Of a stretch of 64,000 bases of DNA, positions 1-64,000 are shown in pieces. Made by a program: the position numbers and the translations under genes. Position 1 is the stretch's first letter. Each line of letters starts with the position of its first letter. The notes under the pieces are model-generated. The model was not told the origin of the DNA. It was given only the letters and a program-made list of their open reading frames with translations, and did not search any database. Location: assembly GCA_951813615.1 (NCBI GenBank), contig OX638377.1:2480001-2544000 (forward strand), given 5' to 3'. The DNA comes from an uncultured Latescibacterota bacterium (GTDB lineage: Bacteria > Latescibacterota > UBA2968 > UBA8231).

Positions 1-670
1 CGTCCCCGACAAAGGCCATCTCCGCGTGAACTAAGCTGATACCGCCCGCCGTATGCCCAGGCGTGGAGCGCACCTCAAAGCGCAATTCGCCGATGGATAC
101 GACCTCGCCTTCTGCTAGTTCACCTGCAATTTGATCGGCCAAGCCGCCCATCAGGGCCAAATCGCCTCGGTGGATTCGCGCGGGTGCGTTCGTGGCCCGA
201 CCAATCTCGGCGAGGGCGCTGATGTGGTCTTGGTGTCCGTGCGTCAGCAAAATTTGTTCGACCGTTAGCCCGGAGGCGACCAAGCGCTGGAGAATTTTAT
301 CCGCGTCGAATCCCGGGTCGATGATCGCGGCTTGGCCCGTGGCCGCACAGCCAACGATGTAACCGTTCATCAGAAAGCCGCTGCCGAGCACCATCATCTC
401 CACCCGCGCCCCGGCAATCGAACGGCCCGCCGGATCGCGCGGGAAAAACGCCTGCGCTGCGCTCGCCTGCAATTTGCCCGAGTGCAAACCGAGCGCTTGG
501 GCTAGCTGCTCAATGGCATCTGCGGCCGGGATTAGCTCGTAGTCTTCGATCTTTGCAATATCCCCGACCGTCAGCCCCACCTGATCGGCCAGTGCTGCAA
601 CCGCAATCTCCTGCCCGCGCCGGGCCTTGCCGACGACATCGCCGAATTCATCTTCTAATTGCGTGTACAT
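1..670 (-). CDS. HTH-metallo-beta-lactamase fold hydrolase (partial)
   Basis: The reading frame starts at ATG 670 and runs off the left edge, so only about 223 N-terminal residues are present. Residues 1-70 look like an XRE-type helix-turn-helix (ALADQVGLTVGDIAKIED). A metallo-beta-lactamase domain follows from about residue 88. It contains the metal-binding motif THGHQDH and, further on, STPGHTAGG, which supplies the next metal-binding histidine. The fold is typical of glyoxalase II-like and related thiolester or phosphoester hydrolases; the substrate cannot be told. The gene follows the lipoprotein gene by 6 bases and is probably the last or a late gene of that operon. The N-terminal HTH is unusual for this family. 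The C-terminus is unseen. Confidence 0.8.
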   Translation of the reverse strand, partial: MYTQLEDEFGDVVGKARRGQEIAVAALADQVGLTVGDIAKIEDYELIPAADAIEQLAQALGLHSGKLQASAAQAFFPRDPAGRSIAGARVEMMVLGSGFLMNGYIVGCAATGQAAIIDPGFDADKILQRLVASGLTVEQILLTHGHQDHISALAEIGRATNAPARIHRGDLALMGGLADQIAGELAEGEVVSIGELRFEVRSTPGHTAGGISLVHAEMAFVGD

Positions 671-676
671 GTTCCC

Positions 677-1339
677 TCAGTATGCGGGCTCAACGGAGCC
701 GGCTTGCAAAGTGCCCAAAAACTCATCAAAGCTAGCGGCCCATTGCTCGACGGTCTGGGCCGGTCCAGTCATCTTGAAAAACACCGTGCCCGAGCGGTGG
801 GCGGCGATAGCCCCGAGCATCCGGTAGTCCGCCTGGGGTTCCGCGTCCCCCATCCCCATTCCCGCAGAGAAGGTGCCGCTGACATCAACTCCGGTTATCT
901 CGATGTCCCCCACCTGCCGCGTCCAACGCCGCCCTTGGGCCGGTTGGCCGTCCTCCTCACTGAACTGGCCGAACCAGCGCTCGATATTGGCCTCCACGCT
1001 CCCACCTTGCCCCGGGCCAAAGAAAAATATGCCCAGCGTCGCTTCTCCAGCCGGGCCGGGGAGGCCGTATTGGGCCACCCGCATGGAACTGGACGGCTGC
1101 TGCGCCACCCAGCCCTTGGGAGCCACTGCGCTGAGCGGCCCCAGCGCCTGTCGCCCGCTCGCCGGCTCCAAGGGAGTCGCTGGCACCGTACTGGTTGTGG
1201 AACGGGCGGTGAATCCCCGCTCGGCCATGGCCGCCGCCGGTTCCTGGTCGCTGAAATTTTGGCTGCACCCGCTAGCCCCAAGGACCCCAGCGCACATCCA
1301 CACAGATCGCAGCCAAGGTCGAAGTACGTCCTTTAGCAT
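677..1339 (-). CDS. predicted lipoprotein, unknown function
   Basis: I do not recognise the family. I place the start at ATG 1339, not at an in-frame ATG 69 bases upstream, because a GGGAGG sequence lies just before it. The product (220 aa) begins with a short basic segment and a hydrophobic stretch ending in LGASGC, a good lipobox. It is therefore probably anchored to a membrane after signal peptidase II cleavage. The rest is soluble and Gly/Ala rich, without clear motifs; the C-terminal half (GTVFFKMTGPAQTVEQWAAS) looks globular. The start shares one base with the stop of the upstream gene (TGATG), which points to translational coupling. Confidence 0.7.
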   Translation of the reverse strand: MLKDVLRPWLRSVWMCAGVLGASGCSQNFSDQEPAAAMAERGFTARSTTSTVPATPLEPASGRQALGPLSAVAPKGWVAQQPSSSMRVAQYGLPGPAGEATLGIFFFGPGQGGSVEANIERWFGQFSEEDGQPAQGRRWTRQVGDIEITGVDVSGTFSAGMGMGDAEPQADYRMLGAIAAHRSGTVFFKMTGPAQTVEQWAASFDEFLGTLQAGSVEPAY

Positions 1340-1851
1340 CAAAAACCTCCCCAAGCAATGAGGCCGACGAGCGCCGCTAGCACGATCAAGCCTCCTAAGT
1401 AAAGCCAAACCCTGTTTTTCGCGCGCCGCGGCGGCCTTTTACGCGGCTGCCGCCTAGGTCGGTTGAGCGCCAGCGTCCCCACTTTCAGCGGTGGCGACTT
1501 GTGTTGGATGTAGTGAGCCATTTCCTCGTATATGCGACGAATGCTCTGGGCATTCTCGGCCTCCTCGTAATCGGCCAGATGCGACAGCGGCAACCACTGC
1601 ACCGGGGCGACTTCTTGGGAAATGGGAAATTCAATCTGTGCCTTGACTCGCGCCTGTTCGTATCCTAGGAGGCGAACGTAATAGCGCAGCCGACAGCGAT
1701 CGAAATCGACCAAACAACAGCGGTAGCCAATCTTGCATAGCTGACGCAATCCTTCCTCCACATCGCGCAACAAGCCCAAGTCGCGTTCCTGGCGCGCATT
1801 CACTAGCTGCTTGCGCAGCACTTTAACGGTTGTTGGGGTGCCCTCGTTCAT
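1339..1851 (-). CDS. small tail-anchored membrane protein, unknown
   Basis: Unknown family. The likely start is ATG 1851 (MNEGTPTT), preceded by AGGCGG; the frame extends further upstream but without a ribosome site. The product is 170 aa: a charged, probably helical and soluble N-terminal part, a very basic segment (RPRRQPRKRPPRRAKN) and a single C-terminal transmembrane helix (WLYLGGLIVLAALVGLIAW) two residues before the end. This suggests a cytoplasmic domain held to the inner membrane by its tail. It is first in a three-gene operon with the lipoprotein and the HTH-beta-lactamase gene. Confidence 0.65.
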   Translation of the reverse strand: MNEGTPTTVKVLRKQLVNARQERDLGLLRDVEEGLRQLCKIGYRCCLVDFDRCRLRYYVRLLGYEQARVKAQIEFPISQEVAPVQWLPLSHLADYEEAENAQSIRRIYEEMAHYIQHKSPPLKVGTLALNRPRRQPRKRPPRRAKNRVWLYLGGLIVLAALVGLIAWGGF

Positions 1852-1878
1852 CGTCCGCCTGCGAACTGTGGAGCGCGA

Positions 1879-1908
1879 AAATAAGGCCGTTTTCGCCCGT
1901 GCTGTCAA
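1879..1908 (-). promoter_or_regulatory. sigma-70-type promoter for the 1851-1 operon
   Basis: On the minus strand TTGACA (1908-1903) and TTATTT (1884-1879) are 18 bases apart, about 30 bases upstream of the operon's first ATG. It lies back to back with a promoter for the outer-membrane protein gene. The -10 is weak. Confidence 0.4.
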
Positions 1909-1943
1909 CTTTCTTGCCGCGCGCCTTTTGCGCAGGCTGTGGT

Positions 1944-1973
1944 TTGACAAATTAGCTACACATCGGTTAAGAT
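1944..1973 (+). promoter_or_regulatory. sigma-70-type promoter for the barrel protein gene
   Basis: TTGACA at 1944-1949 and TAAGAT at 1968-1973 are separated by 18 bases. Transcription would start near 1980, about 24 bases before the ATG at 2004. Confidence 0.5.
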
Positions 1974-2003
1974 AGCCGCCAACTTGCACCCGTCTCCTAG
2001 CCT

Positions 2004-3497
2004 ATGTCGTGCGACAGTCGCCCACGTTCGATCTTCCTGCTTGCAGCACTTTTGCTCCTAGCCGGACATGCGCATGCCGAGGATGATCTCCCGCGCATCC
2101 ACCGCATTGTCATCCACGGCCTCGAGCGCACCGACGAACAGGTCATTCGCCGCGAATTGCTCTTCGCCGCCGGCGATGTCCTCGACTCCATCCGCGTTGC
2201 CGAGACAGCCCGCAACCTGCGGCGCTTGCTCTTTATCGGCGAAGTACACATCCGCTCGCTCGATCACCCCGACGGCGTCGAAGTGACGGTCTCGGTAGAA
2301 GATCTCTACTCGCGCGCCTTGTCCCCCTTGATCTCAGGACAAATCGATGAGTTGAGCTTTGGCGTGGTCGCGCTCGACTACAATTTTCGCGGCCGCGGCC
2401 AACGCCTGCGCTTGGGCCTTGAAGACCGGGCCATTTCCGGTCCTTGGGCCGAATTGCTCTTTGCCGAACCGCGCCTTGGCAATAGCCGACGCGCCTTGGC
2501 GGCCCAACTCGCCGCAGGTGCTGAAGGCCATGCCCACGCCCTAACTTTCTCGCGGCCTTTTGCCACCCTAGCCGATCGCCACGCCTATGGCTTTTCCCTG
2601 TTCAGCCAACAGGCCGTGCAGCGTTTGTACACAGGTGGGCAACTCGCAACGCGCTATCAAGACGAACTCGACGGCGGCCGCCTATGGCTGACTCGCTCCT
2701 ATGGTGCGCAGACAAAGATGCGCCCCTCAGTGCAATTACAAGTCACCCACCGCCGATTCACCGCGCGTTCGGACGATGGATACGCGCCCTCCGACCGAAC
2801 GCGGGTCGCGCCGAGCGTCGGTCTCCTCGTGTGGCGTCCCCGCTATAAGCGCGCTCGCTACATACGCGACTTAGGCCCGCTAGAGGACTTGCAAACGGGC
2901 AGTTGGCTGTCGCTGCGTTGGGGCTTAGCTCATCGCTCTTTGGGATCAGATCGAACCTTTTCCTTTTATCAAGCCCAACTGGCCCCTCGATTCGAGCCGA
3001 CCAAGCGCAGCTACGCCGAACTGACTTTTTTCACCAGTACGTACCGAGGGGAGGGGAAATTTTACAACCTCTTCGCCTCGGCATCCGCAATCGCGTACTT
3101 TCGGCTAGGGGTGGCTCATTCGCTCGCCGTGCGCATCTCTTGGGAGGCACTGCACCGCAGCGAGGACGCCGACCAGCTCCTCCTCGGCCTAGCGCGCGGC
3201 TTGCGCGGCTATGCCCCTCGGCGTTACGATGGTACTAGGCGAGTACTATTCAACGTAGAAGCGCGTCCAACTTTGATTCGCCGACCTTGGTACACCCTCG
3301 CCAGTGCCGCCTTTGTAGATTGCGGCTCAGCTTGGACGCCGCCCAGAGAAAGGGCAAATTTGGTCTGTTCCCCTGGCTTGGGCATCCGCTTGGGTTGGCC
3401 CAAGGTGTACAACACGCCGGTACTGCGCGGCGATATCGCCTACGGATTAAAAGAAAGCTCGTACGAGTTGTCCGTAGGATTAGGGCAGTACTTTTGA
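2004..3497 (+). CDS. BamA/TamA-like outer-membrane barrel protein with one POTRA
   Basis: A 497-aa protein with a signal peptide (FLLAALLLLAGHAHA, cleavage before EDD). One POTRA-like domain follows at about residues 30-105 (IHRIVIHGLERTDEQVIRREL ... GEVHIRSL ... VEVTVSVED). The rest is a chain of amphipathic beta strands ending in GLGQYF, with the terminal aromatic residue used by outer-membrane proteins for BAM recognition. Normal BamA has five POTRA domains and about 800 residues, so this is a short Omp85-superfamily member rather than BamA itself. It may act in secretion or in insertion of a dedicated partner. It is transcribed alone, divergently from the lipoprotein operon. Confidence 0.75.
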   Translation: MSCDSRPRSIFLLAALLLLAGHAHAEDDLPRIHRIVIHGLERTDEQVIRRELLFAAGDVLDSIRVAETARNLRRLLFIGEVHIRSLDHPDGVEVTVSVEDLYSRALSPLISGQIDELSFGVVALDYNFRGRGQRLRLGLEDRAISGPWAELLFAEPRLGNSRRALAAQLAAGAEGHAHALTFSRPFATLADRHAYGFSLFSQQAVQRLYTGGQLATRYQDELDGGRLWLTRSYGAQTKMRPSVQLQVTHRRFTARSDDGYAPSDRTRVAPSVGLLVWRPRYKRARYIRDLGPLEDLQTGSWLSLRWGLAHRSLGSDRTFSFYQAQLAPRFEPTKRSYAELTFFTSTYRGEGKFYNLFASASAIAYFRLGVAHSLAVRISWEALHRSEDADQLLLGLARGLRGYAPRRYDGTRRVLFNVEARPTLIRRPWYTLASAAFVDCGSAWTPPRERANLVCSPGLGIRLGWPKVYNTPVLRGDIAYGLKESSYELSVGLGQYF

Positions 3498-3559
3498 TAG
3501 TGCGAACCTTTTGGCATACTTGGAGCGTCTATTAAAAAACCAACGCAAAAGGAGGACTT

Positions 3560-4615
3560 ATGAACGCCAAACTACTCATTCTGCTCGGCGCGGCCCTGTG
3601 TGTGCTTAGCGCGCAAGCCAGCCGCGCCCAAGACTACGCCCAAGCGACGTTTGCCGGGGGATGTTTCTGGTGCATCGAAGCGCCCTTTGACAAGGTCGAG
3701 GGTGTCGTCTCAGCCGTTTCCGGCTACACTGGCGGCGAGCGCGAAGACCCGACCTACAAGCAAGTCAGCTCCGGCGCGACCAAGCACATAGAATCTGTAC
3801 TGGTCACTTTTGACCCCGAGGTCGTTTCTTATAGCGAACTCCTCGACATCTACTGGCGTCAATTCGACCCCACCGATCCAGGGGGTTCCTTTTACGACCG
3901 AGGCCATCAATATACCTCGGCCATATTTTACCACGACGAAGAGCAACGCGCCTTAGCCGAAGCCAGCAAACAAGCCCTCGACGAGTCGGGCCGCTTTGAT
4001 AAACCCATCGTCACGCCCATCCGCCCAGCCGCTACCTTTTATCAGGCCGAGGAATATCACCAAGATTACTATCGCAAAAATCCCCAGCACTATCAGCGCT
4101 ACCGTCGGGGATCGGGCCGAGATCGTTTTATCGAAGAGACGTGGAGCAAAGACCTGCCGATGCCAACGACCAGCAGTCAATATGCCAAACCTCCCATCGA
4201 CACCTTGCGCACCAAACTCACGGACTTGCAATTTCGGGTCACCCAAGAAGACGGTACCGAGCGGCCTTTCCACAATCAGTACTGGGACAACAAGGCCGCG
4301 GGCATCTACGTCGATATCGTTTCCGGTGAACCGCTCTTTAGCTCGCAGCACAAGTTCAAATCCGGCACTGGCTGGCCCAGCTTCACCCAGCCCCTAGAGC
4401 CAGATCACATCGTCGAGCACACCGACAATTCGCTGTTTATGACTCGCGTCGAGGTGCGCAGCAAATACGCCGATTCACACCTCGGACACGTCTTTGATGA
4501 CGGCCCTCCCCCCACCAAGCTGCGCTACTGCATCAACTCGGCGGCTCTGCGTTTTATTCCCGTCGAGGATTTGGCCAAGGAAGGCTACGGCGAATACGCG
4601 GCCCTGTTTGAGTGA
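3560..4615 (+). CDS. msrAB: exported bifunctional methionine sulfoxide reductase MsrA/MsrB
   Basis: A 351-aa fusion that repairs both S- and R-methionine sulfoxide in envelope proteins. The start has a strong ribosome site (AAAGGAGGACTT-ATG). A signal peptide covers residues 1-23. The MsrA domain (about 27-190) has GCFWC with catalytic Cys35. The MsrB domain (about 210-350) has SGTGWPSF and the catalytic [11 protein letters not shown] (Cys324). The MsrB part lacks the CxxC zinc pairs, and the usual resolving cysteine position in SGCGWPSF is Thr. MsrA has no distal C-terminal cysteine; Cys38 of GCFWC is its only candidate recycling residue. The gene stands alone and ends at a strong terminator. 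Confidence 0.95.
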
Positions 4616-4647
4616 GGCGCGGAGCCTTTGCTCCATTGCAGAAATGC

Positions 4648-4702
4648 AAAACGGCCGGACAACCACACCCAAGCTTGGGATCGGTTAGTCCGGCCGTTTT
4701 TT
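4648..4702 (+). terminator. intrinsic terminator after msrAB
   Basis: AAACGGCCGGAC (4649-4660) pairs with GTCCGGCCGTTT (4688-4699) across a 27-base loop, followed by T residues. The preceding A run makes it able to work for tRNA-Asn transcription from the other side too. Confidence 0.8.
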
Positions 4703-4705
4703 AAG

Positions 4706-4781
4706 TGGCTCCGCGGGTAGGATTCGAACCTACGACCAAGTGGTTAACAGCCACCCGCTCTGCCAGCTGAGCTACCGCGGA
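4706..4781 (-). tRNA. tRNA-Asn (GTT)
   Basis: Read on the minus strand, a complete cloverleaf: acceptor TCCGCGG/CCGCGGA, D arm with AGCTCAGC, anticodon loop CTGTTAA with anticodon GTT, and T arm GTTCGAATC. CCA is encoded. The 5' end is 4781. It lies downstream of rpoD with its own promoter. Confidence 0.97.
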
Positions 4782-4791
4782 ATAAGCAAAT

Positions 4792-4820
4792 ATATTAACG
4801 AAAAATCGGGCAAAAATCAA
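4792..4820 (-). promoter_or_regulatory. promoter for tRNA-Asn
   Basis: On the minus strand TTGATT (4820-4815) and TAATAT (4797-4792) are 17 bases apart, and the -10 ends 10 bases before the mature tRNA 5' end. It uses the same -35 sequence as the rpoD promoter. Confidence 0.55.
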
Positions 4821-4822
4821 AT

Positions 4823-4845
4823 AAGGCCAAGCCGCCAGCGGCCTT
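4823..4845 (-). terminator. probable terminator after rpoD
   Basis: AAGGCC/GGCCTT arms (4845-4840 and 4828-4823) with an 11-base GC-rich loop, followed on the minus strand by ATTTGATTTTT. The T tract is shared with the -35 of the tRNA promoter. Confidence 0.45.
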
Positions 4846-4881
4846 ACGCGCCCACTTTTCTCGCCCCACAGCAGCGCATAA

Positions 4882-5727
4882 TTAGTCCGCGTAATACTCC
4901 TTGAGAGAATCGCAGCGAGCGGGATGGCGGAGCTTCTGCAGGGCCTTTTCCTTGATTTGCCGCACCCGCTCTCGCGTGCGCCCGACATAAGCCCCGATCT
5001 TCTCCAGCGTCATCGGCTCGTGCCCATCCAATCCGTAATACATCTTCAAGACCCGCGCCTCGCCCTCGGTTAGGGCGTGCATGGCGTTGAAAATCTCGGA
5101 TTTGAGTTCGTCACTGGAGAGCACCTCCTCGCTAGAAGGCTGACTATGGTCGGGAAGCAGATCGCCGAAACAGCGATCCGGCTCGGATTCATCGCAGGGC
5201 GTCTCCAGCGAAACGGGCCTTTGGGCCAATCGCAATAGGAGCTCCATATCACCGGGTTCGACCTCTAGCTCTTCGGCTATTTCCTCTACTTCTGGGGGCC
5301 GTCCCAGTCCCTGTTCGAGCTTGTTGAGCACTCTGTTGACGCGCGTCAACTCGCCGATGCGATTCAGTGGCAATCGCACGATGCGCGACTGATTGGCCAA
5401 TGCCTGCAGGATCGACTGGCGGATCCACCACACGGCATAGGAGATAAATTTGAAGCCCTTGGTGCCGTCAAAGCGCTTGGCGGCAATGATGAGCCCCAAG
5501 TTCCCCTCGTTGATCAGGTCCGAAAGTGGCAAGCCCAAATTCTGATATTGCTTCGCCACACTTACGACAAAGCGCAAGTTGGCTTTGACCAGATCGGATA
5601 GGGCCTCTTCGTCGCCTTCTTTGATTTGCTGGGCGATGGCCACTTCGTCTTCGGACGATAGCCCGACAGCATCTTCGATCTCGTGGAAATACTGATCGAC
5701 GATAGAATCGGTCTGCAAGGTAGTCAT
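4882..5727 (-). CDS. rpoD: RNA polymerase sigma-70 factor, RpoD/SigA-like
   Basis: A 281-aa group 1/2 sigma factor. I start it at ATG 5727 (MTTLQTDSIVD), preceded by AGGAGG, rather than at an in-frame ATG 51 bases upstream. Region 1.2 is at about 8-45. Region 2 (about 48-115) has NLRFVVSVAKQY, DLINEGNLGL and FKFISYAVWWIRQSI. Region 3 follows, and region 4 (about 215-270) has LEKIGAYVGRTRERVRQIKEKAL, the -35-binding helix-turn-helix. Region 1.1 is absent, as in the primary sigma factors of Bacteroidetes-type organisms, so this may be the housekeeping factor. A stress-type paralog cannot be excluded. Confidence 0.9.
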   Translation of the reverse strand: MTTLQTDSIVDQYFHEIEDAVGLSSEDEVAIAQQIKEGDEEALSDLVKANLRFVVSVAKQYQNLGLPLSDLINEGNLGLIIAAKRFDGTKGFKFISYAVWWIRQSILQALANQSRIVRLPLNRIGELTRVNRVLNKLEQGLGRPPEVEEIAEELEVEPGDMELLLRLAQRPVSLETPCDESEPDRCFGDLLPDHSQPSSEEVLSSDELKSEIFNAMHALTEGEARVLKMYYGLDGHEPMTLEKIGAYVGRTRERVRQIKEKALQKLRHPARCDSLKEYYAD

Positions 5728-5882
5728 AACTCGACGCCTCCTGTTGCTAATGAGCCAGCAGGGGACTCGTGGCTGCATTAAGCTATGATGGTACCCAATG
5801 TGGACTAGCAGGGAGTTTCGGATGTGGGGAAATACACCCGAAAAACGGTTCTGAATAAACCAAATAGGAGAGGATGTAAAGT

Positions 5883-5911
5883 AATATAGGATTTAAATGT
5901 TATATAATCAA
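5883..5911 (-). promoter_or_regulatory. promoter upstream of rpoD
   Basis: Minus-strand TTGATT (5911-5906) and TATATT (5888-5883) with a 17-base spacer in a markedly AT-rich stretch (about 5870-5940). It predicts a leader of about 150 bases before the rpoD ATG. No other structure was seen in 5728-5953. Confidence 0.55.
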
Positions 5912-5953
5912 CTTTTTGTGCAACTTTTTTTCGGCACTTAAAACTGCTTTGGC

Positions 5954-7396
5954 TCAACTTATGCCAATGGCTTCTTTGGCCAGCCGGACACAGCGCTCGA
6001 CGTCGTAATCGCGCAGAATGGTGATTTTCTGGGTTTCCAATGAACCTTCGGCGTGGATGGCCAACAGCTCGTTGTAACCACCAAAGGTTGAAGCCGTTAG
6101 GTCGCGCACCAAGTTAATCGCCTTTAGCCGCACCTCGGCATCAACGCCACTTCCACCGCCCAAGAAGTGTTCGATATAGCCCTTGGTCTCGGGATTGGCC
6201 AAGTCCTCTTCCGACGGCCCGGTGACCACCAGCCCGCCGGCGATGTCCTGGACCCAAGACACGGCTTGGTGATAGTTATTGGCAAAGTGGAATTTGGCCA
6301 AGTTAGTGAAGACGATATTGGGCACAGCCGTGCCATTTGCAGCGATGCGACAATCGTGGGCCGCGGCCAAGGTCAGTCCTCGGACGGTCTCGGCATAGGT
6401 GATGAGCTTGGTCAACTTCTCGCGCACGTGGCTAGCCTTGGTGATGCCGTTGTACTGGGCTAGCAGCGCTGCCGCTCCGATAAAGAGGTCGCAAAGCGGC
6501 GGTTTGTACGAGGCGGCTGTAAAGCGGTGAAATTCGACGAAGGCGTTGGCCAGCGGCCCGGCGTATTGCCACTCCCTTTTTAGGAAAACGCGCTCATTGG
6601 GAATAAAGACATCGTCGAAGACCGTCAGCGTGTCGATCATGCGGTGCTCGGAACTAACCGGGTGGTGAAACTGGCTCACCGGCGGCGAGCCAAAAGGGCT
6701 GGCGATCAGCTTGAGCCCCGGCGCATTGACCGGCACGGCAAAGGCAACCGCATAGGCCGAGTCCTCTTCCTTGAGCGCACGGGTCGGCAAGACGATAAGT
6801 TCATCGACATACGGGGCACATGTCGTATGGGCTTTGGCCCCGCGCACCACGATTCCATCGCTTCGCTCTTCGACAATGTGGACGTAGTAGTCGGGATGCG
6901 CTTGCTGCGAGGGCAAGAGGCTGCGGTCGCCCTTTACGTCGGTCTGGGCCACGGCCAAGCTCAAGTCGCGCTGCTTGCACTCGCGGTGAAAGGCTTGCAC
7001 GCGCTCGTTGTATTGCTCACCAGCATTTTTGTCCAAATGGTCGGAGACTAAGTCGAGGGCGAAAAGCGCGTCGGTGCCAATTTCCTTGATCAGCAACACT
7101 ACACTGCTGCCCAGCCGCGTCGAACGCTCAATCATCTCGCGTCGGTTGAGCAAATCCGCAGCATCCGTCGGCGTCTTAAAGTAGCGGCTGACCGGTTCGC
7201 CCAACTCTTCATCCATCCAAGTCATCAGGTCGCGGTGCGCTGGATCCTCGGCCAATTCAAAATCCAAGGCGACGTGCTCGACCCCAATCCCTAAATCGTC
7301 GTGCGCGGTTACGTCCTCGACTCGCTCTCCCCGATGATATACTTCGCGTCCGTCGCGCAAACCCTCTTTGAATTCAGCGGCACTACGCAAGCCCAT
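5954..7396 (-). CDS. 4-hydroxyphenylacetate 3-hydroxylase (HpaB) family flavoprotein
   Basis: A 480-aa protein of the HpaB/4-hydroxybutyryl-CoA dehydratase superfamily. The N-terminal domain is at about 5-270 (VEHVALDFELAEDP ... ARSDGIVVRGAK-like AKAHTTCAPYVDEL) and the helical C-terminal domain at about 280-475 (VQDIAGGLVVTGPSEEDL, GGYNELLAIHAEGS). The superfamily is built on the acyl-CoA dehydrogenase fold and uses FAD or FADH2. The cysteine ligands of the [4Fe-4S] cluster that 4-hydroxybutyryl-CoA dehydratase needs near residue 100 are absent, so an oxygenase or other flavin enzyme is more likely. A GAAGGGGG ribosome site precedes the ATG. It lies 16 bases after the fused beta-oxidation gene and is probably co-transcribed. 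Confidence 0.75.
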   Translation of the reverse strand: MGLRSAAEFKEGLRDGREVYHRGERVEDVTAHDDLGIGVEHVALDFELAEDPAHRDLMTWMDEELGEPVSRYFKTPTDAADLLNRREMIERSTRLGSSVVLLIKEIGTDALFALDLVSDHLDKNAGEQYNERVQAFHRECKQRDLSLAVAQTDVKGDRSLLPSQQAHPDYYVHIVEERSDGIVVRGAKAHTTCAPYVDELIVLPTRALKEEDSAYAVAFAVPVNAPGLKLIASPFGSPPVSQFHHPVSSEHRMIDTLTVFDDVFIPNERVFLKREWQYAGPLANAFVEFHRFTAASYKPPLCDLFIGAAALLAQYNGITKASHVREKLTKLITYAETVRGLTLAAAHDCRIAANGTAVPNIVFTNLAKFHFANNYHQAVSWVQDIAGGLVVTGPSEEDLANPETKGYIEHFLGGGSGVDAEVRLKAINLVRDLTASTFGGYNELLAIHAEGSLETQKITILRDYDVERCVRLAKEAIGIS

Positions 7397-7412
7397 ACGG
7401 CCCCCTTCTATT

Positions 7413-9692
7413 TCAATTTCTCAATGGTTTACCCGTGTGCAGCATGTGCGCGATGCGCTCTCGCGTGCGCTCGGTGCCGCACAGTTGCAAAAAGACCTCG
7501 CGTTCCAAATCGAGTAAGGCGCGCTCCTCCACTTCTCGGCGCGCCCCACCACTTCCCGTAAGCACCCGCGCCAAACCACGCCCTACCACTGCGTCGTGCT
7601 CGCTGAGTTTCCCAGCAGCTTGGCCTCCATCTATGCGCTCGTGTAAAAGCGCCAGCCCTTCGTCTCCGGTAACCTCTACCCCCGTCGGCGCACTGACGCA
7701 GTAGTCCTCGGCGAGCAGACCGCGCAATTTGGCTACGGCCCGCTTTAAGAGTTGGCCCTCGGCAAAGGCAATCTCGTCGTCAGCACTGAGGAGACCCCAC
7801 GCTTGAGCCTGAAAGGCGCTGTCACTGAAGTTCCCGGCAAAAATCGTCTCAAACGCAGATGCTATATCGCTTGCGCCGCGCCGCGCCATTTCCATGCAGC
7901 CGCCGCTGCCGGGAATCAGGCCGACCTTGGTTTCCACCAAGCCCATGCTTAGTTCAGTCGTCGCCACGCGCCCATCAGCGCCCAAGGAGAACTCACACCC
8001 GCCTCCCAACACCAAGCCGCGAAGAGCTGCAACGACCGGGAAAGGCGCATAGTGCAGCGCTTGCACGGCTTCTTGGAAGGCAGCGACAAATGCTTCTAGC
8101 CCGGACCAGTCGCTCTCATCGACGAGCTTAGCCACGTGTTTCAAGTCGGCTCCGACTGAGAACAAGGAGCCAGCGCCAGCCAGCACCAAGCCGGTAAAGG
8201 GAGCCGTATCTACCGCGTGGTGGACAGCTTCCAGCGCCGCTGGGCCCAAGGCATTCATCTTGCCACTGAAAACCAGCGCCCCCAGTCCCTCGTCCAACCC
8301 AACCAAGTGTGCTCCGTCGTTGGACCAGATGGCTCGCTCGGCAGCTAGCGTATCCCAATCGTCTGCTGGTGGTTGCCAGCTTTCGCGCCGCAATCGAGTC
8401 GGAGAAAACGCACCCTGCTCGCGGTAAAAGTGCGTTTCACCTGCGGCCAGCAATTGGCTGGCGAGGTCGGGGACGCGCTGTTGGTTGGCTTCTAGGGCGC
8501 TTACGACCTCTTCGACGCCGAATAGATCCCACAACTCAAAAGGCCCCAGCGCCCAGTTAAACCCCCAGCGCATCGCTTGGTCGATTTGAACAATGTCGCC
8601 GGCAATGTCGCCTGCGTGCTCGGCGGCGTAGGCTAGCACGGCCGCGAGATGCTCTCGCCCGAGCTGGCCCCACGGGCCCGAATCGTCCCATAAGGCGCGG
8701 AGGCGGCGCACTGGGGAACGCTCGCTTAGTGCCGATCTCAAGGCACCCAACTCCACCTTTTGCACGGATTGGTAGGCAAAGGTATCTAAGTCGAGGGCCT
8801 CAATGCCCGCCTCGGCCTTGCGGTAGAACCCAGCGTTGACCTTGGCCCCGAGCAAATTCTCCTCCAGCATCCGCCGATAAAACGCTGGCAGGGCAAAAAG
8901 CGACCGCCACGGGTCCGCTGGCAATTTCTCGTAGCTAGTATCGGCCACATGCGCAACCGTGTCCAAACCCACGATGTCGCAAACGCGCAAAGTCGCGCTG
9001 GGCGGTCGCCCCATTAGAGGGCCGGTCAACGCGTCGACCTCGGCCACGCTCAGCCCATCCCGTTCCATCCTCTGCAGCATGTCGCAGGCCGCGAAAATCC
9101 ACAGGCGATTGCCGATAAAGTTTGGCGTGTCTTGACTGCGGACCACACCCTTGCCCAACTCCCCGGTAAGAAAATCGACCATCTGCTGGACGATGGCCGG
9201 CTCGGTACCGGGTCCGGGTATGACTTCGACCAGCTTCATGTAGCGCGGCGGATTGAAGAAATGCACTCCGAGGAAGCAGCGGCAAAACTCCGGCGACCGG
9301 TCGCGCACTAGCTCGGCGATAGATAGCCCCGAGGTATTGCTGCTGATGACTAAGCCGTCGTGCAGGTACGGCTCCAGCCGGGCTAGCAACGCCCGCTTGG
9401 GGGCGCTTTCTTCTACCACGGCTTCAATGACCCAATCGGCCTCCCCAACGCAGGCTAGGTCTTCCATGCTCCCTAGCTCGACTCGCTGGGCCATCTCCGC
9501 CAGATAGAAAGCAGGAGGTCGGCTCGCGAGGGCCTGCTCCAGCCCCTGACGTGCGCGGCCCGCTTCATCGTCGGCCAACGGCAAGTCGAGGAGGCGCACC
9601 TTGTGGCCCGCGCAGGCGAGCAGAGCCGCAATTTGTCCCCCCATGACCCCAGCGCCGAGCACCACCACATTTTTCACTTTTTCATTCGCCAT
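7413..9692 (-). CDS. 3-hydroxyacyl-CoA dehydrogenase/enoyl-CoA hydratase fusion (FadN-like)
   Basis: A 759-aa fatty-acid beta-oxidation enzyme. The NAD-binding domain comes first (residues about 8-190: VVLGAGVMGGQIAALLACAG, then ISSNTSGLSIAEL and FFNPPRYMKLVEVIPG). Two helical 3-HCDH C-terminal domains follow to about 400. A crotonase-fold hydratase/isomerase is last (about 470-720: FSVGADLKHV, RGLVLGGGCEFSLGADGRVA, VGLIPGSGGCMEMARR). This order, dehydrogenase first, is that of Bacillus FadN and opposite to E. coli FadB. Its start overlaps the stop of the small HTH gene by 11 bases, and the HpaB-family gene follows. The neighbours suggest aromatic or fatty acyl-CoA breakdown. Confidence 0.88.
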   Translation of the reverse strand: MANEKVKNVVVLGAGVMGGQIAALLACAGHKVRLLDLPLADDEAGRARQGLEQALASRPPAFYLAEMAQRVELGSMEDLACVGEADWVIEAVVEESAPKRALLARLEPYLHDGLVISSNTSGLSIAELVRDRSPEFCRCFLGVHFFNPPRYMKLVEVIPGPGTEPAIVQQMVDFLTGELGKGVVRSQDTPNFIGNRLWIFAACDMLQRMERDGLSVAEVDALTGPLMGRPPSATLRVCDIVGLDTVAHVADTSYEKLPADPWRSLFALPAFYRRMLEENLLGAKVNAGFYRKAEAGIEALDLDTFAYQSVQKVELGALRSALSERSPVRRLRALWDDSGPWGQLGREHLAAVLAYAAEHAGDIAGDIVQIDQAMRWGFNWALGPFELWDLFGVEEVVSALEANQQRVPDLASQLLAAGETHFYREQGAFSPTRLRRESWQPPADDWDTLAAERAIWSNDGAHLVGLDEGLGALVFSGKMNALGPAALEAVHHAVDTAPFTGLVLAGAGSLFSVGADLKHVAKLVDESDWSGLEAFVAAFQEAVQALHYAPFPVVAALRGLVLGGGCEFSLGADGRVATTELSMGLVETKVGLIPGSGGCMEMARRGASDIASAFETIFAGNFSDSAFQAQAWGLLSADDEIAFAEGQLLKRAVAKLRGLLAEDYCVSAPTGVEVTGDEGLALLHERIDGGQAAGKLSEHDAVVGRGLARVLTGSGGARREVEERALLDLEREVFLQLCGTERTRERIAHMLHTGKPLRN

Positions 9693-9939
9693 TTTCCCCT
9701 CCCGTCGGGAAGAGGGAGAGCTGATCTGAATTGGGCGGCGTCGACTTCCCCCGCAAGAGGGCCGCGCCCTCCTGCTGCAGGGTCAACCAGCGCTCGATCT
9801 CGCTGAGGCGAAACCGCACTAGCTTGCCAAATCTATAATGGGGAATCTGACCTCGACGGACCATGCGACGCACCGTGGAGGGCGAACAGCGGAGATGGGC
9901 GGCGACCTCTCCGGTGATCATCATTTTTTCCTGCACCAT
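9682..9939 (-). CDS. excisionase/MerR-type helix-turn-helix protein
   Basis: An 85-aa DNA-binding protein. Residues 7-58 form the winged HTH of the excisionase/BldC type (MITGEVAAHLRCSPSTVRRM ... GQIPHYRFGKLVRFRLSEIERWL). The tail is short and polar. ATG 9939 is the outer start; residues 6 and 7 are also Met and could be used. It overlaps the beta-oxidation gene by 11 bases, so it is probably a local regulator translated with it. No recombinase lies nearby, so an Xis role is unlikely. Confidence 0.75.
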   Translation of the reverse strand: MVQEKMMITGEVAAHLRCSPSTVRRMVRRGQIPHYRFGKLVRFRLSEIERWLTLQQEGAALLRGKSTPPNSDQLSLFPTGGENGE

Positions 9940-9957
9940 AGCTCTGCACCCAAGCGC

Positions 9958-10398
9958 TCAGCAACGCAGCAGGCGATCGGCGACAAAAAAATTGTTGTCG
10001 GTCTCCTGGATGGAAACCTCGATGTGGTACTGATGGCCGCGTTCTGGGAACAGCTTTTGCAAGACCTCGACTGCTTGGTCGAGGCAGTACTCTGCCACGT
10101 TTTCTACACTCGGATTTTCGCCTGGCATGACCACGACCCCCTGTGGCTCGAAGAGCTTGGCGTCGAGAAAGGTCGTGTCCCGCGCGGAAACCAACATCTT
10201 GTGATCCAAAGATTTGAAGATGTCCTTGAGCGCGCCGAAGTCAACGGACATATCCAGTTTTTCGAGTCGTGGGAAGCGCTCGGTGCGGATGACAAACACG
10301 CCGCGCCAAGTATGCCCGTGGACGTAGGCGCATTTGCCGTCGTAGTCTAGCTGCCGATGGGCGGCGTGAAATTTGCCCCGCGCCTTAATGGTCTCCAT
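9958..10398 (-). CDS. queD: 6-carboxytetrahydropterin synthase (QueD/PTPS family)
   Basis: A 146-aa T-fold enzyme that converts dihydroneopterin triphosphate to 6-carboxytetrahydropterin for queuosine synthesis, or to 6-pyruvoyl-tetrahydropterin in some members. Zinc ligands are visible as FHAAH and HGH, and the catalytic cysteine is in CAYVHGH. LDHKML and IQET match the family's catalytic and pterin-binding segments. ATG 10398 is preferred over ATG 10407 because GAGGGAG lies at proper spacing only for the former. It overlaps the upstream membrane gene by 14 bases. folE, which makes its substrate, is in the neighbouring operon. Confidence 0.85.
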   Translation of the reverse strand: METIKARGKFHAAHRQLDYDGKCAYVHGHTWRGVFVIRTERFPRLEKLDMSVDFGALKDIFKSLDHKMLVSARDTTFLDAKLFEPQGVVVMPGENPSVENVAEYCLDQAVEVLQKLFPERGHQYHIEVSIQETDNNFFVADRLLRC

Positions 10399-10657
10399 GC
10401 GAGCCATCTCCCTCGACCCTTGCCAGCGCTTTCTCCAAGCGAGTGCGGTAGTACCAAGTCACCGCCGATGCAACGGCCTGCGACACAATGAGGTAGTATA
10501 ACACCTTACCAGCCACTCGCACCCACTCCGCGGTCGAGATTGTGGTGAGAATTATGATCAGCGCGAACGCTGCGAGTATGATCCCGGTGTTGAGGCGGAG
10601 CATCTTCTGGCATAGCGCCAAGGTTTTGTGCCGTGCTGCGTTGGTGTCTTCCGTCAT
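10385..10657 (-). CDS. small two-helix membrane protein
   Basis: A 90-aa protein of unknown function. Hydrophobic segments are at about residues 24-44 (TGIILAAFALIIILTTIS) and 50-68 (GKVLYYLIVSQAVASAVTWY), flanked by charged ends (RTRLEKALARVEG). It sits 3 bases after dxr and overlaps queD, so it is co-transcribed with both. No family was recognised. Confidence 0.6.
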   Translation of the reverse strand: MTEDTNAARHKTLALCQKMLRLNTGIILAAFALIIILTTISTAEWVRVAGKVLYYLIVSQAVASAVTWYYRTRLEKALARVEGDGSHGDH

Positions 10658-10660
10658 AAA

Positions 10661-11827
10661 TTATCCCGTCTGCTCGGCGACCCACTCCCGGGCCAGCCGC
10701 CGTGCGTTGCGGTCCTCGTCTAATATGGATTCGAGGGAAACAGCCTCCTGCGTGCCGCAGCGTGCCAGTACGTCGCTGTTCAGATCGGCGATGGCGAGGA
10801 AGCCGATTTCCCGCGTCAAAAAGGCCCCCACAGCCTCCTCGTTGGCTGCGTTGAGAGCGGCTGGAAAGGTACCTCCCCTCCGGCCTGCTTCGTAGCACAG
10901 ATCTAGACAGGGAAAATTCGCTCTGTCCGGAGCGGCGAAACTCAGTTGGCCCACTTGCTTGAGGTCGAGATTGTCGAGCGGCACCTCGCGCCGTTCTGGG
11001 TGAGTCAGCGCGTATTGAATCGGCAGCATCATATCGGTCTTGCCCATGTGTGCCAACAGCGATCCATCGGCGAATTCAACCAGTGCATGTACGACCGACT
11101 GGCGGTGGACGACTACGTCCACTTGTTCGACCCTCACGCCAAAAAGCCAAGCAGCCTCAATGACCTCAAAGCCCTTGTTCATCAAGGTTGACGAATCCAC
11201 GCTGATCTTGGGACCCATTTTCCAAGTGGGGTGATCGATGGCCTGCTCCGGAGTGATGTCGCGCATCTGCTCGCGGCTATGGCCAAAGAACGGCCCCCCA
11301 GAGGCTGTGAGGATGATCCGCTGCAGGCTGTTGCGATTTTCGCCCTGCAGACATTGCCAAATGGCATTGGGCTCGCTATCCAACGGCAGTACGGTTCCCC
11401 CGCCGCGCTGGGCTTGCTGCAAGATCAACCCGCCAGCCATAACCAAGGGCTCTTTGTTGGCCATAGCCACGGTTTTGCCCTGCGCCAGCACCGCCAGCGT
11501 TGGCGCAAGACCAACAGCGCCGACGAGCCCGTTGATTACTAGATCGGCCTCCGGCATGGTCGCGAGCTCGCACAGTCCCTCTTGGCCGCATACCACCTCG
11601 GCGTGTGGCACTGCGTCCTGCACTTGTTTTCTAGCCTCGGCGTCTAGAACGCAGATTTTTTGCGGTTGCCAGTGGTGGGCGCGCGCGATCAGCTTTGCAA
11701 CCTTTGCTCCTCCGCCCAAGCCCACGACCTCGTACCCATCGCCCAGGTTTTCGAGGACCTTGAAGCACGTATCGCCAATGGACCCGGTGCAGCCGAGAAC
11801 GACAAGTTTTTTAGGGGCATCAGCCAT
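10661..11827 (-). CDS. dxr: 1-deoxy-D-xylulose 5-phosphate reductoisomerase
   Basis: A 388-aa cytoplasmic enzyme of the MEP isoprenoid pathway. It rearranges and reduces DXP to MEP with NADPH and a divalent metal. The NADPH-binding loop is LGCTGSIGDT near the N-terminus, followed by MANKEPLVMAGG, the flexible-loop region ASGGPFFGHSREQM, and WKMGPKISVDSSTLMNKGFE with the metal and substrate residues. I use ATG 11827 (MADAPKK), 16 bases after the rny stop. An in-frame ATG at 11908 would add 27 residues inside rny. Length is normal for the family. Confidence 0.95.
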   Translation of the reverse strand: MADAPKKLVVLGCTGSIGDTCFKVLENLGDGYEVVGLGGGAKVAKLIARAHHWQPQKICVLDAEARKQVQDAVPHAEVVCGQEGLCELATMPEADLVINGLVGAVGLAPTLAVLAQGKTVAMANKEPLVMAGGLILQQAQRGGGTVLPLDSEPNAIWQCLQGENRNSLQRIILTASGGPFFGHSREQMRDITPEQAIDHPTWKMGPKISVDSSTLMNKGFEVIEAAWLFGVRVEQVDVVVHRQSVVHALVEFADGSLLAHMGKTDMMLPIQYALTHPERREVPLDNLDLKQVGQLSFAAPDRANFPCLDLCYEAGRRGGTFPAALNAANEEAVGAFLTREIGFLAIADLNSDVLARCGTQEAVSLESILDEDRNARRLAREWVAEQTG

Positions 11828-11843
11828 CTCAATTAGGGCGAAT

Positions 11844-13508
11844 TTAGCTACTGTCGTCCCTTTGGCGGCCTCCGTTGCGCGGCCGACGACTGTTCCCGTT
11901 TCGAGCACCGTTGTTGCGCCGGTCGCCGCGACTCCGTTCGGTCTGGCGCACTACCTGTGTCTGGCGCACCACCACGACCTTGACTTGGCCGGCAAAGGTC
12001 AATTCGGTCTTGACGCGCTCGGCGATATCGAACGCCAGCATCTCGGCATCTTCATCCCCGATCTGATCGCCGCTGACCATGACGCGGATTTCGCGACCCG
12101 CATTGATGGCGTACACGTCTTTGACACCCGTAAACGAAGTCGCGATTTCTTCCAAGCGCATGATGCGGCGAGTATAGCCTTCGAGATCTTCGCGCCGCCC
12201 CCCAGGCCGGATCGACGATATCGTATCGGCCGCCTTGACCAAAAAGCAGATCGGCGAAAGACGGTCGTGATCCTCGTGGTGCTCGGCGATGACTTCCTTG
12301 ACGGTTTCATTCTCATCGAATTGATCGCCTAGCTTAATGCCCAATTCGACGTGGCCTCCTTCCAGCTCCTTGCTAACGGTTTTGCCGATATCGTGCAAGA
12401 GGCCCGCCCGCTTGGCCAACGGCACATCCAAGCCGACCTCGGCAGCCATTCCCCCCGACAGATGGGCGACCTCTAGGCAGTGCTGAAGGAGGTTTTGCCC
12501 AAAGCTAGCGCGATATTTAAGCATGCCCACGTAGTAGGGCAGATCGGCGTGGTATTGGTTGGCCCCAATCTCGCTGAGGGCACCCTTGCCGACCTCGATC
12601 ATGTCTTTGTCTAGGGCCTTGCGGCACTCTTCTACCACTTCCTCGATCTTGGTCGGCGTGAAGCCACCGCCGCTGATTAGCTGGTGCATCGCACGGCTGG
12701 CCACTTCGCGCCGCGCTGGATCGTAGGACGAAAGCAACACCGCGTCGGGCGTATCATCGACCACGACTTTGACTCCGGTCGCCGTCTCAAATGCGCGCAC
12801 ATTGCGCCCTTCCTTGCCGATGATGCGGCTTTTAATCCCCTCGTTGGGCAAGGGCACAGTCGAGGTGACCAAGTGGACGGTCTCTTCAACTGCACAGCGC
12901 TGAATGGCTTGGGCGATAATTTTTTGGGCTTCTCTATCCGACTCTTCCCGCGCCTTGGTGCGCTCGCTGCGGATCATAGCCGCGGCCCGCCCGCGCACCT
13001 CGCTGGCCAGATGCTCCATCATCTGTTCGCGTGCCTCGTCGGCCGGCAGTCCACTGGCCAGCTCTAGACGTTGCTGGTACTCGACGCGCAGTTGGCCCAG
13101 TTCCTCTTCTTCTCCTTTGAGGCCTCGCTCGCGCTGACCAATCCGCCGCTCCTGATTTTTGAGGCGATTCCACGCTCGGCTCTGCTCCTCTTTCTGGCTA
13201 TTGAGGTCGCGCACAAGCTGAGCCAAGCTCTTATCGCGGCGGTCCAAATCGGCCAACTGATCCTCTAATTCGGCCTCTTGGCGGGCTTTTGTTTTATACC
13301 AGTCATCCCGTTCCTCAAGCAAGCTCAGTCGCACCGTGCGCTCTTCTTCGGCTAGCTGCTGCCGCACTCGGTCTTCTGCTTCTCTCTCCACTTGGGGCAG
13401 GACACCCCTTTTTAATAGGTAACTCAGCAGAAAACCCAGACCACCGCCCAAAGCGAGCAGGCCCAAGCCCACTAATGCTTGGATCATATCTGGATATTCC
13501 ATTGCCAT
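11844..13508 (-). CDS. rny: ribonuclease Y
   Basis: A 554-aa membrane-anchored endoribonuclease that starts mRNA turnover. An N-terminal transmembrane helix (LVGLGLLALGGGLGFLLSYL) is followed by a long coiled coil (about 35-210) and a KH domain (VPLPNEGIKSRIIGKEGRNV). The HD domain carries GLLHDIGK and AEHHEDHD. The family usually ends soon after the HD-associated C-terminal domain. Here about 34 extra residues, rich in Arg, Asn and Gly, follow (RSRGDRRNNGARNG ... RRPRNGGRQRDDSS). An alternative ATG lies two codons in (13502), with better spacing to AAGG. It begins the run rny-dxr-membrane protein-queD. Confidence 0.93.
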   Translation of the reverse strand: MAMEYPDMIQALVGLGLLALGGGLGFLLSYLLKRGVLPQVEREAEDRVRQQLAEEERTVRLSLLEERDDWYKTKARQEAELEDQLADLDRRDKSLAQLVRDLNSQKEEQSRAWNRLKNQERRIGQRERGLKGEEEELGQLRVEYQQRLELASGLPADEAREQMMEHLASEVRGRAAAMIRSERTKAREESDREAQKIIAQAIQRCAVEETVHLVTSTVPLPNEGIKSRIIGKEGRNVRAFETATGVKVVVDDTPDAVLLSSYDPARREVASRAMHQLISGGGFTPTKIEEVVEECRKALDKDMIEVGKGALSEIGANQYHADLPYYVGMLKYRASFGQNLLQHCLEVAHLSGGMAAEVGLDVPLAKRAGLLHDIGKTVSKELEGGHVELGIKLGDQFDENETVKEVIAEHHEDHDRLSPICFLVKAADTISSIRPGGRREDLEGYTRRIMRLEEIATSFTGVKDVYAINAGREIRVMVSGDQIGDEDAEMLAFDIAERVKTELTFAGQVKVVVVRQTQVVRQTERSRGDRRNNGARNGNSRRPRNGGRQRDDSS

Positions 13509-13599
13509 AAGCCTTATGTCTTAAGGTTTAGTTGGTACTAAATAGATACGGTATACCAGTCCACAAGGGCAAATGCCACCCCTCGCGGACTCCCACTTG

Positions 13600-14961
<1,362 letters not shown>

Positions 14962-14980
14962 GGGTTTGTTCCGTGCTGCT

Positions 14981-15607
14981 TCAATCTTTCTTGATTAAGT
15001 TGAAAAATTCCTCGCGCACTATCGGCTCGGCAAAATGGCCCCGCAGTGCCGAAGTGGTCGTCACCGCCCCGGGCCTTTCCACCCCCCGCATCTCCATGCA
15101 CAAATGCCGAGCCTCCATTACGACGATGGATCCTTTGGGTGTCAGCTTGGCTTCGAGAAAGTCCACAATTTGCTCGGTGAGACGCTCTTGGAGCTGGGGT
15201 CGGCGGGCGTAGAATTCGACGATGCGCACGATTTTGCTCAAGCCGACGATCAGATCCCCGGGGATGTAGGCTATGTGCGCCTTGCCGAAGAACGGGATCA
15301 TGTGATGCGAACAAACCGAGAAGAACTCGATATCCTTGACGATCACCATGTTGTCGTAGCCATCGCTATTGGGAAAACAGGTAATCTCCGGTTCGCCTTG
15401 GTCGTCCAGTTCCCGAAAGATCTCCATGTACATCCGCCCGACGCGGTCCGGGGTACCCCGCAAGTGCGGATCGCTCAAGTCGAGCCCCAAGACCTGCATG
15501 ATCTGGGCGAAGTGGCCAGCTATTTCGGCGGCCTTGGCCTTGTTCTGGCCCTGGAGCCAACTCGGCGCATCGCGCTCGCTAGGCTGCCCTGCCGTCACGT
15601 CTTCCAT
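14981..15607 (-). CDS. folE: GTP cyclohydrolase I
   Basis: A 208-aa type IA enzyme. It converts GTP to 7,8-dihydroneopterin triphosphate, the entry step to tetrahydrofolate and, with QueD, to queuosine. The zinc-binding CSHHMIPFFGKAHIAYIP and HLCMEMRGV motifs are present, and GTPDRVGRMYMEIF lies at the substrate site. The first 35 residues are variable. An AAAGGA ribosome site precedes ATG 15607. It comes before kamA by 19 bases and is separated from the upstream peroxiredoxin gene by a hairpin. Confidence 0.95.
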   Translation of the reverse strand: MEDVTAGQPSERDAPSWLQGQNKAKAAEIAGHFAQIMQVLGLDLSDPHLRGTPDRVGRMYMEIFRELDDQGEPEITCFPNSDGYDNMVIVKDIEFFSVCSHHMIPFFGKAHIAYIPGDLIVGLSKIVRIVEFYARRPQLQERLTEQIVDFLEAKLTPKGSIVVMEARHLCMEMRGVERPGAVTTTSALRGHFAEPIVREEFFNLIKKD

Positions 15608-15637
15608 TGCGCACTTTCCTTTGCGGGCACTATAAAC

Positions 15638-15670
15638 AGTGGGGCAAAGCCGTCTGTGCCTTGCCCCACT
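15638..15670 (-). terminator. hairpin after the peroxiredoxin gene
   Basis: AGTGGGGCAA and TTGCCCCACT form a 10-bp stem with a 13-base loop, 22 bases after the peroxiredoxin stop. On the minus strand it is followed only by TGTTTATAG, so termination may be partial and allow read-through to folE. Confidence 0.5.
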
Positions 15671-15691
15671 CCACTGCGAAAACGAAGTACT

Positions 15692-16159
15692 TCAGTTGAG
15701 CGATTGCAAACAGGCCCTAATCGCCGCAAAATCTGGCAGGACCTTGGGGTTATCGGACACCCAAGCATAACGGACGGTGCCTTGCCCATCGACGACAAAG
15801 GCCGAGCGCTTGGCGACACCCTTGAAGCCCAACAGGTCTTCGTGTTGGGCACCGTACCCAGCGGAGACTTCCTTGTTGAAATCGCTGAGCAGCGGGATCC
15901 CAATCCCTTCCTGTTCGGCCCAAGCGCTGAGGCTAAACGGGCTATCGACGCTGATTCCCAAAACTTGAGCATCGAGATCGTTGTACGCGTTGATTCCGGC
16001 GGAAATCTCGCACAACTCCTGCGTACAAACGCCGGTGAAAGCCAGCGGCACGAAGAGTAAAACGACGTTTTTACCAGCGAAATCGCCGAGGCTTACGTCC
16101 TCCATATCCGCATTCTTGAGGGTGAACGCGGGCGCTGTATCTCCTACTTGGATCGCCAT
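15692..16159 (-). CDS. peroxiredoxin (AhpC/TSA family)
   Basis: A 155-aa thiol peroxidase that reduces hydrogen peroxide and organic peroxides. The thioredoxin-like fold contains PLAFTGVCTQELC, with peroxidatic Cys45 and a second cysteine at 50. The family's Pro and Thr are at P38 and T42. The length and the CxxxxC spacing fit AhpE/PrxQ-like small peroxiredoxins. The ATG is 3 bases after the sodA stop, with GGGGAG over the junction, so the two oxidative-stress genes are translated from one message. Confidence 0.9.
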   Translation of the reverse strand: MAIQVGDTAPAFTLKNADMEDVSLGDFAGKNVVLLFVPLAFTGVCTQELCEISAGINAYNDLDAQVLGISVDSPFSLSAWAEQEGIGIPLLSDFNKEVSAGYGAQHEDLLGFKGVAKRSAFVVDGQGTVRYAWVSDNPKVLPDFAAIRACLQSLN

Positions 16160-16162
16160 CTG

Positions 16163-16783
16163 CTAACTCCCCATCGCTTCGGCAAAGCGGCGATTGACTT
16201 CGTTCCAGTTAATGGTCTCAATCCAAGCGGCGATGTAGTCGGGTCGGCGGTTTTGATAGTGGAGATAATAGGCGTGTTCCCAGACATCGATGCCGAGGAT
16301 GGGAACTCCGCTGCCGTCCATTAGGGGATTATCCTGATTGGCAGTGCTGAGAATGTCGAGCTCGCCGTCCTTGACTACGACCCAAGCCCAGCCGCTGCCG
16401 AACCGTTTGGTTGCGGCATCCACGAAGGCTTCGCGGGCTGCGTCTTGGCTGCCAAATTTGGCTTCGGCTGCGGCGATGAGCTCAGCCGAAGGCTCGCCGC
16501 GCTCCCCGGCTGGAGCCATGATCTGCCAAAACAGGCTGTGGTTGGCATGACCGCCGCCGTGATTGCGCACCGCCGTGCTGATGCTCTCGGGGACGGCGTC
16601 GAGGTCGCTGATGAGATCTTCGGCGCTTTTAGCAGCCAAGCCGTCGTGCCCTTCGAGCGCGGTGTTGAGGCTGGTCACATAGGTATTGTGATGCTTGGTG
16701 TGGTGAATCTCCATGGTGCGGGCGTCTATGATCGGTTCTAGCGCGTCATAGGCGTAGGGGAGATCGGGAAGAGAGTGAGCCAT
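16163..16783 (-). CDS. sodA: Fe/Mn superoxide dismutase
   Basis: A 206-aa cytoplasmic enzyme that dismutates superoxide. Metal ligands follow the family pattern: His27 in [12 protein letters not shown], the His in [11 protein letters not shown], and Asp/His in [19 protein letters not shown]. No signal peptide is present. AAAGGA precedes the ATG. Metal specificity cannot be read safely. It is followed directly by the peroxiredoxin, and upstream by 34 bases is the NifU-like gene; all may form one oxidative-stress and Fe-S transcript. Confidence 0.95.
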
Positions 16784-16817
16784 GGTGCAATCCTTTCGGC
16801 TTGAGGTTAAAAATGCG

Positions 16818-17192
16818 TTAGGCCGTATTGGCCTGGTAATTTTTCACTAGGGCCCGAGCCGCGTCAGCAGCTAGTTGGGCGGCGTGGCGCTTCATGGGCG
16901 GTAGCCCTCCCAATGCCTCCTCAATAGCTGCTGGCTTTAGCTGAGCTGCGTCCACTAGCAGCGAGTCTGCCAGCAACTCGGTGAGCACCGAACCAGCCGC
17001 GACCGAAGGCGCGCAGCCAAAGGTCTTGCAGCTAGCGCGGACGATGCGGCCGTCTTCGACGCGGGCAAAAAGCTGCATCGCATCGCCGCAGGCCTGATTT
17101 TCAGCTTGCCCCGAGGCATTGGCATCGCCGATTTGCCCAGCGTTTCGGGGATGCCGGTAGTGGTCGAATACCGCGGCGCTAAAGGAGGTCAT
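16818..17192 (-). CDS. IscU/NifU-N-like Fe-S scaffold protein, third cysteine missing
   Basis: A 124-aa protein of the NifU N-terminal/IscU family, on which [2Fe-2S] clusters are assembled. It starts with [13 protein letters not shown] and has AENQACGD (Cys35) and [13 protein letters not shown] (Cys60), two of the three scaffold cysteines, with the nearby Asp37. The third, in the usual KxHCSxLA segment, is replaced: [11 protein letters not shown] has Ala104. A cysteine at 55 is also present. It may be a carrier or regulatory variant instead of a classical scaffold. No cysteine desulfurase is adjacent. Upstream there is a near-consensus promoter. Confidence 0.8.
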
Positions 17193-17238
17193 TTGCTCGC
17201 TTCAACAGCATAGTGAAGAGGTCCGAGAAACGGGTTGT

Positions 17239-17267
17239 ATAATACTTGGCACCGAGGTGGTTGTCAA
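17239..17267 (-). promoter_or_regulatory. promoter for the NifU-like gene
   Basis: Minus strand TTGACA (17267-17262) and TATTAT (17244-17239) with a 17-base spacer. Transcription would begin about 40 bases before the ATG at 17192 and could run through sodA and the peroxiredoxin gene. Confidence 0.65.
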
Positions 17268-17317
17268 CTGCGCATCCCCCTGAACTGCAATCTGTACAAC
17301 GAGTTAGAGCCACCTCA

Positions 17318-17641
17318 TCAGACTTTGAGGCTGCCGGAACCACCCGGACCACCCGGACCACAATCCCGCCAGTAGGTCCGCACCATCTGCAAGATATCCC
17401 AGAGCATGGTATCCTTCGCTACTTGGTCGATCAACGCGTTTAGTCTCGCGGCCTTCTCTGGCTCGATCAGCTCCAAGCCGCTCATCATCGTCAGGTGGTG
17501 GATCAAGCCCGTTTGCAACAATGTGCGGTTCATGTCCGAGAGGGGGATACTGCTTTTGTTGGCGAACTCCTCTTCAAGGCCAGCATAGAGTTCGGCCAAG
17601 TTGTGGGAAAGTGTGGTCTCGACTTTGTAAACTTTTTCCAT
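17318..17641 (-). CDS. small orphan protein with Gly-Pro tail
   Basis: A 107-aa soluble protein that I do not recognise. It is preceded by GGGAGG nine bases before the ATG. Residues 1-90 look helical and acidic (LYAGLEEEF, SDMNRTLLQTGLIHHLTMMSG, AKDTMLWDILQMVRTYWRD). The last residues are a small repeat, CGPGGPGGSGSLKV, encoded by near-identical 9-base units. It has its own promoter and is the only gene between the psp cluster and the NifU-like gene. Confidence 0.6.
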   Translation of the reverse strand: MEKVYKVETTLSHNLAELYAGLEEEFANKSSIPLSDMNRTLLQTGLIHHLTMMSGLELIEPEKAARLNALIDQVAKDTMLWDILQMVRTYWRDCGPGGPGGSGSLKV

Positions 17642-17673
17642 GCGCCTCCCGACCGTGTAGGAACCTTGCGGTT

Positions 17674-17701
17674 AATATACCCGGCGCGCTCCCACTGTCA
17701 A
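17674..17701 (-). promoter_or_regulatory. promoter for the 107-aa orphan gene
   Basis: Minus strand TTGACA (17701-17696) and TATATT (17679-17674), 16-base spacer, about 32 bases upstream of the ATG at 17641. Confidence 0.6.
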
Positions 17702-17729
17702 CAAGACTCGGCCGAGAGGAAGCGGTGGG

Positions 17730-19148
17730 TTATTTGGCGGCGATTTGGTATTTGCGGAGCAGGTGTCGAAAGCGATCGTAGGTCAAGCCCAATTGCTGGG
17801 CTGCGTCTTTCTGCCGCCCTCCCGCTTGAGCGAGTGCGCCGTCGAGCAAGCCGCGCTCGACGCGCTCGACTTGTTCGTCGAAACTGCCCCCATCCGGAAG
17901 GGCAACGCCGCTGCCGCCGCGCACTTCCGGAGGCAAGTCCTCCACGACCACTTCGTCTCCTTGCGCGACGCAGAGGGCGCGTTCGACGGCGAATTTGAGT
18001 TCGCGCACATTGCCCGGCCAAGCGTAAGTCTCTAGCATGGCCAAAACGCCTTCGGCGAACGGGCGTCGTTCAATCGCCGGTACTTCGTCGCATAACTGCT
18101 GAGTAAAATATTCAACCAAGGACCGGATATCCTCGGGCCGCTCCCGCAGGGGCGGCAGTTGGAGCACGCTAAACCGCAGGCGGTCGTAGAGGTCGGCGCG
18201 GAATTGTCCGCTGGCTATTTCCCGTTCCAGATCCGCGTTGGTCGCCGCCACGACGCGCACATCAACGTGGATCGTCTGCGTTCCGCCCGTGCGTTCAAAT
18301 TCTTGGTATTCTATGACGCGCAATACGTTTTTTTGGAAGTCCAGCGAAGTGTTGCCAATCTCGTCGAGAAAGAGCGTGCCGCCATTGGCGGCTTCAAAGC
18401 GGCCGTGGCGCATTTCGGTCGCACCTGTAAAGGCCCCCTTCTCGTGGCCAAACAGCTCGCTTTCAAGCAGGGTATCCGACAGCGCTGCGCAGTTCAGCTT
18501 GACAAAGGCCCGCTCGCGGCGGTTGCTCCCGTAGTGCAAGGCCGCGGCAATCAGTTCCTTACCCGTGCCCCGCTCGCCACAGATCAGCACGGGCCTCGGT
18601 ATGGAGGCGACCTGTTCAACTTGCTTAAGCAGATTCTGAATCAGGGGACTGCGACTTACGATCTGATAGCGCTGACCTAGCTCGGTCCGATAAAACGAAT
18701 TTTCGCGGTCCAAGGCTTCGTTTTCGGCCTTGAGGCGGGCGTTTTCGCACAATACCGTCAACATCCGCTCGACCTTTTCCATCTCCACTTCGAGCTTGTC
18801 CTCGACGTACAGGTCCTTTTCGATAAAGTCCGCCGCCCCAGCTTGCACGGCTTCGACCGCCAAGTCGACGCTCCCCTTGCCCGTGAGAATAATAACCGGC
18901 AGTTCAGCCCACTGCTTTTTGATCTCCTTCAGCACTTCGAGGCCATTGGGCTGGCCAACGCCAAAGTCAAAGTCCAGCACCACGAGTTCGACGTCCGTCG
19001 GCCTAGCAGCCAGATGCCCAAGCAGCCGCTGGCCATTGGAAAACGAGATGACCTCCTTGCCCAAGCTCCGCAGTTTCTCCGCCAACATCTCGCGTAATTC
19101 CTGCTGGTCATCGGCGATTAAAACAGCTTTCTGTTTTTTACCTGCCAT
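17730..19148 (-). CDS. sigma-54-dependent NtrC-family response regulator of the psp operon
   Basis: A 472-aa regulator. The receiver domain (1-120) has acidic pair Asp13/Asp14, phospho-acceptor Asp59 in VVLDFDFG and the conserved Thr in LTGKG. The sigma-54 AAA+ domain (about 150-385) has Walker A GERGTGKE, the sigma-54 contact loop GAFTGA, and [10 protein letters not shown]. The C-terminal Fis-type HTH (about 420-470) includes KDAAQQLGLTYDRFRHLL. ATG 19148 is used because GAGG lies six bases before it. It lies 27 bases after the TPR histidine kinase gene, its evident partner, at the end of the pspA operon. It would take the place that PspF holds in enterobacteria. Confidence 0.92.
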   Translation of the reverse strand: MAGKKQKAVLIADDQQELREMLAEKLRSLGKEVISFSNGQRLLGHLAARPTDVELVVLDFDFGVGQPNGLEVLKEIKKQWAELPVIILTGKGSVDLAVEAVQAGAADFIEKDLYVEDKLEVEMEKVERMLTVLCENARLKAENEALDRENSFYRTELGQRYQIVSRSPLIQNLLKQVEQVASIPRPVLICGERGTGKELIAAALHYGSNRRERAFVKLNCAALSDTLLESELFGHEKGAFTGATEMRHGRFEAANGGTLFLDEIGNTSLDFQKNVLRVIEYQEFERTGGTQTIHVDVRVVAATNADLEREIASGQFRADLYDRLRFSVLQLPPLRERPEDIRSLVEYFTQQLCDEVPAIERRPFAEGVLAMLETYAWPGNVRELKFAVERALCVAQGDEVVVEDLPPEVRGGSGVALPDGGSFDEQVERVERGLLDGALAQAGGRQKDAAQQLGLTYDRFRHLLRKYQIAAK

Positions 19149-19175
19149 GCCCGTCCTCATTCAATCACTGAAAGG

Positions 19176-20531
19176 CTAGGTCTCGCCGCCCGAGAAATTG
19201 AGCGGCAGATCGAGCCGAAAAACGGTTCCGTGGCCCTTTCTGCTCTTGACGCGCAGCACGCCCTGATGGGCTTGGGCAATACGGCGCGCAATGCTCAAAC
19301 CATAGCCATTGCCCCGCTCCCTAGTGGTAAATCCAGGCTCGAATATCAATTCCAAATGCTCTTCCTCAATGCCCGGCCCATCGTCCTCGACCTCAATAAA
19401 AACCAGTGACTGCTCCGCGTCGTAGCCAGCGCCTAACACCACCCGACCGCCGTGGTTCTCTTCGAGAATTTCCAAGGCGTTGAGGCAGAGGTTGGTAATA
19501 GCCTCGCGCAGCATCCGCTCATCGGCTTCTACGCGCGGCAAGCCCTCCTGAATCCGCGTCTGGATCGCGGCCTTCCAAGTTTGCTGGCCAAATCCGGCAG
19601 CCACCCGGCGCACCAAGCGACCGAGATCGATTATCGCCGGGTGGATTTTATCCGCTTTCATCGCCTCCAAAAACCCCACCCATTCGTCGTACAGGGCCTC
19701 GTATTCGCCCCCTAAGCGATTCAATTCCCCCCGCTGCGACTCTTCGGCTTTGCGCCCCAGCCCTCGCAAGCGGCTGCCGATGATCCCCATCAGGTTTTTG
19801 ATGCGATGCCCCTTCGTGTAAAAACCCTCGTACACCTGCTCCTTGCCCAACTCGACCATTTCCAGCGACAAACGCGAGAGAACCTGCGGCGCGCTTTGCC
19901 CAAATTCCTCGCAGATGTGCTGGTATTCTTGTTCTAATTCAGGGGGTTTTACGTGGCGAAAAAATAAACGGGCCAAATTCGCATACGGCTGACTGAGCTT
20001 GGGGTCGAGTTGGATGGCGACCTTGAATTCCCCCATCGCCCCCAACACTTGGCCGCCTTGCAGCAAGAGCTGGCCCAAACTGTTGTGGCCCACCGCGGAA
20101 AGCGGGTTGAGAGTCAACCCTCGGCGGAAAGCGCGGATGGCTTCCTCACGGCGCTGTGGATCTTCGTTATACTGACTGCCGAGAGCAAAAAAGACGCGAT
20201 CGAGAGCGGGGTATTCCCGCCCTTCCTCGACCGCCTGTACGATGGCTTCAAAGTGCGCCAGCGACCGCTCGCGGAACCGGGGATTCCGCCGCCCTTGGCG
20301 CATTGCGAGCAAGCCGAGTTGGTAGTGGCTTGCTAGATGCCCACTCGCCGCGGCCGCTTCCAGCACGGCGATGGCCGCTTGTTCGTCCCCCAGTTCCAAG
20401 AGACAAAGCCCTTTGCGGTGTTGGAGTTCCAAGTCGTCGGGCACCTGCGAAAGGCCGCGCTCGCACCAGTCCAGCGCTTCGGCCCAACGCGCACCTTCAC
20501 AAGCCTCTACAGCGCGGTCGAGCCAATTCAC
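19176..20531 (-). CDS. TPR-containing histidine kinase
   Basis: A 451-aa soluble sensor kinase with no transmembrane segment. Residues 1-215 are tetratricopeptide-like repeats (WAEALDWCERGLSQVPDDLELQHRKG, FRRGLTLNPLSAVGHNSLGQLLLQ, KVAIQLDPKLSQPYANLARLF in overlapping helices). The dimerisation segment has the phosphorylatable His in KGHRIKNLMGIIG. The ATPase domain has N box REAITNLCLNALEI, G1 VEDDGPGIEEEHLELIFEPG and G2 GNGYGLSIARRI. The TPR part probably senses a protein partner, perhaps PspA or one of the small membrane proteins. It sits between these and its response regulator, with gaps of 3 and 27 bases. Confidence 0.9.
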   Translation of the reverse strand: MNWLDRAVEACEGARWAEALDWCERGLSQVPDDLELQHRKGLCLLELGDEQAAIAVLEAAAASGHLASHYQLGLLAMRQGRRNPRFRERSLAHFEAIVQAVEEGREYPALDRVFFALGSQYNEDPQRREEAIRAFRRGLTLNPLSAVGHNSLGQLLLQGGQVLGAMGEFKVAIQLDPKLSQPYANLARLFFRHVKPPELEQEYQHICEEFGQSAPQVLSRLSLEMVELGKEQVYEGFYTKGHRIKNLMGIIGSRLRGLGRKAEESQRGELNRLGGEYEALYDEWVGFLEAMKADKIHPAIIDLGRLVRRVAAGFGQQTWKAAIQTRIQEGLPRVEADERMLREAITNLCLNALEILEENHGGRVVLGAGYDAEQSLVFIEVEDDGPGIEEEHLELIFEPGFTTRERGNGYGLSIARRIAQAHQGVLRVKSRKGHGTVFRLDLPLNFSGGET

Positions 20532-20534
20532 AGC

Positions 20535-20903
20535 CTAGCCTTGCTCTCGCGGTTCTTGGCGCTCCCAAGACTTAGAACCTACTCCGTCCATGTGGTCGAT
20601 CTTTTCGCTGAGAGCAATCATCACGTCCTGCACCTCAGTCAGCCGCTGCTCAACTGAGACCAACCGCTCCCGTAGCTCGTTCGGCTCCATGACCTTGTCC
20701 TCAGATACAGTCGCCTTGAGCTTGAGGTATTCGGCAACTTTGGCGATGCCGAAAATCGCCACAGCGGCCAACAAGAGCGGCACCAGAATGACGGGCCCAA
20801 TCAGACCGTCGGAGCCGGGGTGGCTGGGAAAAGCAGAGAAAAAAAGCACACACAACGCGATACCAGCGAGGAATCCTAAGACGATCCCCTTATTCTTGGC
20901 CAT
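20535..20903 (-). CDS. small membrane protein with coiled-coil tail, psp operon (paralog 1)
   Basis: A 122-aa protein with two N-terminal transmembrane segments (GIVLGFLAGIALCVLFFSAF and VILVPLLLAAVAIFGIAKVA), followed by a charged coiled coil. Its C-terminal segment RLTEVQDVMIALSEKIDHMD is almost identical to that of the next gene upstream, so the two are paralogs that diverged in their membrane parts. The size and layout (short membrane anchor plus coil) resemble PspB, but I could not show homology. The stop is 3 bases before the kinase gene. Confidence 0.7.
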   Translation of the reverse strand: MAKNKGIVLGFLAGIALCVLFFSAFPSHPGSDGLIGPVILVPLLLAAVAIFGIAKVAEYLKLKATVSEDKVMEPNELRERLVSVEQRLTEVQDVMIALSEKIDHMDGVGSKSWERQEPREQG

Positions 20904-20947
20904 GATTTAGTTCCTTTCCCTCTCTTCGATGGAATCAACTTTTTCAA

Positions 20948-21223
20948 TCAACTCTTCTCCCCATCTGCCTTTTTCGCATTCCAAGGTTTAGCCCCAACCC
21001 CGTCCATGTAGTCGATTTTCTCGCTGAGGGCGATCATCACGTCCTGCACCTCGGTCAGCCGCTGCTCAACTCGCTCTAGACGCTTGACGATCCGATCTTC
21101 TTCCTGTTCGGATTTTTTGTCTCGTCGCTTGCGGCCTGAAAAATACATATTGCCCCAATTGACCAATCCGCCGCACAAGATGATGAAGCCGATGCCAATG
21201 GCGACCTGCAAAAACCCACTCAT
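20948..21223 (-). CDS. small membrane protein with coiled-coil tail, psp operon (paralog 2)
   Basis: A 91-aa protein with one N-terminal transmembrane helix (VAIGIGFIILCGGLVNWGNMYF), a basic patch (SGRKRRDKK) and a coiled coil ending in RLTEVQDVMIALSEKIDYMD, shared with its downstream paralog. This is the PspB-like layout of a single anchor and a cytoplasmic coil. It probably acts at the inner membrane with PspA or the kinase; that is inference from position only. Gaps to its neighbours are 36 and 44 bases. Confidence 0.7.
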   Translation of the reverse strand: MSGFLQVAIGIGFIILCGGLVNWGNMYFSGRKRRDKKSEQEEDRIVKRLERVEQRLTEVQDVMIALSEKIDYMDGVGAKPWNAKKADGEKS

Positions 21224-21259
21224 TTACTCCCTCCCTGTCTGAGCTATAGCCTATTTGTA

Positions 21260-21784
21260 TCAAGCGCTTTCAACGCCCTGGCTCCAGTGTTTCTCGTGCG
21301 CGAAAAGTACTTCTGGAAAGCGATAGACCATCAGGCCCGAATCGGTTATTTCGACCTCGACGAACCCCCCATCGGCCAAGCGCTTGAGAATCTCCGAGGC
21401 CTCCTCGACGGTTAGCCCGGTATCGGCCGCCGCTTCGGTCACCGTCAGGCGGCCATTCCTCTTCTGGGCCAGACGCACTACGCGATTTTGTTGACGTCGG
21501 TAGCGCACCAAATGCGCGGCTGCATCGAGTTTTTTGGCCAGTATCCAGAGCAAGCTGCCGAAAATGGTCTGGGTGACGCCAATGGCAAAGAACTCAAAAT
21601 GGGAATCTGGACCATCGGCATGGAGAATTTGAAAAAGGCCGTAGAGCATAAACCCCAGCCCTATCGGCACCATCGGCACGGCCATTACCTTAAGAAAAAG
21701 AGCGCCTAGGCGCTTGAATCCCCCTTCCATAGCACTTCGTACCTCGCTTTTTGCCGCGTCGGGCGGTCTCATCGTCACAGCCAT
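21260..21784 (-). CDS. two-helix membrane protein with winged-helix domain, psp operon
   Basis: A 174-aa protein. Two transmembrane helices are at about 31-52 (LKVMAVPMVPIGLGFMLYGL) and 65-85 (FFAIGVTQTIFGSLLWILA). A cytoplasmic winged helix-turn-helix-like domain is at about 97-165 (RVVRLAQKRNGRLTVTEAAA, TGLTVEEASEILKRLADGGF, VEVEITDSGLMVYRFPE). GAGG precedes ATG 21784. The wHTH may bind protein instead of DNA. It occupies the place of PspC, next to pspA, but it lacks an obvious PspC domain. No family was recognised. Confidence 0.7.
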   Translation of the reverse strand: MAVTMRPPDAAKSEVRSAMEGGFKRLGALFLKVMAVPMVPIGLGFMLYGLFQILHADGPDSHFEFFAIGVTQTIFGSLLWILAKKLDAAAHLVRYRRQQNRVVRLAQKRNGRLTVTEAAADTGLTVEEASEILKRLADGGFVEVEITDSGLMVYRFPEVLFAHEKHWSQGVESA

Positions 21785-21832
21785 TAGTTCCTCGAATTCA
21801 GCAGATTGCGCAACATGCTGTAGGCCAAAGGG

Positions 21833-22507
21833 TTACTTGTCTTTATTCATCTTGTCCTTTAGGGCCTTCAATTCGTCGTCAACGCTGTGGTCGACTTCGA
21901 TTTGGCGGATCTCTTTTTCAATGTTCTCCATCTCGCCCGAAATCTCCGTGTGGGCGGTAGCCTCTGCCTCGCTCTCTTCGACTTTCTGCTCAAAGCGTTC
22001 AAAGCTGGAAAAGGCATCCTCACCCAACCCGGAAATGCTCTGGGCCAGACGCTTGCGGGCTTGGGCAGCTTGGTGGCGAGCGATCAACGTGCCCTGCCGG
22101 GTCCGCGCTTCTTCGAGCTTGGTCTTTAGCTCGCGTAGCTGCTCGCGCAACTGCTCGGCTGTCTGCCGACTCTCCTCCACGGCCGGAGCCAGATCCTCAG
22201 CCGCTTTGGCAAACACGGCCTTGCGCTCGAGCGCCCGTCGCGCTAGCGCGTCCTCGCCCGCTTCCACCGCCCGTTCGGCCTTGCCCTGCCATTCGGCGAC
22301 CTGGCTTTGCTTGTCGTTGAACTGGCGCTCGAGCCGCTTGTGGTTGGCCACAGCGGTTCCTACCGAGGCCGTGGCCTTGCCGACGGCCTCTTCCATATCC
22401 CGCACCATCTGGCGGATCATCTTGTCCGGCTCTTCGGCCCGGTCGAGCATCTCGTTGATATTGGACTTGAGGATATCGCTTATCCTCGAAAAGGCTCCCT
22501 TAGCCAT
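21833..22507 (-). CDS. pspA: phage shock protein A (PspA/IM30 family)
   Basis: A 224-aa peripheral membrane protein of the ESCRT-III-like PspA/Vipp1 family that binds stressed inner membrane. It is nearly all coiled coil. The start MAKGAFSRISDILKSNINEM is the amphipathic membrane-binding helix, followed by LDRAEEPDKMIRQMVRDMEEAVGKA, the family signature. ATG 22507 is used because AAGGAGGTG lies before it. It is first in a six-gene operon, 36 bases after the predicted start point of a sigma-54 promoter. Confidence 0.95.
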   Translation of the reverse strand: MAKGAFSRISDILKSNINEMLDRAEEPDKMIRQMVRDMEEAVGKATASVGTAVANHKRLERQFNDKQSQVAEWQGKAERAVEAGEDALARRALERKAVFAKAAEDLAPAVEESRQTAEQLREQLRELKTKLEEARTRQGTLIARHQAAQARKRLAQSISGLGEDAFSSFERFEQKVEESEAEATAHTEISGEMENIEKEIRQIEVDHSVDDELKALKDKMNKDK

Positions 22508-22555
22508 CGCACACCTCCTTGATTGAGTGAAGCTTATCATGCGTTGTCTCTAAGC

Positions 22556-22571
22556 TGCAAGGACCATGCCA
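22556..22571 (-). promoter_or_regulatory. sigma-54 promoter of the psp operon
   Basis: On the minus strand TGGCATGGTCCTTGCA: -24 GG and -12 GC are exactly 10 bases apart, as sigma-54 demands, and all but one conserved base match TGGCAC-N5-TTGCA. Transcription would start near 22545, giving a leader of about 38 bases before pspA. The operon's last gene encodes a sigma-54 activator, which supports the call. Confidence 0.8.
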
Positions 22572-22645
22572 AAAGTTTGTCATGTCCATAATTGGCTATA
22601 GCCCATTGTGTTACAGAAAAAATATAGATCAAATTATTACTTGTT

Positions 22646-22685
22646 AATGGCCAGATTCGCCACTTGGCTGGCGTCATTGGCCATT
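22646..22685. promoter_or_regulatory. 40-bp inverted repeat between pspA and the transporter gene
   Basis: Outer arms AATGGCCA (22646-22653) and TGGCCATT (22678-22685), and inner arms CGCCA (22658-22662) and TGGCG (22669-22673), are all symmetric about 22665.5. The centre is 96 bases upstream of the -24 element of the psp sigma-54 promoter, a normal enhancer distance. The right arm also overlaps a possible -35 of the divergent transporter promoter, so an operator for that gene is the alternative. Confidence 0.6.
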
Positions 22686-22705
22686 TTCGCTCCTTTAGTT
22701 ATTAT
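22677..22705 (+). promoter_or_regulatory. possible sigma-70 promoter for the SSS transporter
   Basis: TTGGCC (22677-22682) and TATTAT (22700-22705) with a 17-base spacer; start expected near 22712, 20 bases before the ATG. The -35 is weak (4 of 6) and lies inside the inverted repeat. Confidence 0.4.
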
Positions 22706-22731
22706 AACAAATCTTCGCAAAGGATCTTGCT

Positions 22732-24174
22732 ATGGCCAATCCATTGGTCTTGATCGGCTTGGGTATCTATCTCGCGGCAATGCTCGGCGTTGGTATATAC
22801 GCCGGCCGCCGCGTCCGCAACTCGACCGACTTTATCGTCGCCGGCCAACGCCTGCCCCTGGTGCTCTGCACTGCAACGCTCGCAGCAACGTGGTTTGGCG
22901 GTGGAATCTGCATTGGCGCGGCAAGTGCTGCATACAAGGGTGGCATCCTCGCGGTCATTGCCGACCCTTTTGGCGCGGCTTTGTGCCTGTTCATCGCTGG
23001 CTTCTTTTACGTCCGGCTGATGCGGCGCATGGGCTTGATGACAATCGCATCCTTTTTTAGCCGCCGCTTCGGCCCTCGAGCGGGCCTGCTAGCCAGCCTT
23101 TGCACCATTCCCGCCTATGTCGGCTGGACCGGCTCGCTCTTGTTGGCCTTTGGGCGGATTCTGCAGACCCTCACCGGCATCGATCCCACTGTCGGCATCT
23201 GCGCAGCCGCAGTCATCGTGCTGGTCTACACTTGGGCCGGCGGCATGTGGGCTGTCACGCTAACCGATTTCGTCCAAGTGACCGTCCTCGTACTGGGGCT
23301 ATTTATTTTGACGCCGATTCTCGTCGGCGACATGGGCGGCTGGAAGGCCCTCGTCGCCCAAATCCCATCCTCCCGCTTCGATTTCTATCCTCGTGGCGAC
23401 GCGGCTAGTTGGTTGGCCTATGCGCGCGATTGGCTGGTCATCGGCCTCGGCAACCTAGCGGGACAAGACCTAATCCAGCGCAGTCTATCCAGCCGCGACG
23501 AAAAGGTGGCATACCGCAGCGCTTATCTTGCTGGGCTGCTTTATATAACAGTTGGGCTGTTGCCCGTTTTTCTCGGCATGGCGGGTGCAGTCATCCTCCC
23601 GGATTTGGCCGATCCCGACCTAGTTATGATGTCCCTCGCCCTAAAATACCTTCCAGATATAGCCTTGATCCTCTTTATGGGAGCCCTCGTCTCAGCCCTC
23701 CTATCCAGCGCCGACAGTGCCCTCCTCGCTCCGGCTAGCGTCATTGGCTGGGATCTCCTGCGCTACTTCAAACCCGATGCCGAAGAGCAGTCGTCGCTGC
23801 GCGTGACGCGCTTGTCCGTGCTCCTCTTGGGTGCGCTATCGCTCCTGTTGGCTCTCCGGACCGCTTCGGTGTACGACTTGATGGTCAATTCTTGGTCCGT
23901 ACTCCTCGCCTCGCTGTTCGTCCCGCTAACCGCTGGCTTGTGGTGGTCCAAGAGCAACGGCCCCGGGGCCTTGGCCTCCATAGGGGTCGGCCTGTGCGCC
24001 TGGCAGGTGCTGGGGATGCTCTCCACAGATTTGCCAGCCGACCTTCTGGCCGTGCCCTTTTCCGCCCTCGCCTTGGTAATCGTCAGTTTGCTAACTCAAA
24101 AGAAGGCTCCGCCACAGCCTTTACTCGATGCCGAAGGACGCCCCCTAGACTATAAAAATCGCTTGGGTATTTAA
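22732..24174 (+). CDS. sodium:solute symporter (SSS family)
   Basis: A 480-aa inner-membrane transporter with about 13 hydrophobic helices. Family marks include RRVRNSTDFIVAGQRLPL after helix 1, TLAATWFGGGICIGAASAAY in helix 2, and GNLAGQDLIQRSLSSRDEK in the middle of the protein, typical of the SSS fold. It probably takes up an organic solute with Na+. AAAGGA precedes the ATG. The aldehyde dehydrogenase gene follows 78 bases later on the same strand, so the solute may be broken down to an aldehyde. Confidence 0.88.
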   Translation: MANPLVLIGLGIYLAAMLGVGIYAGRRVRNSTDFIVAGQRLPLVLCTATLAATWFGGGICIGAASAAYKGGILAVIADPFGAALCLFIAGFFYVRLMRRMGLMTIASFFSRRFGPRAGLLASLCTIPAYVGWTGSLLLAFGRILQTLTGIDPTVGICAAAVIVLVYTWAGGMWAVTLTDFVQVTVLVLGLFILTPILVGDMGGWKALVAQIPSSRFDFYPRGDAASWLAYARDWLVIGLGNLAGQDLIQRSLSSRDEKVAYRSAYLAGLLYITVGLLPVFLGMAGAVILPDLADPDLVMMSLALKYLPDIALILFMGALVSALLSSADSALLAPASVIGWDLLRYFKPDAEEQSSLRVTRLSVLLLGALSLLLALRTASVYDLMVNSWSVLLASLFVPLTAGLWWSKSNGPGALASIGVGLCAWQVLGMLSTDLPADLLAVPFSALALVIVSLLTQKKAPPQPLLDAEGRPLDYKNRLGI

Positions 24175-24252
24175 CCCTAAGCTCGCTTGACAGGTAAAAG
24201 CGCGTACTTAACTTGTTGATTACTTACCACCCACTTAAAAAGGAAGTTGACT

Positions 24253-25662
24253 ATGAAGATGTACATCGCCGGAGAATGGGTTGACAAAGCCGAAACCATG
24301 GACGTCGTCAACCCCTACGATGGCTCAGTCGTCGACACCGTCCCCAGGGGCGACGCCGCAGACATTGACCGCGCCATTGACTCGGCCGAACGCGGTGCCA
24401 AGGTCATGGCCGCAATGAGCGCCCATGAGCGCTACGAGATCATCCATCGCGCGGCCGATCTAATGTTAGAGCGGCTCGACGACCTAGGGCGCACCATCAC
24501 GCTCGAAGAGGGCAAGGTCCTCGCCGAGGGCATGGGCGAGGCGTCCCGTGCCCAAGAGACCATTGTTCTCTCCGCTGAGGAAGCCAAGCGCTTAACTGGC
24601 GAAACGCTCGACCTAAGCGGAGCCTCCAACGGGGCGGGTAAATTCGGCTTTACGCTGCGGGTTCCCTGTGGCGTGGTGGCCGCCATTACGCCCTTTAACT
24701 TCCCGCTCAACCTCGTCTGCCACAAAGTGGGGCCCGCGTTGGCTGCCGGTAATTCGATCATCATCAAACCCGCTAGCGACACTCCGCTTTCGGCTCTCAA
24801 ACTGACCGAGATCTTTGTCGATGCGGGCCTGCCGGCAGAAGCCATTCAATGCGTCACGGGTTCGGGCGGCGTCATTGGCGACGCGATCAGTTCCAATCCC
24901 AAGGTCCGCAAAATCAGCTTTACCGGCAGCCGCGATGTCGGCGAACACATCTGTCAGGTCGCCGGCCTGAAGAAAGTGACCATGGAGCTAGGCTCCAACG
25001 CCCCACTAATCGTCATGCCGGATGCCGACCTCGAAAAGGTCGCCGCTGCCACCGCCAATACCGGCTTTGCCAACGCTGGCCAAGTCTGCATCTCGACTCA
25101 GCGAGTATTCGCCAGCAACGAGGTGTACGGGGATTTTATAGATGCCCTCAAACCCGCGGTCGAAGCCTTAACGACCGGCAATCCCCTCGACAGCGACGTC
25201 AAGATGGGGCCGATGATCCGCGTCCAAGACGCCGAGCGCGTCGAAGCTTGGGTGCAAGAAGCCGTTGGATCTGGAGCCAGCGTCGTCACCGGTGGAACCC
25301 GCGAGGGCACGATGCACGCCCCGACCATCCTAGCCGACGTAGCACCGGAGATGAAGGTCTCCTGCGACGAGATTTTTGGCCCAGCGCTCGGCATCAGCCG
25401 GATCGACGATATCGACCAAGCCATCGCCATGGCCAACGACACCAACTATGGTCTCAGCGCTGCAATTTTCACCGAAAACCTCAACTGGGCACTCCAGTTT
25501 GCCCAGCAGGTGGAATCGGGCAATATCCACATCAACTGGGGCACTCAGTGGCGCGCCGATCTGATGCCCTACGGCGGCCTCAAGGAAAGTGGCATGGGCA
25601 AAGAGGGGCCCAAATACGCAGTCGAGGAAATGACCGAAACCAAGATGGTCGTCATCCATTAA
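24253..25662 (+). CDS. NAD(P)-dependent aldehyde dehydrogenase
   Basis: A 469-aa enzyme of the ALDH superfamily that oxidises an aldehyde to the acid. ATG 24253 (MKMYIAGEW) is preferred over an upstream TTG because AGGAAG lies six bases before it. It has the cofactor segment AAITPFNFPLN, SFTGSRDVGEHI, the catalytic Glu in MELGSNAPLIV, the nucleophile Cys in NAGQVCISTQRV, and EIFGPALGISRI. The sequence type is near lactaldehyde/glyceraldehyde-3-phosphate (non-phosphorylating) and succinate-semialdehyde dehydrogenases; the substrate is uncertain. It ends at a strong bidirectional terminator. Confidence 0.93.
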   Translation: MKMYIAGEWVDKAETMDVVNPYDGSVVDTVPRGDAADIDRAIDSAERGAKVMAAMSAHERYEIIHRAADLMLERLDDLGRTITLEEGKVLAEGMGEASRAQETIVLSAEEAKRLTGETLDLSGASNGAGKFGFTLRVPCGVVAAITPFNFPLNLVCHKVGPALAAGNSIIIKPASDTPLSALKLTEIFVDAGLPAEAIQCVTGSGGVIGDAISSNPKVRKISFTGSRDVGEHICQVAGLKKVTMELGSNAPLIVMPDADLEKVAAATANTGFANAGQVCISTQRVFASNEVYGDFIDALKPAVEALTTGNPLDSDVKMGPMIRVQDAERVEAWVQEAVGSGASVVTGGTREGTMHAPTILADVAPEMKVSCDEIFGPALGISRIDDIDQAIAMANDTNYGLSAAIFTENLNWALQFAQQVESGNIHINWGTQWRADLMPYGGLKESGMGKEGPKYAVEEMTETKMVVIH

Positions 25663-25681
25663 CAACCTATAGCAACAACGC

Positions 25682-25717
25682 AAAAGGGGGACGCTCTGGC
25701 TGAGCGTCCCCCTTTTT
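25682..25717 (+). terminator. strong bidirectional terminator
   Basis: AAAGGGGGACGCTC pairs with GAGCGTCCCCCTTT around a five-base loop and ends in TTTTT. It lies between the converging aldehyde dehydrogenase and aminotransferase genes and can serve both. Confidence 0.9.
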
Positions 25718-25741
25718 GCTTGTACCCTTTGTCCTTGCGAC

Positions 25742-26593
25742 TCAGGTCAAATTCAGTGACTCCATAAGCGCCGCGCGGATCTGCTGCGTTATCGTCCCCG
25801 GCGTACCATCGCCAATAACGGCATCATCGATTTGTACCACTGGCATCGCCTCAAGCGTAGTACCAGCAATGAAGACCTCACCGGCTTCCTTAAATTGATC
25901 CAGCGTGCAAAACTCTTCGTCGATGGGTATACCGAGCTTGCGGGCCAAATCGAGCAGAATCCCTCTGGTGATACTTGGCAGGATGTGAGGACCAATAGGC
26001 GCGGTACACAATCGCCCTGACTGTATGCAGAAGGCCGTCGTCGAAGCCCCTTCGGTGACCCGGCCTTCCGCGTTTACTAGCAGAGCCTCAAAGGCCCCCA
26101 CTTGCATCGCCGCCTGTTTGGCCAAGATGTTGGGCAACAAGGCGATGGTCTTGATATCGCAGCGCTTCCAGCGCAAGTCTGCGGTGCTAATGATTTCGAC
26201 GCCTCGGTCGTAGAGATCCCGTGGCAGGCGACGCAATTCCTTAAACGTCATCACGACAGTGGGATCAACCGGGACCGCGGGAAACTCGTGCTGCCTAGGA
26301 GCGACCCCGCGCGTAATTTGGATATAGACCAAGGTCTCGCCAAAACCGCTCCGCTCAATGCCCTCCATCAGCTTGGTCTTAAGGCCGTACTCGCGAATAT
26401 CCAACGGCAAGTGCAGTGCTGCTAGGTTGCCCTGGAGGCGCACCAAATGCGGCTCTAAGGCATAGGGGCACCCCCCGTAGGTCCCAACGACCTCATAGAC
26501 CCCATCGGCGAACTGATAGCCCCGGTCCTCGACCGACACCACAGCTTCGGCCAGTGGGCAGAAGCGACCGTTAACATAGGCGATCTCAGGCAT
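25742..26593 (-). CDS. class IV aminotransferase (D-amino-acid transaminase type)
   Basis: A 283-aa PLP enzyme of fold type IV. YVNGRFCPLAEAVVSVEDRGY and FADGVYEVV start the protein, RWKRCDIKTIALLPNILAKQ carries the PLP lysine (in CDIKT), and GRVTEGASTTAFCIQ and ITRGILLDLARKLGI form the cofactor site. CDIKT followed by LLPNILAKQ is the pattern of D-alanine/D-amino-acid aminotransferases more than of IlvE. It lies 9 bases after a TIM-barrel isomerase gene in a three-gene operon begun by the M20 amidohydrolase, so it may act in catabolism of a D- or modified amino acid. Confidence 0.85.
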   Translation of the reverse strand: MPEIAYVNGRFCPLAEAVVSVEDRGYQFADGVYEVVGTYGGCPYALEPHLVRLQGNLAALHLPLDIREYGLKTKLMEGIERSGFGETLVYIQITRGVAPRQHEFPAVPVDPTVVMTFKELRRLPRDLYDRGVEIISTADLRWKRCDIKTIALLPNILAKQAAMQVGAFEALLVNAEGRVTEGASTTAFCIQSGRLCTAPIGPHILPSITRGILLDLARKLGIPIDEEFCTLDQFKEAGEVFIAGTTLEAMPVVQIDDAVIGDGTPGTITQQIRAALMESLNLT

Positions 26594-26602
26594 CGCCCAT
26601 CG

Positions 26603-27367
26603 CTAGCCTTTGGCGAGGGCCTGCCACAAGGCTCGGTAATAGCGCATCAGGCGCAGGGGGTCTGGACTTTCGGGGATTTCGGCGAGACAATAGCCTGCGT
26701 AGCCGCTCTGCCGCAGCAGGGTAAAGAGCCGCTCCCACGGGTAATCGCTCCACAACTCGGTAATGTGGATCAAGGCAATGGCCTCCTGCAAGGAAGCAAA
26801 ACTGCCGTCGATGGAACCGTCGACAAGGTCCGTCGCATTGGAGTTCCAGCAGACGAAGACATTGTCGTGGTCGGCGTAGTCGAGAATCTTGCGGATGTTA
26901 GCTGGATCCGAGGTCGTGCGGCCATGGACTTCCAAGCGAATCTGCACCCCTAGGTCGCGGGCAAATTCGCCGCACTCGCGCAAGCTAACGCCGATCTGCT
27001 CCAAGGTCTGCTCGATGGGGATTCCCTCCTCTACGTGGACGTTGTTGGGACGCACCTTGACTCCGCCGACCCCGAGATCGTGGGCCAAGCGCACGTATTC
27101 TTTGGTCCCGTCGATGTGACTTTGCAGCACCTGCGGATCGACCGCGTCGTATTCAAAGGCGCTGCCCAACCCTACCAACTCGACCGCCGAGTCGGCAAAG
27201 CGCTTCTTGACCTCGGCCCGCTCCGTTCCGCTGAGCGACACTTCGACCCCGTGGGCATGCGTCGTCCGCAATTCCACTCCGGCAAAGCCAGTCTCTTCGC
27301 AATGGGTAATCAGCGTCCCTAAATCCCAATCGCGGCCTAAATTGTAAGTCACCATACCGAGCTTCAC
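26603..27367 (-). CDS. sugar phosphate isomerase/epimerase-like TIM-barrel protein
   Basis: A 254-aa protein of the AP-endonuclease-2/xylose-isomerase-like barrel family. KLGMVTYNLGRDW is the first strand. ETGFAGVELRTTHAHGVE, GGVKVRPNNV, IRLEVHGR, NVFVCWNSNATD and IALIHITE contain the acidic and histidine residues expected around the metal site. The reaction cannot be specified. The start overlaps the M20 stop by 4 bases (ATGA), a sign of translational coupling. Confidence 0.8.
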   Translation of the reverse strand: MKLGMVTYNLGRDWDLGTLITHCEETGFAGVELRTTHAHGVEVSLSGTERAEVKKRFADSAVELVGLGSAFEYDAVDPQVLQSHIDGTKEYVRLAHDLGVGGVKVRPNNVHVEEGIPIEQTLEQIGVSLRECGEFARDLGVQIRLEVHGRTTSDPANIRKILDYADHDNVFVCWNSNATDLVDGSIDGSFASLQEAIALIHITELWSDYPWERLFTLLRQSGYAGYCLAEIPESPDPLRLMRYYRALWQALAKG

Positions 27368-28719
27368 GTTGTATTCTCCCCTGTTTGATCGCCGGCAAAG
27401 AGCTCCCGGCGAAAGAGTTCCTTTTGCTGTTGGAGGTATTCACCCTTGCTCATGTTGGGCGCGTGATTTTGCAGGATGTCCTGGGCTGTAGACGCATCGC
27501 TGTACAGCAGGTCGATAGCCATCATAGCCAAGACCTTGGCCGGGGCGAGGTACCCAGCGGCAGGGTCGGCGATGCCCCAATCGGGGCCGTGGATCACGCC
27601 GCTGGCCCCGGTCATGGCCGGGTGCAGCACGGGCATGATCTGGCTGAGGTCTCCAGCGTCCGTGGAACCGCCGCCGTGGGGATAATCTCGGTATTGATCG
27701 GGGCCGAAAATCCGCGCGGCGTTGTCCTTGAAAAGCTCCCCTAAGTCGGGATCATTGCACAGCGGCAGGTAGCCGGGCACGGTTTCGATCTCAACCGAAC
27801 AGCCGAGGGCAACCGCCGCTCCCCGCAGCGCCCGATCGACCTTGTGAGACGCATCGAGTATCGCCTCGGTGGTGCGGGCGCGGACGTAGGTTTCCAGCCG
27901 CACCTCCGCCGGGATGATATTGACTATATCGCCCCCCTTGGTGATGATCGGATGCACCCGCACGCAATCTTGGTCGCGGAAGGTCGCGCGCTGAGCGTCA
28001 ATCGCGCTGAGGGCGAGCGTCGCGGCGCTGAGCGCGTTGACGCCTTTCTCCGGCGCGACTCCAGCATGGGCAGCCCGACCAATGAAGCGCACGTTCTTGG
28101 CCAAGAAGCCATTGGACGAACGGGCGATTCCCACCGCTCCCTCGTTTTGGGTCGAATTGCTGGTATGGATCATCACGGCCATATCGACATCGTCGAAATG
28201 ACCCAATTCGACCAGTTCGGGCTTGCCCCCGAGAAACGCGATCTTGCCGTCCTCGACCAAGCCTAAGCGGTAGCCTATCTCGACGTATTCTTCTGCGGGC
28301 ACGGCAAAAAACGCAATCCCCCCGGCCAATTCCTTGCTGACGCCGGCTGCGACGAGGCCATAGGCGGCACCCACCATCCCGGCGATTTGGGCGTTGTGGC
28401 CACAGGCGTGCGCCGCTCCAGTTGCCGGGTCGGCGCGCGGGTGATCGGGCACGATGAGCGCGTCGAGTTCGCCCATCAGCGCCACCGTCGGCCCCGGTTG
28501 CCGTCCTTGGAGCCAAGCCTTCACGCCGGTCAGCGCCAGTTCCCGCTCGTACTGCAATCCGAGATCGGCAAAACTTTCGCAAACGCGGCGGGCCGTCTGT
28601 TCCTCCTTAAAGCCCAATTCGGGCCGGTCCATGATGGCTTCTCCCAGCCCGATGATCTGCTCGCCCTGCTGGTCAATCGCCGCGCAGACAGCGGCCTTTA
28701 ATTCCTCTTTGCTCCGCAT
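27364..28719 (-). CDS. M20-family amidohydrolase (AbgB-like)
   Basis: A 451-aa metallohydrolase. The catalytic domain holds GELDAL, AHACGHNAQIAGMVGAA and AVPAEEYVE. A dimerisation domain follows (RAAHAGVAPEKGVNALSAAT), and GGGSTDAGDLSQIMP is near the C-terminus. HACGHN instead of HxCGHD, with the extra inserts, fits the aminobenzoyl-glutamate/aminoacyl-amide hydrolase (AbgB) group, which splits amide bonds of N-acylated amino acids. It opens the operon with the TIM-barrel protein and the aminotransferase. GGAG lies six bases before ATG, and a good promoter stands 26 bases upstream. Confidence 0.88.
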   Translation of the reverse strand: MRSKEELKAAVCAAIDQQGEQIIGLGEAIMDRPELGFKEEQTARRVCESFADLGLQYERELALTGVKAWLQGRQPGPTVALMGELDALIVPDHPRADPATGAAHACGHNAQIAGMVGAAYGLVAAGVSKELAGGIAFFAVPAEEYVEIGYRLGLVEDGKIAFLGGKPELVELGHFDDVDMAVMIHTSNSTQNEGAVGIARSSNGFLAKNVRFIGRAAHAGVAPEKGVNALSAATLALSAIDAQRATFRDQDCVRVHPIITKGGDIVNIIPAEVRLETYVRARTTEAILDASHKVDRALRGAAVALGCSVEIETVPGYLPLCNDPDLGELFKDNAARIFGPDQYRDYPHGGGSTDAGDLSQIMPVLHPAMTGASGVIHGPDWGIADPAAGYLAPAKVLAMMAIDLLYSDASTAQDILQNHAPNMSKGEYLQQQKELFRRELFAGDQTGENTT

Positions 28720-28744
28720 AAATCTCCGTCTTTTTAGGTCGGCC

Positions 28745-28774
28745 AGTATAAGCCGATGTCGCTGGGGTTGTCAA
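28745..28774 (-). promoter_or_regulatory. promoter for the M20-isomerase-aminotransferase operon
   Basis: Minus strand TTGACA (28774-28769) and TATACT (28750-28745), 18-base spacer, start near 28738, about 19 bases before the ATG. Confidence 0.65.
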
Positions 28775-28861
28775 GCAGTTCCCCGGCTTGCGTAGGTATA
28801 ACACACCCCTTAATTTTTTGAGATCATAAGCCCTTGCCCAGCCTCAAACTCTTCCAGAGCC

Positions 28862-29241
28862 ATTGCATTGTACAAAATCCTTATCATCGACCGCAATCCC
28901 ATATTTGGGACCACCCTCGCCGGCCTACTCGAACAGGCCGGCTATCAGGTCGAAGTCGTCAACCAACTAGACGAGACGACGGACTCGACCACTATCAACT
29001 CAACGCCCCGGATTTAATCCTCCTCGGCGTCGAGGTTGACGACCCGGCCCCTTTTGTCGCGGCGAGTCGCTTGCTCGACAACACCAAGCTCATCGCCTTC
29101 CTGTCGCGCCAAAGGCGTTCATCCGACGATCTGCAGGAGGTGCTACAAGCCCTCAAAGGGTGTCCCATTTTTTACAAGCCCTTCCGCACCGAGGACGTCC
29201 TCGCCGCTATAGCCACAGAATTAGTGCCGCACGAGACCTGA
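28862..29241 (+). pseudogene. frameshifted single-domain receiver protein
   Basis: Two frames together spell one response-regulator receiver domain. The first, from about 28868, reads YKILIIDRNPIF, TTLAGLLEQAGYQVEVVNQ, then meets a stop after 29000. The second frame continues from about 28981 with LDHYQLNAPDLILLGVEVDD and ends PIFYKPFRTEDVLAAI. The switch lies within about 28970-28985. Even if repaired, the phospho-acceptor Asp would be Gly (LILLGVEV) and one of the acidic pair is missing (IDRN), while the lysine (FYKPF) is kept. No normal ATG begins the first frame; TTG 28868 is possible. A sequencing error cannot be ruled out. Confidence 0.6.
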
Positions 29242-29244
29242 TCT

Positions 29245-30222
29245 TCAGCCGTGCGGCAGTACCCCGATGTCCTCGCCGCGCTGATAGTTAAGTGCATCGA
29301 CCATCATCCGCACGATGTCGTAACTAGGGCTGAATCCCAAGTATTCCTCGGCCTTGCGTAGGTCGAATTCGTAAAAGGTCGGTGTGGCCCGCACCGCTGC
29401 TTCGACGTGGGGCATGTCGCGCAATGCGGCGAGCCGGTAGCTGACCTCGTCCCAAGTGAAAGGCCGCGGCCCCGCTAGCTGGAAGGTCTCGCCCAACGCC
29501 CTTTCTTTACCCAAGGCACAGAGGCAGCCGTGCACGATGTCGCGCACATCGGCGATGTGCTTTTTGAAGGGACGATCGCGCTGGTCTTTTAGCAGCACCG
29601 CGCACTCCTCGCCCTGCCATTGGGCGGCCAGTTCCAGGTGCACCTCCTTCATTTTGCTCAGATAGAACTGAGGAAACGCCAAAATTTCGTCAGCCGCTTG
29701 CACCATGGCGAAACGCAGGATCGTCGTCGGCACTTGGTAGCCCTGCCAGTAGCCATTGCACAATTCCTCGCCCAGCGCCTTCGTCAAAGCATACGCTCCC
29801 TTGGGCACGCGCGGCGTCTGTTCGTCAATCGGCGCGCTCATGCCGCCGGGGACGTACTTGTCGTACAGCGCGTCCGAGCTGGCGAATAGGAATTGACCCA
29901 TTCCCTGCTCTCGGCGCACGGCTTCCAGCATGTTGAAGGTCCCGCGCACGTTGATTTCAAAAAACTCCTCGTCGCTAAAGGGACCTCCGCCCTGAAAGGC
30001 CGCCCCCAAGTGATAGACGGCTTCGACTCCCTCGACCGCCTGTTCGACCGTGGCCGGTTCGGTCAAACTTCCCTCGACGAGTTCGACCTGCATCTTCTTG
30101 AGGTTTTCCACTCGTGGATCTCGGGGCCAGACCAACCCGCGAAGTTGGTGGCCGCGCTCGACGAGCTGTTGGGCCAAGTTAGCACCAATGCGACCAGTAA
30201 TGCCAGTAATCAATATCCTCAC
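29245..30222 (-). CDS. NAD-dependent epimerase/dehydratase
   Basis: A 325-aa extended short-chain dehydrogenase. I start it at GTG 30222 (VRILITGITGRIG), preceded by GGGAGG, instead of an ATG 58 codons upstream. The Rossmann motif GITGRIG is at the N-terminus. The catalytic Ser is in ASSDALYDKY. The usual YxxxK is found as YALTKALGEEL. It acts on a nucleotide sugar or similar substrate that cannot be specified. It converges with the broken receiver gene, leaving 3 bases between stops, and diverges from the USP-EIIA gene. Confidence 0.88.
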   Translation of the reverse strand: MRILITGITGRIGANLAQQLVERGHQLRGLVWPRDPRVENLKKMQVELVEGSLTEPATVEQAVEGVEAVYHLGAAFQGGGPFSDEEFFEINVRGTFNMLEAVRREQGMGQFLFASSDALYDKYVPGGMSAPIDEQTPRVPKGAYALTKALGEELCNGYWQGYQVPTTILRFAMVQAADEILAFPQFYLSKMKEVHLELAAQWQGEECAVLLKDQRDRPFKKHIADVRDIVHGCLCALGKERALGETFQLAGPRPFTWDEVSYRLAALRDMPHVEAAVRATPTFYEFDLRKAEEYLGFSPSYDIVRMMVDALNYQRGEDIGVLPHG

Positions 30223-30389
30223 GCAAACCTCCCAGTTGAATTGCCAACAACAAACCGCACCGCACCTTCGCTGGCAACCCCACTGTGGTGAGAAAGAAGA
30301 CTGGAAAAGATGACGGTCTGTTTTATATTTAATTAAACAACGCTTAGTACTGCCTAGGCTGGTCCTTGGCTTGATGCTTAACAACAAAG

Positions 30390-31670
30390 ATGTCACCTGC
30401 TCAACTCCGCCTTCTAGTCCCGCTCGAAAACCCGCACCAAGAACACAACCTCGTCGACTTGGCTGCGACCCTTGCCCCCTCGCCTTGGGGCGAGTTGCAC
30501 TTGACCCACATCCTGACCCCCGACGCTGAACCGCCGCCCGAGATAGAACAAGAGCTCCAAGCTTTGGCCGACCGGGCCATGGCCCACGACATCGGCACGA
30601 TCGCGCATTTGGAAAAAGACGAGGACGTGACGAGCGGAATCCAGCGGGCGGTGCGCCGCTGGAGCTGCAACATGATGCTCATGGCTTGGAAAGCCAGTGT
30701 CGAACGCGATGCAATTCTATCGGCACCCAACCGCGCCCTGACCAAGGACATCGATGTCGATACCTTGATCTTTAAGGAAAAAAAGCGCGGACCGGTGCGC
30801 CGGATTCTCGTGCCCTTTGGCGGCGGCAATCACGCGCTGGTAGGCGTGCAGATCGCCTACGATCTAGCCCAAGCCTGGGGTGCTGAGTTGGAAATTCTCC
30901 GCATCGTCCGCGACATCCGCGACCCCTCCGACCCGATTCTCCAGCGCTACTGTGAGCAGCTAGCCGCAGATACGCGCTTGCAGCTAGAATTGCTGGATAT
31001 CGACGCGCCGTTGACGGTAATCCCGGCCGTCGATGTGGTCCCGGCCATTGTCGAAAGGGCGCAAAGCCACGATTTGATCGTCCTCGGAGCCTCGAATGAC
31101 TGGCGCCAAGAGGAACGCCTCGCCGGCTCCATTCCGGACGAGATTGCCTATCAGGTGCCCTGTTCAGTGCTCATGGTCCGCTCGGCTGCGGCCAACGACT
31201 TGCAGTTAAATCGCATTTTCTGGGAGCACACCATCCGCTTGAACCTCGCCCCCAAAGACAAGTGGGATGCCATCGCCCAGATGGTTGATGCGCTAATAGA
31301 AGAAAAGCAAATCCCCGCCAGCGAACGCCAAACCGTGCTCGAAGCCGCGCTCGACCGCGAGCGCAAAGGCTCGACCTCGTTGGGGCATAGCACAGCCATC
31401 CCCCACGCGCCCATCCCCGATCTGGAGGGGATCATCGGCTGCTTGGGAATTTGTCGGCAAGGCATCGACTTTGAAGGTCCTACCCCTGAGCTGGTACACT
31501 TCATCTTCCTGCTGCTAACTCCGGAACAAAACTACCGCAGCTATATCCCAATCCTCGCCCAGATCGCGACCTTGATGCACGCCGACGCCACCCACCGCGA
31601 CATGCTTGCCTCGCAGACGCCAGCGGAAATAACCGCCGTCCTCAAACGCCTGCCGCAACCGAGCCGCTAG
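30390..31670 (+). CDS. universal-stress-protein tandem fused to PTS EIIA (PtsN-like)
   Basis: A 426-aa soluble fusion. Two UspA-like domains lie at about 1-130 and 138-268; the second has GVQIAYDLAQAWGAELEILR and DLIVLGASNDWRQEERLAGSIPDEIAYQVPCSVLMVR, the ATP-binding G-x2-G type end being degenerate. Residues about 275-426 are an EIIA domain of the fructose/nitrogen class, with the phosphorylatable His339 in GHSTAIPHAP and VHFIFLLLTP. No membrane helix is present, so it is not the tail of an antiporter as is common for such pairs. It probably links phosphotransfer state to a stress response; no EI, HPr or kinase is nearby. Its 3' end overlaps nth by 29 bases on the opposite strand. Confidence 0.85.
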   Translation: MSPAQLRLLVPLENPHQEHNLVDLAATLAPSPWGELHLTHILTPDAEPPPEIEQELQALADRAMAHDIGTIAHLEKDEDVTSGIQRAVRRWSCNMMLMAWKASVERDAILSAPNRALTKDIDVDTLIFKEKKRGPVRRILVPFGGGNHALVGVQIAYDLAQAWGAELEILRIVRDIRDPSDPILQRYCEQLAADTRLQLELLDIDAPLTVIPAVDVVPAIVERAQSHDLIVLGASNDWRQEERLAGSIPDEIAYQVPCSVLMVRSAAANDLQLNRIFWEHTIRLNLAPKDKWDAIAQMVDALIEEKQIPASERQTVLEAALDRERKGSTSLGHSTAIPHAPIPDLEGIIGCLGICRQGIDFEGPTPELVHFIFLLLTPEQNYRSYIPILAQIATLMHADATHRDMLASQTPAEITAVLKRLPQPSR

Positions 31671-32313
31671 ATTCCCGCTGGCTGGCGAAATAATCACAAT
31701 GCGGCATGAGGGCGCACTCGTCGCACCGCGGCTTGCGCGCCTTGCACACGTAGCGGCCGTGCAAAACCACGCGCTGTCCAAAAGCCGTCCACTCCTCCGG
31801 CGGCAGGAGCTTTCCCAAAGCCATTTCAACTTTGACCGGATCTGTTTCTGCGGTCAGCCCCAAGCGTCGACTCACCCGCCCCACATGCGTATCTACCACG
31901 ATGCCAGGCACGCCATATACGTTGCCGAGGATGACATTGGCGCTCTTGCGGCCAATGCCGGGCAAACGAGTCAAGGCGTCCATGTGCCCGGGGACTTGGC
32001 CGTTGTGCTCGGCGATGAGCAGCGCCATAGCCGCGCGGATATTTTTGGCCTTTTGTCGATAGAAACCAGTCGAGTGGATATCTTCCTCCAACTCCTCGGC
32101 TGCCACCGCCACGTAGTCGGCTGCGCACTGATATTTTTTAAATAGCACTGCGGTGACCTCGTTGACCTTGACGTCCGTGCTCTGCGCCGCGAGCACGGTG
32201 GCCACCATCAGTTCCAAGGGATTGCTGTAGTTGAGTTCCACTCTTGGTTCGGGAATGGTTTTCTTTAATTCCCTACAGACGATCTGTGCCCGCTCGACTT
32301 CGCGCTTCCCCAC
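31642..32313 (-). CDS. nth: endonuclease III
   Basis: A 223-aa base-excision repair DNA glycosylase/AP lyase for oxidised pyrimidines. The helix-hairpin-helix LPGIGRKSANVILGN contains the catalytic Lys, VDTHVGR the catalytic Asp, and CKARKPRCDECALMPHC binds [4Fe-4S] with the C-x6-C-x2-C-x5-C spacing. The start is GTG 32313. It follows the downstream glycosyltransferase gene by 15 bases, so it is the last gene of the surface-glycan operon. Confidence 0.95.
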   Translation of the reverse strand: MGKREVERAQIVCRELKKTIPEPRVELNYSNPLELMVATVLAAQSTDVKVNEVTAVLFKKYQCAADYVAVAAEELEEDIHSTGFYRQKAKNIRAAMALLIAEHNGQVPGHMDALTRLPGIGRKSANVILGNVYGVPGIVVDTHVGRVSRRLGLTAETDPVKVEMALGKLLPPEEWTAFGQRVVLHGRYVCKARKPRCDECALMPHCDYFASQRESSGSVAAGV

Positions 32314-32328
32314 CTCAACTTCCCTTCT

Positions 32329-33525
32329 TCAGCGCCGGGACGGCTGGGATAGCTCGACGCCAGTGTCGGCCCCGTGCACGCGCCGACCCCACAGGTGGAC
32401 GCGACCTTTCCAACGGAAAATCCCCAAGCAGCCAAGGCTGCCGACTAAAACTACGTGCAGGGGTTGCAACAAGACCCACAGCGGAAAATAGCGGCGCAAC
32501 TCGCGCCGACCCGATAGCGATATCCCGCCGTCAAATACACCCCACTCACCCCACACCTTCGCCCCCACCGCGCCCAAGGCCCACAGGGGGTCTAGCAAGC
32601 CGGCCACACACAGCAAGGGGGCCATGAGCGTCGCCCAGCTCAAAATGTATGTGAGCAGCATATAGCCGAAAAAGAGCGGATCTAGGCGGGCGAGGACCGG
32701 AGCATTGGAGGCCCAGCGGCTGCGCTGGCCGAATACCCCCCCCCAAGACGCGGCCACCGGATGCCGCACAAAGGTTGCAGGCTGGCTGGCAAAGACAATG
32801 GACCACCGGCCCGAGCGGCGCATAGCCTGCATGAGCAGCACATCGTCGCCAGAAGCCCGGTGCATGATCTTTTCATAGCCGCCAACGGCGAAAAAGGCCT
32901 CCCGCAAAAAGGCCAAATTCTGCCCAGAGGCCGCCATGGGATGGCCCCAACCGGTGCTGCCCCAGATGCAGGCCATCAAGCAGATGAAGTCAACGGCCTC
33001 GTATCCCTGACGCCAACCCTTGATCTCGGATGGCGAACCGATTTGCGAAAAGCCGATGACCATGCCCACCCCATCGTCAAAGTGCGATACCATGCCGCGG
33101 ATCCATCCCGGAGCGACCTGACAATCGGCATCCGTAGTGAGAATCACCTCTCCTCGTGCTTCGGTGATCCCCAAGCTGAGCGCGGCCTTCTTCGATCCCG
33201 GCCCTTCGGTGCGCAGCAAGCGCACGGACGCCATCTCCCCGCTGAACTCGCGCACGATGTGGCCCGTGCCGTCGGTGGAGCCGTCGTCAACGACGATGAT
33301 TTCGTAGCAATCTTGGGGATAATCCTGCGCCAGCAGGGAGCGCAGGCAGGAAGCGATGTGAACGGCCTCGTTGCGGGCGGCGACGACGACCGACACCAAC
33401 TGGACGCGCTCGGCATTGGCCTTGCTAGAACGGCGGCGCATCCCGGTGACGAACCAACAAGCCCCGAGCAAATAGGCCAGCGCACAGAACGCCAAGAGGT
33501 ATTCGGGCGCGGACAGCGCGGGCAT
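32329..33525 (-). CDS. membrane glycosyltransferase, family 2
   Basis: A 398-aa inner-membrane GT2. An N-terminal helix (LLAFCALAYLLGACWFVTGM) is followed by the GT-A domain: VVVAARNEAVHIASCL, IIVVDDGSTDGTG, ILTTDADCQVAPGWI (DxD-like), SGDDVLLMQAMRRSG and RQRS-like FGQRSRWASN. Three or four C-terminal helices complete it. It resembles the ceramide glucosyltransferase/HpnI-type and cellulose-synthase-like branch. The start overlaps the stop of the radical-SAM gene (TGATG). It is one of two GT2s flanking that gene. Confidence 0.88.
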   Translation of the reverse strand: MPALSAPEYLLAFCALAYLLGACWFVTGMRRRSSKANAERVQLVSVVVAARNEAVHIASCLRSLLAQDYPQDCYEIIVVDDGSTDGTGHIVREFSGEMASVRLLRTEGPGSKKAALSLGITEARGEVILTTDADCQVAPGWIRGMVSHFDDGVGMVIGFSQIGSPSEIKGWRQGYEAVDFICLMACIWGSTGWGHPMAASGQNLAFLREAFFAVGGYEKIMHRASGDDVLLMQAMRRSGRWSIVFASQPATFVRHPVAASWGGVFGQRSRWASNAPVLARLDPLFFGYMLLTYILSWATLMAPLLCVAGLLDPLWALGAVGAKVWGEWGVFDGGISLSGRRELRRYFPLWVLLQPLHVVLVGSLGCLGIFRWKGRVHLWGRRVHGADTGVELSQPSRR

Positions 33526-34592
33526 TAGCCCTTGATTTCCTTGATCAGCGAGAACATGCCTCGATAGCCTTCAGAGCAGTTGCGGCACATGTCGAAGCTA
33601 TTGCGGTCGGCGAGGACCTGACGGCGAAAGTCCATATAGGCCCGGCTGCGCCAGATCTCATCAAAAGAACGGCCGTTGAAGGCCTGCCCCATGCCAAAGT
33701 CGACGTCCTTGTCGAAACAGCAGGGCGCAACTGCTCCGTTCCAATTGACCATCGAGCTGTACCACAGCACCTTGCAACCCCGCGCGGGCTGCCCCTTGAC
33801 TACCAACTCATCCTCCGCGTGCTCGTAGCGATTGTACTGTTCGTCCTCGGGCAAGAACTCCTCGGCATCTGCCGAGGTGTAAACTTGGGCGGTCTTGACC
33901 AAGAACTTGTCGACGCGCAGATCCTTGGCCAGCGCTTCAGCCGTGGCCAGATCGCGCTCGTTGTGCTTCATAACGATGAATTGCAAGTTGATCAGCGGCG
34001 TCTGTGATCCCAGCGCCTCTTTGGCTGCGACCAGTAGGCGAACCCCGGAGAAGACGCGCTCGATCTGACCGCCGACTCGGTACCGTTCGTACGTTTCTTG
34101 ATCGACCCCATCCAGCGAGACGATCATCTCGTCCAGCCCCGACTCGACGATGGCCTGCGCCTGCTCCGGGTTGCGAACGAAGTGGCCGTTGGTGCTAGTG
34201 AAGGTGAAGATGCCGCGGTCGCTGGCGTAGCGCACCATCTGGTTGAAGCACTTGTTGATATACGGCTCGCCTTGGTTCCACAGCATCATCATAAATGCCT
34301 CGTCGCCGAGTTCGTCAACCAGCTTTTTGAAGTCCTCCAAGCCCATAGTGCCTCGGGGACGACGCATCTCGCCATTGCCCGAAGGGCACAAGGGGCACTT
34401 GAGGTTGCAGAAGTTGGTCGGCTCGACCATGAGCATAAAAGGACGCCCCCACACGATGGGCCGGCGGGTTATCCACGATAGCCCCATGGACGCCAAAACG
34501 GCGAGAAAATTGCCCAGCCGCTTCCAGGAAAATGCGCGAGCGTAGCGCCGAACGTAGCGCGGCAGTGCTTTGGGCGTAATTAGGTAGGCCAA
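33525..34592 (-). CDS. radical-SAM/SPASM protein in a glycan cluster
   Basis: A 355-aa radical-SAM enzyme. I place the start at TTG 34592 (read as MAYLITPKALPRYV), since AAAGGAG precedes it and the alternative ATG 34643 lies inside the upstream gene. The SAM cluster motif is in TNFCNLKCPLCPSGNGEMRR. The C-terminal SPASM-type region has GCKVLWYSSM, GAVAPCCFD and DMCRNCSEG for a second cluster. The substrate is unknown; members modify peptides or lipids or act in glycan and alkaloid routes. Its place between two GT2 genes, translationally coupled to one, suggests that it modifies the glycolipid or surface polymer they make. Confidence 0.82.
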   Translation of the reverse strand: MAYLITPKALPRYVRRYARAFSWKRLGNFLAVLASMGLSWITRRPIVWGRPFMLMVEPTNFCNLKCPLCPSGNGEMRRPRGTMGLEDFKKLVDELGDEAFMMMLWNQGEPYINKCFNQMVRYASDRGIFTFTSTNGHFVRNPEQAQAIVESGLDEMIVSLDGVDQETYERYRVGGQIERVFSGVRLLVAAKEALGSQTPLINLQFIVMKHNERDLATAEALAKDLRVDKFLVKTAQVYTSADAEEFLPEDEQYNRYEHAEDELVVKGQPARGCKVLWYSSMVNWNGAVAPCCFDKDVDFGMGQAFNGRSFDEIWRSRAYMDFRRQVLADRNSFDMCRNCSEGYRGMFSLIKEIKG

Positions 34593-34605
34593 ATCAGCTC
34601 CTTTA

Positions 34606-35718
34606 TCAGGGTTTCCAGCGAAACCATCCCCGGCGACCGACAACTGTGAAGATTAGCACATAGGGAATATATAAAACTTCCACTAGTGGCAAATAGCGCA
34701 GAAGCGCGCGCTCCTTGGGCACGGCCATCCGCTTGAGCAGCAAAAAGTCAACGGCCCAGCGCATAAACCACATACCCGCGACCCAGTTATTCCAGCTTTG
34801 AGTCCAGAGCATCTGCACCAGCCCCCAAGCCAGAAAACCGTGGAATAAGTAGACGCCTACGGCTAAATAAAACGCGCGGCCCTTGTAGTGGCCCCCTTTG
34901 GCTGCGTGCCGGAGCTTTTGTTGAATAGCGTCTGAGAGCTTAGCCGGCGGCGGCTGCGAGAGGACGACAGCCCGGCGGTTAAACGCCATGGCCCATCGGC
35001 CTTGGTCACTCAGCAACCGCATGAAGTACACATCGTCACCCCCGACCAGATGCCCGATTTGCGCGAAGCCGCCCAGTTCGTCGTACACTTGGCGGCGATA
35101 GCCCAAATTGCGGCCCGTACACGACAGCGGGTGCCCCATGCCAAAGCTCCCCGCCCCCAGCGCCCCTACCCCAATATTGTCCACGGCCAAAACCTTGGCC
35201 AGCACGCCGGAGACCGGATCGGGCCGCGCGTACCCGGCGACTAAGCCAACCTCTGGGGCAAAATGCGTCACCATTGAGCGGACCCAATCTGCGGGCGGGC
35301 GGCAATCGGCATCGGTAAAGAGCAAAATTTCCCCACTACTCGCTGCAATCCCTTCGGCTAGAGCACTTTTCTTCGGGCATTTAAACTGCCCGTCAGACTT
35401 GGCCTGCACGCCCTTGAGTGCCGACCAATTCGCCGCCTTTGCGGTTATGATGTCCCAAGTTCGGTCGCGCGAGCGGTCGTCCACGACGATCACTTCAAAC
35501 GGCCCCTGATAGTCCTGGCAGGCGAGCGCGTCCAAGCAGTGCGGCAAGGTCTCTTCCTCATCGCGTGCGGCGACAATGGCACTTACCGAGGGCTGATCAC
35601 TAGCTAGGGCCGGGCCGGATCGCCGCCCACTCAAGCCGCGCCACAGCCAGAGAACGCTACCCACGTAGATCGCACCACTCAAGAGCAAGCCCGCCTTTTG
35701 CAGATCCATCAGCTCCAT
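34606..35718 (-). CDS. membrane glycosyltransferase, family 2 (second)
   Basis: A 370-aa GT2 with the same plan as its neighbour: an N-terminal helix (LLLSGAIYVGSVLWLWRGL), a GT-A domain (SAIVAARDEEETLPHCLDAL, VIVVDDRSRDRTWDI, LLFTDADCRPPADW, GGDDVYFMRLLSDQGRW) and three C-terminal helices. KLRHAAKGGHYKGR replaces the usual QxxRW. The two GT2s are paralogs and may add successive sugars. ATG 35718 is used; a second ATG three codons in is also possible. It begins 9 bases after the Wzi-like gene. Confidence 0.86.
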   Translation of the reverse strand: MELMDLQKAGLLLSGAIYVGSVLWLWRGLSGRRSGPALASDQPSVSAIVAARDEEETLPHCLDALACQDYQGPFEVIVVDDRSRDRTWDIITAKAANWSALKGVQAKSDGQFKCPKKSALAEGIAASSGEILLFTDADCRPPADWVRSMVTHFAPEVGLVAGYARPDPVSGVLAKVLAVDNIGVGALGAGSFGMGHPLSCTGRNLGYRRQVYDELGGFAQIGHLVGGDDVYFMRLLSDQGRWAMAFNRRAVVLSQPPPAKLSDAIQQKLRHAAKGGHYKGRAFYLAVGVYLFHGFLAWGLVQMLWTQSWNNWVAGMWFMRWAVDFLLLKRMAVPKERALLRYLPLVEVLYIPYVLIFTVVGRRGWFRWKP

Positions 35719-35727
35719 AAGGCGACC

Positions 35728-39982
<4,255 letters not shown>

Positions 39983-39990
<8 letters not shown>

Positions 39991-40837
39991 CGCGTACTTC
40001 GCCCGTGTATAAATCAGGATTACCCAACTGGGCGAAACCCTCGTCAAACCCCTGGCAAAAATTTTCCACAGCCGATTCGCCTAGCTTGACGACCTCCTCG
40101 TAGGCTTGGTCTGAGGGCAGTAGCGGGCGAGCCAAGGCCGCACCATCCTTAAAGCGCACCCAGTGCTCGAGCCAATCCCCGAGAACCTTGCGCCCTAGGT
40201 GGGCAAACGCCAACGTATACAGAGGGTTAGGGCGGCGTCCGGCCACGCGGATGTGCCCTCCCCACCAGAGAATTTTGGGGATTCGCTGCAGCCACCGGGC
40301 GGTGGCCTCACCTCCTCGCGCTAGCAGGCGCTCGTCGGCATCTTGGCCGTAAAAGGCCTCCCCCACATCCCCCAACAAGCTGCGGCCATCAGCGCGGCGG
40401 GGAAAGTGCAGACGCGCGCTCCACAGCCCATCCCCCCCCTCGCCGGCCAACAAGCGGCAATCAATCCCCCATTCCAAGCGCAGATGCCACAAATCGGGCG
40501 CAGCCGGCCGGGTGCCCTCGCGGAGCAAGGCGGCCACGCGGTCCTCAACCCAAGGATGCACGGCCATATCTGTATAGACGTGAAGTCCCCAACCCGCGGC
40601 AAACGCTCGCTCGTCCGTGCTAGCGGCCTCTTGGGTTAGGGCGCGCAAGAAGTCACCACACCGCTCCAGATGCGCGCGATGCGACAAGGCCGCTGGTCCG
40701 CCGGGGAAAAAACCGATATCCGGGCCTACGGAACCAGCGGCAAAGGCCGCCTGCATCTCTCCTTCGCCTGCGCAGTCGCCAAAAACTAGGGGAAAGACGC
40801 GCTCGGCCAGCCACAAGTGGAAAAAGCTACCCGCCAC
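39983..40837 (-). CDS. zinc-dependent phospholipase C-like protein
   Basis: A 284-aa protein of the PF00882 type. AGSFFHLWLAERVF near the start, AAFAAGSVGPDIGFFPGG, LSHRAHLERC, GWGLHVYTDMAVHPWVED and LRLEWGIDC give the His/Asp set of the zinc site found in bacterial phospholipase C and P1-nuclease relatives. There is no signal peptide, unlike the secreted enzymes. The start is GTG 40837, three bases after the ssb stop. The substrate is unknown. Confidence 0.72.
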
Positions 40838-40840
40838 ACG

Positions 40841-41359
40841 CTAGAACGGCAGGTCGTCGTCGTCGCCACCCGGACCCGGTGGAGGTGCCTCGGGCTGGGC
40901 GGCTGGACCGGCGTTTTGTCCGCCAGCCGGCCGGTCGGAGTAGCCAGCATTTCTACCACCAAAGTCCGAACCGCCGCCAGCACGACTGCCGCCCTCGTCA
41001 CCATAACCCGGACCACCGCCCTCGCCGCGAGAATCGAGCATCTGCATGTCGTTGACTACGATCTCGGTCATATAGCGTTTCTGGCCGCTCTGGTCGTCCC
41101 AAGAACGGGTCTGCAACCTGCCCTCGACATAGATCTTAGCACCCTTTTTGAGGTACTGTCCGGCAATCTCGGCCAGTTTGCTCCAGAGCACGAGCCGGTG
41201 CCACTCGGTCCGCTCCTGGCGCTGGCCATCCTTGTCGTTCCAAGACTCGTTGGTCGCCAAGCTGAAATTGGCTACGGGTGCGCCATTTGGCGTGTATTTC
41301 ACTTCGGGGTCGCTGCCCAAATTGCCGATCAAGATTACTTTGTTTACTCCACGGGCCAT
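40841..41359 (-). CDS. ssb: single-stranded DNA-binding protein
   Basis: A 172-aa SSB. ATG 41359 ([19 protein letters not shown]) has AAAGGAG before it. The OB fold covers residues 1-108 ([54 protein letters not shown]). A flexible Gly/Pro-rich linker leads to the acidic tip DDDDLPF that recruits replication and repair proteins. It is the first gene of an operon with a PLC-like and a membrane protein, an uncommon arrangement. Confidence 0.96.
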
Positions 41360-41482
41360 ATATTCGCTCCTTTTTGCGGGCGCACCGCAAGCGCGAGCAC
41401 GCCCATTAATGTTCGCAATTTTGCTTATCTTAGGCGCAAGCCCCAGCCCAGTCAAGGCCATCCCCTCGCCTCGCCGGTGGGC

Positions 41483-41511
41483 TTGACTTTCTCAGGCAGC
41501 TTTCCTATTCT
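41483..41511 (+). promoter_or_regulatory. possible promoter upstream of ftsA
   Basis: TTGACT (41483-41488) and TATTCT (41506-41511), 17-base spacer. It would give a long leader of about 205 bases. The rest of the 363-base gap 41360-41722 between ssb and ftsA shows no gene or clear structure. Confidence 0.35.
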
Positions 41512-41722
41512 TCCATATCCCAACTATTACTAAAAGGCTTACGGTGGACCGACTCCCCCCTTTGTCGGCGTTGTGAGCCTAGTAATTGGGACCAATTGCC
41601 CCAATCTGTTGTGTCGTATCACCGCTGCTATGCGGTCGCTTTTCTCCCCTCTCAGTTCGTCCTCGTTTTGCGCCTACTGCGCTGCATTTTGCGGCTGCGC
41701 TTAGAAGGAAGGTTCGCCAACC

Positions 41723-42934
41723 ATGGCTGGATCCCCCGTCGTCATTCTCGATGTTGGTGCATCAAAAGTTCTATGCCTAGTCGGCGAGGTGCAGAACAAT
41801 TCTCAAGTCAAAATTTTGGGCCTAGGGGAAAGCCCCTGCACCGGCCTGCGCCGCAGCGCCGTCATTGACATGCCCCAAGTAGCAGAGTCAATCCACACAG
41901 CCATAGCCGAGGCTGAACGCTCAACCGGTCTCAAAATTGCCGGGGCCTATCTCGGCATGGCCGGCGAAGGCATTAGCGCCCAGACTAATACTAGCGCGGT
42001 GGGCATCTCCGGCTCCAACCCTATTTCCGAAGAGGACCGGGACCGCGCCTTACTTGCCGTCGCCCAAGAGCAGATCGCCGATGACCAGACGGTTTTACAT
42101 CGCTTCGTCCAGAGCTACGCCGTCGATGACGAACTGGTGCAAAACCCGCTCTGGCTGCACGGCAATCGCCTATCGATTGAGGTGCTAACCGTTTCCGCGG
42201 ACGAGCATTTATGCACGGCCTTTCGCCACGCCGCCGCCAAAGTCGGCGTTGAAATCGCCGGCGTCGTCCTCGAAAGTGTCGGCGCTGCCCACGCTACCTT
42301 GTCGCAAGATGAACGAGACATGGGCGTGGCCCTGATCGACCTTGGTGCCGGCACCTGCGATATAGCTGTGTTCCTAGGTCCGCTGCGGCACGTGGAGGAA
42401 ATTCCACTGGGTGGCGACGATATAACACGCGATCTCTCAGTGGTTTTGAGTATCCCATTCCGCGAAGCAGAACAGCTCAAATGCCGCTTCGGCAGCGTTA
42501 GCTGCTCCGGCGAAGAGGGTGACCAAGCCGTCACGTACCACACGACCGCTGGCCGTGCCTGCTCCTTAACTCGGCAGCAGGTCAGCGCGATCATCGAAGC
42601 TCGGCAGCGCGAGATTTTTGAATACGTGCGCCAAACTCTCGTCAATACCCCCTATAACGATCGCTTGTCCGCCGGCATCGTGCTCACCGGCGGCGGGGCT
42701 TCGCTCGGACAGATCGCGCCGCTCGCCGAAGAGGTGTTCGGCCATCAGGTCCGCATTGGCGTCCCCCAAGACGTGATCGCCCCAGCCACGGTCAGCGACC
42801 CCAGCTATGCTACCGCGATCGGCCTGCTGCGCTTTGTTGCCAACGAACACAGCGCAGCAGCCGAGGCGCACGACGCCGACCGGCCCCGCAATGGCGTTGC
42901 CCACGCGATAGGCAAGCTGTTCAATTTCTTTTAA
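41723..42934 (+). CDS. ftsA: cell division protein FtsA
   Basis: A 403-aa actin-fold protein that ties FtsZ to the membrane. VVILDVGASKVLCLVGE is phosphate 1, GLKIAGAYLGMAGEGISAQ starts the 1C domain typical of FtsA, VALIDLGAGTCDIAVF is phosphate 2, and GIVLTGGGASLGQI the adenosine motif. The end NGVAHAIGKLFNFF is the amphipathic membrane-targeting helix. AAGGAAGG lies ten bases before the ATG. ftsQ is not upstream and ftsZ is not downstream; a tRNA-Thr follows. The gene is thus outside the usual dcw arrangement. MreB or PilM are less likely given the 1C segment and the terminal helix. Confidence 0.88.
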   Translation: MAGSPVVILDVGASKVLCLVGEVQNNSQVKILGLGESPCTGLRRSAVIDMPQVAESIHTAIAEAERSTGLKIAGAYLGMAGEGISAQTNTSAVGISGSNPISEEDRDRALLAVAQEQIADDQTVLHRFVQSYAVDDELVQNPLWLHGNRLSIEVLTVSADEHLCTAFRHAAAKVGVEIAGVVLESVGAAHATLSQDERDMGVALIDLGAGTCDIAVFLGPLRHVEEIPLGGDDITRDLSVVLSIPFREAEQLKCRFGSVSCSGEEGDQAVTYHTTAGRACSLTRQQVSAIIEARQREIFEYVRQTLVNTPYNDRLSAGIVLTGGGASLGQIAPLAEEVFGHQVRIGVPQDVIAPATVSDPSYATAIGLLRFVANEHSAAAEAHDADRPRNGVAHAIGKLFNFF

Positions 42935-42959
42935 TGCGCGACGCGAACTGGAGCGGTTC

Positions 42960-42988
42960 TTGACACCGTAGCTGGCCCCGCCTAGTTT
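42960..42988 (+). promoter_or_regulatory. promoter for tRNA-Thr
   Basis: TTGACA (42960-42965) and TAGTTT (42983-42988), 17-base spacer, with the start expected about 10 bases before the tRNA. Confidence 0.6.
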
Positions 42989-43003
42989 CTACTGCACTAC
43001 ATC

Positions 43004-43079
43004 GCCGCCATAGCTCAGCTGGTAGAGCAACTCACTCGTAATGAGTAGGTCCCCGGTTCGAGTCCGGGTGGCGGCTCCA
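43004..43079 (+). tRNA. tRNA-Thr (CGT)
   Basis: Full cloverleaf: acceptor GCCGCCA/TGGCGGC, AGCTCAGCTGG D arm, anticodon stem ACTCA/TGAGT around loop CTCGTAA (anticodon CGT), T loop TTCGAGT, and encoded CCA. It begins 69 bases after ftsA. Confidence 0.97.
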
Positions 43080-43233
43080 ATAAAAACAAGGACTTACGGA
43101 AAATATGTGATAGCAGCGAAAAAGTCATGTCAGCACTATGTCAGCAGAAAGTAGAAGAAACCCAATAATGCTGATGGTGTTCAAACTGCTGTCGCTATTC
43201 GGTCGTGAGCCTCTTTGGAACCTGAGGGAACCG

Positions 43234-43272
43234 AAAAACCCCCGTGCTAGGAGATTTGGCACGGGGGTTTTT
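43234..43272 (-). terminator. bidirectional terminator
   Basis: AAAAACCCCCGTGC (43234-43247) and GCACGGGGGTTTTT (43259-43272) form a 14-bp stem with an 11-base loop. It lies between tRNA-Thr and the convergent small exported-protein gene and can end transcripts from both. Confidence 0.85.
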
Positions 43273-43339
43273 CTTTGAAGAACGGTAAGCCTGCGTCGAG
43301 CATTTTTGCCTATCCAAGGGCCACATGGTCGCCACATCT

Positions 43340-43720
43340 TCAGTCGATGCCGAGCGCACTTTCTAGCTTCGGGCGAAAGCCGACGCAGGACACTGTCTTG
43401 CTCTGGGTGTCTCGTATTCCGGGGGGAGAGCTTTTGTCTATCGTCCAGCGCACGGCACACGGTTTTGGTTGATCGAGGAAGGTCAGCGTGAAATCTACGC
43501 TTCCCTTGGCCGCGCTGACGTGCCCCTTGTTCTTGTCTATGCTCTTGATCTCGTATTCAGCGGCCCGCAGCACCTCGATCGCTATCTCCAGCACTTTGGC
43601 CCGGTTGGGCGTGGAGGACGATGCGTCTCCCCCTCCGCCGCCAGGTCTGCCGGTTGCGCAGTTAATCCCTGAAAGCAACAGCGCGAGTATTGACAGGGTA
43701 GAGAATATGGCTTTAGACAT
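43340..43720 (-). CDS. small exported protein, unknown
   Basis: A 126-aa protein. ATG 43720 (MSKAIFSTLSILALLL) has AAAGGATG before it. A signal sequence is followed by a cysteine in SGINCATG. Asn before Cys makes it a weak lipobox, so lipidation is uncertain. A short glycine-rich stretch (RPGGGGGD) leads to a small domain with AKVLEIAIEVLRAAEYEIKS, KGHVSAAKGSVDFTLTF and PCAVRWTID. Two cysteines (PCAVRW, VSCVGF) may form a disulfide. No family was recognised. It follows the metzincin gene by 56 bases and may share its message. Confidence 0.65.
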   Translation of the reverse strand: MSKAIFSTLSILALLLSGINCATGRPGGGGGDASSSTPNRAKVLEIAIEVLRAAEYEIKSIDKNKGHVSAAKGSVDFTLTFLDQPKPCAVRWTIDKSSPPGIRDTQSKTVSCVGFRPKLESALGID

Positions 43721-43776
43721 GGGTTCATCCTTTCGGTAGTGAGTTAGATACACGGTTTGGAATCTGGCCTACGCCG

Positions 43777-46686
43777 TCAACGCAGCAGGATGAGCTTGCG
43801 CGTCAAGGCCGCATCGTCCGTCACCAGTCGATACAGGTACGCGCCGCTGGCTACAGGGTGCCCTGCGGCGTCTCGACCGTCCCAATGGAGCCGGTGGTAG
43901 CCGGCCTGCTGCGGCCCTTGGTGGAGAACCGCGACTCGTTGCCCGGTCAATGCGAATACTTCTAGGCGCGTCAAACTTGGTTCCAGTAGGAAGTACGAAA
44001 GAACGGTCTGGCTGTTGAACGGATTGGGCGCGTTTTGCAGCAATTGGGTTTGGTCGGGTAGAGACGTCCGCTTGCCACTCCCAAAAAGGTCGAAAAAAGC
44101 GGCCAAGGGATCTTCTTCCCCGATAGCGGTAAAGGTCACCGCTGCCAGTCCTTCAACCGTGGCCGTAACCGTATTCGTCCCTGCCTCACTGCCCAGCGTC
44201 AGCGAGGTCGCGGCGCGGCCGTTGGCATTGGTGGTGGCCGTGGCCGACGACAGCGTTCCTTCACCGGCGGTCACCGCAAACGACACGTCCACCCCGGCTA
44301 TCGCCGCACCATCCTCAGCCGACACTAAAACCACAAACGGCTCGGCCAGTTGTTCGCCAGCCGTGCCTTCTTGGTCATCGCCGCAGACCTTCGTCAGCCT
44401 ATGGGGCGTTGCTTGCTCAGCGGCGGTAGCGGTAAAGGTCTCTGGCTCCAGCCCCTCGACCGTGGCCTTGACCGTATTCGTCCCCGGTTCGCCGCCCAAC
44501 GTCAGCCGGACGGAGGCTCGGCCATTGGCATCGGTGTGGCTCGCGATAGACGACGCAGAGGACTCAACAGTACAAGAGTTGGCATTGGTGGCCGATGACA
44601 AAAACCCCCCGCCAGCGGTGACCGAAAAGGCGACGCGCACTCCGAAAACGGGGGAGCCGTCTTGATTGAGCACCGAAACCACAAGTGGCTTGGCCAGTTG
44701 TGTGCTGGCCGACCCTTTCTGGTCATCGCCGGAGACCTTCGTCAGACTATGAGGAATCCCCGGCCCCCAGTCAGATGCATCCCACAGTGAGACCGAACCA
44801 CGAAAATCCAAACCCGTAGACCCGGAGGCGAGCATGGCCCCATCAGGAGAAAATGCCACCGAGCTGACAGCCGCTATATGCCCTTCTAAGGTGGCGATAT
44901 CTTGTCTGCTCGCTACGTCCCATAGCTTAATCGTGCCATGTGGCCCGACGGTGGCGAGCATAGCCCAATCAGGAGAAAACGATACCGGAGGGCCCGCCCC
45001 TTCTAAGGTGGCGATTTTTGTTCTGCTCGCTACGTCCCATAGCTTAATCGGGCCATTCCATGACAAGGCGGCGAGCATGGCCCCATCAGGAGAAAACGAT
45101 ACCGGAGAGCCCTCCTCTTCTAAGGCGGCGATTTTTGTTCTGCTCGCTACGTCCCATAGCTTAATCTCCAGTGACCTGTCAGAGGACTGCCCGTTGGTGG
45201 CGAGCATGGTCCCATCAAGAGAAAATATTACCCAGTGGATATTGTACGTATTGCCCTCCTCTTCTAAGGTGGCGATTTTTGTTCTGCTCGCTACGTCCCA
45301 TAGCTTAATCTCCGGTGATGACACGGAGGTGGTGGCGAGCATGGTCCCATCAAGAGAAAACGATGCTGACCAGACCTTATCATCTGCTAAGGTGGCGATT
45401 TTTGTTCTGCTCGCTACGTCCCATAGCTCAAGCCCTCTTTGGGGAGGAAGAAGGGTGCCCCCAGTATCAGTAGCGGCAAGGAAGGCGAGCATGGTCCCAT
45501 CAGGAGAAAATGTTACCTTTTCGACCTGATTCACATGCTCTGCTAAGGTGGCAATTCGGTGTGGTGATATTTCCACAACCGCAAAGGATATTACGGCCAC
45601 ATTCCCATCCGCATCAACGACATTGACCCAAAGCGAATGCCTAGCAAGATCGGAAAGACTTGAAAAAGGAGACGATGGAATCCTGCCGTCATACTCGAAT
45701 CGAGCAACGGCCTCTTTCTGGCCTGCAAATCCACGGCATTCCAGCACTTCTCGGGATCCGGCGGCGGAGTGTGGTTCTCTTGTTGTGCCGAATAGGAGCA
45801 CCTGATGAAGCCCTCTGGTTCCGCCGACTTCGAGCCCGATAGGCACGCTTGCTGACCCCGGAGGATACAGATACGGCGATTGGCGGGTTGGCCGCGCACT
45901 CTCGCTAGTCGCAATTGAGCTATTGCGATTGAAGTAGGTATGCACAGCCAAGAATTCAGCGTTGCACGCAGATAGCCGATATCGACCCAGCCCTCCGTAC
46001 GACATGATGTAGGTATCATCGCGAAAATCGTGATCTAGACCGAAGGCATGGCCAAGTTCGTGGGCTTCAACGTCGAACGGGTAGGAGTAGAGTTCTTCGG
46101 CAGAAACCAACGCAAATCCACCACTTTTCGACCACCGACTTCCTACCCCTCCCGCAGTCTGACCACCGCCTGTGCCTATTGAGGTTATGCTGTGGTCAAT
46201 GACGATGAGGTAAATGTTTGCCTCGATATCGAACGTCTGTTCAATTTCCTCAAGCACAATGCGGGTCTTATCAAGATAGTAACTATTGGGGTGTCGCCCA
46301 TCGACACGATGCACTTTTGGGGCACCCTGCGCATCGGTTTCAATGCGGAACATTGTGTTGCCATTGCCATGTGCTTGCATCTGCTCGGCATAGAAGTCCT
46401 GAATGCGGACAATCTCATCTTTCATCTTCTGAACCACTTCGGCGCGATACGGACGGTCGTTGGGCAAAAAGTAGATCATCCGCACCGTGCGCTCTTCGCC
46501 GGTGTCCAGAGCCGCCAGCCGCTTGCCTGCAGGCCGAGGGTGCTCCTGCCGCCACTGCTCGTAATCGAACGGCGCACAGAAATGCACTCTGTCGGTCGGC
46601 GGGGGGACAGCATAGGCTACTGACAGCGGCAAGAGAATGAGGCCGAGCAACGCGAGAACGGCGGAATGGCGAACGAGGGTTTTCAT
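43777..46686 (-). CDS. secreted metzincin-type protease with WD40, Ig-like and C-terminal sorting domains
   Basis: A 969-aa secreted protein. A signal peptide (1-26, ending AYA) is followed by a zinc metallopeptidase-like domain to about 240, with HELGHAFGLDHD and the Met-turn YIMSYGG. WD40-type repeats with SFSPDGxMLA and IKLWDVASRTKIATL lie at about 380-620. Two bacterial Ig-like (Big-1) domains follow at about 640-850 (ADANGRA-type SSATNANS, NANGRAATSLTLGSEAGTNTV). The end is a FlgD-like sorting domain (NAPNPFNSQTV ... GAYLYRLVTDD ... LILLR), consistent with export across the outer membrane. A sigma-54-type promoter and 22-bp repeats lie upstream, next to a sigma-54 activator gene. AAGGAA precedes the ATG. 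Confidence 0.85.
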   Translation of the reverse strand: MKTLVRHSAVLALLGLILLPLSVAYAVPPPTDRVHFCAPFDYEQWRQEHPRPAGKRLAALDTGEERTVRMIYFLPNDRPYRAEVVQKMKDEIVRIQDFYAEQMQAHGNGNTMFRIETDAQGAPKVHRVDGRHPNSYYLDKTRIVLEEIEQTFDIEANIYLIVIDHSITSIGTGGGQTAGGVGSRWSKSGGFALVSAEELYSYPFDVEAHELGHAFGLDHDFRDDTYIMSYGGLGRYRLSACNAEFLAVHTYFNRNSSIATSESARPTRQSPYLYPPGSASVPIGLEVGGTRGLHQVLLFGTTREPHSAAGSREVLECRGFAGQKEAVARFEYDGRIPSSPFSSLSDLARHSLWVNVVDADGNVAVISFAVVEISPHRIATLAEHVNQVEKVTFSPDGTMLAFLAATDTGGTLLPPQRGLELWDVASRTKIATLADDKVWSASFSLDGTMLATTSVSSPEIKLWDVASRTKIATLEEEGNTYNIHWVIFSLDGTMLATNGQSSDRSLEIKLWDVASRTKIAALEEEGSPVSFSPDGAMLAALSWNGPIKLWDVASRTKIATLEGAGPPVSFSPDWAMLATVGPHGTIKLWDVASRQDIATLEGHIAAVSSVAFSPDGAMLASGSTGLDFRGSVSLWDASDWGPGIPHSLTKVSGDDQKGSASTQLAKPLVVSVLNQDGSPVFGVRVAFSVTAGGGFLSSATNANSCTVESSASSIASHTDANGRASVRLTLGGEPGTNTVKATVEGLEPETFTATAAEQATPHRLTKVCGDDQEGTAGEQLAEPFVVLVSAEDGAAIAGVDVSFAVTAGEGTLSSATATTNANGRAATSLTLGSEAGTNTVTATVEGLAAVTFTAIGEEDPLAAFFDLFGSGKRTSLPDQTQLLQNAPNPFNSQTVLSYFLLEPSLTRLEVFALTGQRVAVLHQGPQQAGYHRLHWDGRDAAGHPVASGAYLYRLVTDDAALTRKLILLR
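44888..45430 (-). repeat. near-identical DNA repeats in the WD40 region
   Basis: Five copies of a segment of about 45 bases (beginning near 44888, 45005, 45121, 45265 and 45389) share GTTCTGCTCGCTACGTCCCA with hardly a change. Spacing is 116-144 bases, one per WD40 blade. The DNA-level identity, not only protein similarity, points to recent expansion or gene conversion. Confidence 0.8.
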
Positions 46687-46746
46687 GGGTTCAGTTTCCT
46701 TGAATTAGGCTAAACGGGTCTTATGTCGGTCCAAGCATAATTCTTA

Positions 46747-46762
46747 TGCACATTTCGTACCA
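46747..46762 (-). promoter_or_regulatory. sigma-54-like promoter for the protease gene
   Basis: Minus strand TGGTACGAAATGTGCA: GG and GC are separated by 10 bases as required. Two conserved bases differ from TGGCACG-N4-TTGCA. The start would lie near 46735, about 50 bases before the ATG at 46686. A gene for a sigma-54 activator lies immediately upstream. Confidence 0.55.
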
Positions 46763-46779
46763 GCGACGACAATGCGCAC

Positions 46780-46811
46780 AAAAAAATCCTTTAGGATCAC
46801 CCTAAAGGATT
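46780..46811 (-). terminator. terminator of the propeller/sigma-54 activator gene
   Basis: On the minus strand AATCCTTTAGG and CCTAAAGGATT (11 bp, 5-base loop) are followed by a run of T. It ends the activator transcript just ahead of the protease promoter. Confidence 0.8.
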
Positions 46812-46875
46812 GAAAAACAAGACCTTGAAATATGAACTTTCTTACACTTGTTGCCGTCGCCAGCGTTGCAACAAT

Positions 46876-46966
46876 TCATTCATACGATTTTTCCGTATCA
46901 TTCATACGATTTTTCCGTATCATTCATACGATTTTTCCGTATCATTCATACGATTTTTCCGTATCA
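46876..46966. repeat. four tandem 22-bp palindromic units
   Basis: Four head-to-tail copies with a strict 22-base period. Each contains the inverted repeat ATACG-N7-CGTAT (starts at 46882, 46904, 46926, 46948) with the same T-rich centre. They lie 120-200 bases upstream of the protease promoter -24 element and 30 bases after the stop of the activator gene. Two-turn spacing on one DNA face is what an enhancer-binding activator needs. Confidence 0.85.
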
Positions 46967-46994
46967 AGAACGCAGCGCTCGGCTATCACCCCCT

Positions 46995-49211
46995 TTATGA
47001 CGATTTCTTCGGTCGCTGCAATCCATGTGCACGCATACGGGAACGCAGCCGCTCTGGGTTCATGCCCAACAACTGCGCCGCGCCATACTCTCCATAGATC
47101 CGTCCCTTGGTCGTCTCCAGCGCCGCGATAATCTGCTCCTTTTCGTCCTTGGCCTCGGTATGCTGTCCGACTGGTGGAGCAGACGCCGGCGGCACAAGAG
47201 CCCCTGCTGCTCCCTCATTTTCAGCCGACAGCGGTACATCCGCTACTTCAATAACCTGCTCTCGGCACAGCACCACGGCCTGCTGGATCAAAGACTCCAA
47301 CTCGCGCACATTTCCCGGCCAAGAATGCATCTGTAAGTGCTCCATCACCCCGTCTCCCAGGCTCGGCACCGGCTGTTTCAGCTTTTGGGCCTGCTGACGC
47401 ACAAAATGCCCCACCAGGACCGGAATATCCTCCCGGCGATCCCGCAGGGGCGGCACCACCACGGTGGATACGTTCAAGCGGTAGAATAGATCGGCCCGGA
47501 ACCGCCCCTCCTCAGCTTCCTTTTTCAGGTCGCGGTTGGTCGCCGCAATGATCCGAATATCCACCTTGGTGGACTTATTGCTACCAATTCGTCTCAGATA
47601 GCCCTCGTCCAGCACGTGGAGCAATACCTGTTGGGTTTCTAAGGCCAAATCGCCGATTTCATCGAGGAACAAGGTGCCACCATGCGCCTGTTCAATATAG
47701 CCTGCCCGCTGCGCCACAGCGCCGGTAAAGGCCCCCTGCTCGTGGCCAAACAGTTCGCTTTCGATCAGCTCGGTGGGCAGAGCACCACAATTGAGCGGGA
47801 TAAAGGCGTGCTCTCGGCGTGAGCTCAGAGCGTGGATTTCCCGGGCGATCAGGCCCTTGCCCGTACCCGTCTCGCCCAGCAACAGCACGGTCATATTGGT
47901 CCTGGCCACGGGCTCAACCTGCAACAGAAGCCTGGTTATGGTCGGGCTTTGGCCAGGCACAGCCTGGACCGAGGTCTGCCGCTTATGCTCCGCGCTTTTG
48001 GCAGCGGGGACCACCCGCACCTTCAAGTGGGCTACCTCCGACACCAAGCCATCCCGATCTTGGGTCCGCACCTCAAAGCGATATTCGCCGGCCGGCAAGT
48101 CGTAGTACGACACCTTGTTGTCAAGCGTAAACTCACTCCACTTTGCTGCCGGATTGTGACCAACCAGCCGGTGACTGTAGTGCATCTGCTCTGTCCTCCC
48201 GAGCCCGAAACGGATGCCCTGGAAATGAATCACTATCTCGGGCGCACCCTCTGGACAGGATACGGATTGGGGGGCCTCCAACAGACGCCCCCCCACGACC
48301 TGGCGGATCACGATACCCGGGCGCGTATGGCGGGGCCGGTACCTTATGAGCCCCCCTTCCGTTCCAAACCACAGCCAACCCCGGTGATCGCACAGAATAG
48401 CATTGGCCATATTCTCCGGTCTCAAGGGGCCCAGCCGGATGCTGTGGAAGGTCCGGCCGTTGTAATTCAAGACTCCCTCGCCCTCTAGCCCAATCCACAT
48501 ACTCCCCTTGCTGTCAGCCGCCAGAGATAGAATCCTAATCTTATGAACCGGAAGTCCGTCTTGGGCCTTCATATACTGGCGTACCTGCCTAGAGGCACAG
48601 TCTACGGCAAAAAGCCCATTGGCCGCCCCCACCCAAAGCGTGCCCTCATGCTTCCACAAAGCGTTTACAAAATAAACGGTCTCTAGCCCAGTATAATCCG
48701 GCGCACTCAGATGATCGGCCTTGTCCTTATAGTACAACGCCGGCGTTTCTCTCTGGACACCGATCCATAAGCCCCCTTCGCTATCCGGCATCACGGCTTG
48801 ATACTGCCGGCGGGGCAACCCCTGTGCTAGCGCTACAAAGCGATCTTCTTCGATCCATCCCAAGGTTCCTTGCCCTGTCCAGACCCACAAACGCCCTGCC
48901 TGGTCTTGGCATAGCCCCCCAATGGCTTCGGTGTCTTCCTCTGCGGCCACGGCAATCGTTTGGCGGTCTGTCCCTGCCTTGAATACTTTGCCTTTTTCGC
49001 CTCCAAACCAGAGCGTCCCTTGTCGGTCCACCCCCAGTGCCCAGATCCATAATCCGTCCCGGTCGGGCGAATCCGGTCGTTCTCTAGGCAGGCTAGGCCC
49101 TTTGGTGTGCCAATCCACAGCCGGCCTGCGCCGTCTTCTGCCAAACACCGGATATTCCGATCCGGCAACCCTTCGGCTTCGGTATAGACCTGGAGATGCA
49201 ACGGATCGCAA
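46995..49211 (-). CDS. C-terminal part of split propeller/sigma-54 activator (Y_Y_Y, AAA+, Fis HTH)
   Basis: This is the downstream frame of one gene whose first part is at 48833-50167. Its first about 45 codons are out of register; meaningful sequence begins near 49065 with [20 protein letters not shown]. More propeller repeats follow, then a Y_Y_Y domain ([35 protein letters not shown]). A sigma-54 AAA+ domain comes next: Walker A GETGTGKG (Gly where Glu is usual), [18 protein letters not shown], and WPGNVREL. The C-terminal Fis-type HTH contains [19 protein letters not shown]. There is no transmembrane helix between Y_Y_Y and AAA+, unlike hybrid two-component propeller sensors. It ends 30 bases before the 22-bp repeats. 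Confidence 0.78.
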
Positions 49212-50167
49212 AAGACCAGCCCACGCTCCGCCAATCCCACCCAGATATTTCCTTCGCGGTCCTCATATGTCAGACGCACATTATCTCTAAGGTTGATACC
49301 CGGTGAGCACTCCCAGCAAGTATGCCATTCCTGCTCGTCGTACACCACCAAGCCCCGAGCGCGCGCCACCCACAGCCAGCCTTTATCGTCTATGCGTATA
49401 TGCCGCGCCCCGAACCGCTTGCTCTGCGGCTCCCCAAGCTCAGCACTCAAATCAATCAAGTCGAGCCGTTGGCGTGACGGATCATAGCGGCTGAGCGCGA
49501 CTCTACTTCCACGGCAAAAGGCCGTCCACAGACAGCCAGAGGCGTCTTGGGCGAACTTCCAAGCCCACTGAAACGCGCCGCCCCTATCGTCTAAGCTCAG
49601 GTGCCGACCATCCAAGCTGATGACCCCCCGGTCTTTCGTTGCCAGCCACGTCGTACCCGCCGAGTCGGTGGCCATGTCATATACACGTCCTATGGGCTGG
49701 CCCTCAATGGCCGTCGTGCTTTCTATGCACTGACCCTCGGCGAACAGGCCAAACCCCGCGCTGGTCAGGACCCGTATGGAGCCATCGGCCTGTGGTTGCA
49801 AACCCACGATTTCATTGGATGGCAGCCCGTGCTCGGTCGTGTACACCTGAAATCCCCGCTCATCGAAGGCAGCGAGTCCGCCACCGAACGTACCGAACCA
49901 TAGCCGCCCGTCTTTATCCTCGGCAATAGCCATTACCGTCGGATGGGGCAGCCCGTCCGCCAGGCCAAAGGTCTCGAACCGGCTCCCGTCGAACCGGCTG
50001 ACCCCACCGTCAGCCGTGGCGATCCACACCAGCCCTCGTCGGTCCTGGTAGACATCTTCCACCTGTATCCCGGCTAGCCCATCGGAAATGGTGTACTGGT
50101 ACCCAAGTATAGAACCTGGAAATGCGGTCCCTCTTAGACTCTCCACAGAATCACGCCCATCGTTCAT
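48833..50167 (-). CDS. N-terminal part of split propeller/sigma-54 activator (Reg_prop repeats)
   Basis: Starts at ATG 50167 with AAGGTGA before it. Residues 1 to about 364 are two-component-regulator propeller repeats: [77 protein letters not shown]. No signal peptide is seen. From about 49065 the frame loses the repeat pattern ([15 protein letters not shown]...), while the overlapping frame carries it on. A single one-base shift at about 49050-49085 (a G/C-rich CCCGACCGGGACGG) would join the two into a protein of about 1050 residues. It may be a true frameshift mutation or an assembly error. Confidence 0.72.
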   Translation of the reverse strand: MNDGRDSVESLRGTAFPGSILGYQYTISDGLAGIQVEDVYQDRRGLVWIATADGGVSRFDGSRFETFGLADGLPHPTVMAIAEDKDGRLWFGTFGGGLAAFDERGFQVYTTEHGLPSNEIVGLQPQADGSIRVLTSAGFGLFAEGQCIESTTAIEGQPIGRVYDMATDSAGTTWLATKDRGVISLDGRHLSLDDRGGAFQWAWKFAQDASGCLWTAFCRGSRVALSRYDPSRQRLDLIDLSAELGEPQSKRFGARHIRIDDKGWLWVARARGLVVYDEQEWHTCWECSPGINLRDNVRLTYEDREGNIWVGLAERGLVFCDPLHLQVYTEAEGLPDRNIRCLAEDGAGRLWIGTPKGLACLENDRIRPTGTDYGSGHWGWTDKGRSGLEAKKAKYSRQGQTAKRLPWPQRKTPKPLGGYAKTRQGVCGSGQGKEPWDGSKKIAL

Positions 50168-50661
50168 CGTTCACCTTGGGTTCTTCCATCGGGCTAATCC
50201 AGTTCCGCTCAAACAAGGCGGCGCACATGGCTGCGCCGCTGCCCTGCACTGGCACCGCTTCCACAGCAGCCGATATAAGCGGTTGCGTTAAAGACAAAAA
50301 AAATCAAACTCCTCATGTCAAGCACGTTTTCGCTTCGCCCCGCAGGGTTCCCGCACTACCAGAGGCTATCTCGAGGTTATTTGCCGAGGCGTCTCCTGCC
50401 CCTCAAGCTGTTCCAGCATCAGCTCCATCGCCGCTTGGGGTGGGGGCTTCGCCGAAGAACCGGCACAGCCCGTCACCAACCGTCGGCGCTTCCCTTGCCT
50501 CCCGCTTACGTTCGAGCGGGGTCGGCTTCCCCCTGCCCGGATGTGCACCAGTTGCTCCCCTGCCCGCTCTCGGGCTATCTTTAGGGAAATTTCCGAACTC
50601 CGGGCAATCGTTGCCCGACGCTCGCGGCCATTGATGCTTTACATCCTTTCCTGTTCAACCC
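50168..50661. other. gap without a convincing gene
   Basis: 494 bases between the divergent activator gene and DUF420. Short overlapping frames in all directions lack ribosome sites and family resemblance. The stretch 50330-50630 is C-rich and reads like degenerate coding or mobile DNA, but no terminal repeats or transposase were found. No clear promoter could be placed for the activator gene. Confidence 0.5.
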
Positions 50662-51075
50662 GTGTCCAGCTCCGATCTTCCCACACTAAACGTCTGCCTC
50701 AATATCTTGTGCGTGTTCCTGCTCGTGCGCGGATTCTTGCAGATCCGCCGAGGCGCACGCCAAGCCCATCAAAAGTCCATGCTGGCCGCCCTCGCCTGCT
50801 CCGTGCTCTTCCTCTGTTCGTATTTGGTTTACCACGTTCAGGTCGGTTCGGTACCCTATCCCCACTATGACTGGACCCGTCCCCTGTACTTCGCCGTGCT
50901 CATTCCCCACATCGTCCTCGCCACGCTGATGGTCCCTTTTGTAGCTCTTGTAGTCTGGCGCGCCTACAACCAAGATTTCGCCCGCCACCGCCGATTGGCC
51001 CGCAGGGTCTGGCCGGTGTGGATCTTTGTGTCGGTTAGCGGTGTGGTGGTCTATCTAATGCTCTACCGGCTCTGA
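50662..51075 (+). CDS. DUF420 membrane protein
   Basis: A 137-aa inner-membrane protein with four helices. It matches DUF420 in size and in its histidines: NVCLNILCVFLLVRGFLQIR, QAHQKSMLAALACSVLFLCSY, YHVQVGSVPY, LIPHIVLATLMVPFVALVV and ARHRRLARRVWPVW. DUF420 proteins are found beside cytochrome oxidase and electron-transport genes and may bind haem or aid assembly; none is adjacent here. The start is GTG 50662, without a strong ribosome site. It converges with the ABC permease gene, leaving two bases between stops. Confidence 0.8.
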   Translation: MSSSDLPTLNVCLNILCVFLLVRGFLQIRRGARQAHQKSMLAALACSVLFLCSYLVYHVQVGSVPYPHYDWTRPLYFAVLIPHIVLATLMVPFVALVVWRAYNQDFARHRRLARRVWPVWIFVSVSGVVVYLMLYRL

Positions 51076-51077
51076 AA

Positions 51078-51842
51078 TCAGGGGCCGCGATTGCGGGCCA
51101 CCATCCAAGCAGCCCCAACGGTCGTCAGCACCGTCCAACCACCAGTGATTAGCAGGGCGCGCACAAACGCCGTGTCGGTTATCAGTTGGGCCGGCACCAA
51201 GTAGAACGCCTTGCGCAAAACGATCAGTGCATAGGTCACGGGATTGCACTGCATCACCCACTCAAGCCAAGGCGCAGCCCCTTCAATGGGAAAGAGCGCA
51301 CCAGAAAGAAACCACAAAGGGATGAGAACGACGCTCATCACCGAATGGTAGCCAGCCACTGAATCCAACTTCCACGCGACCATGAAGCCCAAGCCTGTGA
51401 AGCCCAAGCCGATCACTGCGCAGAGAACCAAGAGCGCCAATATCATCTCCGCGGCCAAGCTGATGCCGGCCACCGGTGCCAGTAACAAAAATACCAGCAC
51501 CTGCAAGAGGGCGATGAGCGTACCGCCGACCAGCTTGCCCAACGCTATACTCAGGCGCGACACTGGGGCTACCAGCACGCCTTGCAAAAAGCCAACGCTG
51601 CGATCTTCAATGAGGGTGATGGTGGAAAAAATTGCCGCGAATAGCAACAGCATCAGCACGATGCCCGGATAGAAGAATTCTCCGTAGCTCAACTCGCTGC
51701 TCCCGCTGATGAAGCTATCGGCAAAACCCGAGCCCATGAAAAACCACAGCATCAGCGGCTGCACCAAGCTCCCCAACAGCCGCGAGGGCTGACGAAAAAA
51801 GCGCAGCACTTCGCGCTGGGCCAAAATCCAGACGCCGTTCAA
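51078..51842 (-). CDS. ABC-2 type exporter permease (DrrB-like)
   Basis: A 254-aa inner-membrane permease with six helices. WILAQREVLRFFRQPSRLLG at the N-terminus, PGIVLMLLLFAAIFSTITLIEDR-SVGFLQGVLVAPVSR, and PLWFLSGALFPIEGAAPWLEW are typical of the ABC-2 (DrrB/NodJ) family. Its start overlaps the ATPase stop by 4 bases (ATGA), so the two are made as a pair. The substrate (drug, lipid or polysaccharide) is unknown. Confidence 0.88.
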   Translation of the reverse strand: MNGVWILAQREVLRFFRQPSRLLGSLVQPLMLWFFMGSGFADSFISGSSELSYGEFFYPGIVLMLLLFAAIFSTITLIEDRSVGFLQGVLVAPVSRLSIALGKLVGGTLIALLQVLVFLLLAPVAGISLAAEMILALLVLCAVIGLGFTGLGFMVAWKLDSVAGYHSVMSVVLIPLWFLSGALFPIEGAAPWLEWVMQCNPVTYALIVLRKAFYLVPAQLITDTAFVRALLITGGWTVLTTVGAAWMVARNRGP

Positions 51843-52792
51843 GCGACGTTCCCCTCCTCGAGGTGCTGGCCGGTATGGCGCACAAACACATCGTCGAGCG
51901 ACGGTGGGGCCAGCGACAGCGAGCGGATCTGGGAGCCAAAGCGTTGGAATACCTCGTCGAGACTGATGTCGCTTTTGAGTGGGATGCGCAGGTCTTGATC
52001 GACTACTAGGCCTTCTAGGCCCATGGCGCGGTGCAGTGCAGCTTGCAGCGCGGTCGCATCGTCGCTGCGCAATGTGAGGATTTCACGGCCCAATTGGCGC
52101 TGTAAGGCCCTTGGGGGGCCACAGACGAGTAGCTCCCCTTGGTGCAAAATGGCGACGCGGTCCGCGCGTTCGGCCTCGTCTAAGAGGTGGGTCGAGACCA
52201 CGACCGTGAGTTGTTCATCCTCCCTGATGGCTTCCACTTGGTTCCAGAACTCCTGACGCGCCACTGGATCGAGCCCGGCCGTCGGCTCGTCGAGCACGAG
52301 AATAGTCGGCGTTGGTAGCAGCGCCTTAGCCAATTCAACGCGCCGCCGCATACCCCCAGACAGCTTCTCCACCCGCTCGTTGCGCCGTTCCCACAAGCCG
52401 ACGACTTCCAGCAACTGTTGGCTGCGCTGGCGCACGGCGCGACGGCCCATGTCGTAGAGCAGACCCGCCATCCGCAAATTTTCGCCGACCGTCATTTTCC
52501 CGTCGAGCGCGGGATTCTGAAAGACGACTCCCAATTGGCGACGCACCGCAGCCGGATCGTGCCCCAAGAGCGCGCCGCCGACTTGCACTGTACCCGAGGT
52601 GGGCACTAGCGCGGTGGTTAGCACGCGCAAGAGAGTGGATTTACCGCTACCATTAGGCCCCAACAGGGCCATCGTCTCTCCGGAACAGATGTCGAGATTG
52701 ACCTCGTGGAGTGCGCGGCGGCCAGTTTTTTTGCGCGTACCTGCGTAGACGTGGGAAAGTTGCGAAATGCTGATGAGTATTTGGGGGTCCAA
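51839..52792 (-). CDS. ABC exporter ATPase (DrrA-like)
   Basis: A 317-aa ATPase. I start it at TTG 52792 (read as MDPQILISISQLSHVYAG), preceded by AGGAGA, instead of an ATG 38 codons upstream, which lacks a ribosome site. Walker A LLGPNGSGKST, the signature LSGGMRRRVELAKALL, Walker B ILVLDEPTAGLDP and the H-loop STHLLDEA are intact. The C-terminal domain (ILTLRSDDATALQAAL, DVFVRHTGQHLE) is the DrrA-type extension. It works with the downstream permease. Confidence 0.9.
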   Translation of the reverse strand: MDPQILISISQLSHVYAGTRKKTGRRALHEVNLDICSGETMALLGPNGSGKSTLLRVLTTALVPTSGTVQVGGALLGHDPAAVRRQLGVVFQNPALDGKMTVGENLRMAGLLYDMGRRAVRQRSQQLLEVVGLWERRNERVEKLSGGMRRRVELAKALLPTPTILVLDEPTAGLDPVARQEFWNQVEAIREDEQLTVVVSTHLLDEAERADRVAILHQGELLVCGPPRALQRQLGREILTLRSDDATALQAALHRAMGLEGLVVDQDLRIPLKSDISLDEVFQRFGSQIRSLSLAPPSLDDVFVRHTGQHLEEGNVA

Positions 52793-52899
52793 CGGAAATC
52801 TCCTGTAGCCGCTCCGCAAGGCCGGACGCGGTGAGGCGATAAGACAAAAAGTTGGGAAATTAACCGGATTCCCCGCTAGCGTCAAGAAAACAACCCAAA

Positions 52900-52928
52900 T
52901 TGACACTGGCTACCTTTTCTTATAATTT
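52900..52928 (+). promoter_or_regulatory. promoter for mltG
   Basis: TTGACA (52900-52905) and TAATTT (52923-52928), 17-base spacer; a perfect TATAAT also overlaps at 52921 but with a 15-base spacer. The leader to the ATG at 53064 would be about 130 bases. Confidence 0.6.
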
Positions 52929-53063
52929 TTTATCCTCAGTTGTGCTTGCAAAAAATACCCGATCCATACTTTTGCGCTACACCTTACGTTCGCAGCCCGC
53001 GTCCTCTATGGATGGGCACAAAACTCGGCACACCCGAATCACTTTTTAGGTAGGGCCGACGGT

Positions 53064-54095
53064 ATGTCAACTAAAGCCAAGTCTGCACGCTGGTACCGGG
53101 CGCTCTTATTCGTCGCGGCTATCGCCTTGGTGGGGACGGCGTTGCCGCTTGGAGCACTGTGGTATTTGAACCAACCGACCTACGAATATCCGGCGCGGCA
53201 AATCCACATCCCCCAGGGGGCGAGCGCCCGCTGGATCGGCCAGTTACTAGAGCGAGAAAACCTCATCCACAACGCACACGTCTTTGCTTGGACCGTCCGC
53301 TTCAAGGGCCTCGGTCATCAGCTCAAGGCCGGCACCTATCAGCTCGACGGTACCGGCACGACAGCCGCCATTGCCCAATCCCTGCTCAAGGCCCCCATCC
53401 AAACCCAACCCGCGACGATCCCCGAGGGCCTCAATCGCCACCAGATCGCAGGCCATCTTCAAGCAGCGGGTGTAGCCGACTCGGTCCGCTTTATCGCCGC
53501 TACCGAAGACCCGCGGCTCATCCGCCAACTCGGCGTGACCGCGCCCAGTCTCGAAGGCTATCTCTTCCCCGAGACGTACTTCTTCGACCTAAACGTCGAT
53601 GAACGCACCATCGCCACGCTCATGGTCGACCAGTTCCACCGCGTATTCGCCGACTCGCTGCACCAGCGGCTTGCGGAGCTCGGCCTCTCGCTGCACCAAG
53701 CTGTGACGCTGGCCTCCATCGTCGAGCGCGAGGCTGTGGCCGTCGAAGAACAGCCCATTATCTCCGGCGTCTTCCAGCGCCGCCTCAAGCTCAACCGCCG
53801 CCTCGAATCCTGCGCGACCATCAACTACGCGCTCGGTTCAAACAAGAAGCGACTGACCTACGCCGACTTGGAGGTGGATTCGCCCTTCAACACCTATCGC
53901 CACCACGGATTGCCCCCTGGCCCCATCAGCAACCCCGGCCGCACGGCCCTCTTCGCCGTGCTCTACCCCTCGGAAACCGAGTATCTCTACTTTGTCGCCC
54001 GCGGCGACGGCACCCACATCTTCAGCCGCACCAACAGGGAACACGAGCGAGCCAAGCGCCAAGTCAAGCTAGCCCAGCGCATGCAGACGAACTGA
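53064..54095 (+). CDS. mltG: endolytic murein transglycosylase MltG (YceG)
   Basis: A 343-aa inner-membrane enzyme that cuts nascent glycan strands. One N-terminal transmembrane helix (ALLFVAAIALVGTALPLGALWYL) leads to a LysM-like segment (IHIPQGASARWIGQLLERENL) and the YceG domain (about 100-340). ASIVEREAVAVEEQP contains the catalytic Glu, and DSPFNTYRHHGLPPGPISNPG is the family C-terminal motif. It is the first gene of mltG-helicase-mtaB-miaB; the helicase ATG is two bases after its stop. Confidence 0.95.
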   Translation: MSTKAKSARWYRALLFVAAIALVGTALPLGALWYLNQPTYEYPARQIHIPQGASARWIGQLLERENLIHNAHVFAWTVRFKGLGHQLKAGTYQLDGTGTTAAIAQSLLKAPIQTQPATIPEGLNRHQIAGHLQAAGVADSVRFIAATEDPRLIRQLGVTAPSLEGYLFPETYFFDLNVDERTIATLMVDQFHRVFADSLHQRLAELGLSLHQAVTLASIVEREAVAVEEQPIISGVFQRRLKLNRRLESCATINYALGSNKKRLTYADLEVDSPFNTYRHHGLPPGPISNPGRTALFAVLYPSETEYLYFVARGDGTHIFSRTNREHERAKRQVKLAQRMQTN

Positions 54096-54097
54096 GG

Positions 54098-56314
54098 ATG
54101 TCCATACTCGACGCCCTCAATCCAGTGCAACGCCGCGCAGCCGAGGCCGCGGGCGGCCCGCTATTGATTCTCGCCGGGGCCGGCTCGGGCAAGACCCGCG
54201 TACTCACCCATCGCATCGCTTTCCTCATCGAAGAAGTCGGTGTGCCCCCGTGGCGCATTCTCGCCGCGACCTTTACCAACAAGGCTGCGGGCGAAATGCG
54301 CGAGCGCATCGAGCAACTCGTCGGGCCGGCGGCCAACGAGCTGTGGATCGGCACTTTCCACTCGATCTGTGCGCGCATCCTGCGCCGCCAAGCCGAGGGG
54401 TTTGGTCTAGATCCCAACTTCTCCATCTACGACGAAGACGACCGCCGCGCCACCATCCGCCGCGTTCTCGACGCCCACCAGATCGACGAGCGCGACCTCG
54501 CCCCGCGCGCGGTCGTCAGCCAAATCAGCCGCGCCAAGAACGCCATGCTCGATCCGGTGGAATTCGCGCACCAAGCGAACGAGCACCAGCGGCAAATCGC
54601 CGAACTCTACGCCGGCTACGAACGCGAACTGCGTCGCAACCAAGCCCTTGATTTCGACGACTTGCTCATCGAGGTCGTGCGCCAATTCGAGCGCCACCCG
54701 GACATTCTACAAACCTACCAAGAGCGCTTTGAACACCTGCTCGTCGATGAATACCAAGACACCAATCGGCCCCAGTACTTGCTCTGCCGCCAGCTAGCGG
54801 CGCTCCACCGCAACATCTGCGTGGTCGGGGATGACGACCAGTCGATCTATCAATTTCGCGGTGCCGACATCCGCAACATTCTCGATTTTGAGCGCGACTA
54901 CCCAGACGCCCGTAGCGTGCGGCTGGAGCAAAACTATCGCTCTACCGGCCGCATCCTCGCCGCGGCCAATGCCGTCATCAGCCACAACCAAGGCCGCAAG
55001 GGCAAAGAGCTGTGGACGGACGGCCCCGAGGGCGACCCAGTCGCGGTCGTCGAATGCGATTCGGACCGCCGCGAGGCCCGCCACGTCGTCGACGCCATCC
55101 GCCGCTATGACCGCTTGGGCCGCTACGGCCTTGGAGATGCCGCGGTGCTCTACCGCACCAACGCCCAGTCGCGGCCCTTTGAAGAGGAGTTGCAACGCGC
55201 CCGTCTCCCCTATGTAATCGTCGGGGGCATCCGCTTTTACGATCGCCGAGAAATCCGGGACTTGCTGTCCTATTTGCGCCTGTTGGTCAACCCGGCCGAC
55301 GATATTGCCCTGCGCCGCATCATCAATACACCCCGCCGAGGCATTGGCAATACCTCCCTCGACCGCTTGCAGGCTTTCGCCCAAGCCCAGGACTGGAGCC
55401 TCTCTACGGCACTTGAGCACCTCGACGACGTACCCAACCTCAGCGGCCGCGCACAAAAAAGCCTCGCGGCCTTCGCCGAACTGATCGGCGAGCTGATGGC
55501 AGCTACCGAGGCACTCTCCCTGCCCGAGTTGGGCTTTGCCGTCGTCGAAAAAAGTGGGTACCGCGCCATGCTCGCGGCTGAAAACACCCCGGAAGCCGAG
55601 GCACGCTTGCAGAATATCGACCAGCTACTGGCCGATATGACCGAGTTTGCCGACGAGAACCCAGACTCGACGTTAGCGACCTATCTCGAAGAAAAGTCAC
55701 TGCTGACCTCGGCGGACGAAAGCGACAACGATGGCAACGCCATTACCTTGATGACCCTGCACGGTGCCAAGGGGCTAGAGTTTCCCTTGGTCTTTGTCTG
55801 CGGCCTCGAAGAAAACCTCTTTCCCACAGGGCGGGCCGTCGACGATCCCGAGCCCCAAGCCATTGAAGAGGAGCGTCGGCTCTGCTACGTGGGCATGACC
55901 CGGGCGCAAGAACAACTCAGCCTCACCTATGCCCTGTCCCGCTATGCGTACGGGAAACTGCTTTCAACCGAACCCTCGCGGTTTTTAAGCGAAGTCCCCG
56001 CCGAGCTGACGGCTCAGAGCTATGAGGTGGAGCGCGGCGTTGCCCGCGCGCGGCAACGCGTCGGTCCACCGCCCCGCAAAAAGGCCCCCCAAGGCGTCCA
56101 CTACGAACCGGATTCCGAGCAGTCGCCCGGCTTCGACGAGTTTGTCGCCCAAGACGACTTCCTCGCAATTGGCCAGTGGGTACGCCACCCCCAATGGGGG
56201 CGCGGCCAGATCGTCAGCCGCGAAGGGCACGGCGAAAAGATGAAGCTCTCCATCCGCTTTGGGACGCGGACCAAACGCATCGCCGTCGCGTACGCCCAGC
56301 TCGAACCCGCCTGA
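54098..56314 (+). CDS. pcrA: superfamily 1 DNA helicase, UvrD/PcrA type
   Basis: A 738-aa 3'-5' helicase for repair and removal of RecA or stalled complexes. NPVQRRAAEAAGGPLLILAG precedes Walker A AGAGSGKTRVL. TFTNKAAGEMRERI, FHSICARILR, VDEYQDTNRPQY, GDDDQSIYQFRGAD, TLMTLHGAKGLEFPLVFVCG and YVGMTRAQEQL are motifs Ia to VI in order. The C-terminal Tudor-like tail (VRHPQWGRGQIVSREGHGEK) is that of UvrD/PcrA, used to bind RNA polymerase. RecB-type features are absent. The symbol could equally be uvrD. Confidence 0.94.
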   Translation: MSILDALNPVQRRAAEAAGGPLLILAGAGSGKTRVLTHRIAFLIEEVGVPPWRILAATFTNKAAGEMRERIEQLVGPAANELWIGTFHSICARILRRQAEGFGLDPNFSIYDEDDRRATIRRVLDAHQIDERDLAPRAVVSQISRAKNAMLDPVEFAHQANEHQRQIAELYAGYERELRRNQALDFDDLLIEVVRQFERHPDILQTYQERFEHLLVDEYQDTNRPQYLLCRQLAALHRNICVVGDDDQSIYQFRGADIRNILDFERDYPDARSVRLEQNYRSTGRILAAANAVISHNQGRKGKELWTDGPEGDPVAVVECDSDRREARHVVDAIRRYDRLGRYGLGDAAVLYRTNAQSRPFEEELQRARLPYVIVGGIRFYDRREIRDLLSYLRLLVNPADDIALRRIINTPRRGIGNTSLDRLQAFAQAQDWSLSTALEHLDDVPNLSGRAQKSLAAFAELIGELMAATEALSLPELGFAVVEKSGYRAMLAAENTPEAEARLQNIDQLLADMTEFADENPDSTLATYLEEKSLLTSADESDNDGNAITLMTLHGAKGLEFPLVFVCGLEENLFPTGRAVDDPEPQAIEEERRLCYVGMTRAQEQLSLTYALSRYAYGKLLSTEPSRFLSEVPAELTAQSYEVERGVARARQRVGPPPRKKAPQGVHYEPDSEQSPGFDEFVAQDDFLAIGQWVRHPQWGRGQIVSREGHGEKMKLSIRFGTRTKRIAVAYAQLEPA

Positions 56315-56383
56315 ATCGCCCATTGCCCCAGAGAGGGCCAAGCTTTAAGTTTTATAGTCTATCTCGTTTTTCTTGACGGACTT

Positions 56384-57709
56384 ATGGGCACTCCAATATC
56401 AATATCCGAAAACGCGCGCGTGGCCCTGCAAAACGTGGGTTGCAAGCTCAATGCCTACGAAGTAGAAGCGCTCGCCCATCGCCTGACCGAGCGCGGCTAT
56501 GCAATCGTGCCCTTCGGCTCTGAGGCCGATGTGTACGTGGTCAATACCTGTACAGTCACCGGCGCGGGCGATGCGGACTCGCGCAAGGCCGTGCGCCGCG
56601 CCCGGCGACGCAATCCAAACGCCGAGATCGTCGCCACCGGCTGCTATGCCCAGCGGCGGCCAGCAGATCTCACCGAGGCCGGTGCCGACTTGGTCGTGGG
56701 TAACGGCCAGAAGGCCCAGCTCGTCGAACTGCTCGAAGCGCATCTAGCGGGTGCCGAGCCCCCTGCGCCCTCAGCAATGAGGCCGCGCACCGAGCAATTT
56801 CTCGCCATTGACGGCGCAGTGCCCCAAGGTCGCACGCGCGGCAGCCTGCAAATCCAAGACGGCTGCGACGAACACTGCACCTATTGCATCATCCCGACGG
56901 TGCGAGGGCACAGCGCGAGCCGCCCCGCCGCCGAAGTCGTCGCCCAAGCTCAGCGCATGGTCTCGGCTGGCTACCGCGAGCTCGCCCTGACCGGCGTCCA
57001 CACGGGTCGCTACGGATTCGACCAAGGCCAGCCCGAAGCCCTCGTCGAGTTGCTCGAAGCACTGGAGCAAATCGACGGCTTGGAGCGCATCCGTCTTAAC
57101 TCCATTGAGCCGGGTTATGTCAACGACGCGCTGATCGACCAAGCCGCAGCTTCCCCGGCGATCTGCCGCCACTTCCACGTGCCTTTGCAAAGCGGCGACG
57201 ACCACATTCTCAAGCGCATGGGGCGGCGCTATACCCGTGCCTATTACGCCGAGCGGATCGAGCGAATCGCCAGCCGCATCCCCGATTGTGCCATTGGTGC
57301 CGACGTCATGGTCGGCTTCCCCGGAGAAACCGACGCGCATTTTGCCCAGACTCGCGCCTTGTTGGCCGACCTGCCGCTGACGTACCTCCACGTCTTTCCG
57401 TTCTCCCAGCGCGAAGGCACCCCGGCCGAGCGCCTACCCGATCACCAAGACGCTGCCGTCAAAAAGGAGCGTTCACAAGCGCTCATCGCCCTCAGCGCAG
57501 CCAAGCGACTCGCTTTCCACCAGCGCTTTGTCGGCCGTTCGCTCCGAGTCCTTGCCGAAGGGCGATCCGATCCGGCCACTGGCTTGCAGGTTGGCTTGAG
57601 CGACAACTACGTTAAGGTGCTCTTCACCGGCTCGGCCGAGCCCAACGAGTTCGTGGACGTGCAAATCGAGCAAGTCCGCGAAGAGCTAACTTTTGGAGCG
57701 CGCCGATGA
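56384..57709 (+). CDS. mtaB: tRNA t6A37 methylthiotransferase MtaB
   Basis: A 441-aa radical-SAM enzyme that turns t6A37 into ms2t6A in ANN-decoding tRNAs. The N-terminal cluster cysteines are in QNVGCKLNAYE, NTCTVTGAGDADS and ATGCYAQ. The radical-SAM motif is DGCDEHCTYCIIPTVRG. VPLQSGDDHILKRMGRRYTR and a TRAM-like tail follow. QNVGCKLN and NTCTVT mark MtaB rather than MiaB or RimO. It overlaps miaB by 4 bases (ATGA), so two related tRNA thiolation enzymes are coupled. Confidence 0.9.
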   Translation: MGTPISISENARVALQNVGCKLNAYEVEALAHRLTERGYAIVPFGSEADVYVVNTCTVTGAGDADSRKAVRRARRRNPNAEIVATGCYAQRRPADLTEAGADLVVGNGQKAQLVELLEAHLAGAEPPAPSAMRPRTEQFLAIDGAVPQGRTRGSLQIQDGCDEHCTYCIIPTVRGHSASRPAAEVVAQAQRMVSAGYRELALTGVHTGRYGFDQGQPEALVELLEALEQIDGLERIRLNSIEPGYVNDALIDQAAASPAICRHFHVPLQSGDDHILKRMGRRYTRAYYAERIERIASRIPDCAIGADVMVGFPGETDAHFAQTRALLADLPLTYLHVFPFSQREGTPAERLPDHQDAAVKKERSQALIALSAAKRLAFHQRFVGRSLRVLAEGRSDPATGLQVGLSDNYVKVLFTGSAEPNEFVDVQIEQVREELTFGARR

Positions 57710-59088
57710 ACTTGCCTCTCCTTGAGACGACCGAATACCAGCCCGTGGCAACGCGCCCCGGTCCAGCGGGCCGCCGCGTGTACATCGAGACCTACGGCTG
57801 CCAGATGAACGTAGCCGACAGCGAGCTTGTAGCCAGTATTCTCGCCGACGCCGGATTTCAGATTACGGAACAAGCCGAGCAGGCCGACATCATCCTGCTC
57901 AATACCTGCGCGGTGCGCGAGCACGCCGAGGAGCGGGTCATTGGCCGCGTCAGCCAGCTCAACGGTCTCCGCGCCCACCGGCCCAACCTCACCTTGGGCA
58001 TCCTCGGCTGCATGGCTCAACATCTGAGCAAAACCCTGCCGGACCGCGCTCCTTTCGTCGATTTGGTCATGGGGCCGGACTCCTACCGCCGCCTGCCCCA
58101 GCTTCTCTCCCAATCCAGCGACGACGCGCTCCTAGACGTGCGGCTCGACCGCTCCGAAAATTACAGCGGCGTCCACCCCCAGCGCACAACCGGTACCAAT
58201 GCTTGGGTGACCATCATCCGCGGGTGCGACAAGTTCTGCACTTTCTGCATTGTGCCCTTTGTGCGCGGCCGGGAGCGCAGCGTGGCTGCTGACCAGATTG
58301 TTCGCCAAGTTCAACACATTGCTGCTGAGGGATTTAAGGAAGTTACCTTACTAGGCCAAACCGTTAATTCCTACCGCGCCGACGATGTGGATTTCGCCGA
58401 TCTCTTGCGGCAGGTCAGCCAAGTCGAGGGCATTGAGCGGGTCCGCTTCACCTCGCCCTATCCGGTCGATTTTACCGACCGTGTGATCGACGCCATGGCC
58501 GAGGTCGGCCCGGTGTGCCCGAGCCTGCACCTGCCAGTCCAAAGCGGCTCGGACGAACAACTCGCCCGCATGCGTCGCGGGTACACGGTTGATCAATACC
58601 GACAGCTCGTGCACAAGCTGCGCGCCGCCCTGCCCGACCTCGCCCTGACAACCGACATCATCACCGGCTTTTGTGGCGAGACCGACGCAGACTTCCGCCA
58701 GACTTGCGATCTAATGGAAGAGATCCGCTACGACTCGGCTTTTATGTTTAAATACTCGGAGCGCGAAGGCACGTACGCCCACAAGAAGCTACCCGACGAT
58801 GTCCCCCAAGCCGTCAAAGGCGAGCGTCTCCAGCACATCATTGCCCTACAAGAGGGGATCTCGCGCCAGATCAACCAGCAGCAAGTCGGTCGCACGGTCG
58901 AAGTCCTCGTCGAAGGCCCATCCAAGCGGCCAGCCGCCGATGGCCAGCCCCGCTACTACGGCCGCACCCCACAGGGCAAGACGGCGATTTTCCCACAATT
59001 AGCAGCGAGCAACGAACTCGTAGCCGTCCACATCGCCCGCACCACCTCGCACACCCTCTTTGGCGACCGAATCGACGACGCTGCATAA
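57706..59088 (+). CDS. miaB: tRNA-2-methylthio-N6-dimethylallyladenosine synthase MiaB
   Basis: A 460-aa radical-SAM methylthiotransferase for i6A37 in tRNAs reading UNN codons. IETYGCQMNVADSELV, NTCAVREHAEERV and LGCMAQHLSK carry the auxiliary-cluster cysteines. RGCDKFCTFCIVPFVRGRERS has the SAM cluster. VTLLGQTVNSY and LHLPVQSGSDEQLARMRRGY are the family signatures. A C-terminal TRAM domain ends the protein. It is the last gene of the mltG operon. Confidence 0.95.
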   Translation: MNLPLLETTEYQPVATRPGPAGRRVYIETYGCQMNVADSELVASILADAGFQITEQAEQADIILLNTCAVREHAEERVIGRVSQLNGLRAHRPNLTLGILGCMAQHLSKTLPDRAPFVDLVMGPDSYRRLPQLLSQSSDDALLDVRLDRSENYSGVHPQRTTGTNAWVTIIRGCDKFCTFCIVPFVRGRERSVAADQIVRQVQHIAAEGFKEVTLLGQTVNSYRADDVDFADLLRQVSQVEGIERVRFTSPYPVDFTDRVIDAMAEVGPVCPSLHLPVQSGSDEQLARMRRGYTVDQYRQLVHKLRAALPDLALTTDIITGFCGETDADFRQTCDLMEEIRYDSAFMFKYSEREGTYAHKKLPDDVPQAVKGERLQHIIALQEGISRQINQQQVGRTVEVLVEGPSKRPAADGQPRYYGRTPQGKTAIFPQLAASNELVAVHIARTTSHTLFGDRIDDAA

Positions 59089-59498
59089 CCTCTGACACGG
59101 CCTCAAAAGAGTTTGACATTTCTGTAAGCCTTGTGTTTCTTAGGCTTCCAGCCTTGAAGCGGCACCGGCAGTTTTCCCCTCCCCCGTCGGAGGCCGCACT
59201 GGAAGATGGCAATCAATCCACTATGTGAGATGCCATCACCGCAAATAGCATCTAGTGCCTTGGCCACATCCGACTTCCAGTCCCGAGATGTCGCCGGTAT
59301 CTATTCATAAGACGCACGGTACCCCCTCGAGTACCCCTCCCTGTTGTTCCACTATTAGGCTATAAGTCTCAAAAGTTCCCAGCGGTTGGCACGGATCTAA
59401 ACTGCCCAAGTCGTCGGGAAACAGGCGATTTTTTCTGCCTTGGTCTCGCCTAAAGGCGAAGCCAAATTGCCTCCTTTCCTTTTGCCCTGGGACTGTTT
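59089..59498. other. 410-base gap after miaB
   Basis: No gene was seen. Near 59440-59466 TTGG-TCTCGCC-TAAA-GGCGA-AG-CCAA forms a hairpin with a small internal loop in front of the orphan gene, perhaps a leader structure. It matched no riboswitch consensus that I know, and no T tract follows at once. An AAGCCT/AGGCTT hairpin at about 59125-59150 is weak. Confidence 0.4.
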
Positions 59499-60797
59499 AT
59501 GACAACGGCAGACGCAGCTATCGATCGCAATCTGCGTCCGCCATTATGCTCGTTTCGGTTCTCTACAAGCCGATCTAACTCAACCCAGTCTTATGAGACG
59601 AAACTAGAAACTGAGGGTAAATTGAAAAGTGCTGTCTCTACAATAAGCATCCTGCCTGAACCTCTAAACCAAGGAGATTTCAAGACAAAAATCTTGCTGC
59701 TTTTAGTCGCATGTATCGGATTTTCTTGCACAGAACACGGGAATCCGCTAGCACTCATTAGCATACCCGCCGGCAAAGTCAAGGTGAATTCGGACGCCGG
59801 CGAATGCCTCGCCATATCTTGGACTTGCGACACGGAAGTCGATTCCGTGTGGACGGTCTTCTATGGATCGGACTATCGGTTCCAAGCCCACGGCGACAGC
59901 GTTCTGTTTTCGCATTATATGGACGGTACAAGTAAAAAACAATATTGGGCATCAGAAACTTCAACCCGCTTGGAGAGGGTTCGATCTGGTTTCCGGTCAG
60001 GTGATGGAACCTGTGGTATCTGGAGCGAAGCCATCGACAATGATTCCTCTGTGGTGCGTATCTACAAAGGAGATGTGGGCCACTTGTACAGAGACACGTC
60101 TTCTGCCAGATATGTGCTGTCAGCAGACGATGAGGACTATCCCATCGCCTATGTGCAAGCAGACGGAGATGTGAACCACCGCGATTTTTTGAGTGTGCAC
60201 CATCGCAACGATCCGAGGCCGGCCGATCTGGTAGAAATAGGCGACAATCCTACAAGGGCCTACTACCTTCCGGTTAATTTTAATGCCGCTGCGCTCGATA
60301 CGCTTACAAACATACCCCAAGACGACCGGCCTTATTTGGAGGATTCTATATGCTCGGGTGATGAATGTCCTGAGTGGACGGAGCCGATTTGTCCGTCTGA
60401 CGAGGAAGAAGTTGTCGTTCAAGATACCTCTACCCCAGAAAACAGCTCTGCTACTGAATCGTCTGCGTCTCAAGCGTCTACAACTACAACTACAACTGCA
60501 ACTGCAACCGACCCCGAACCTATAACTGAAACCGAAACCGAAACCGAAATCGTGTGTTCCGTGACTGGCGATCAGATTAGGGCGGTAACGAGATTTTATA
60601 GTTTCGAGCTCATTAATGGGATATACCGGGGATCCTCAGTTGAATTCAACGACTATGCTGATGATTGTTGGTTTCCTCATTCTTGTAACGACGGCCAAGT
60701 GGGAGGATGTGTAAGGATGGATAGGGATCCTCAACCTGGACCTAATTCTGACATAGCTTCTTATGTTCATATGTGGAGTTGCTTTGATTGCCAATAA
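59499..60797 (+). CDS. orphan exported protein with Thr/Glu low-complexity segment
   Basis: I do not recognise this 432-aa protein. The ATG at 59499 gives about 60 residues before a hydrophobic, lipoprotein-like segment (KTKILLLLVACIGFSCTEHG). The real start may lie nearer that segment, where CCAAGGAG is seen but no standard start codon follows. The body has many cysteines (WTCDTE, GTCGIW, SICSGDECPEW, WSCFDCQ). A low-complexity run at about 310-350 (TTTTTTATATDPEPITETET) is encoded by simple triplet and hexamer repeats. The G+C content is visibly lower than in its neighbours, which suggests acquisition or a fast-evolving surface protein. Confidence 0.55.
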   Translation: MTTADAAIDRNLRPPLCSFRFSTSRSNSTQSYETKLETEGKLKSAVSTISILPEPLNQGDFKTKILLLLVACIGFSCTEHGNPLALISIPAGKVKVNSDAGECLAISWTCDTEVDSVWTVFYGSDYRFQAHGDSVLFSHYMDGTSKKQYWASETSTRLERVRSGFRSGDGTCGIWSEAIDNDSSVVRIYKGDVGHLYRDTSSARYVLSADDEDYPIAYVQADGDVNHRDFLSVHHRNDPRPADLVEIGDNPTRAYYLPVNFNAAALDTLTNIPQDDRPYLEDSICSGDECPEWTEPICPSDEEEVVVQDTSTPENSSATESSASQASTTTTTTATATDPEPITETETETEIVCSVTGDQIRAVTRFYSFELINGIYRGSSVEFNDYADDCWFPHSCNDGQVGGCVRMDRDPQPGPNSDIASYVHMWSCFDCQ

Positions 60798-60924
60798 CGC
60801 GACCATGTCGTCCGTTACCTCTTATGAACCCGCGCGCGCTTGCGTCAATCGCTGTTTGTCATCCCCCCTAAACCTTCTATCTTAATTGGGTCGATTCTTA
60901 CTTTTTTTTCACCGAAAGGCCCCT

Positions 60925-62910
60925 ATGCTCGCCCGTTACTTCTTTTCTGTGGTCCTCGTAGCCCTTTGCTCCACCGCCTATGCCGATCCGCAAGCCACCC
61001 GCGACGACATTGAAATCAGCCGCATCCTCAACGTCCCCCAAGGCACGCTTCGCATCGCCAAGGATCCGCGCAACAACGCGCTCTACACTTTGCGGCAAAA
61101 CGGCGCGATTGATCGCATTGGGCTAGCGGCAGCCGCGCACACGCCGGCATACTCCAGAGACGATCACGGCATCCGCAGCGGCTTCACGGGCTTTGCCATC
61201 GGGCCAGATGGCTCCTTTTACCTCTCCTCGAACCGCCGTGGCCCCCGCGACAGCGGCCAATTTGCCCTCGTCCGAGGCACTTTGCTCAACGCCGACACCG
61301 GCGAGCGACAATGGGAACAGCTCGACCCGGACAACCTACCCGCCGACGTTCCCATCGACGACATCCTCGCCGCCACCAGCCTCGGCCGCGATCCCACGAC
61401 CAACACCCGCTACGCGCTCAAGCCCAACGGCGACATCACCCTCGTACCTTCGGGTACGGTGTACACGGCCGCCGATCACGGCTTCAGTCGCGCGAGTGTC
61501 CTGTTTATCGACGACGCCGGAACCTTCTACGTCCTCAAGCGCATCGACCTATCCAGCTACAACATCGCCACCATCACCAAGGGTGAAGTTGATCCGAGCA
61601 GCGGCGAGCGCACTTGGTTTACCCTCGCTGAAACCGCACCCTATGAACGGTGCGACTGCATCTTCAACCACGAGGTCAACGGGCTAGTCGTCAGCCCGGA
61701 CAACCGCTCGCTCTTTATCAACAGCGGCTCGCGCACTGACCACGGCGAAATACAAGACGGCAACAGGCAGTTTCCCGACCTGCGCGAAACCGCGCTCACC
61801 GCTATCGTCTTGCGCGTTCCGACCGACGCCCGCGATCTCGTACTACCCAACGACCGCGACGACCTGCGCGCCCAAGGCTTCCTCTTTGCCGAGGGCCTGC
61901 GCAATGCCTACGATCTCGCCTTCGCGCCCAATGGCGACCTCTTCGCCACGGAAAACGGGCCGGATCGCGACATGGCCGAGGAGCTCAATTGGCTGCGCGA
62001 AGGGCATCACTACGGCTTCCCCTGGCGCATGGGTCTCGAAGACACCCCGCAGCAATTTCCCGACTACGACCCAGCCAGCGACTTTCTCCTTCCCGCTAGG
62101 TTCACGGCTGTGCGCGAAGGCTACTACCACAACGATCCCACGTATCCACCGCCACCGCGCGATTTCACTGAGCCGGTGATCAATATCGGCCCGGACGCCG
62201 ACGCCTACCGCGACCCAGCCGACGGCCAAATCAAGGATGCCAGCGAAGAGGGCGTGCGCTTCGGCACCTTCACCGCGCATCGTTCCCCCTTGGGATTGCT
62301 ATTCGACGCGGACCATGCGCTCGCCGAGACATTCCAAGGCGACGGCTTCATGCTTAGCTGGACCGAGGGCGATCCCGACGGCGATGATGTTGCCGGCCCG
62401 TTCAACGACCCCAGTGAAGACCTGCTGCACCTCGATTTAGCGAAAGTCGGTGACAACTACGAGGCGCGGGTCACCCGCATCGTCGGCGGGTTTTCCAACC
62501 CCATTGACGCGGAAATCATCGGCAATCGCATTTACGTTATCGAGTGGGGAGGCGGACGCGGGCTGTGGGAAATCGTCCTGCCGCAAGCTACAGCCGAAAC
62601 CGCTATCGCCGAGATCGCAGACGTTGTACCCTCCGAGTTTGCACTGGCGCAAAATTTCCCCAATCCCTTTAACGCAAGCACCACCATTACCTTTCAACTC
62701 GGCCTCCCGTCCCAAGTCGAACTGGCCATTTACAGCATCAGCGGCCAGCGGGTGCGCACCCTCATCAGCGGATCCCTGCCCGCCGGGCATCACCGCCTGC
62801 AATGGGATGGTCGCAACGAACAGGGCGAGTTAGCAGCCAGCGGCGCGTATTTATACCAACTATCGGCGGACGACTTTGTCGCCACCCGGCAGCTTATGCT
62901 ACTCAAGTGA
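60925..62910 (+). CDS. secreted glucose/sorbosone-dehydrogenase-like protein with sorting domain
   Basis: A 661-aa protein. ATG 60925 has GAAAGG upstream and a signal peptide (LARYFFSVVLVALCSTAYA, cleavage before DPQ). The six-bladed propeller of the PQQ-dependent sugar dehydrogenase (GSDH) family fills about 25-570, with FAEGLRNAYDLAFAPNGDLF, ATENGPDRDMAEELNWLREG and HHYGFPWRMG. Whether it binds PQQ or is catalytically active cannot be told. The C-terminal 85 residues are a FlgD-like sorting domain (QNFPNPFNASTTITF ... GAYLYQLSADD ... LMLLK). A close paralog follows 18 bases later. Confidence 0.85.
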   Translation: MLARYFFSVVLVALCSTAYADPQATRDDIEISRILNVPQGTLRIAKDPRNNALYTLRQNGAIDRIGLAAAAHTPAYSRDDHGIRSGFTGFAIGPDGSFYLSSNRRGPRDSGQFALVRGTLLNADTGERQWEQLDPDNLPADVPIDDILAATSLGRDPTTNTRYALKPNGDITLVPSGTVYTAADHGFSRASVLFIDDAGTFYVLKRIDLSSYNIATITKGEVDPSSGERTWFTLAETAPYERCDCIFNHEVNGLVVSPDNRSLFINSGSRTDHGEIQDGNRQFPDLRETALTAIVLRVPTDARDLVLPNDRDDLRAQGFLFAEGLRNAYDLAFAPNGDLFATENGPDRDMAEELNWLREGHHYGFPWRMGLEDTPQQFPDYDPASDFLLPARFTAVREGYYHNDPTYPPPPRDFTEPVINIGPDADAYRDPADGQIKDASEEGVRFGTFTAHRSPLGLLFDADHALAETFQGDGFMLSWTEGDPDGDDVAGPFNDPSEDLLHLDLAKVGDNYEARVTRIVGGFSNPIDAEIIGNRIYVIEWGGGRGLWEIVLPQATAETAIAEIADVVPSEFALAQNFPNPFNASTTITFQLGLPSQVELAIYSISGQRVRTLISGSLPAGHHRLQWDGRNEQGELAASGAYLYQLSADDFVATRQLMLLK

Positions 62911-62928
62911 GCTGCGCTGAGGAACCCC

Positions 62929-64000
62929 ATGCTGGTCCGTTGTCTCTCGTTCGTCGCGCTCGCAGCCCTTTGCTCCACCGCGTACGCCGACCCGCAAGCC
63001 ACCCGCGACGACATCGAAATCCGCCGCATCCTCAGCGTCTCCCAAGGCACCATCCGCATCGCCAAAGATCCGCGCGACGACGCGCTTTATATTTTGCGGC
63101 AAGACGGTGCAATCGAACGCATAGATCTAACAGCGGCTAGGCGCATCCCAACATACTCCCACAGCGACCACGGCATTAGCAGCGGCTTTACGGGCTTTGC
63201 CATCGGACCGGATGGCTCGTTTTACTTGGCATCCAATCGCCATGGTTCTCGCAACAGCGGCCAATTTGCCCTCGCCCGAGGGATTTTGCTCGACGCCGAC
63301 ACCGGCGAGCGGCAATGGGAACAACTCGACCCAGACAATTTGCCCGACGACGTTCCCATCGATGCCATCCTCGCCGCCGCCATCTTTGGCCGCGACCCCA
63401 CGACCGCCAACCGCTACGTCCTCAAGACCAACGGCGACATCACCCTCTTGCCTGAGAGCACGGTGTACACAGCCGCTGACCACGGCTTCATCCGCCCGAG
63501 CGCCATCTTTATCAACGACGACGGCACCTTTTATGTCCTCAAACGCATTGATCTGTCCATCTACAACATCGCCACCATCACCAAGGGCGAAGTCGATCCG
63601 AGCAACGGTGAGCGCACTTGGTTCACCCTCGCGGAAACCGAACCCTACGAGCGGTGCGACTGCATCTACAACCACGAGGTCAACGCGCTAATCGTCAGCC
63701 CCGACAACCGCACACTCTTTATCAACAGCGGCTCGCGCACCGATCACGGCGAGATCCAAGACGGCAATGGGCACTTCCCCGGGCTGCGCGAAACCGCACT
63801 CACCGCTATCGTCTTGCGCGTCCCGACCGACGCTCGCGACCTCGTGCTACCCAACAGCCGCTATGCCCTCCTCGACCAAGGATTCCTCTTTGCCGAGGGC
63901 CTGCGCAACGCCTATGACTTCGCCTTCGCGCCCAACGGCGACCTCTTCACCACAGAAAACGGACCCGGCCGCGACATGCCCGAGGAACTCAACTGGCTGC
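62929..64000 (+). CDS. second glucose/sorbosone-dehydrogenase-like protein (partial)
   Basis: Starts at ATG 62929 (MLVRCLSFVALAALCSTAYA), with TGAGG before it, and runs off the right edge after 357 codons. It is a tandem copy of the preceding gene: the same signal-peptide end (CSTAYADPQATRDDIEI), the same spacing, and FAEGLRNAYDFAFAPNGDLF and TTENGPGRDMPEELNWL near the edge. Differences are scattered substitutions, so the duplication is older than a simple assembly artefact. A C-terminal sorting domain is expected beyond the window. Confidence 0.85.
   Translation, partial: MLVRCLSFVALAALCSTAYADPQATRDDIEIRRILSVSQGTIRIAKDPRDDALYILRQDGAIERIDLTAARRIPTYSHSDHGISSGFTGFAIGPDGSFYLASNRHGSRNSGQFALARGILLDADTGERQWEQLDPDNLPDDVPIDAILAAAIFGRDPTTANRYVLKTNGDITLLPESTVYTAADHGFIRPSAIFINDDGTFYVLKRIDLSIYNIATITKGEVDPSNGERTWFTLAETEPYERCDCIYNHEVNALIVSPDNRTLFINSGSRTDHGEIQDGNGHFPGLRETALTAIVLRVPTDARDLVLPNSRYALLDQGFLFAEGLRNAYDFAFAPNGDLFTTENGPGRDMPEELNWL

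Follow-up and report, generated by a model that had tools for sequence, protein, structure and literature searches.

The tandem array of 22-bp repeats described here very probably serves as upstream activating sequence (enhancer) for the sigma-54 activator whose gene lies beside it on the same strand, a reading drawn from sequence comparisons to which we give a probability of about 0.88. We analyzed a 64-kb window (positions 2480001-2544000) of a chromosome represented by one contig of 6,265,692 bases. On the minus strand, the window presents, in this order, the activator gene (stop at 46995), the array, a hairpin with a T run, a -24/-12 promoter, and the gene of an exported protein (Table 1). 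An earlier, sequence-only reading of this DNA had proposed a multi-site enhancer rather than a random satellite. Our results favor the same interpretation: the letters of such arrays track the recognition helix of the adjacent activator, and relatives with the activator usually keep an array ahead of a sigma-54 promoter.

Table 1. Positions of the array and of the features surrounding it in the window
Feature	Position	Strand	Basis
Activator, N-terminal frame (Reg_prop propeller)	48833..50167	-	Pfam
Activator, C-terminal frame (Reg_prop repeats, Y_Y_Y, sigma-54 AAA+ with GAFTGA, Fis-type HTH)	46995..49211	-	Pfam, ORF list, HTH profile
Tandem array, 4.1 x 22 bp, proposed upstream activating sequence (enhancer)	46876..46966	-	TRF, pattern search, sister arrays in the same place in ~50 modules
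ATACG-N7-CGTAT dyads, one per copy	46882-46898, 46904-46920, 46926-46942, 46948-46964		
Hairpin AATCCTTTAGG-GTGAT-CCTAAAGGATT then T run, proposed terminator of the activator gene	46780..46811	-	Folding, conservation
-24/-12 (sigma-54) promoter TGGTACGAAATGTGCA	46747..46762	-	Exact match to strict pattern
Proposed target gene, 969 aa, predicted exported protein	43777..46686	-	Sequence, Pfam, TIGR04183

The repeat unit of the array is TCATTCATACGATTTTTCCGTA, with a period of 22, 100% matches and neither mismatch nor indel (TRF score of 182), and TRF found no other array of this kind in the window. Each of its dyads spans 17 bp and has an A-tract center. The four tandem, nearly identical units with ATACG-N7-CGTAT symmetry and an exact 22-bp period noted by the sequence-only reading were thus recovered, and its estimate that they lie 120-200 bp upstream of the promoter was close: the array occupies the stretch from 114 to 204 bp upstream of the -24/-12 element (46762-46747, minus strand). 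When one mismatch was allowed, the window contained no ATACG-N7-CGTAT match beyond the four dyads; shuffled windows contained 0.69 on average and reached four in one case out of 100. The 6.27-Mb chromosome contains 11 copies of the motif, the four in the array and seven isolated singles. The sequence-only reading had suggested comparing the motif with promoters genome-wide, and none of these seven copies has a sigma-54-like promoter within 400 bp. Since each of them also falls inside an open frame (129-993 codons), they look like chance matches. The 22-mer of the array had no match in viral contigs.

Between the array and the proposed target, the hairpin folds at -14.2 kcal/mol (z -3.7) and the promoter lies 46 bp past the hairpin start, as in sister modules. 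The genome encodes sigma-54 in one rpoN gene (PF04552, E=5.8e-61). The protein of the proposed target gene starts with a signal peptide-like segment, contains the metalloprotease motif HELGHAFGLDH together with WD40-like and Big_1 domains, and carries a T9SS-type tail at its C terminus (TIGR04183 above cut-off). Its gene also contains a 117-bp tandem repeat (44881-45166, 2.4 copies, 89% match), which corresponds to repeated WD40-like units.

The activator presents a sigma-54 AAA+ domain (PF00158, E=2.7e-67) with the GAFTGA loop, and its HTH matches the profiles of the DNA-binding domains of NtrC4, NtrC1, and Fis, with NPERLRSRM as its helix. The Pfam HTH_8 score of the protein (19.7) is below the cut-off of 22; one paralogue scores above it. 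The gene is divided by a frameshift near 49051-49084, where the tblastn match of an intact relative crosses frames, and the annotated start of the C-terminal frame is not the real gene start. The frameshift is absent from the full-length paralogues, which are intact genes of 1042-1065 codons with the same domains. The window copy may be inactive, or the assembly may be wrong at this place; the genome record gives an estimated contamination of 7%. Reg_prop repeats (PF07494) and Y_Y_Y (PF07495) were found by Pfam in the window activator and its paralogues, and the same scans detected no histidine kinase or receiver domain. None of the six full-length paralogue frames listed contains a 19-residue window above 1.5 on the Kyte-Doolittle scale, and this lack of a membrane-type hydrophobic segment suggests that the activators are probably soluble one-component regulators.

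We found close paralogues of the activator within the genome itself and among relatives from its genus and family, and the layout of array, hairpin, and promoter recurs repeatedly in the DNA 3' of their stops. The hairpin pattern was present in eight of the 11 genomes of the genus and in none of the other genomes searched. Taking every hairpin with a promoter after it in this genome and its relatives, we obtained 54 distinct modules, 53 of which have the promoter 45, 46, or 47 bp past the hairpin start. Their consensus comprises the promoter TGGCACG.AATgTGCa and an A/T-rich block ending TaTgTTTTTCAAT directly before the hairpin. Module arrays typically contain 6-8 half-sites (a rough count), with copy number varying among sisters, and about 65-130 bp (median 81) separate the last half-site from the hairpin. 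In a few modules truncated at a contig end no array is visible, and none was seen after the activator stop in some family members. Loss of the array from relatives that keep the flanking genes, which the sequence-only reading would have held against an enhancer, is not the general picture: relatives with the activator usually retain an array at this position, with a sigma-54 promoter after it. Class-level relatives from more distant families (L049-L066) and a Flavobacteriaceae MAG (L107) often have short palindromes, e.g., GACGTTATAACGTC and CACGATATTTCGTG, and a -24/-12 element after the activator stop, with letters other than those seen here. The arrangement of an activator followed by an upstream activating sequence therefore seems, from these sequences, to extend much wider than the genus.

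The module targets with assignable families are mostly exported and include PD40 propeller, FG-GAP, and AhpC/TSA-type proteins, pilin-like small proteins, and a type IV prepilin peptidase. Such targets agree with the broader association of sigma-54 with the cell exterior (PMC3162934). The pilin-like modules were found in relatives (L045, L089, L158), as was the prepilin peptidase (Peptidase_A24; L086), and part of the regulon may control pili in some of them. Other modules precede a regulatory gene: a full-length propeller activator of 1051 codons in one case (L070, hairpin 3985) and a sensorless AAA+-HTH protein of ~355 aa in two (L039, hairpin 3690; L101, hairpin 1524). This suggests that some modules drive activator genes in regulatory cascades.

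The half-site letters differ from paralogue to paralogue. Using a simple script followed by a check by eye, we assigned them to the classes ATACG, GAACG (some GCACG), CCACG (some CCACA or ACACG), and GAACA. Because ATACG-N7-CGTAT represents a single class among several, a search for the ATACG letter string alone misses the family. We had considered the genome-wide ATACG motif as a family signature, and it failed as such because the letters are paralogue-specific. For the 27 distinct activators that have an array beside them, serine at residue seven of the helix stretch (NPERLRS; LRSR) coincided with T at half-site position 2 (xTACG) in 12 of 12 cases, and tyrosine (LRYR, LRYY) with a base other than T in 15 of 15 (Fisher P=5.8e-8). 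The outer dinucleotide was best informed by residue one of the stretch (N, G, H, or S), with 1.51 bits versus 0.35 when shuffled. Alignment to the NtrC4/NtrC1/Fis profile places the covarying residues on the recognition helix. As a control for shared descent, we built a tree on the AAA+ part with the HTH removed, along which the helix trait and the half-site trait switch five times each. All four independent pairs on supported branches agree, but four are too few for significance (sign test, p=0.125), and the phylogenetic support for covariation is consistent but thin.

Arrays and activators are found apart in several cases. Three modules of this genome have no neighboring activator (1889505, 4330118, and one ~2.4 kb beyond 4330118; L105); all three belong to the CCACG class, as does a single activator of the genome, at 1885007. 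Four relatives (G001, G002, G007, G009) encode a CCACG-class activator without an array of its own and have CCACG arrays elsewhere in their genomes; the missing arrays may reflect assembly collapse. In relatives, the regions upstream of homologues of the window target that lack an activator showed no array, hairpin, or convincing promoter. This indicates that the array is tied to the activator gene and moves with it rather than with the target, and targets vary. One activator with the helix NPERLRSRM (G023) has no downstream array; two ATACG-N7-CGTAT dyads, 77 bp apart, lie near its own gene start (L171, 4863-4956), which hints at autoregulation.

The array, promoter, hairpin, activator domains, conservation of the layout, and covariation were computed, and from them we infer binding, ring assembly, looping, activation, and a signal. 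Fis-type HTH dimers of the activator would bind the 17-bp dyads, the exposed face of the recognition helix contacting the outer bases while the A-tract center would be recognized through its narrow minor groove. With 22 bp amounting to about two turns, the four dyads would lie on one face of the helix and could gather six or more protomers, nucleating the AAA+ ring. The ~115 bp between array and promoter would then loop, such that the GAFTGA loops contact RNA polymerase-sigma54 at TGGTACGAAATGTGCA, and remodeling of the holoenzyme would activate the gene at 43777-46686. Lying between enhancer and promoter, the hairpin would block activator transcripts and insulate the target from read-through.

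This picture of dimers on dyads does not fit all sister arrays because their spacing and orientation differ. Half-sites recur about once per helical turn, either inverted with an alternation of 12/10 or 13/8 bp, or head-to-tail and exactly 11 bp apart (CGTTCAAAAGT repeated). Given that these arrangements occupy the same position, the functional unit might be a half-site once per helical turn rather than the dyad; the activator would then assemble on phased half-sites whatever their orientation, with copy number setting the strength of the enhancer. We regard this version as tentative and rather unlikely, and no described enhancer of a bacterial enhancer-binding protein (bEBP) is known to us to work through rows of one half-site per turn.

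Three other explanations of the array can be weighed against an enhancer of the adjacent activator. Dyads of this size suit many HTH dimers, and the array could be the site of another regulator, for instance one that represses the target, or of a nucleoid protein. We find this very unlikely, given that differences in the letters follow the recognition helix of the neighboring activator and that target homologues lacking the activator have no upstream array. Less probable again is a role of the dyads as RNA, in which hairpins in the 3' untranslated part of the activator mRNA would serve stability, termination, or attenuation. The window array would form the 3' end of the activator transcript and folds well (-24.8 kcal/mol, z -3.7), but sister arrays of head-to-tail half-sites, which occupy the same position, show no such folding (L085, z +0.9; 0.0 kcal/mol for the direct-repeat part alone), and on this ground we rejected an RNA function. 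In addition, a separate conserved terminator follows the array, the letters covary with a helix that reads DNA, and an Rfam scan of the region returned only sub-threshold chance matches and no family above threshold.

Least probable of all is a neutral satellite expanded by slippage. Four identical copies do suggest recent duplication or homogenization, and the variable copy number of sister modules is likewise in its favor. However, the arrays of ~50 modules differ in their letters but lie similarly far from hairpin and promoter (the median of 81 bp separating last half-site and hairpin), their half-sites are kept about one helical turn apart, and their letters covary with the activator.

Upstream activating sequences of sigma-54 activators, including multiple and inverted-repeat ones, are already known (PMC6615313, PMC4641369). 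NorR of E. coli likewise combines an AAA+ and a Fis-type HTH domain and acts from multiple sites upstream of a sigma-54 promoter: its three enhancer sites at norVW are needed as a scaffold for the higher-order oligomer, a need that the four dyads fit (PMC2941729). In contrast, NorR senses nitric oxide with a GAF domain where the activator described here has a propeller and Y_Y_Y, and our sites form a perfect 22-bp tandem at the 3' end of the activator gene with a terminator between array and promoter. The sites reported in Clostridiales (PMC6615313) and Desulfovibrio (PMC4641369) are inverted repeats, commonly with more than one at a promoter and, in Clostridiales, mostly at 100-250 bp upstream, with targets usually beside the activator; the parts of these reports that we consulted mention neither 22-bp tandem arrays, head-to-tail half-sites nor propeller-type activators. 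The PEP-CTERM/PrsR system also places a repeated motif and a sigma-54 promoter ahead of many exported proteins (PMC1569441) but relies on one response regulator and kinase per genome, whereas here there are many one-component activators, each paired with its own class of half-site. Hybrid two-component systems with a Reg_prop propeller (HTCS) share Reg_prop and Y_Y_Y, but their kinase and receiver domains and membrane anchor were not found in our activators.

Residue one of the helix stretch would be the equivalent of Fis Asn84. Fis reads bases with Asn84 and Arg85 and recognizes an A/T center through a narrow minor groove (PMC4784862). Our activators have an HTH of the same family by profile, and their proposed sites likewise have an A/T-rich center flanked by major-groove half-sites. 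The activators differ from Fis by a three-residue insertion before the HTH and by Pro or Ala at the position of Arg85 (register set by eye), so the mode of reading must differ in detail. Our literature search found no description of an activator-array-terminator-promoter cassette, of paralogues with switched letters, of 11-bp head-to-tail arrays, of propeller-type sigma-54 activators, or of half-site covariation within an activator family. The less usual elements here are the cassette layout, the helically phased half-site arrays, some of them head-to-tail, and the repeated switches of specificity.

With more than 50 sister copies whose letters change in step with the recognition helix, this activator family constitutes a natural record of DNA choice by sigma-54 activators. 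It provides dozens of natural activator/enhancer pairs whose frame is nearly constant and whose variation is confined to the recognition helix and the half-site letters. A recognition code for the Fis-type HTHs of sigma-54 activators could be read from these pairs and tested by helix swaps, and the cassettes offer candidate orthogonal activator/promoter pairs. For these uncultured bacteria, our comparisons suggest that many propeller activators lacking a kinase would regulate exported proteins and that, in some relatives, their targets would include pilin-like proteins or a type IV prepilin peptidase.
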